Virus record (IMG/VR): IMGVR_UViG_3300028600_000020
Span: 1-23,822 of that record
Reading direction: 5' to 3' (one strand)
Origin: a virus
Length of the DNA stretch: 23,822 nt
The notes under the pieces were generated by a model. That model ran no database searches. It was given only the letters and a program-made list of their open reading frames with translations, and was not told the origin of the DNA. Below, piece by piece: positions 1 through 23,822 of this stretch (its first letter is position 1; each line of letters begins with the position of its first letter). The position numbers were made by a program, and so were the translations under genes.

Positions 1-357
1 CGTTAGCTCAGTGTGGGCGCGAAACCACGGCCCCACATCGGGGAAACGAAATCTGCGAGCATCAGCGTTTAAAACTTCCAAAGCCTGAGCCTGTAGCGGC
101 AGTTCCATTTCCGCCATCCACAGTTTATTAGTGTCAACTTTTCCGTTGGGAAGCTTTTTAAATTCAACATCAGGGATCATCGCGAGTTGACGGTCAATCT
201 CCTCCCAATGTCTTTCTCTATCCTTACGTCTATTTTTCCGGGTATTCCATGTGTCAATGACGTATTCAGCAATAAAGGCCCAGTCCCGCGCATCAAACCG
301 TCTTTTCGGTGACGCCTTCCCGTCTGAGATTTTCTTAACGTCACTTTGACTAGGCAT
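1..357 (-). CDS. Portal-like protein, N-terminal part (cut by window edge)
   Basis: An open frame of 119 codons runs from ATG at 357 off the left edge with no stop, so only the N-terminus is visible. It is rich in charged residues (KNRRKDRERHWEEIDRQL) and has the segments WMAEMELPLQAQALEVL and ADARRFRFP. These look like the N-terminal helical region of portal proteins from podovirus-like environmental phages. The ATG overlaps the stop of the upstream gene (350-352). Position two genes downstream of the large terminase is where a portal is expected. The portal assignment rests on this position and on remembered similarity of the ELPLQAQALEVL region. Another head protein is possible. Confidence 0.55.
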   Translation of the reverse strand, partial: MPSQSDVKKISDGKASPKRRFDARDWAFIAEYVIDTWNTRKNRRKDRERHWEEIDRQLAMIPDVEFKKLPNGKVDTNKLWMAEMELPLQAQALEVLNADARRFRFPDVGPWFRAHTELT

Positions 358-697
358 CTAGTTTTTCTCTCATAAATGCTTCAATTGAGCGCCGCGCGTG
401 GTTTACTGCTGTGTTAATTCTCATTGTCTGGCGTGAAGAAAGGGGATGCTCAATATTATGAAGGGGATCAAAGAATATCGGCAACCCTAATCCAATTTTA
501 TCGTCTTTGCCCCACAACCAGACAGTCGTATAACAGCCTTGAGGGAAGTCATCTTTGTCAATCCCGAACTTCTTCAAAGCAGGATACGGTTTTGAGACAA
601 ACCCATCGGCAAGAAGAATATCTTGTCCGTTGATTTTTCTGCGACTTACAGGCTTTACCCCGATCTCACTGAAGCTTTTCTCTAAATAAGACTTCAT
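350..697 (-). CDS. Hypothetical protein between TerL and the portal-like gene
   Basis: A 115-residue protein with no family I can name. It has no membrane segment and no signal peptide. The middle is aromatic and hydrophobic (YTTVWLWGKDDKIGLGLPIFF), and the end looks helical (AVNHARRSIEAFMREKL). Its start codon overlaps the TerL stop by the four bases ATGA (694-697), and its end overlaps the next gene, so it belongs to the packaging/head operon and is translationally coupled. A small head-assembly or packaging accessory role would fit the position, but nothing in the sequence proves it. Confidence 0.75.
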   Translation of the reverse strand: MKSYLEKSFSEIGVKPVSRRKINGQDILLADGFVSKPYPALKKFGIDKDDFPQGCYTTVWLWGKDDKIGLGLPIFFDPLHNIEHPLSSRQTMRINTAVNHARRSIEAFMREKLDA

Positions 698-2130
698 ACT
701 CTGACCGATGCTATTGGTTGCATGGGAATGCCGCTTAGCCTCCCTGAGATCGTTAAGGGAACTGCATAGCGCTTCATCATCACCGCGTATGCTGTGGCTT
801 TCAGAATATCGTCTCTCCGGTCCACTATTTTGCCATCTTTCCTGTGGTAGCTTCTTTTTTCCTCAAACCATTCATGAAGGTGAGAAAAGACCTTAAATCT
901 ACCAGTCATCATTCTCTCAAGAATCTCATCAATAATCGGCTCTACAGGCTGTGCGCCGCCTTTTTCCTTCTCTCCGGGAGTCCGAGGGTATCTTGCAGAC
1001 TTAGAAAGCATATTCGCTCCGTGTGCCCTGTATGCGTCTGCGAGCGTTCTGCCGCCTGTTTTTTCGCGGTTCATTCCGTCATGCGGCCATGAAACTGGGA
1101 CGTGTTTGTTATTCTTGGATAGCCAAGCCGCGTGATATGGAGCTGTTTCATCCGCCTTTTTGTAACAATCTATGACGTAAATAATATCGGCATCACGATT
1201 CCACGCGATCTCTACTCCAGCAGCGGGATGCGCCATTCCGAAATCGCAACCCTTTATCCTCGCAAAATGATCAGGAATTTCAAACGCCTGATGAGAAACA
1301 GAGGAATCCGCGACAGGATACACTGCGCCCTCACCCATCATTGGGATGCCACGGGTCCTAGCTTCCCGCTCATGGGCTCTATATGAGTTTGCCAGCCTGT
1401 CGCGGTCTTCCTTTGCAAGATGCGGCGCGTCTTCCCACGTCGCACCCTTCAAATAAATCCCTTGACCACTCTCCATGAAGTGCTCAACCAGATCAGTCAT
1501 GCCCAAAAGGGGAGTGAAGGTAACTAGAACAATACCACCAGAGGTTAGAACACGAGTTTGTGATTCAGAGAATATCTTATAATCATCCGGCTCTTCATCC
1601 ATCCACACAACGTGCGGAGCCGTGCCTTGCCATTTCTGCCAGCCCTGTTCGTAGGTTTTTAGTACACAAGTGGATACTTTGCCGTTTTTATGTCGAACCT
1701 GGAAGGAGTCGACAACATTTTTCACACCAGCTTGTCGAGTGGTTGGCTTTCCTACGATCTTACTTTTGGGAATCCACCCTGTTCCTAATTTATCTCCTAG
1801 CCCGCCAAGGAGTTCATTCTGCACAATATCTCTTGATGTTTCGTTGGTGGGTGAGCCCGTCCATACAAGTGTTTCAGACTCAAACCTTTTTCCTTCCCAC
1901 CAATCTGGATATTCACCGGTTAAATGGTAGGCGATCTCCGCCCCGGCAGACATCGTTTTGCCCACGCGGTTTGCGGCCATCAGCATCCGCTCTGGATGAT
2001 TTTTCCCCGCCGCGTGAAAGTCGGATTGCCAATGATATGGATCGTAACTGTTTAGCTTATTTGCGTCTACCTGAGACTTTAAAGCATTAACCAGACGTGT
2101 CAGCTCGCCAGAGCTTTGCAACCCACCCAT
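694..2130 (-). CDS. terL: Terminase large subunit (P22/T4-like ATPase-nuclease)
   Basis: A 478-residue packaging motor that pumps DNA into the prohead and cuts it. The ATPase half shows Walker A AANRVGKT (52-59), Walker B VVWMDEEP (174-181) with the catalytic glutamate, and a coupling motif VTFTP (203-207). The nuclease half shows the acidic residues expected of an RNase H fold: GCDFG (D296), PHDG (D351) and DDILKA (near 441). The length is normal for the family and the DEEP form is typical of P22-like enzymes. ATG at 2130 lies 44 bases inside the upstream glycosyltransferase gene and lacks a clear Shine-Dalgarno site. A TTG three codons later is an alternative. The small subunit is not adjacent but lies about 14 kb upstream at 16303-16803. 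Confidence 0.96.
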   Translation of the reverse strand: MGGLQSSGELTRLVNALKSQVDANKLNSYDPYHWQSDFHAAGKNHPERMLMAANRVGKTMSAGAEIAYHLTGEYPDWWEGKRFESETLVWTGSPTNETSRDIVQNELLGGLGDKLGTGWIPKSKIVGKPTTRQAGVKNVVDSFQVRHKNGKVSTCVLKTYEQGWQKWQGTAPHVVWMDEEPDDYKIFSESQTRVLTSGGIVLVTFTPLLGMTDLVEHFMESGQGIYLKGATWEDAPHLAKEDRDRLANSYRAHEREARTRGIPMMGEGAVYPVADSSVSHQAFEIPDHFARIKGCDFGMAHPAAGVEIAWNRDADIIYVIDCYKKADETAPYHAAWLSKNNKHVPVSWPHDGMNREKTGGRTLADAYRAHGANMLSKSARYPRTPGEKEKGGAQPVEPIIDEILERMMTGRFKVFSHLHEWFEEKRSYHRKDGKIVDRRDDILKATAYAVMMKRYAVPLTISGRLSGIPMQPIASVRV

Positions 2131-2668
2131 CTAATTCGTGCGGTTTTGGTTTTCCGTGGAACTGGATAATATTCCCTGCAGGCCCGTCGCTACAATGTTG
2201 CTTAAAACTGACAATGCCATCATCTGGCGTTTTCCATTTCTTCTCGCAAAAATCTGATAAAAACAATTGGTCACCGCCTCGACGACAGCGGTCCATAATT
2301 CCTTCAGGGTCTTCTTGAAAGGCATCCCAAATATGTGAAGTATCTTTCGGCAGCCACATGACGCTTGAATTCGCCGGACAACGGTCCATGAAATCCTCAA
2401 CCATGGTAAAACATCGAGATTTATACCGAAACAATCTACCGTGAACGATTGTGTCTAGGTCGAGATAAAGCGCTGGCCTATATCTTGCATTCCAGGGGGC
2501 GAATAATTCAAGCTTAGCCCACCAGCCTTTGAGATTAGTGCATAGCTCTGTATCGTCTAGTGTGATAACCGATCCGACAAGGGACTCATGTGCGTAAATT
2601 TGTCGTTTTAGGTTAGTGACATACTCTGGCCCGTATTTTCCCCCTTGACGGACAAGAATTATTCTCAT
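2087..2668 (-). CDS. GT8-like glycosyltransferase (GT-A fold)
   Basis: A 193-residue sugar transferase candidate. It carries a metal-binding DxD in YLDLDT (68-73), the second conserved region GGDQLFLS (131-138), and HGKPKP (171-176), which matches the HGxxKPW end motif of GT8 and related GT-A enzymes. No membrane helix or signal is seen, so it should act in the cytoplasm on a nucleotide sugar. It is short compared with bacterial GT8 proteins (about 300 residues), as is usual for phage versions. Start ATG overlaps the FkbM gene stop by ATGA (2665-2668). It sits in a run with a methyltransferase and a sulfotransferase-like gene directly before TerL. The acceptor is unknown and could be a virion protein or a host glycan. 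Confidence 0.82.
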   Translation of the reverse strand: MRIILVRQGGKYGPEYVTNLKRQIYAHESLVGSVITLDDTELCTNLKGWWAKLELFAPWNARYRPALYLDLDTIVHGRLFRYKSRCFTMVEDFMDRCPANSSVMWLPKDTSHIWDAFQEDPEGIMDRCRRGGDQLFLSDFCEKKWKTPDDGIVSFKQHCSDGPAGNIIQFHGKPKPHELDGWVAKLWRADTSG

Positions 2669-3267
2669 TCCGGCACCAAAATAACATCCCTGTGAACTCT
2701 ATCGACCACTTGATAACCTTCTATGGCGTCAGTCCATCCTTGTGGGGCTCCAAAGCGTTCGGAGAGCCCTTTGTCTTCAATCATGAGCACAGGTTTGTGG
2801 GCGCCTAACGTTTCTCTGGCCCCAACAAGGATGTCTGGTTCGTTGCCTTCTGTGTCCAAAATCATCAAGTCACAGGCGGGCAACTTCAAATTGTCAATCG
2901 TTATAACTGGAATATCTTCCTCACCCTTGATAAGCCAGTGCGCCCCAGCGTTATTAGGGACCCTATGCATACCAGCAACACCAGCTTTGTGACCAAGAGC
3001 AGCATTAATATGGTGAATATTATCGACGCCTTGCAGGTTTCTTTCAAGGCAGGCGTAGTTTTCCTTTTCCGGCTCGAAAGTCCAAACAGTTTCAAATTCA
3101 TTTGCCAAGTGTCCCGCCCAAACACCGACATTGCCGCCAGCTTGTACGACACACTTTCTGCTCCGACAAAGCGGTAGTGCTTTGTTCATATCCCTCACAT
3201 GCCTGGGGACAACTGGATGGCATTCTTTGTCAGAATCGGGCCACCAAATACCGTCTATTTGTTTCAT
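2665..3267 (-). CDS. FkbM-family SAM-dependent methyltransferase
   Basis: A 200-residue class I methyltransferase. The SAM-binding motif I is VVQAGGNVGVW (40-50), the acidic motif II is FEPEKENY (64-71), and the FkbM signature MILDTEGNEPDIL lies at 135-147. FkbM proteins generally methylate sugar hydroxyls or related small groups. The start ATG overlaps the preceding sulfotransferase-like stop by four bases (3264-3267) and the end overlaps the GT8-like start, so three surface-chemistry genes are coupled. The inferred role is O-methylation of a glycan made or modified by the neighbouring transferases. The family call is firm; the substrate is not known. Confidence 0.88.
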   Translation of the reverse strand: MKQIDGIWWPDSDKECHPVVPRHVRDMNKALPLCRSRKCVVQAGGNVGVWAGHLANEFETVWTFEPEKENYACLERNLQGVDNIHHINAALGHKAGVAGMHRVPNNAGAHWLIKGEEDIPVITIDNLKLPACDLMILDTEGNEPDILVGARETLGAHKPVLMIEDKGLSERFGAPQGWTDAIEGYQVVDRVHRDVILVPE

Positions 3268-3740
3268 ATGTAAACGTCAATTCCCGGAATAGATTTCATT
3301 GCTTCGTGCTGTCTATCGACTATCTGTGGCATTTGCTCACCAAATCGCGCGAGCATACCTGTTCTCTTGAAGGAATTAAGAATCTTTTCTCTATCCCTCC
3401 AGACCTTTACATAGACTGGATTGAAGGATTGGAATGTTTCCCAATAAAATGCGCCACATTTGAAGAACCAAGGACCGCCTTGATAGCCCTCTCGGTTCAT
3501 CACCTGGCAAACGTGTTTATTCCAATCAGTATGTTCTTGAGGAAAAGGCCCTGATACCCAGTCTATTCCATACCATATTCTCAACTCTCGGTGCAGCTTA
3601 ATATTCTCAAAATACCCTTGAGGGTTGTGCCTATCGCCTTTTCTTAAAATCCCCCCAAACACTCCTGCATCGTGGAATTGCTTGGCAGTGTATGAACTCC
3701 CCGACCTTCCGGGAGAAATTATGAGTAACGGTCGATCCAC
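3264..3740 (-). CDS. Sulfotransferase-like P-loop protein (GTG start)
   Basis: A 158-residue protein with the 5'-phosphosulfate loop of PAPS-dependent sulfotransferases, SPGRSGSSY (9-17). Further on is VKVWRDREKILNSFKRTG (111-128), which resembles the 3'-phosphate-binding R..S region. Such enzymes move sulfate from PAPS onto sugars or proteins. At 158 residues it is shorter than usual (200-300) and may be a minimal phage form. The start is GTG at 3740, 22 bases inside the upstream gene, with AAAGAG just ahead. The next ATG lies far beyond the P-loop, so GTG is preferred. It lies between the DUF115-like gene and FkbM. A P-loop kinase-like role cannot be excluded. Confidence 0.78.
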   Translation of the reverse strand: MDRPLLIISPGRSGSSYTAKQFHDAGVFGGILRKGDRHNPQGYFENIKLHRELRIWYGIDWVSGPFPQEHTDWNKHVCQVMNREGYQGGPWFFKCGAFYWETFQSFNPVYVKVWRDREKILNSFKRTGMLARFGEQMPQIVDRQHEAMKSIPGIDVYI

Positions 3741-4372
3741 TCTTTCGGCCTTCCAGATAAAGCGATTACTTTCCCGTCAAAGCCCAATTGAATAGCTTTT
3801 CGCCAGTGAAGATCGGGATTTCCATCTTTATCGTCCGGGGCTTCCCTTTTGAAGTTGCATTTTCTCCAGGGAGGCTCGCCATTGTGAGGGCCGTCATCCA
3901 ATGGAATACCGCAGATTGCAATTCTATCGTAGCCGAGGCCAATTCCGGTGAGTACGGCAGAAAGTCCCGAAGTTCCATGCCCTCCCCAGGGCCAATGCCA
4001 TTTAGCCCCTTTATTACAGGAATGGGTGTGATTAGGTCCATGAAATTCATACTTATATTCAACCCTTCGTGCTTCTATAAATTTTTTCATGTGCTGGGCT
4101 TCATTAGAGTACCAATGCTCAATATTTCCAGGGAAAACCTCCCCCAGCTTATTGACGGTCATGAAGTCCCAACCATCTTTTTCGATACTACCGCGCCTGT
4201 GCGTTTTCTTGCAACCAAGGGCCTCCAGATCGTCCCAGATACAAGAGGCATCACCGCAGACGGCCAGACTCTTTCCTTTGTATTTTCCTGCAATATCAGG
4301 TAGAGGAAACATAAATCCGCCGTAGGTGCCGAACAGTTCGCGAAGGCCCATTTCAAATTCATTCAATCCCAT
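3719..4372 (-). CDS. DUF115/MptE-like or GT42-like protein of the surface-chemistry cluster
   Basis: A 217-residue soluble protein. The N-terminal part has a Rossmann-like GKSLAVCGDASCIWDDLEAL (33-52). The C-terminal half has HGTSGLSAVLTGIGLGYDRI followed by AICGIPLDD. This glycine-rich motif and the GxSG..A...A...G...I...G pattern are typical of phage proteins annotated DUF115/MptE-like and of sialyltransferase-like GT42 enzymes. Start ATG shares one base with the stop of the 45-residue gene upstream (TAATG at 4370-4374). It heads the block sulfotransferase, FkbM, GT8. A transferase role on a nucleotide-activated substrate is inferred from family resemblance and company. The family call is moderate. 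Confidence 0.68.
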   Translation of the reverse strand: MGLNEFEMGLRELFGTYGGFMFPLPDIAGKYKGKSLAVCGDASCIWDDLEALGCKKTHRRGSIEKDGWDFMTVNKLGEVFPGNIEHWYSNEAQHMKKFIEARRVEYKYEFHGPNHTHSCNKGAKWHWPWGGHGTSGLSAVLTGIGLGYDRIAICGIPLDDGPHNGEPPWRKCNFKREAPDDKDGNPDLHWRKAIQLGFDGKVIALSGRPKEWIDRYS

Positions 4373-4509
4373 TATCGTGTCATCATTTGCCCGACGACAA
4401 GAATATTGGCCGACTGCCTAGTGGTTTCTATTAAAGATATAGGCCCAGAATCAGGCGAAAAAAACCTTGCTGCAAAATAATTCGTTGCAAAATAGACCGG
4501 AGGAAACAT
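4372..4509 (-). CDS. Small 45-residue phage protein with aromatic YFA/RFF motif
   Basis: An ATG at 4509 shares its A with the TAA of the upstream gene, and its own TAA shares one base with the ATG of the DUF115-like gene: two TAATG junctions in a row. The 45-residue product begins MFPPVYFATNYFAARFFSP. That aromatic repeat (NYFAxRFFxP) recurs in short, uncharacterised proteins of tailed phages near fibre genes. The perfect junctions on both sides make this a real gene rather than a gap. Function unknown; a small virion component is likely from its position. Confidence 0.72.
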   Translation of the reverse strand: MFPPVYFATNYFAARFFSPDSGPISLIETTRQSANILVVGQMMTR

Positions 4510-5102
4510 TAAGTATCATCCAATGTTACAGCAGTTCTGTTCCCGGAAGCATCTACCGTTGCGTCAATGCGGTCCTTAGTATCGTTCAGATCACGTATTT
4601 TAACGTTAGTTGTCCCCGCTCCGCTAAGTTTGCCCGCAAGAGACGCGGCAACTAGCCTCATCATTTCTTCAGCAGTAAAACCAGTTTCTATAATATAGCT
4701 CCACAATTCACTTGCTGTCGCGCCTCCGTCAATCAAGCCAGCAGAGTTAGTTGGGATGATCGTGACTTTATCCGTCGGCGTCAGAATGCCATTTTCAACA
4801 TCGAAAATATTATTATTAGAGCCTTCTAGCCGTACACTGTATTGACTTCCGGTATCCTCGAATTGAACACTATAGCTATTTATAAATTCCAACGTGCGGG
4901 CAAAGGTTGTCCCCGCAACTGTCACCTCTCCGTTGTGAGAATATGCATCTGGCATCCAGATATAGGATTCGCCTGCAAGCAGATCCATAACATCTTTGCG
5001 AAATTGATCCGTATCAAGCGAATACAGCGTCCCCGAAACAAATGTTAAATCCGCTTGAGGTATCGAAATCAATCTCGTTGCCGGATCAAGAGTTAGCGCC
5101 AT
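4509..5102 (-). CDS. Conserved phage structural-type protein (197 aa)
   Basis: A 197-residue protein I recognise as a type widespread in environmental tailed phages but without a named function. The N-terminal part contains PQADLTFVSGTLYSLDTDQF and a segment GSNNNIFDVENGILTP, which reads as beta-rich. The C-terminal 60 residues (EEMMRLVAASLAGKLSGAG, then DLNDTKDRIDATVDASGNRT) form a small module that also recurs at the ends of other phage virion proteins. The start follows GGAAG by about seven bases and lies 17 bases inside the upstream coiled-coil gene. It is probably a tail or baseplate part, by analogy with its usual neighbours. Confidence 0.75.
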   Translation of the reverse strand: MALTLDPATRLISIPQADLTFVSGTLYSLDTDQFRKDVMDLLAGESYIWMPDAYSHNGEVTVAGTTFARTLEFINSYSVQFEDTGSQYSVRLEGSNNNIFDVENGILTPTDKVTIIPTNSAGLIDGGATASELWSYIIETGFTAEEMMRLVAASLAGKLSGAGTTNVKIRDLNDTKDRIDATVDASGNRTAVTLDDT

Positions 5103-5421
5103 TCCAATCTTCCGGTGTTGTAGACCCGCCAGCGACCTTCAAGTTCAGACTTGCTGCATAATTTACCTTGAATGCATCGAATTCGCCGCGCAATGTCGAG
5201 TAAAGATTTACAAGTCTGTTATTCTGCTCGTCCTGCTTGGCCATCATGTCTTTCAGGACTTCCATTTCATTCAAGACACCACGAACAGTCGCTTTCTCAC
5301 TGTTTGTTAGCGCGGCGGCCTTTATATCCTGCATCGTGCCGCGCATTTCCTCAAGAGAAAGCAAATCCTCATCTTCTATATGATCCGGTTCTTTACCGGT
5401 AGTTGCGCCTAAATTGCTCAT
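5086..5421 (-). CDS. Coiled-coil hypothetical protein
   Basis: A 111-residue acidic, mostly helical protein. Residues 20-85 have heptad-like spacing (LSLEEMRGTMQDIKAAALTN, then VLNEMEVLKDMMAKQDEQNN), suggesting a coiled coil. There is no cysteine and no membrane segment. It starts three bases after the stop of the upstream tail gene and overlaps the 197-residue gene by 17 bases. A virion linker, tail-assembly or scaffold-type role would suit its shape and location, but no family is recognised. Confidence 0.72.
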   Translation of the reverse strand: MSNLGATTGKEPDHIEDEDLLSLEEMRGTMQDIKAAALTNSEKATVRGVLNEMEVLKDMMAKQDEQNNRLVNLYSTLRGEFDAFKVNYAASLNLKVAGGSTTPEDWNGANS

Positions 5422-5424
5422 GGT

Positions 5425-5901
5425 CTATTCATCCGATTGGAGTGCTAATAATAAATCCGTGCCGCTACTCGCGTCAGCTATACTAATGCCTGCCTCAACA
5501 AAATACGGCGATGATGTAGATTTACGCGCCCATCCTGACAAGCCTTGTGATGCTGGCCATACCTTATCAGATTGAATAACGCCAAGGCTATTTGTTAGTC
5601 CATGCACTGCAACATAAGAAACAATAGGCGTTCCTGTCGCTGGTGATGATAACCCGCTGTCCACACTATAAGTGAATGTATCCGTATCTGTAACCGTTAT
5701 GCTCGCTACTTTATTATACCCATCCGGTTGTGCACCCCTTATCACGATTTGATCACCAGTCACAAGACCATGCGCCGTTGTAGTGTCGCACGTTGCTGTA
5801 CCGCTCGATTGTGTCAAACTAGTAATGGAAGCTTGATAAGGAAACCCAGAACCACCGCCATTATCAGATGTTTCTAAAAACACTCGTGCATTCTGCAACA
5901 T
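5425..5901 (-). CDS. C-terminal part of the beta-helix tail protein, separated by an in-frame TGA
   Basis: 158 residues from ATG 5901 to the TAG at 5425. The same frame is open further upstream for 27 more codons, up to a single TGA at 5983-5985, and that TGA ends the 450-residue gene in the same frame. The intervening codons read as good protein (SAGVDVTIVADPATTKVTVE) and merge into ITVTDTD-type beta-sandwich repeats, with a HGLVTGDQIVIRGA segment common in phage fibres. ATG 5901 has no Shine-Dalgarno site, and the sequence before it continues the same fold. It is therefore most likely the C-terminal third of one 636-residue protein, either interrupted by mutation or reached by readthrough. 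Independent expression is possible but less likely. Confidence 0.7.
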   Translation of the reverse strand: MLQNARVFLETSDNGGGSGFPYQASITSLTQSSGTATCDTTTAHGLVTGDQIVIRGAQPDGYNKVASITVTDTDTFTYSVDSGLSSPATGTPIVSYVAVHGLTNSLGVIQSDKVWPASQGLSGWARKSTSSPYFVEAGISIADASSGTDLLLALQSDE

Positions 5902-5982
5902 GGCACCAGTGCTGTCTTCAACAGTGACCTTTGTTGTTGCTGGATCGGCTACTATCGTTACATCAACACCAGCAGAATAGTA

Positions 5983-5985
5983 TCA
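5983..5985 (-). other. In-frame TGA separating two parts of one tail gene
   Basis: Read on the minus strand, the codons around it are AAT TTT TGA TAC TAT. There is no frameshift: codons before and after belong to one frame, 7335 to 5425. TGA is a normal stop elsewhere in this window, since many neighbouring genes end in ATGA overlaps. Recoding of every TGA as an amino acid is therefore excluded. The options are a nonsense substitution, a base-call error, or leaky readthrough giving a long minor form. Confidence 0.8.
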
Positions 5986-7335
5986 AAAATTCCCTGTGCA
6001 GCCTACAAGATTGACTGTAAGCGTTCCTGTGGTATCTCTAAATGCAAATGTTTCATTACCAGCTTCCGCTGTAGGAGAAGTGTTCTCGCTTGCAGAAAAG
6101 TCAGTCCCAAATGCGCAATTCCTTAGAGTAATGCTAGATGTCGGGATATTCGCACCAAAATCAATTGCATGATGCGCTGTTCCTGAAGTTTTTGAAATTG
6201 TCAAATCGTCCAATTCACCATCCGGGTCAACATTTAAATCGTAGGTAATCACGCCGCCGTTAGCTGCCCCAGTGTATTCACTAAATGTGCCGCCTGATAG
6301 ATCACAGCCATTCGCCACAATCTCGTCATTGCCGATAAAAGTACAGTTTGTCCAATCATCGCCAGTATCGTCAGATGTCTCAATGCCTTGATCGAATCCG
6401 ATAAAAGTGCAACCAATCATATTGCAAACAGTCAAATCAGCTCCATTGCCATCAAAAGACGCCGACGCAGCGGTAGGCACAACAAAAGTAGATGCTGTAA
6501 ACGATGCTTCGCAATTCGTTGCAGTGCTAGAGCCAATTATGCTGAAACGATAATAATTCGTTGAGGAAAGACCGCGATCCTCCCATGAATAAGTTACGTT
6601 TGTTTCTTCCCAAAATTGATCGGAAGCGCTTGCAGAATTACCAATCGTCAAATTGCCCTGAATTCCGTAAACACCCGCGCCCAGCTCGCGAATTACACCA
6701 TAAGCCTGCTGGTTTCCCGTTCCACGGTCAACAACAGCCGCCTCGGCTCCGTTGCCTGCCGCGCCAGAAGTAGTGCCACCTTGCATAACCACATCATCGC
6801 CAGGATTGGCCCAACGGATAATGTCCCAAAAACAGTTCTCAACACCGCCCACAGATTTGACGATAGTGGTAAAATACGTTCCAACCTGAGTGATTGCCGC
6901 TTCGTTTAAATTTCCCTCTGTTCCAGCTAAAGCTGTATTGTTGGCGGGCTTATTGCCAAGGTCAAGAATGAAGCAAGACCATTCAATTGGTCCAGACTCA
7001 TGACGGAATCCAGTTACATCCGAACCACCAACATGATAAGCAATTCGATTTGTGCCGTCACCTACTTGAATTGCAGCGCCGCCATTAGCGGTTGTATCCA
7101 TCGTTCCAAAAGGACGCATCCAGACGAATAAAGAACCGTTAGACCAATCGTCAGATGTTATCGTGTCATAAGCATCCTCAGTAGTATTGCTGACATTCAT
7201 CCCCATACAGTTGGTGGATTCAATGGGGGATGGTGAAGACGAAAAAGCCGTGGGACCGTCCGTAGCCGTCCAATCGCCTGTATTGTCACTTTCGTTAACA
7301 ATGGTGCGATTGTCTGTTGGAAAAGTTGTCGTCAT
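5983..7335 (-). CDS. Tail/fibre-type protein with beta-helix-like repeats (N-terminal 450 aa)
   Basis: A 450-residue virion-type protein that is cysteine- and asparagine-rich. The first half resembles a lectin-like sandwich (SLFVWMRPFGTMDTTANGG). From about residue 300 it has short repeated strands such as NMIGCTFIGFDQGIE, WTNCTFIGNDEI and LRNCAFGTDF. These look like rungs of a right-handed beta-helix, as in phage tailspikes and pectate-lyase folds. It ends ...VNLVGCTGNF at a TGA after which the frame stays open to 5425. Related phage proteins I recall continue through this point. Start ATG overlaps the SPOUT-like gene by ATGA (7332-7335). It lies in the middle of the virion operon. Receptor binding or glycan cleavage is possible; no catalytic residues are identifiable. 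Confidence 0.82.
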   Translation of the reverse strand: MTTTFPTDNRTIVNESDNTGDWTATDGPTAFSSSPSPIESTNCMGMNVSNTTEDAYDTITSDDWSNGSLFVWMRPFGTMDTTANGGAAIQVGDGTNRIAYHVGGSDVTGFRHESGPIEWSCFILDLGNKPANNTALAGTEGNLNEAAITQVGTYFTTIVKSVGGVENCFWDIIRWANPGDDVVMQGGTTSGAAGNGAEAAVVDRGTGNQQAYGVIRELGAGVYGIQGNLTIGNSASASDQFWEETNVTYSWEDRGLSSTNYYRFSIIGSSTATNCEASFTASTFVVPTAASASFDGNGADLTVCNMIGCTFIGFDQGIETSDDTGDDWTNCTFIGNDEIVANGCDLSGGTFSEYTGAANGGVITYDLNVDPDGELDDLTISKTSGTAHHAIDFGANIPTSSITLRNCAFGTDFSASENTSPTAEAGNETFAFRDTTGTLTVNLVGCTGNF

Positions 7336-7733
7336 CGGCTAACCCTATCGTACATGACAACAGCAAGCGCTTGGTGTGGCCACATCAGGCCCGGCTTGGT
7401 TGATTTTATTTTTAATGATAAATGCTCTTCAGCCATAGCCGAGAATGGCGAGTACGTTCCTTTGCCAAATAAATAAAGAGCATCATTAGGATGATCAAAT
7501 TCTAGTAACTCAGTCGTTGCATTCTCATCAACGAATACAGGCGTCAGATGCGAGCGATCATTTAACAAAAGCTCTACATTCTCATACTCATAGATCCAAC
7601 GCTTATCGATACCACTAACAGGTGCCATGTTCAATCGCTCGACACCAAACTCCCTCATGACGTATTCCCATAGTACTGCTTCAGTAATTGGCGCAGACCA
7701 GCCTAATTCCCACAGCCCGGCAGCCTCGATCAT
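7332..7733 (-). CDS. SPOUT/SpoU-like protein (possible RNA methyltransferase remnant or relative)
   Basis: 133 residues. The C-terminal half shows DALYLFGKGTYSP (85-97), then LSLKIKSTKPGLMWPHQALA and VVMYDRVSR. The order (hydrophobic strand with FGxxxxG, a SLxL-type strand, then a helix ending AxAxxxYxxxR) follows the knot region of SpoU/TrmH methyltransferases. It lacks the N-terminal substrate-binding domain and the strict SLNxS asparagine motif, so catalysis is uncertain. Its start overlaps the sulfotransferase-like stop by ATGA, and its end overlaps the tail gene start by ATGA. That is an odd place for an RNA modifier. It could instead be an unrelated structural protein. Confidence 0.6.
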   Translation of the reverse strand: MIEAAGLWELGWSAPITEAVLWEYVMREFGVERLNMAPVSGIDKRWIYEYENVELLLNDRSHLTPVFVDENATTELLEFDHPNDALYLFGKGTYSPFSAMAEEHLSLKIKSTKPGLMWPHQALAVVMYDRVSR

Positions 7734-8161
7734 TTCTGCCAGGACCCATAATGCTTATTAACGAAGGGTAACGAGAAAATAGAACGCAAATCAATTTGCT
7801 TTAGGTCATACGGACCATAATCCTTGTCCCCTACAGGCCCCCAATCGGTAATTCTAGGGTCGGCACATTTGTCAACGCAGATAAAATCGACATCCATCAT
7901 CATATCAAGCGTGTGCAGGGTATGCCAGGCGCCTATAAAGAGCGCGTATGGAAATGGCTCTGTTTTAGGATTCTTTCTTCGCGCCCATGACTTCCAGACA
8001 TCAGAAGGATGGCGCAATGGAGAAATGATTTTCTTGTCTTTTACACGCTCTAACAAGGCATCCCAGGGGCAAGTTGTATGAATATACTTCTTGACCCCGA
8101 GACGCTCTTGCAAAAATCGCGTGCCTGTATGCGGTACCGAAACAATAATGGGCTCACGCAT
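7730..8161 (-). CDS. Second sulfotransferase-like protein
   Basis: 143 residues from ATG 8161. The frame extends upstream to 8248, but that part lies within the end of the 716-residue gene, and the conserved fold starts right at 8161 with MREPIIVSVPHTGTRFL. VPHTGTRFL (9-17) matches the 5'-PSB loop of sulfotransferases in its phage/eukaryote-like variant. PLRHPSDVWKSWARR (48-62) matches the 3'-PSB region, where R and S contact PAPS. The start lies 8 bases upstream of the end of the structural gene, so it is coupled. It is not a close copy of the 3264-3740 protein: the loops differ. A sulfotransferase fold is likely; the acceptor is unknown. Confidence 0.75.
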   Translation of the reverse strand: MREPIIVSVPHTGTRFLQERLGVKKYIHTTCPWDALLERVKDKKIISPLRHPSDVWKSWARRKNPKTEPFPYALFIGAWHTLHTLDMMMDVDFICVDKCADPRITDWGPVGDKDYGPYDLKQIDLRSIFSLPFVNKHYGSWQK

Positions 8162-10304
8162 CAGTAATGCGATTAATTGACGCTGATCCCCCATTCGTTC
8201 CCATAACACCCGTGGTTTCCGCTGTCTGAATTGGCGAGGCACCGCCATTTCTTACCCTTACAAAGTGCGTTCGATCAGCGTCATAAACGTAGTTGAATGT
8301 TTCATCAGCGCCGCCAGCATTTGCCTTATCTACATAACTAATAAAAGCATTGTTAGAGGATGTTGCATTATTAGTGCTGAAATCATGCAGGGTTATAGTG
8401 AAATCATCTGTGCCCAAATCTCTTGCTGAGAATGGATGCCGAGAATAAAGACCATCGTCACGCTCAATCCTAATTGTACCAGATGACGGGCAGTCCGCAG
8501 GAATAGCTGCAACCGAAATCGTTGTAACGTTAGTTGCCGAGTATGTGGCATTCAATGCCATTTGCGTGAAATCAATATCGCCAGCGTTATTGTTAGTGCA
8601 AAGCACGCGGTCGCCGTTCTCCGCCCCAGAGATCGTAAACGTGACATTGTTCGGCGGCGTAATTGCTGTATTGCTTAGATCAAAGAAGGTGTCCGCCGCT
8701 GCGGTATCGCCAGCCACCATGCCAAGACCATAAGCACCGATCAGAGCTGAGCCAGTAGAAACGCCAACAAACGGCGTTGAGACTGTCCGCTCAGTTGCGG
8801 CAGCATCACAAGTATAATAATCGGTATGATCAGCAGGATCATAAAGGCGGGTGTTGTCGATCATGGAAACGCCCTTAGTAACCTGACCATAGAACACACC
8901 ATTGGCACCTTGGTCGTCAATCGCAAATAGCGCTATCTCACCCGCCGCGTTTTGAATCTCTTCACCAGTGGGCGCTGCCGAAGTCGTGGCCTGGGCTCCA
9001 GAAGTTTGACCAGTAAAGCTCTCGGTATTCCCGACCGTTCCTTCCTCAACATCGATAATTAGTGATGTATCGGTGCCATCTACTGATAATACGCGGCCCT
9101 TCCATACCGGCGTTGCCGTATCCTCGTGAACCGCCTCGCCAACAGTAAACGGACCGCCCGTAACCGTGCCGTGATTTACATAAGTCCCATAAACGAATTT
9201 GTCATTTGTGAGAGCTGCCGGAGCACCGGTCTCGGTATCGTATGTCACCGAATGGGTAACACCACGATGCAACTCACCATTCTGGCCGTTGAGCGTTGCC
9301 GACGAACTATCCATCGATTCCGCCTTGAGATATTCGTAAAACGTATTGATGGTTTGCGCGCCGCGCGTCCATTCCGAATAATATTCTTCGTCCGTTCCGT
9401 CGCCCGAAATATCAATACTGCGGAAACCTTCAGTATTCGTAATGTCTGTTATGGCATCAATCGTTGCCCACGCAGTTGTATTATTCAGATCAGTCGAATC
9501 CGTTAAGGCCAGCACATTGTTGCCTTGTGCTGTGCCATTGATCTTAAATTCTGCATATGTGTTTCCATAGCGTCTTGTACTGCCAATCAAGCGCCTGCGG
9601 TCGATGTCAACACCATTATCTCGCGTCTTGACCATGAACCGGTGGCTAATACCTTGGGCAGCATCACCATTCAGCGGAACGGCAATATGATGCACATCAC
9701 CACTATCCCAGTCACTTTCGGTGCCGTTATATAGAACCCCGGTCACCGTTGTGGAATCATTGTCAGTGATGAGAGCTTGTGAGCCATCGGTAATATTTTT
9801 GATCGTATAACCAATAAATTCATCAACAGTAGCGCCAAGTGTCGAATCCGTCAAAACAGCCGCATCTGCCGCGCCAGTGTGTGTGCCAGCTTCATGGCCA
9901 TAATTCCAAAAATCATCAGCAATCACTGAGCCATCTTGGGTGATCTGAATATGCGCATTGGGCGGACCAAAGTTTACAATGCCATCCCATCGCTCTTCGG
10001 TCGTCCCCGACCCTTGGATGATCGTGCCATCGTAGAGATGCTCAATTGCGGTTGCATCAACGTTGAACCCATTGACGAGCGTAATAATGTTGTCAGTCGA
10101 GCGGTTCGACGGGTTCTTGTCAATGATGTCCAGTTCATCGTCATTGGTGAATGCCTCGTCATAGGCAAACGCCTGCAACCATCTGTGAAATTGAATAACC
10201 GTTGCGTAGGACGGCGTGCCGCCACTTAATGTGTGGTCATCCCCTATATATCGTATGTTGCCTGTTGCCCTGTCGATTGACCAGTCGGCATCTTCCATAG
10301 CCAT
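8154..10304 (-). CDS. Large virion/tail structural protein (716 aa)
   Basis: A 716-residue beta-rich protein of low charge, with many Asp-, Asn-, Thr- and Gly-rich strands. The N-terminal region (TGNIRYIGDDHTLSGG, TVIQFHRWLQAFAYDE, DNIITLVNGFNVDATAIEHL) and following segments such as GIVNFGPPNAHIQI match a protein type frequent in environmental phages, where it lies among tail genes. No enzymatic motif, signal or membrane helix is present. ATG 10304 has a good GGGGAG site nine bases ahead. It follows the coiled-coil gene by 23 bases and overlaps the next gene by 8 bases. A tail tube, fibre or appendage role is inferred only from composition and company. Confidence 0.84.
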   Translation of the reverse strand: MAMEDADWSIDRATGNIRYIGDDHTLSGGTPSYATVIQFHRWLQAFAYDEAFTNDDELDIIDKNPSNRSTDNIITLVNGFNVDATAIEHLYDGTIIQGSGTTEERWDGIVNFGPPNAHIQITQDGSVIADDFWNYGHEAGTHTGAADAAVLTDSTLGATVDEFIGYTIKNITDGSQALITDNDSTTVTGVLYNGTESDWDSGDVHHIAVPLNGDAAQGISHRFMVKTRDNGVDIDRRRLIGSTRRYGNTYAEFKINGTAQGNNVLALTDSTDLNNTTAWATIDAITDITNTEGFRSIDISGDGTDEEYYSEWTRGAQTINTFYEYLKAESMDSSSATLNGQNGELHRGVTHSVTYDTETGAPAALTNDKFVYGTYVNHGTVTGGPFTVGEAVHEDTATPVWKGRVLSVDGTDTSLIIDVEEGTVGNTESFTGQTSGAQATTSAAPTGEEIQNAAGEIALFAIDDQGANGVFYGQVTKGVSMIDNTRLYDPADHTDYYTCDAAATERTVSTPFVGVSTGSALIGAYGLGMVAGDTAAADTFFDLSNTAITPPNNVTFTISGAENGDRVLCTNNNAGDIDFTQMALNATYSATNVTTISVAAIPADCPSSGTIRIERDDGLYSRHPFSARDLGTDDFTITLHDFSTNNATSSNNAFISYVDKANAGGADETFNYVYDADRTHFVRVRNGGASPIQTAETTGVMGTNGGSASINRITDA

Positions 10305-10327
10305 TTTAATTCTCCCCTAAAGCCCCT

Positions 10328-10759
10328 TTATTCACCCTTAATAAAATCTTGAAATCGTTCGGCTTTGGCCTGGTATTCTTTTTTTATTCCGGCAGCTTCT
10401 GACATCATCTGACGCCCCTCAGCCACCTTCGCTGCGGCTTTTGACTCTGAAGCACTTGCCTTTTGAAGATTTTTTTCAGCAACGCGGAATTTCTCTTCGG
10501 CAACTTTAACCTTTTCTGTCATGGAAGCCTCTTTTGCTTCCAATGCAGCCATCATAGAGCTAACCTCTTTTTCTTTTTTGTCTAAAGCACCCGAGCGATT
10601 ATCAAGATTTTTTTGCTTTGTATTTAATTCCGATAATTCTTTATTGGCCTGCGCTTTGGAGGCGTCTGCCTTTTGAGATGCTGCCGCGAGTTCATTTAAT
10701 TGTTTTTGGAATTTGGAAGCATCCGCCGCTATTGCTAGCATCTCTTTCCATTGGTTCAT
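10328..10759 (-). CDS. Coiled-coil virion-associated protein
   Basis: 143 residues, almost wholly helical and rich in Ala, Lys, Glu and Gln. Long heptad patterns run from about residue 15 to 130 (LNTKQKNLDNRSGALDKKEK, KVKVAEEKFRVAEKNLQKAS). There is no transmembrane segment and no cysteine. ATG 10759 directly abuts the TAG of the upstream gene, with GGAG nine bases before it. Its position between a small beta-type protein and the 716-residue protein suggests a chaperone, spacer or trimer-forming part of the virion. No named family is recognised. Confidence 0.78.
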   Translation of the reverse strand: MNQWKEMLAIAADASKFQKQLNELAAASQKADASKAQANKELSELNTKQKNLDNRSGALDKKEKEVSSMMAALEAKEASMTEKVKVAEEKFRVAEKNLQKASASESKAAAKVAEGRQMMSEAAGIKKEYQAKAERFQDFIKGE

Positions 10760-11068
10760 CTATTTAGTCTCCGTGACATATGCCGTTCCACTGGCACTAT
10801 TTTGAATGAAGGCAATTTTCATTCCTGAATGAATTGAAACATACTCCACTACCTTCGCAGGCAAAAAGGTGTCGCCCGTTGTGGCGGTAGGTGAGGGCCC
10901 TATTTTATAATGGCAATCAGTCGTACTAACAATTCTTATAATCTTAGTCGGGCTAGCCATGCCGTTTGCAATGGCCGCAGATGTCCCGGTAACTGAAATT
11001 GTTTGCGTTGGTCCCGGAGAAATAACCGGGATTGGATATCCTAAATTATCTACCGCCAGCCTAGTCAT
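10760..11068 (-). CDS. Small beta-rich structural protein
   Basis: 102 residues, with almost no acidic residues in the first half and strands such as TQTISVTGTSAAIANG and IIRIVSTTDCHYKIG. The pattern is a single beta sandwich, like small decoration or fibre-tip proteins of tailed phages, which often carry the phrase CHYKIGxxPTAT. The start overlaps the end of the glycosyltransferase gene by eight bases (11061-11068), and the stop abuts the coiled-coil gene. A decoration or adaptor protein is the likely role by resemblance. Confidence 0.75.
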   Translation of the reverse strand: MTRLAVDNLGYPIPVISPGPTQTISVTGTSAAIANGMASPTKIIRIVSTTDCHYKIGPSPTATTGDTFLPAKVVEYVSIHSGMKIAFIQNSASGTAYVTETK

Positions 11069-11678
11069 AAGAGGTAATGCCCCAATGCTTTAATCTAACA
11101 GAGGGGTCCATGGTTATTTTAATTCCGTTTTCTCTAGCAAGTTCACAAAAGAAATAATCCTCGCTCAAAAGAATACCATCCCTTATAGGTGTTTGATATA
11201 ATGCTGGAATATTGGGAAGTTCATTTTCGTATTTTGGAACCTTTTTACTTAGCTTTTCGATGACTTCCCTCTTTATCATCATGAAACCAGTTCCTGCATA
11301 GTCAACTTCAATTGGTTTTTCAAATTGATCCAGATCTGTTACCAATTTTCCGTTTACCCATGCCGCGTATTTCGAATCCTCCGTTTTCATCCTGTATACA
11401 CCCACTGCAATATCGGCGTCCAGGTTCCAGAGTTTTGCTACGTCCTCTGGAGTAAATTCAATATCCGCATCCAACCACATCATATGAGAATGTTCGGTTT
11501 TCAAAAATTCCGCCGTCATACCCATTCTGGCGCGGTGGACGAGAGATTCATTCCACCTGATAAGCCAATCGTGGTCTAGCCCTGTTGCGTTTAAAGCATC
11601 TTTTAATTGCATGCAGGACTTAAAGTGCGGAGCGAACACCTGCCCACCATATGCTGGCGTGCAAAATAATATACTCAT
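11061..11678 (-). CDS. GT-A glycosyltransferase (GT2/Anp1-like)
   Basis: 205 residues from ATG 11678. A longer frame to 11738 exists but lies inside the upstream gene, whereas ATG 11678 overlaps that gene's stop by ATGA. The N-terminus SILFCTPAYGGQV is the first strand and nucleotide-sugar loop. MMWLDADIEF (66-75) contains the DxD metal site. DYAGTGFMMIKREVI (126-140) and LSEDYFFCELA (171-181) match the acceptor region and the ED catalytic-base motif. LKHWG closes the fold. No membrane anchor. It sits alone among virion genes, about 7 kb from the other transferases in this operon. Attachment of a sugar to a fibre or capsid protein is a reasonable inference. Confidence 0.85.
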   Translation of the reverse strand: MSILFCTPAYGGQVFAPHFKSCMQLKDALNATGLDHDWLIRWNESLVHRARMGMTAEFLKTEHSHMMWLDADIEFTPEDVAKLWNLDADIAVGVYRMKTEDSKYAAWVNGKLVTDLDQFEKPIEVDYAGTGFMMIKREVIEKLSKKVPKYENELPNIPALYQTPIRDGILLSEDYFFCELARENGIKITMDPSVRLKHWGITSYD

Positions 11679-12382
11679 GCAGCTACAATAGATGCAACGC
11701 TCATTTGCGATTGAGTTCCATTGCCAGAAAGAGTACAAGAAACCGTTCTACCCGTGTCGGTAGAGGTTACGTTTTCTTTCGTTGCACTATATTGCTCTTG
11801 TCCAGTCTGCATAAATGTCTCAATATCAGGCGGATCATCAATGCCCACCCATGTCATTGTGCGATTCAACCCACGCTGCTCGACGCCGCCAATAAGAACA
11901 CCGCCAGAAACAGTATCAATTGTTCCAGACATTAAAGAAGCAGCCCCTATCGAGACATCAAGGCTGTCATGCAATGAAATTCCGTCAGCCCCTGTAATTG
12001 TATAGACAGCGACACCCGCCGCCCTGGCAGTAGTAGAGACATCAAAAGCAATTGTTGCCGTTGTGCCAGTTGTTACTTTGCGATAATAAATCGCACACAT
12101 ACTTGCCGCCGCCGATGGTGTTGTAGTGTCAAATGCGATAAGTTCCGTTGCAGCGGAGCCGCCTATAGTAACATTTGATAGAGGCAACGCCGCACCCGCA
12201 GAAGACCCGCCAGAGAACAAAACAGCCATTACATGTCTATCTGATGTTGCTGTTCCTATTCCTAAACTTGAAAAACTATAAGAAGTAGTATCGCTTGTAG
12301 ATACCGCTGTAGACTGATAGGTACTAGTTAAAACAGCGCCTGAAGCGCCAGAAGTGGCTTGTCTCATGCGAGTTGCAAGCAT
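11675..12382 (-). CDS. Beta-sandwich virion protein (235 aa)
   Basis: 235 residues, very rich in Ser, Thr, Ala and Gly, with few charges. Segments such as SNVTIGGSAATELIAFDTT, CAIYYRKVTTGTTATIAFDV and ISLHDSLDVSIGA look like the strands of a jelly-roll or immunoglobulin-like sandwich, as in phage fibre and decoration proteins. Its start shares one base with the stop of the gene upstream (TAATG at 12380-12384), and its stop overlaps the glycosyltransferase start by ATGA. Coupling to a glycosyltransferase makes it a candidate acceptor (inference). No named family assigned. Confidence 0.78.
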   Translation of the reverse strand: MLATRMRQATSGASGAVLTSTYQSTAVSTSDTTSYSFSSLGIGTATSDRHVMAVLFSGGSSAGAALPLSNVTIGGSAATELIAFDTTTPSAAASMCAIYYRKVTTGTTATIAFDVSTTARAAGVAVYTITGADGISLHDSLDVSIGAASLMSGTIDTVSGGVLIGGVEQRGLNRTMTWVGIDDPPDIETFMQTGQEQYSATKENVTSTDTGRTVSCTLSGNGTQSQMSVASIVAA

Positions 12383-12735
12383 TAAGCGCGTCTCGAAGCC
12401 AGATTAGATTGGATTTCTAAGGCAGCCACCCGAACTTCTAGTTTTTCTAAGGTAATTGCGTTGTCTCTATCGCTAATTTCTTTGGGGGTCAGTTTGCGAA
12501 CCCTCCAGGTCGTTGTGACTCTGTCTGCCTCTAGCTTGTTTCCAATCCGCTCCTTTACTTCAGTACCGGGGTCGACGGGGTCATTCTCTCCTATTTTTAC
12601 TTGAGGGAGGAAGCCAAGAGCCTTCAGTTCCTCATCGGTCGTATTTTCCCCGATGCTTGTATTCTTGTGAAAACAGCGCCGCTTGGGGTATGGACCACCT
12701 ACAATTTTATTCTTTTCAACTTTGAAATAAGCCAT
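12382..12735 (-). CDS. Tail-fibre accessory/assembly-like protein
   Basis: 117 residues from ATG 12735, which shares its A with the TAA of the fibre gene (TAATG). A longer frame to 12771 lies wholly inside that gene and is not needed. The middle is basic and polar. The end contains TTTWRVRKLTPKEISDRDNA and a helix LEKLEVRVAALEIQ. The pattern W.VR.LT..E followed by a helix is seen in short proteins encoded right after tail fibres in many phages, which act as fibre assembly chaperones. Location and motif fit that, but the match is short. Confidence 0.68.
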   Translation of the reverse strand: MAYFKVEKNKIVGGPYPKRRCFHKNTSIGENTTDEELKALGFLPQVKIGENDPVDPGTEVKERIGNKLEADRVTTTWRVRKLTPKEISDRDNAITLEKLEVRVAALEIQSNLASRRA

Positions 12736-13877
12736 TAGCTCATATCCAATCCAGCCGCAAAGCCATACCAAATGGTCCCAGCGTCAATAGTAACAAATGT
12801 CAATATATCCACTCCAGATGTCGTGAGTGTGGGAGCGGTTGCTCCTGCCCAATCAACAGATGCAGGCCAGTTTACGGTTTGTGACCCGCCATTAGTCAAG
12901 ATAAGAGTAAACGAACAAGCGTCACCTGTAGCTGTCGGGTTACTAAACGTGAATGTATTAGCACTCGTATCTACTGTAGCAGAAACAACATTACCCAGCT
13001 CTATGTTTATCTTTTGAGTGCCACCGCCCGTAGACCCGATTGCGTTGACATCCTCGCCGTAGTCTCTTAATAGAGGCTGGTCAACAATATTATCTGCAAC
13101 CGACACCGTACCGGAAATTGTTACCGCGCCAATAGTCTTGTTCGTTAGGGTCTCAGTCCCCGCTAAAGTAGCGAATGAGCCATCAGAAAGAGCTGTGTTA
13201 AATTGGGCCGTTGTACCGCTAAATGTATTTGAACCGATAGCGAATGTTTTATTTGTAAGCGTTTCGGTCCCCGCTAAGGTCGCGAAAGAGCCGTCAGAAA
13301 GTGAGGTATTAAACTGAGCGGTTGTTCCACTGAAAGTGTTTGAGCCAATTGCAAAAGTCTTGTTTGTGAAAGTAAGCGTATCAGAGGCTATATTGGCGTC
13401 TTCAGTGTCTACATACGCCTTGATTGACTGTTGTGTGGCTACTTGAGTAGCAGAATTAGAAGACATGGTGTCTTCGTCAAGCACTGCCGTACCGCTTACT
13501 GCCGTATTCAAAACTGCCGAGGTGAGGGTTTTGCTCGTTAGTGTCTGAGAGAGATCAGTCTGAACTTGTTTTTCAGCTGGGACATCGTTTGTGACGTCTT
13601 TTGTCCCGGCGGAGAAGCTAACCAGGGAATCGGAATTTGAGCTTTCTATTACCGTGTCTCTGACGAGAGTATTCGCATCGGACATCGATCCGGTTCCACG
13701 CTCCCACTCTGAAGCGTCGCGATTAGATATGTAATAATCAAAAACATCCGATCCACCTGTACCAAACCCATAAGTCGAATCAGAAAACCTGACTCTTCCG
13801 GAAACCGCAGCAATAGTGAAATTGCCCGTTCCCGTGGTAGAGGACGTTTCCTGGATTAGATTTTTAACAGCTGGCAT
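12735..13877 (-). CDS. Tail fibre protein with tandem repeats
   Basis: 380 residues. The N-terminal 100 residues (FSDSTYGFGTGGSDVFDYYI, then ASEWERGTGSM) are a virion-attachment-type domain common in environmental phage fibres. Residues 105-165 carry SKTLTSAVLN and ATQQSIKAYVD, a fibre-stalk motif. Residues 171-244 are two adjacent 37-residue repeats (TNKTFAIGSNTFSG...). The C-terminal 120 residues form a beta tip (FTLILTNGGSQTVNWP). ATG 13877 has AGGGA seven bases ahead and follows the upstream stop by one base. It probably makes the trimeric fibre that contacts the host; the tip would decide specificity. Confidence 0.86.
   Translation of the reverse strand: MPAVKNLIQETSSTTGTGNFTIAAVSGRVRFSDSTYGFGTGGSDVFDYYISNRDASEWERGTGSMSDANTLVRDTVIESSNSDSLVSFSAGTKDVTNDVPAEKQVQTDLSQTLTSKTLTSAVLNTAVSGTAVLDEDTMSSNSATQVATQQSIKAYVDTEDANIASDTLTFTNKTFAIGSNTFSGTTAQFNTSLSDGSFATLAGTETLTNKTFAIGSNTFSGTTAQFNTALSDGSFATLAGTETLTNKTIGAVTISGTVSVADNIVDQPLLRDYGEDVNAIGSTGGGTQKINIELGNVVSATVDTSANTFTFSNPTATGDACSFTLILTNGGSQTVNWPASVDWAGATAPTLTTSGVDILTFVTIDAGTIWYGFAAGLDMS
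13146..13367 (-). repeat. Two tandem 111-base repeats inside the tail-fibre gene
   Basis: Units 13257-13367 and 13146-13256 each encode 37 residues and are followed by a partial third start (TNKT). The two protein copies differ at only about one residue, yet the DNA copies differ at many third positions by eye. The duplication is therefore old, and the protein repeat has been kept by selection. The units would form stalk segments. Confidence 0.85.
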
Positions 13878-13878
13878 C

Positions 13879-14205
13879 TTATTCCCTGAATATATTCTTC
13901 ATTGTCGTACGAGTCATTTGACCACGAGACCGCTGGCGGCGTTTTTCCTCTCCCTCTCCCGCAAGAAAGAAATCAACGGGGTTTTGGAGATAGGTTACCG
14001 TGTCCGTAATTGTTCTGAATTGAACCCCTACCGCGTCGCCAACGCCCAAAACCGTTGATGTGCCCGCAGAAGAGCCAACACCAGAAAAGAGCGAATTACC
14101 AAGCCCAGTAACCGTGGCTACACCTGCGGAAACACCTGTAGCGTCTACAACTTGTGTTCGCGCACCAGGACAACCAATGGCACGGCCAATATAGTTACCA
14201 ATCAT
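13879..14205 (-). CDS. Small hypothetical virion-region protein
   Basis: 108 residues. The first 65 residues are glycine-, valine- and threonine-rich with alternating strands (VDATGVSAGVATVTGLGNSL). The last 30 are strongly basic (EEKRRQRSRGQMTRTTMKNI). This mix of a beta head and a basic tail is unusual, and I recognise no family. The start overlaps the upstream gene by ATGA (14202-14205). The fibre gene starts one base after its stop. It is probably a structural adaptor next to the fibre. Confidence 0.7.
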   Translation of the reverse strand: MIGNYIGRAIGCPGARTQVVDATGVSAGVATVTGLGNSLFSGVGSSAGTSTVLGVGDAVGVQFRTITDTVTYLQNPVDFFLAGEGEEKRRQRSRGQMTRTTMKNIFRE

Positions 14206-14624
14206 TCTTCAGTTATCGTAGAAGAGGTTGTGATTCTGGGGGTGACACTCGTTGTGATGGAAATATTAGGGGTTACAGTTCCCTTGTACATGAGATTATT
14301 TGAAACCCCTGTTCCTACTCCGAAGTGAGTTATTGTTTCTGTTCCACCGGTGGCCTCAGGAAAAGTAATAATCGCAGCGGGGGAAACAGAATTGCCCGTT
14401 ACCACCCAGCCCGCGCCGGTTCTGGCGACTGTTTGTCTCGCATACCCGGTGTAAGCCGCTTCACTGGTTAGCATTGATCCAGCCTCTCCAGGGTCGCCAG
14501 TATGCAAAGAGACCGTCAACGTGGTCGCTGGAGAAGAAGTGTCGTCCTCTGCTAAGTCCGCAATTGCAGTTGCGTTGAAAATCAGCGCGAGAACGGCATT
14601 CTCAAAAGCGTTAGTTTTGCTCAC
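14202..14624 (-). CDS. Phage structural protein (VSLHTGDPGEAG family)
   Basis: 140 residues with GTG start at 14624, preceded by TGAGGA. Recognised features are a helical N-terminus (AFENAVLALIFN), the strand VSLHTGDPGEAGSMLTSEA, YARQTVARTGAGW, and ITHFGVGTGVSNNLMYKG. Proteins with this exact order are common in tailed phages of many hosts, usually near tail-fibre genes, and have no assigned function beyond virion structure. It overlaps the small zinc-type gene upstream by 14 bases. Confidence 0.82.
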   Translation of the reverse strand: MSKTNAFENAVLALIFNATAIADLAEDDTSSPATTLTVSLHTGDPGEAGSMLTSEAAYTGYARQTVARTGAGWVVTGNSVSPAAIITFPEATGGTETITHFGVGTGVSNNLMYKGTVTPNISITTSVTPRITTSSTITEE

Positions 14625-14799
14625 GGCGTTTCCTCATGTATTCTTTCATGTAGACCCTGCGAGATTCTGGGTCACGATAACGATAGGTTGAACCGTCTGT
14701 TCTGTTTCCTGGCTCCATATCCGGAATCTTCGGAACTATGCACCTGTGCTGCCTTCCAACAAGGTCCATATTCTTTCCGCATTGGGGGCAGTTATTCAT
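14611..14799 (-). CDS. Small zinc-ribbon-type protein
   Basis: 62 residues. CPQCGKNM (4-11) supplies a CxxC, and a further Cys (CIVP) and His follow, giving an incomplete zinc site. The tail STYRYRDPESRRVYMKEY plus MRKRR is a basic helix that recurs in small phage proteins thought to bind nucleic acid. The start ATG overlaps the preceding 50-residue gene (14792-14799). Regulation of late genes or a structural role are both possible. Confidence 0.72.
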   Translation of the reverse strand: MNNCPQCGKNMDLVGRQHRCIVPKIPDMEPGNRTDGSTYRYRDPESRRVYMKEYMRKRREQN

Positions 14800-14944
14800 T
14801 CAGAGCCTCGACGATTAACTTGAATAACTGGGAGCGAACAAAAACAATCTGCGTGTCAGATTCATCGGGATGGAACGGCAAAAGAATTTGCCCGCCCTGA
14901 GCGAGTATCTTTTTAGCTACCGTTTCCGGTGTTTTGTTAGCCAT
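14792..14944 (-). CDS. First gene of the virion operon, 50-residue hypothetical
   Basis: ATG 14944 to TAA 14792 gives 50 residues (MANKTPETVAKKILAQGGQI ... VRSQLFKLIVEALNE), a plausible small alpha/beta protein. The stop overlaps the next gene. No clean Shine-Dalgarno site is visible. Instead the start codon itself lies in the first of four TGTTAGCCA repeats (plus-strand reading). Its function is unknown; as the first gene it may be regulatory or structural. Confidence 0.65.
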   Translation of the reverse strand: MANKTPETVAKKILAQGGQILLPFHPDESDTQIVFVRSQLFKLIVEALNE

Positions 14945-14986
14945 AGTGTGTTAGCCACATTATCTGTTAGCCAGTCCTGTTAGCCA
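14935..14986. repeat. Four direct repeats TGTTAGCCA around the virion-operon start
   Basis: Exact copies of TGTTAGCCA begin at 14935, 14949, 14965 and 14978 (plus strand), 13-16 bases apart. The outer two extend to TGTTAGCCATAGTGT. On the minus strand each reads (A/G/C)TGGCTAACA, that is, a start-like codon followed by GCTAAC. The last copy is the real start of the 50-residue gene. The periods are not multiples of three and the other frames close quickly, so this is not a coding repeat. It is probably a DNA- or RNA-binding site cluster. Confidence 0.8.
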
Positions 14987-15454
14987 TAGTGTTTCAAGTG
15001 GGCTGGATGAATGATGGGGACTAGTAGCGCTAACGCAAGCCCGAAGGGGTGTCCCCCACCCCCTCAACCCTGAAACACAACAAGAACAAAGGGTTAATAT
15101 GGTGCACCGCACTTCGCATAACATGCAATATGGTAAATTACCCCAATGCTAACCTGTTGATATCCCTATACATGTACCAGGAGGGGGGATTATCTGGTTA
15201 TATTGCACTGCATACCAGGGACAAAGGGTGAATAAAAGGGAACAAAGCGTGTACGTTCAATGGGTTATTGCGCAAGTGCGTGGTTCTGTTTGGGGAGGAG
15301 AAACACACAAGCGGTTTCTAGTCCTCTCTTATCACTTTGTATAAACGTCCACAGCTTATAGCTAATTTACTAAGATATATCAACAATGAGTTATAACCAC
15401 ATATATTTTGCTAAAACCCTCCCCCGTAGGGGCTATTTATCCCCATCAACCAGT
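14945..15454. other. 510-base non-coding leader/intergenic region
   Basis: No convincing gene on either strand. Contents: the TGTTAGCCA repeats; an 8-base inverted pair GTGTTTCA (14989-14996) with TGAAACAC (15071-15078); a C/G-run segment at 15046-15065 with GGGGTGTCCCC; a direct repeat ACAAAGGGTkAATA (15086-15099 and 15221-15234); an AT-rich stretch near 15350-15415 containing a minus promoter; and a short CCCC/GGGG hairpin near 15419-15433 after the preceding gene's end. Such a mix is common in phage control or origin regions, but an origin is not shown. Confidence 0.7.
15355..15383 (-). promoter_or_regulatory. Predicted sigma70-type promoter for the virion operon
   Basis: On the minus strand TTGATA (15378-15383) is followed after 17 bases by TATAAG (15355-15360). 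Each box has five of six consensus bases. Transcription would start near 15348 and pass through a leader of about 400 bases before the first gene at 14944. It could be the main late promoter, alone or with readthrough from the small-terminase genes. Confidence 0.6.
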
Positions 15455-15661
15455 CTACCTGCAATAGCCGACATCAGCAAACTCGGCCCATTTCATACGA
15501 GAACTGCCTAGCTGTCTACCGTCATCTTTCATCGCTTTCTGCTTTTCGGCGAAAGAGTTCAGATCATAAAGTAGGGCCACCTCATTAAGGCGTCTTTCCT
15601 TATCATTCGCCCCCTTGATCGAGGTTACCCGTCCTATCCTACAGTGTGGGTTCATAGCCAC
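15455..15661 (-). CDS. Small hypothetical protein
   Basis: 68 residues with no recognised family and charged throughout (GANDKERRLNEVALLYDLNS, FAEKQKAMKDDGRQLGSSRM). Either GTG 15661 or ATG 15655 can be the start: GGGAG lies 4 bases before the GTG and about 10 before the ATG. It is separated by 50 bases from the gene upstream and is the last gene before the long leader. The protein looks globular and soluble. Confidence 0.62.
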   Translation of the reverse strand: MAMNPHCRIGRVTSIKGANDKERRLNEVALLYDLNSFAEKQKAMKDDGRQLGSSRMKWAEFADVGYCR

Positions 15662-15711
15662 TATTCTCCCTAAATCAGTCTGCAGCCCTCAAACAACATT
15701 TTTGTCTCCTG

Positions 15712-15852
15712 TCACTTAGACCACTTCACTTTGGCGTTAAGCCATCTCCTGAGGTTCTTCTCATAGACGTATACAGCATCCAGGAACTCGTCACTCTGAT
15801 AGGCGTCCCACATTAAGGTATTGTACAGGTTTATGAGTCGTTCTCTTTTCAT
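15712..15852 (-). CDS. 46-residue hypothetical, coupled to the membrane protein gene
   Basis: ATG 15852 overlaps the stop of the 70-residue membrane protein by ATGA (15849-15852). The product, MKRERLINLYNTLMWDAYQS ... KNLRRWLNAKVKWSK, is helical and aromatic with a basic end. Coding status rests on the overlap and on ordinary codon use. Function unknown. Confidence 0.6.
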   Translation of the reverse strand: MKRERLINLYNTLMWDAYQSDEFLDAVYVYEKNLRRWLNAKVKWSK

Positions 15853-16061
15853 CTCTTACCCGCCACAGAACCCGACGCAGCTTGCCTGAGTTCCATCTTC
15901 CTTACTGTTAGCTCTAGTCTTTCAAGGTCTGAGGATATGTCGCCTGTGGATCTTTCTATCTCGTCTACCTTGGCATTCAGGGTAGCATACCCGTAAACTA
16001 CACCTGCGAAGATGACCGCCGTTGTAATTATAAGAGAAATATCCTTTAAATTAGTGGTCAT
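15849..16061 (-). CDS. Small membrane protein with coiled-coil tail (lysis candidate)
   Basis: 70 residues. One strong transmembrane helix spans about 8-28 (SLIITTAVIFAGVVYGYATL). A heptad-rich segment follows (AKVDEIERSTGDISSDLERL, ELTVRKMELRQA), then a basic end. This N-terminal-anchor plus coiled-coil layout occurs in phage holin-associated and inner-membrane spanin-like proteins, though spanins are usually longer. It is coupled by ATGA to the 82-residue gene upstream and to the 46-residue gene downstream. A lysis role is a guess from shape and from its place just after the small terminase. Confidence 0.72.
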   Translation of the reverse strand: MTTNLKDISLIITTAVIFAGVVYGYATLNAKVDEIERSTGDISSDLERLELTVRKMELRQAASGSVAGKR

Positions 16062-16306
16062 TCCCCTTCAACTAGTTTCTTTATGTGGTCCTTTGCGACG
16101 TCTAAGGCGCCCACTAATCCGTAGGTTCCTAGCAATCCTCCATAAGCTACAGTGGAAAGCTTATCAGCATGCAATAATGCGCCAGCGAACCCGACAACCT
16201 CACCTGATTTAGCCATCTCCAATATACGCTCTAATTCCCTGATGACGGTCTCGTTAGGCTCCCTTGATACAGGAGTGTTCCCGTGTATCCCGACTACCTT
16301 GCTCAA
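16058..16306 (-). CDS. Conserved small phage protein (82 aa)
   Basis: 82 residues (VIRELERILEMAKSGEVVGF, then AGALLHADKLSTVAYGG and LVGALDVAKDHIKKLVEGE). The phrase SGEVVGFAxA with a closing helix LxGALxxAKxxI matches a small protein type seen in many proteobacterial phages, with no known function. The start overlaps the small terminase stop by ATGA (16303-16306), so the two are co-expressed. Confidence 0.76.
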   Translation of the reverse strand: MSKVVGIHGNTPVSREPNETVIRELERILEMAKSGEVVGFAGALLHADKLSTVAYGGLLGTYGLVGALDVAKDHIKKLVEGE

Positions 16307-16803
16307 TTCAACTTGCCCTTAGGCGGCCAATCTATTCCCATTTGCTGGGCAAGGCCTACAGCTAACTCTTGGGAAATTGCAGCTATATCCTCTAGTGTCT
16401 GTACAGGGTCTCCCTTAGAGACGTCCTCGTGTCTCTCTACGTAGATGCCCATAGCCTTGCCCTTGTTAACCGTAGCATTCACCGCAGCTCCCAGGTTACC
16501 AGTCTCTTTAGCTAACTGCACTAGCTCGTCAAGCTCTGCGCAGTGGGCCTCTAGTCCGTATTGTGCTGTCTTTAATTGCTCAATCTTTGCGGCATTAAGC
16601 CATTGGACCACCTTAGGGTTGCTCTTCAGGACGCTCGCGTCGCGCCAAATCTGGTGATCAGGCTGGTTTTCTGTACTGTATGCTGCCCTATAGGCGTCCG
16701 AAGCGGTCATTCCAGACAGAACGCCTTGGACAAAAGACATCTGCTTGTCTGTTAAATTGGGCAACCCCGTAGATATACCGTCTGTCTTTTTCTGCTGTGC
16801 CAT
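16303..16803 (-). CDS. terS: Terminase small subunit
   Basis: 166 residues. The N-terminal half has the DNA-recognition pattern LTDKQMSFVQGVLSGMTASD followed by AYRAAYS and VLKSNPKVVQWL, as in Terminase_2-type small subunits. The later part AKETGNLGAAVNATVNKGKA then MGIYVERHE is the usual oligomerisation region. The protein picks out viral DNA and hands it to TerL. ATG 16803 has a modest GGA ahead. Unusually, TerL (694-2130) lies about 14 kb downstream, beyond the fibre genes. Confidence 0.88.
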   Translation of the reverse strand: MAQQKKTDGISTGLPNLTDKQMSFVQGVLSGMTASDAYRAAYSTENQPDHQIWRDASVLKSNPKVVQWLNAAKIEQLKTAQYGLEAHCAELDELVQLAKETGNLGAAVNATVNKGKAMGIYVERHEDVSKGDPVQTLEDIAAISQELAVGLAQQMGIDWPPKGKLN

Positions 16804-16813
16804 AAATATTCCA

Positions 16814-16842
16814 TTGACATAATGATGAATGCGCTATACACT
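16814..16842 (+). promoter_or_regulatory. Predicted plus-strand promoter
   Basis: A perfect TTGACA at 16814-16819. The -10 is either TATACA (16835, spacing 15) or TACACT (16837, spacing 17). Start would be near 16848, directly at the ATG of the zinc-ribbon gene (16849), suggesting a very short leader. It overlaps the region upstream of the divergent small terminase. Confidence 0.5.
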
Positions 16843-16848
16843 ATTCTC

Positions 16849-17058
16849 ATGATTAGGCTTGTCATAAAACAAAACATGATGGCCTTCGAAAGGTCTAACC
16901 CCGCTCAATACGATGATGATGAAATATACCGCTTAATATGGAAAGCATATCGCTGTGAATCAGCAAAAACATGTGCTAATTGCGGAAGAGAATTCAGCTC
17001 CCGATACAAATCAAAACCACAAATCCATTGCTCTGTAAAATGCCGCTGGGCAGGTTAA
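16849..17058 (+). CDS. Small zinc-ribbon protein (plus strand)
   Basis: 69 residues from ATG 16849. ATG 16876 and 16879 in the same frame are alternatives, and no Shine-Dalgarno site decides between them. The C-terminus has TCANCGREFSS, then QIHCSVKCRWA, i.e. CxxC...CxxxC, a compact zinc ribbon seen in many small phage proteins. The middle helix AQYDDDEIYRLIWKAYRC is acidic. It is divergent from the small terminase and ends tail-to-tail (4-base overlap) with the 44-residue minus gene. It is probably nucleic-acid binding or regulatory. Confidence 0.66.
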   Translation: MIRLVIKQNMMAFERSNPAQYDDDEIYRLIWKAYRCESAKTCANCGREFSSRYKSKPQIHCSVKCRWAG

Positions 17059-17189
17059 CAAGTCCAACCCCCACCAATGACTAACTCTACCGGACTGCCG
17101 TCCATCTCATCATACGATAATGGTTTTGCAGATAAATTCCAAAGCGTGGCAAACATCAAAATAACTATGCTTGTCAATATGATATTCAT
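17055..17189 (-). CDS. 44-residue secreted or membrane peptide
   Basis: ATG 17189 overlaps the stop of the 32-residue gene by ATGA (17186-17189). The N-terminus MNIILTSIVILMFATLWNLS is a strong signal or membrane helix. It is followed by AKPLSYDEMDGSPVELVIGG and a single terminal Cys. There is no lipobox, so it is not a classic outer-membrane spanin. The overlap and the coherent topology make it likely to be real. A membrane or periplasmic role near lysis or exclusion functions is possible. Confidence 0.6.
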   Translation of the reverse strand: MNIILTSIVILMFATLWNLSAKPLSYDEMDGSPVELVIGGGWTC

Positions 17190-17284
17190 TTATCCTGAAG
17201 CTTTTTCTTAATCTTAGCCTCTATCTTGTCGCCGAACTTCCACCCGACAAACACGCCGCCAATGAACACAATGATAAAAAACAT
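17186..17284 (-). CDS. 32-residue membrane peptide
   Basis: ATG 17284 is preceded by a clear GAGGGA site. The product, MFFIIVFIGGVFVGWKFGDK plus IEAKIKKKLQDK, has one membrane helix (2-15) and a basic amphipathic tail. It is translationally coupled by ATGA to the 44-residue gene. Such two-gene units of single-helix proteins are frequent in phage lysis and exclusion regions, but nothing specific can be named. Confidence 0.62.
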   Translation of the reverse strand: MFFIIVFIGGVFVGWKFGDKIEAKIKKKLQDK

Positions 17285-17297
17285 CGCTTTTCCCTCT

Positions 17298-17343
17298 ATG
17301 AATCAACGAATTAGGTTGCAATATTTTCAGATTCATGTATTGT
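17298..17343 (+). promoter_or_regulatory. Inverted repeat and weak plus promoter in a divergent gap
   Basis: ATGAATC (17298-17304) and GATTCAT (17330-17336) form an inverted pair around a 25-base centre, between the divergent 32-residue and 61-residue genes. A weak plus promoter TTGCAA (17316-17321), 16 bases, TATTGT (17338-17343) overlaps the right arm. Both arms contain a GANTC methylation site. A regulator site is plausible; the promoter is weak. Confidence 0.4.
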
Positions 17344-17368
17344 GGGGCACATATTCAGGAGAAAATAC

Positions 17369-17554
17369 ATGAAAATGTACCAGTTTGAAATCTATCAACG
17401 GAATGGCGGCTCACTCCGTATGACCGACACACCAGAACGTGCCGCAAGGTTTATCGCTGCGTTGCGGCCCTTAACGGCCTGGATTAGGCTAAGCAGGGAA
17501 TGGCATGAAATCCCACTAGGGGAACCACGCCCAGCCTTAAGGTTGGCAGTATAA
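17369..17554 (+). CDS. 61-residue hypothetical (plus strand)
   Basis: ATG 17369 has AGGAG seven bases ahead, which decides it against an upstream ATG at 17342. The product MKMYQFEIYQRNGGSLRMTD, then TPERAARFIAALRPLTAWIR, is a small alpha/beta protein with no recognised family. It is followed 210 bases on by a plus-strand terminator (17768-17791). It runs against the direction of the surrounding minus genes, so it may be a moron-like or regulatory unit. Confidence 0.65.
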   Translation: MKMYQFEIYQRNGGSLRMTDTPERAARFIAALRPLTAWIRLSREWHEIPLGEPRPALRLAV

Positions 17555-17611
17555 CCCCACCATAAGAACAAATACCACCCACAAAATCACAGCGGTAAAG
17601 AAATTAGCCAC
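17537..17611 (-). CDS. Possible 24-residue membrane peptide
   Basis: GTG 17611 overlaps the stop of the 35-residue gene (17604-17611). The product MANFFTAVILWVVFVLMVGL plus YCQP is one membrane helix. It overlaps the end of the plus-strand 61-residue gene by 18 bases. The GTGGCTAA junction is suggestive, but no Shine-Dalgarno site is visible and so short a frame may arise by chance. Confidence 0.4.
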   Translation of the reverse strand: MANFFTAVILWVVFVLMVGLYCQP

Positions 17612-17711
17612 CGAGGGCGCTCTCAACCAAGAGGGTTAACTCAGGAGGGGCTGTCTCGAAGTTTGCTCCGTGCCATCCCATAAGAATTGACCGCTCGCTG
17701 TCTGTCATCAT
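17604..17711 (-). CDS. Possible 35-residue protein after the strong minus promoter
   Basis: Two ATG codons (17711, 17708) open a frame MMTDSERSILMGWHGANFET plus APPELTLLVESALGG. It lies about 24 bases downstream of the predicted start of a near-consensus promoter (17742-17769) and shows good protein-like composition. The Shine-Dalgarno site is weak (CCGG). No family is known. Confidence 0.45.
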   Translation of the reverse strand: MMTDSERSILMGWHGANFETAPPELTLLVESALGG

Positions 17712-17741
17712 CCGGAAAACCCAATTATCACGAATTAGATC

Positions 17742-17769
17742 ATTATACACATTCAGTGTGCACTGTCAA
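17742..17769 (-). promoter_or_regulatory. Near-consensus sigma70 promoter with palindromic spacer
   Basis: On the minus strand TTGACA (17764-17769), 16 bases, TATAAT (17742-17747): both boxes perfect. The spacer contains a palindrome, CAGTG TG CACTG on the plus strand (17754-17765), a plausible repressor site between the boxes. Start near 17735 would transcribe the small minus genes toward the small terminase. The -35 box overlaps the left arm of the plus-strand terminator. Confidence 0.75.
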
Positions 17770-17791
17770 CCCCTAGTGGGGTTTATTTTTT
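17768..17791 (+). terminator. Rho-independent terminator (plus strand)
   Basis: AACCCC (17768-17773), loop TAGT, GGGGTT (17778-17783), then TATTTTTT on the plus strand. It would stop plus-strand transcripts from the 61-residue gene before they run into the minus operon ending at 17825. The other strand has no T run at the hairpin. Confidence 0.75.
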
Positions 17792-17824
17792 GTTCGTGCT
17801 ATATGTTGTGATTTAGGGCTCCTT

Positions 17825-18379
17825 TTATTTCTCCAACCCCCAACATGTTTCATCAACCCCCGGCTTCCCTCCACAGTAGGCCCTGAGCCTTGTGTATAGG
17901 CTTGGCGTCCCACTCAATCCCATTTCCACACACAACTTATTATAGGCTGCTTTCACCATGAACCTAGCCTCATCACAGTTTGTCCGCTTGTCCTGTCCGA
18001 ACAGTACTCTCGCCATCTCCTTAAACCCCAGCCCGTAGAGGCACGTAGCTTCGATTAGCAGCCAATCGTCTCCTAAGGCTTCACGAAGTGCCTTAACCTC
18101 TTGAGAGGCGTGCGCAGCGGCTTCTGGGAGCGTGTCAACGACCTGTTGACAGTCAACCGGTTCATTAGAAGGGTCAACAGCTCCATTCCTCCAATGGCCC
18201 ATCATGTAGTAGAGCTTCCATACTCGGTCATAAGCTAGGGTTTGAGCTGGGCCTAACCTAAGAGTGCGGGCGTTCGACTCCCGTAGGTTCTTGACAACCG
18301 TTTCTTTCTCGCCCTTTCGATAAGGGTTGTCCACGCCTACAGCAGCAAGCTCTCGCTGATTTTCGAATCCTGGTTTCAT
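17825..18379 (-). CDS. Hypothetical helical protein, possible HTH regulator (184 aa)
   Basis: Start ATG 18379 is chosen because the longer frame to 18406 runs into the end of the previous gene. 184 residues, mainly helical. Residues from about 105 (LREALGDDWLLIEATCLYGL, then GFKEMARVLFGQDKRTN and ARFMVKAAYNKLCVEMGL) have the spacing of a helix-turn-helix preceded by a supporting helix, reminiscent of alphaproteobacterial DUF6456-type or sigma region 4-like domains. There is no membrane segment. It is the last gene of the operon 18910-17825. A DNA-binding regulator is a cautious guess. Confidence 0.68.
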   Translation of the reverse strand: MKPGFENQRELAAVGVDNPYRKGEKETVVKNLRESNARTLRLGPAQTLAYDRVWKLYYMMGHWRNGAVDPSNEPVDCQQVVDTLPEAAAHASQEVKALREALGDDWLLIEATCLYGLGFKEMARVLFGQDKRTNCDEARFMVKAAYNKLCVEMGLSGTPSLYTRLRAYCGGKPGVDETCWGLEK

Positions 18380-18380
18380 A

Positions 18381-18605
18381 TCAAAACAACCTGCCAAGCA
18401 CACCATGCAATAATGAAACGGGCATTGCTCCTGATTTAGCGGGCCGCATCGCCTCTGCCAAATGCTGCGCCTGTATCTGTTCTATCGATAGCTGCAGCTG
18501 GGCCTGCTCTGCCAAAAGATTGCGTGGCGGTTTCTTCGGCTTCTGACGGCGACGACTTGCCCTAGCATCCAAACGTTTACGCCATCTATGTTCTGGTCCG
18601 TTCAT
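18381..18605 (-). CDS. Small basic hypothetical protein
   Basis: 74 residues from ATG 18605, which overlaps the upstream stop by ATGA (18602-18605). The first 30 residues are strongly basic (HRWRKRLDARASRRRQKPKK), then comes a glutamine-rich helix (LAEQAQLQLSIEQIQAQHLA). It could bind nucleic acid. No family recognised. Confidence 0.65.
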   Translation of the reverse strand: MNGPEHRWRKRLDARASRRRQKPKKPPRNLLAEQAQLQLSIEQIQAQHLAEAMRPAKSGAMPVSLLHGVLGRLF

Positions 18606-18910
18606 CCATCCATCCAACCGCCCTGGTTTAACCACTGTTGTGGTCTTCGAAGGAATTTCCGGTCTTCACCGCTCTTGAAGAATTCCTTATTCTGTCTCTT
18701 TTGCCCCTCAAAGATTTCCTCTGGAGTGGCTTTCAAATGAACTTCTACATAATCTCCGGTGGACTTGTCAAGCATTTTTGTCCTGTAGCCCTCTTCTGAA
18801 GTGATGGCATTCCACTTCATTTGACAAATCGCCTTCCCTGTCTTGTGGATTTGACGTTCCCACCAATCTTCAAATGTGACTGTTTGGGGATTGAGTTGGA
18901 CTATGTTCAT
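18602..18910 (-). CDS. Phage replication-type protein with C-terminal WLNQGGW motif
   Basis: 102 residues with GGAG six bases before ATG 18910. The N-terminus is FEDWWERQIHKTGKA. The C-terminus contains RKFLRRPQQWLNQGGWMDG. The pattern KFxxxPxxWLNQGxWxD is a typical ending of phage primosome or helicase-loader proteins and of short stand-alone versions of that tail. It therefore probably works with host or phage replication factors. It is much shorter than a full replication protein, so it may be only the interaction module. It is first in an operon with two coupled genes, preceded by a 400-base control region. Confidence 0.66.
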   Translation of the reverse strand: MNIVQLNPQTVTFEDWWERQIHKTGKAICQMKWNAITSEEGYRTKMLDKSTGDYVEVHLKATPEEIFEGQKRQNKEFFKSGEDRKFLRRPQQWLNQGGWMDG

Positions 18911-19014
18911 TCCGGCCTCCGGTCATAGTTAGCCACTTTCCCCTTGGTCAGCTACAAGCCGGGCCTTGGGTACTCGTTATGCGTCTCTAGTCCAACCACG
19001 TGGACCTTCATCCC

Positions 19015-19044
19015 TGTATCAATATTTATGACGTCCTTGATACA
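19015..19044. repeat. Inverted repeat TGTATCAA / TTGATACA
   Basis: Perfect 8-base arms, TGTATCAA (19015-19022) and TTGATACA (19037-19044), with a 14-base centre. It lies about 105 bases upstream of the 18910 gene. It may be an operator or form a hairpin in the leader RNA. It is not followed by T runs, so it is not a simple terminator. Confidence 0.6.
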
Positions 19045-19205
19045 ACCAGCCTGACGCTACCTGACTGGCCCTGTTAGACGCTTAATTAAAACCTTGATCA
19101 CCAAGGGTCGGGATCGAGTGGCCAACGATTGCCCGAATTTTTTAGTTCAGCTACACTTGGCTCACCGGCTGTAGCAGCCTGTATCACAAAAAGGGGTTTT
19201 ATCAC

Positions 19206-19239
19206 TTGACAAACTAATGTAAATGTGATTTACTTTAGT
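19206..19239 (+). promoter_or_regulatory. Extended -10 promoter overlapped by a 27-bp operator-like palindrome
   Basis: TTGACA (19206-19211), 17 bases, TTTACT (19229-19234) with TG two bases ahead. Over the spacer and -10 lies a palindrome: ACTAATGTAAA (19213-19223), TGTGA, TTTACTTTAGT (19229-19239), with 10 of 11 positions matching. A dimeric repressor bound here would block polymerase. Start would be near 19241, heading to the hairpin at 19281, so the product would be a short RNA or an antisense to the HNH gene. Confidence 0.68.
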
Positions 19240-19280
19240 CACCAAGGGCGCGCACCCCCGTTGCGTGTTCGAAGTGGCCC

Positions 19281-19308
19281 GGCCCGCTGGCCTTTGTGCT
19301 GGCGGGCC
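19281..19308. terminator. Strong GC hairpin after the HNH gene
   Basis: GGCCCGCTGGC (19281-19291), loop CTTTGT, GCTGGCGGGCC (19298-19308): 11 positions pair, two of them G-T. It lies five bases after the HNH stop codon (minus strand) and about 40 bases after the plus promoter start. The plus-strand tail ATCTTCATTTCAT is moderately T-rich; the minus side has no T run. It probably ends the plus transcript and may also end or protect the HNH mRNA. Confidence 0.62.
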
Positions 19309-19312
19309 ATCT

Positions 19313-19741
19313 TCATTTCATCATGTTCCAGGACTCAAACTCTAAACGTCCAGTCTTTCCAAGCTGCCGCAATGATTCCATCTTAGCAAGCTCATGTTTG
19401 AAATGTGCTATCATTTCTTTTTTGTCTTTATCCCTAAACCTGACCAATTGATTTTTTAAGGCCTGAAGCTCTTGATATTTTTGTTCACCAAGATAAGACT
19501 GAATCCATTTTGTTGACTCTATCGGGTGAGAGTGCCATTGTCTATGACATCCTACACATAATGCTTTTGCGTTTAAGGGATGCCATCTGACAGAATATTT
19601 AGCACGTCCATAAATGTGAGAGCAATCTAGTCCTTGTTTTGATTCTGGTTTATGACCGCATTTCTGACAGCGCCAATCATCTCTTTCCCGAATACATTTC
19701 GAGAAGATTTCATCGACCCTTTTGACGGGAATCTTTTTCAT
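19313..19741 (-). CDS. HNH endonuclease (NinG-like layout)
   Basis: 142 residues from ATG 19741, with GGAGAGG just ahead at short spacing. A TTG nine bases upstream is the alternative. Zinc-binding pairs CQKCG (about 26) and LCVGCHRQWH (around 63-72) flank LDCSHIYGRAKYSVRWHPLN, which holds the HNH-type DxxH, H...N and C..CH arrangement. The order resembles the Cys-rich HNH of phage NinG/Rap recombination nucleases, though the long C-terminal helix (LVRFRDKDKKEMIAHFKHEL) differs. It overlaps the previous gene by 32 bases. It would nick or cut DNA during recombination or replication-packaging; the specific substrate is unknown. Confidence 0.82.
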   Translation of the reverse strand: MKKIPVKRVDEIFSKCIRERDDWRCQKCGHKPESKQGLDCSHIYGRAKYSVRWHPLNAKALCVGCHRQWHSHPIESTKWIQSYLGEQKYQELQALKNQLVRFRDKDKKEMIAHFKHELAKMESLRQLGKTGRLEFESWNMMK

Positions 19742-20027
19742 CCTCTCCAAGATACACCATTAAAAGCTTCTTGTCAACCAGCCCCTCTTTAATCGCATAC
19801 TCTCGGAAGGCGTCCGGGTCCACTCCCGCCGCGTGACAAACGTCTCCCCTGGATTGCGCCCACGGACCGTCAGTTGCACCGGAGAACATTATGGCCTCAC
19901 GCTTTGCTCTTTCAAGCTCGGCTTGATGCTTTCTGGAGTTTCTTGTTCTGGTATCCCAGCTGCCAGGGTCACCCCTTAAGTCTAGGATTGTCCGCTCTAA
20001 AACACCTAACCACATATCTTTGTCCAT
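19710..20027 (-). CDS. Hypothetical protein between GcrA-like and HNH genes
   Basis: 105 residues from ATG 20027, which has GGAG about seven bases ahead and lies one base after the GcrA-like stop. An earlier in-frame start at 20150 lies inside that gene and is rejected. The sequence (MWLGVLERTILDLRG, RNSRKHQAELERAKREAIMF, VDPDAFREYAIKEGLVDKK) is helical and soluble with no known family. Coupling on both sides puts it in the regulatory/nuclease operon. Confidence 0.76.
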   Translation of the reverse strand: MDKDMWLGVLERTILDLRGDPGSWDTRTRNSRKHQAELERAKREAIMFSGATDGPWAQSRGDVCHAAGVDPDAFREYAIKEGLVDKKLLMVYLGEDEKDSRQKGR

Positions 20028-20028
20028 A

Positions 20029-20676
20029 TTACACTCCATAACATATTGTGTGATGCGCAGAACAATAGCTCCCATTACACGGCGCACCACAAAAAGCAAA
20101 CGAGGAGTCAGAGGGGTCGCCAAGGGGAAATTTGCACATTCCAATATCAAGGTCCATTAGTCCGCATGGCTTTGATGATTCTAATGGATTGGAGTGTTTT
20201 TCTATATATGGCCCTTTAATTGGCTTTGGCAAAAACGGATCACTTCCGGGAGCCCTTAAGGTTGGAATCTTTTTAGAACCGGTTATCTCAAGCACATCAC
20301 GGACGCGCCAATAACCTCTCTTTTCATCTGATGGCCAGTCTATTTCATAATAAGCCGCAACTGACAGAACAGCTTTGTAATGAGAATTAAAACACTCACT
20401 GATTTTTGTAATTGGAATTGAGGTGTCGTTCAGTAAGCGTTCTAATTCTTTTAACCGCCCCCTGAACTTTTCCTTTGTTTTTTTTGCTGGCGTATGCGGT
20501 GTCATCCTTTTAACGCGGTTGCCCTTTTTATCTTTTTGATTTCGCAAGCGGTGCATTTTTCCAATAACCGCACTTTTAGTAAATGATGGGCCAAGATTTT
20601 CAGCGATGCGGCTAGCGGGCATGCCAGCCTCCCACATCTCTAGCGCTTCTATGGTCTTGTCATCTGTCCAGTTCAT
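20029..20676 (-). CDS. gcrA-like: GcrA-family transcription regulator
   Basis: 215 residues from ATG 20676, which has GGAG eight bases ahead; a longer frame to 20721 lacks this. The N-terminal MNWTDDKTIEALEMWEAGMP then SAVIGKMHRLR (1-46) is the GcrA helix-turn-helix. The C-terminal CKFPLGDPSDSSFAFCGAP and YCSAHH is the conserved Cys-rich sigma-binding end. GcrA in alphaproteobacteria binds sigma70 holoenzyme and activates promoters with methylated GANTC sites. Compared with Caulobacter GcrA (about 173 residues) it is longer, with an extra basic middle (about 48-75) and a second helical segment (80-130). It is the first gene of a minus operon, divergent from recombination genes. It probably redirects host polymerase to phage or host promoters. 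Confidence 0.88.
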   Translation of the reverse strand: MNWTDDKTIEALEMWEAGMPASRIAENLGPSFTKSAVIGKMHRLRNQKDKKGNRVKRMTPHTPAKKTKEKFRGRLKELERLLNDTSIPITKISECFNSHYKAVLSVAAYYEIDWPSDEKRGYWRVRDVLEITGSKKIPTLRAPGSDPFLPKPIKGPYIEKHSNPLESSKPCGLMDLDIGMCKFPLGDPSDSSFAFCGAPCNGSYCSAHHTICYGV

Positions 20677-20704
20677 GTGATTCTCCGTATTTTTGAGTGT
20701 TTTT

Positions 20705-20732
20705 ATTATGATCATATTCATCCCAAAGTCAA
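20705..20732 (-). promoter_or_regulatory. Early leftward promoter for the GcrA-like operon
   Basis: Minus-strand TTGACT (20727-20732), 16 bases, CATAAT (20705-20710); start near 20698. It faces away from an almost identical plus promoter whose -35 begins at 20741. The two -35 boxes lie eight bases apart inside an inverted repeat, GTCAATT (20728-20734) with AATTGAC (20739-20745). A GANTC site overlaps the Shine-Dalgarno region downstream (20679-20683). Confidence 0.7.
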
Positions 20733-20740
20733 TTTTTTAA

Positions 20741-20768
20741 TTGACAGCCTGTGATTAATGTGCATAAT
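20741..20768 (+). promoter_or_regulatory. Early rightward promoter for the recombination operon
   Basis: TTGACA (20741-20746), 16 bases, CATAAT (20763-20768) on the plus strand; start near 20775. It has the same box sequences and spacing as the opposing promoter, suggesting joint control by one factor bound at the shared inverted repeat. It explains why the recombination genes form a plus-strand island. Confidence 0.72.
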
Positions 20769-20802
20769 GGTTTTATTGCAAGGGAGATATGAAAGGCCCC
20801 CA

Positions 20803-21090
20803 ATGCACAGCCCTGAACAGCAAGAGTGGATTGCCAGGAATTTCTACTTCAAGAACGGGCATGGGGAGCCGGGTGATTATCACGAGCTTTCTTCAAGCCA
20901 AATCCGTGAAGGCTACATGACTGCAATCGAGTGGGGCCTTGCTTCTTTGCCTGTTCCCGAAGGCTTCGCCTTGGACCCGCTCAGCCCCCTAGAGCATTAC
21001 GCGAAAACCGGGAAGCGGCCTGAAAAGGATATGCGGGCCACCAAGAGAAATGACGGCGGGGGCACCATAACCGACAGGATGGGACGATGA
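20803..21090 (+). CDS. Hypothetical first gene of the recombination operon
   Basis: 95 residues from ATG 20803, preceded by AAAGG. The frame reaches back to 20758, but that lies at the promoter -10, so 20803 is the first usable ATG. Recognisable parts: QQEWIARNFYFKNG, SSSQIREGYMTAIEWGLA, DPLSPLEHYAKTGKRPE. It looks like a small helical phage protein with a charged tail. The end overlaps the 49-residue gene by ATGA. No family is named; it is probably an early accessory protein. Confidence 0.72.
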   Translation: MHSPEQQEWIARNFYFKNGHGEPGDYHELSSSQIREGYMTAIEWGLASLPVPEGFALDPLSPLEHYAKTGKRPEKDMRATKRNDGGGTITDRMGR

Positions 21091-21236
21091 GCGACTCAGA
21101 AAAAGAATACCGCGCTAGTGTAGCCCAACGGAAAATATATGAATTGGCTGAGGTTATGTTTGCAATGAACGCTCTTGAAGAGTTAAAGGAATTTAATTCA
21201 TGGCTTGGCTATGAATTGCAGGATAAAAACAAATGA
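21087..21236 (+). CDS. 49-residue coupled early protein
   Basis: ATG 21087 overlaps the upstream stop by ATGA, and its TGA (21234-21236) overlaps the next ATG (21233) the same way. The product MSDSEKEYRASVAQRKIYEL, then MFAMNALEELKEFNSWLGYE, is an acidic helical protein. Two exact four-base overlaps make it convincing. Unknown function, expressed with the annealing-type gene. Confidence 0.7.
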   Translation: MSDSEKEYRASVAQRKIYELAEVMFAMNALEELKEFNSWLGYELQDKNK

Positions 21237-21832
21237 AAATAAGCAAAGAACTTGAGGCCATATTTAAGAAATACGGCGGCAATCCGAAAGAGGATTTGTG
21301 GGATTGTCATGGACAATTAATAGCTAAACATTCATGGCTTGAGCGTGTGGCTGCAAAGGCTGGGATAGTGTTTGATCGACCTGCCGTTATTGAATCTAGC
21401 GGTGAAAATAAGTTGGCAACCATATGTGTTATTGGCACTCTAGGTGAGCGTACCGAATGGTCATTTGGTGAAGCCTCTCCACATAATTACAAGACATCAC
21501 CAAAAATGGCAGCATATCCTTGGGCGATGGCTGAGAAGCGCGGCAAGGATCGTGTTATTCTGAAGCTTCTTGACCTTCATGGAGAGGTCTATTCAGAAGA
21601 AGAGGCAGAGAATTTCAAGACGCAGAATCAAAAGTCTGCATACCAATCCCGCAAAGATGGAGACTACGAAAAACTTATCGAAGAAATGAAATCCGTTACA
21701 AGCTCTGATGCGCTTCGCAATTGGGGCGTAGCCCGTAAAGACGAAATCCAACGCATGCCTGACAATTGGCAAGCACATTTTCGTGAGGCATTCGAAGAGA
21801 GAATGGATGAATTGAAAGGACAGCAAATATGA
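21233..21832 (+). CDS. Putative single-strand annealing protein (ERF/Rad52-like)
   Basis: 199 residues. Segments LIAKHSWLERVAAKAGIVFD (about 28-47), a central TICVIGTLGERTEWSFGEAS, and YPWAMAEKRGKDRVILKLLD (about 95-114) followed by HGEVYSEEEAE follow the pattern of phage ERF/Rad52-type annealing proteins: a substrate-binding core, then the helix with basic residues near KR.KDR. The C-terminal 70 residues look like a helical extension. The neighbours support this: an SSB-like protein follows directly, then NinB, all coupled. The role would be pairing of single strands in phage recombination and replication. The family link is remembered, not computed, so a different recombination accessory is possible. 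Confidence 0.62.
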   Translation: MKISKELEAIFKKYGGNPKEDLWDCHGQLIAKHSWLERVAAKAGIVFDRPAVIESSGENKLATICVIGTLGERTEWSFGEASPHNYKTSPKMAAYPWAMAEKRGKDRVILKLLDLHGEVYSEEEAENFKTQNQKSAYQSRKDGDYEKLIEEMKSVTSSDALRNWGVARKDEIQRMPDNWQAHFREAFEERMDELKGQQI

Positions 21833-22092
21833 GCGATTTTGACGAGACTAATCGCGGAGCCCTGTTCAAGGCCGATAAGCAAGGGAATGAAAAACGACCA
21901 GACTATACAGGGCCGTTTAACTTTAACGGCCAGGGGGGGAGATTGGCCGCATGGATAAAGAAATCAAACAGCGGACAAACATTTATGAGCTTATCTTGGG
22001 AGCCCGTTGAACAGAAGGAGGCAGAATCTAAAGAGCAGGGTGGGCCAGTTGATTTAGACGATTCTATACCGTTTGCTCCAGAATTTAGATAG
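21829..22092 (+). CDS. SSB-like small protein
   Basis: 87 residues. NRGALFKADKQGNEKRPDYT, then GQGGRLAAWIKKSNSGQTFM and SLSWEPVEQ, form a compact OB-like beta set as in DUF736-type and small single-strand-binding phage proteins. The end DLDDSIPFAPEFR carries the acidic D-D-x-I-P-F motif that SSB proteins use to recruit partners. In bacterial SSB the motif is at the extreme end, whereas here six residues follow. The start overlaps the annealing-type gene by ATGA. It probably binds ssDNA for the annealing protein. Confidence 0.66.
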   Translation: MSDFDETNRGALFKADKQGNEKRPDYTGPFNFNGQGGRLAAWIKKSNSGQTFMSLSWEPVEQKEAESKEQGGPVDLDDSIPFAPEFR

Positions 22093-22103
22093 GGGCGCAG
22101 TGG

Positions 22104-22493
22104 GTGGGACGCGCAACCCTCATACTAGATAACGACGCTCACAAGGCGCGCGCTCATGGGTGGATAGACAAAGCTCCAGAAGGAACCAGGGTTACATTCA
22201 AGGCCTCTAGGCGGTCCGTTCCACAGAACGATAGAATGTGGGCCATGCTTACAGACATCGCCGATCAGTTGCAGTGGCACGGAATAAAACTCGCGCCGGA
22301 TGATTGGAAGATTGTATTCATGGATGCCTTGAACCGAGAGACCCGCATGGTTCCAAATATCGACGGAACAGGGTTTGTGAATCTCGGAACGCGGTCCTCA
22401 GATCTGAGCAAAAAAGAAATGAGTGACTTGATGGAGCTTATTTCAGCTTTCGGAGCAAGCCACGAGGTTGAGTTTAGTGACGACCCCCGGTAA
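22104..22493 (+). CDS. ninB: NinB-family recombination protein
   Basis: 129 residues from GTG 22104, with AGGGG eight bases before. The core is DRMWAMLTDIADQLQWHG, then LAPDDWKIVFMDALNRE, VPNIDGTGFVNLGTRSSDLS and LMELISAFGASHEVEFSDDP. This is the full NinB/Orf pattern at its usual length. In lambda, Orf is a recombination mediator that helps single-strand binding and annealing proteins and can replace RecFOR functions. Its place after the annealing and SSB-like genes fits. It ends convergent with the small minus genes; no clear terminator is seen in the 31-base gap. Confidence 0.92.
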   Translation: MGRATLILDNDAHKARAHGWIDKAPEGTRVTFKASRRSVPQNDRMWAMLTDIADQLQWHGIKLAPDDWKIVFMDALNRETRMVPNIDGTGFVNLGTRSSDLSKKEMSDLMELISAFGASHEVEFSDDPR

Positions 22494-22524
22494 GCGCGGC
22501 TCAGCCCCCCCCATCTTCTATAAC

Positions 22525-22731
22525 TTAATGGAATATCTGCTTAGGCCCGGTTGTTGGTTCCAGATTATCCAAATCAACCTCTCTATCCGGGTCATAGCTG
22601 GCACAATCCTCGCTAAGGCAATCGGGCCAGTCATCAACGCCGGGACAAAGAGTAAACTCAATCCCGCAAGTATCACATATATGCGTTGTTACCCTGACGC
22701 CGTGCTTATTGGTGTGTTGTCCTGTTTTCAT
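22525..22731 (-). CDS. Small cysteine-rich protein
   Basis: 68 residues. HICDTCGIEFTLCPG (17-31) has CxxC plus a third Cys, and CLSEDC provides the other pair, giving a likely zinc site. The end is acidic (DPDREVDLDNLEPT). The start overlaps the upstream gene by ATGA (22728-22731). Last gene of the right-hand minus group. No known family. Confidence 0.66.
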   Translation of the reverse strand: MKTGQHTNKHGVRVTTHICDTCGIEFTLCPGVDDWPDCLSEDCASYDPDREVDLDNLEPTTGPKQIFH

Positions 22732-22916
22732 ACTTCGGGCTCCTGTTTAAGGTGTCTTGTTTCAGGCTTCACCGGACAATTGACGATGTGGGACCGCATA
22801 CCCATAAAGGCAACACCGGTTTGGCAGTCTTCGCACAGGAAGCGGCCAGCGTTAACCCTCTTAAACTTGCGCCGCGCAATTTCGCGTTCAAGCTGATAAT
22901 CATTTATGTCCATCAT
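22728..22916 (-). CDS. Small zinc-finger-like protein
   Basis: 62 residues from ATG 22916 (or 22913), with AGGGGG ahead. The longer frame to 22997 runs inside the upstream gene. FLCEDCQTGVAFMGMRSHIV (about 26-45) followed by NCPV gives the C-C-H-C spacing of a classical-type finger. The N-terminus (YQLEREIARRKFKRV) is basic and helical. Nucleic-acid binding is likely. Function unknown. Confidence 0.64.
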   Translation of the reverse strand: MMDINDYQLEREIARRKFKRVNAGRFLCEDCQTGVAFMGMRSHIVNCPVKPETRHLKQEPEV

Positions 22917-22923
22917 CGGCCCC

Positions 22924-23163
22924 CTATTCGATAACAATTGAAACGTGCCACAGTGCAGCCACGAGGGACTGGAGATACGGTCCCGGAAAGACGACAAGCG
23001 CGCCCTCTACGTCATCTGCCCCTCCTGCGGGCATAAGCCGGACCTCAAAGAAGTCGGAAGGCAACTCCTTGAGCAGGACATCAAAGCGGGCAAGGGCGTC
23101 CCCGGAAAGAAGTGACCTCGTTTCCCCTACCACCCGCCAAAATGGGCTGGTATCGCTTTTCAT
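22924..23163 (-). CDS. Hypothetical small protein
   Basis: 79 residues (VGETRSLLSGDALARFDVLL, LPSDFFEVRLMPAGGADD, LVVFPGPYLQSLVAALWHVS). It has a small alpha/beta composition with no motif I can assign. AGGGA lies about 13 bases before ATG 23163. It follows the 108-residue gene by 12 bases and stops 7 bases before the zinc-finger-like start. Confidence 0.62.
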   Translation of the reverse strand: MKSDTSPFWRVVGETRSLLSGDALARFDVLLKELPSDFFEVRLMPAGGADDVEGALVVFPGPYLQSLVAALWHVSIVIE

Positions 23164-23175
23164 GAACTAAATTCC

Positions 23176-23502
23176 CTAAATATTGGCTCTCAATTCTTCC
23201 ATCTTGTTCAGCATTGTGTCGCAATGTTTAATCACACCCTTGTGGTAGTTGATGCGGGCAAAGAACGGGCGGCAGTCCCACACTGTCTCACGGTGCCACC
23301 TGTTGAACGGATCGAACTCGACGCCGTTGACTTCCTCGAAAAACCGGATAGCCCGGAGGCCGTGTATAGGGAGCACCTTGTTCGCATATATCGAATTGTT
23401 GCCAGCCGCGTCTTGAATGGCGTCCCACATCGCGCGCTTCCAGCGGCGTTGGTGTATGCCGAAGAAATCCATATTGAACTTGGCGCGATCCTGCGGTCTC
23501 AT
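23176..23502 (-). CDS. Hypothetical protein (108 aa)
   Basis: 108 residues, rich in Arg and aromatics (IHQRRWKRAMWDAIQDAAGN, FDPFNRWHRETVWDCRPFFA). AGGAG lies six bases before ATG 23502. It is mostly helical, without Cys clusters or a membrane segment. It is probably an early accessory protein, but no family is recognised. It follows the zinc-ribbon gene by 11 bases in the same small operon. Confidence 0.68.
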   Translation of the reverse strand: MRPQDRAKFNMDFFGIHQRRWKRAMWDAIQDAAGNNSIYANKVLPIHGLRAIRFFEEVNGVEFDPFNRWHRETVWDCRPFFARINYHKGVIKHCDTMLNKMEELRANI

Positions 23503-23513
23503 AACGGCTCCTT

Positions 23514-23801
23514 TTATATTCCTTTGATCACATCGCTATACAAGTCTGCCACAGCCTTCCGCGCCCGCCAACGCTCTACGGGGTCTCTGATCTTGTTTCG
23601 ATTCCACATGCCCTCGACATTCTGTCTGTTGGCCCGATCACTAGCGCCATTCTTGGCCATGCACAGGCGCACACCGTCACACCCGCAATCTGGGAAGCAA
23701 CAATTGATGATCTCATCTTCTGTGTTGCCATTGTGATCAACACCACACTCAGCGCAAAAATCACTGTCAATCTCTTTCCCGCATTCGTAACATTCGACCA
23801 T
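23514..23801 (-). CDS. Cysteine-rich zinc-ribbon protein
   Basis: 95 residues. CYECGKEIDSDFCAECG (4-20) is a double-CxxC zinc ribbon. A second Cys group follows (NCCFPDCGCDGVRLC). The C-terminal half is basic and helical (NRNKIRDPVERWRARKAVAD). AGGAG lies about 11 bases before ATG 23801. It resembles small phage proteins that bind DNA or RNA polymerase. It is the most upstream visible gene of the right-hand minus operon; the promoter lies beyond the window or in its last 21 bases. Confidence 0.7.
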   Translation of the reverse strand: MVECYECGKEIDSDFCAECGVDHNGNTEDEIINCCFPDCGCDGVRLCMAKNGASDRANRQNVEGMWNRNKIRDPVERWRARKAVADLYSDVIKGI

Positions 23802-23822
23802 AGCTTGCGGCTCCTATTTCTC

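Follow-up and report, generated by a model that had tools for sequence, protein, structure and literature searches.

An in-frame TGA within a beta-helix tail gene

Does a single in-frame TGA inside a phage tail gene divide it into two proteins, does it yield fibres of two lengths, or does it mark a broken gene? The question is raised by the virus record IMGVR_UViG_3300028600_000020. The stretch analysed here, hereafter called the window, spans 23,822 bases, and no near-identical relative was retrieved. Its genes include one for a terminase (PF03237 and PF17289) as well as a series of structural genes encoded on the minus strand. Among the structural genes are also one resembling an FkbM methyltransferase (2665-3267) and one resembling a glycosyltransferase (11061-11738), possibly engaged in sugar modification.

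The original prediction described two open reading frames (ORFs) of 450 and 158 codons that share a frame and are separated by 27 open codons, and this arrangement was confirmed on the minus strand. The 450 codons upstream of the TGA (5986..7335, minus strand; ORF including stop 7335-5983) encode an N-terminal region and a beta-helix. The TGA itself is codon 451 (5983..5985, minus strand). It is followed by the 27 open codons that reach to the next ATG (5902..5982, minus strand), which are conserved as coding, and by a 158-codon remainder of the C-terminal domain (5425..5901, minus strand), whose ATG at 5901 is unconserved in relatives. All these parts constitute a tail beta-helix gene of 636 codons including one internal TGA (5425..7335, minus strand), as delimited by the relatives, where the protein is mostly a single ORF of about 600-660 amino acids, and by an AlphaFold model. 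Two downstream genes encoding 111 and 197 amino acids (4509..5421, minus strand) are kept beside the tail gene in relatives. The neighbouring gene for a 716-aa structural protein (8154..10304, minus strand) is intact, terminates with TGA at the position where its relatives end, and was used as synteny marker.

At local composition, the probability that the 185 codons following the TGA stay open by chance is about 1.5e-5, so the downstream frame represents real coding sequence. The codon signature does not change across the TGA, and all three stretches (before the TGA, the gap, and after it) score best in their own frame when codon usage of the other genes is taken as reference.

The read-through protein was modelled by AlphaFold with Trp placed at the TGA, using 18 sequences, and the mean pLDDT was 81. 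In this model the TGA directly follows strand 438-444, where the helix part ends, a position that may explain why two protein-like halves were perceived in the original prediction. No significant Pfam match was obtained for the window tail protein, and the one match in PHROGs (PHROG 9998, unknown function) covers the C-terminal domain. This domain (window 5428-5830, residues 503-636), in relatives or in the model, displays weak resemblance, in profile and in fold, to the E1 FCCH domain and the phage endosialidase beta-barrel.

Relatives are open at the TGA site

Relatives were gathered with the read-through protein as query and then with an alignment. The resulting set comprises 38 related viral loci, 32 of them distinct by their last 120 residues. 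A stop codon at the TGA site occurs in none of these loci, as far as can be judged from searches that may omit near-identical records. The aligned residue is mostly Ser, Thr or Gly and never Trp or Cys, and the ORF continues past the site in all 38 loci. The statement in the original prediction that proteins of this type run through this point therefore proved correct, and the arrangement that it had named as contrary evidence, homologues ending here with a separately started downstream gene, was found nowhere in the set.

The closest relative is an uncultured virus (IMGVR_UViG_3300027881_000055, hereafter L009) with the same gene order around the tail gene. Its tail ORF is uninterrupted and 639 residues long. 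The two proteins are 69% identical over residues 1-636 and 83% identical over residues 201-450, and at the site itself the window reads GNF-stop-YYSAGV where L009 reads GNFGFYSAGV, with Gly in place of the TGA. Whole-length similarity and conserved neighbours both place the window gene in the fused beta-helix tail protein family of its phage group; the continuous ORF typical of the family is interrupted by one TGA, and the gene is a broken member.

In five loci (L035, L036, L037, L038 and L041), similarity to the window protein fades near residues 447-476, while the ORF continues for 82-127 residues to a different end. There is thus no protein stop at the site in these loci either, and judging by the alignments their C-terminal domain seems to have been exchanged as a module. 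In two other members, a shift in reading frame disrupts the corresponding tail gene (L012 around 2230-2355, L034 around 5015-5076), away from the position of the window's TGA; scattered isolated breaks hence do occur in such assemblies.

Bacterial and archaeal genomes were also scanned and yielded no relative. Among phage records the sole match was EBPR podovirus 1 gp29, where 64 residues of the C-terminal domain aligned. When the sequence around the TGA site was searched in degenerate form, nothing beyond L009 was recovered. One further locus (L007) was the only hit when the TGA and its flanking sequence were searched as a pattern; it shares neither protein nor DNA similarity with the window and was rejected as a chance match.

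The part downstream of the TGA is undecayed

Between residues 452 and 636, the window and L009 differ in 63 columns. Other relatives agree with the window in 28 of these and with L009 in 29, which means that the window branch is not longer after the TGA, unlike what long loss of function would produce. Comparison with L009 is near saturation at synonymous sites, and pN and pS were used instead of dN/dS. For the 27-codon gap they amount to 0.13 and 0.62, respectively; purifying selection extends over the gap. An undecayed downstream part is compatible with a stop that arose very lately or is not real, and also with one that is read through. It is therefore the absence of the stop from all relatives that does most of the deciding.

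A probable nonsense mutation or miscalled base

We conclude that, very probably, one continuous ancestral gene was hit once by a nonsense mutation or by a miscalled base, and that no conserved or programmed device is involved. As far as the compared sequences go, three observations establish the ground for this reading: the ancestry of the gene is continuous, the stop is found in the window record only, and the part behind it is undecayed. The last two make a recent nonsense mutation or an assembly base error the best reading, and we infer an event that is either young or an artefact.

On this reading, the gene is a single 636-codon unit for a tail fibre or spike, composed of an N-terminal region, a beta-helix and, at its C-terminus, a beta-rich domain. 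A single nonsense codon presumably struck it at the end of the beta-helix, either because the sampled phage mutated very recently or because one base of the metagenome assembly is wrong. If the stop is real, ribosomes would halt at residue 450 and, barring low-level suppression, the virion would carry a fibre lacking the C-terminal domain. Nothing observed speaks directly against this reading. A true mutation and a base error look alike in sequence; moreover, the only close relative is 69% identical, and the same picture would result wherever along the recent portion of the window branch the event took place. The original prediction had left three readings side by side: a nonsense mutant, a wrong base and UGA readthrough. 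The first two are upheld by the 38 open loci, whereas the third loses ground for reasons given below. The finding is an ordinary one. The interrupted pair should be annotated as one broken gene, not as two ORFs, and when a phage gene assembled from a metagenome contains a lone in-frame stop, this should not be taken as evidence of recoding.

Alternative readings of the TGA

Could the gene have split, so that two proteins are translated separately and the second starts from the ATG at 5901? The 158-codon ORF does possess this ATG, and all 185 codons are open, but we regard such a split as improbable. The original prediction had noted that the ATG has no ribosome site, and indeed no Shine-Dalgarno-like sequence is found near it (the upstream sequence is CACTGTTGAAGACAGCACTGGTGCC); as an argument this is weak, several other window genes also being devoid of a clear one. 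Other evidence points in the same direction. Met is present at the internal start in no aligned relative, L009 included, and none of the 38 loci has separate genes at the site. The 27 codons ahead of the ATG are conserved as protein. In the AlphaFold model the start lies between strands 468-474 and 484-490, so that its product would miss the first strand of the C-terminal domain. The ATG at 5901 is not an ancestral start.

Programmed UGA readthrough, giving a major short and a minor long fibre in the manner in which A1 extends the coat of Q-beta-like phages, is in our judgement very unlikely. It is consistent with a downstream frame that is intact, in phase and coding-like; however, the constraint past the stop is expected to the same degree if a fused gene has lately acquired a nonsense mutation. 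Conservation of the stop together with its extension among relatives would be the mark of a programmed event, and the stop is missing in every relative (0 of 38 loci), including L009. Neither a leaky context nor a stimulatory RNA structure was recognized. A U stands directly after the UGA; in bacteria this favours termination and makes a strong stop context, and the downstream RNA folds no better than shuffled sequences (z -0.53). A tRNA gene, and hence a suppressor tRNA, was sought in the window and is absent from it. A literature search of partial coverage returned no described case of such readthrough in tailed phages and no UGA readthrough tied to a phage minor capsid protein, and a broader query on tail fibres matched solely work on alternative genetic codes. 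The fibre of two lengths envisaged in the original prediction thus finds no support. If true, it would be an unusual means by which a tailed DNA phage varies the part that binds its receptor. We likewise give very little credence to a related scenario, in which the lineage lately gained a UGA at the boundary between the beta-helix and the C-terminal domain, and background readthrough would produce mostly short and few long fibres, both lengths occurring on virions.

Still less probable is decoding of TGA as an amino acid, be it Trp under a reassigned code or selenocysteine, whose sole support is the open frame past the TGA. The original prediction held that TGA is a true stop elsewhere, and this was substantiated: it ends 16 of the 29 other minus-strand ORFs treated as genes, some of them at the residue where relatives end. 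The latter concerns the 716-aa and 133-aa neighbours, and these orthologous TGA ends refute general reassignment. Trp is regularly encoded by TGG (111 codons), and the residue aligned in relatives is mainly Ser, Thr or Gly, never Trp. Selenoproteins are recognized by Cys in homologues at the UGA and a SECIS element after it; homologues have no Cys there, the window gave no Rfam RNA match, and the RNA fold is not unusual.

Ribosomal frameshifting to the long form on the U run before the TGA (AAU UUU UGA) can practically be dismissed, and a single frameshift is refuted by the sequence: despite the five Us ahead of the GA of the stop, both parts already share one frame, and the other two frames reach stops within about 9 codons of the site and cannot join the halves.

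Comparison with known systems

Over the beta-helix, the window protein bears weak fold resemblance to the HK620 beta-helix tailspike (PDB 2X85 and others; Foldseek E about 3e-3). TM-scores of about 0.2 and 7-9% identity to tailspikes of this type do not support membership among them. The tail protein of L009 matches in length, gene order, beta-helix and C-terminal domain, but it differs in its continuous ORF, in Gly standing for the TGA and in having no Met at the internal start. The A1 protein of Q-beta is a readthrough form of the coat protein and an established part of the virus. The window gene is similar to it in that a UGA is followed by an in-frame extension. In Q-beta, however, readthrough is established, whereas the stop in the window is unique to one record.
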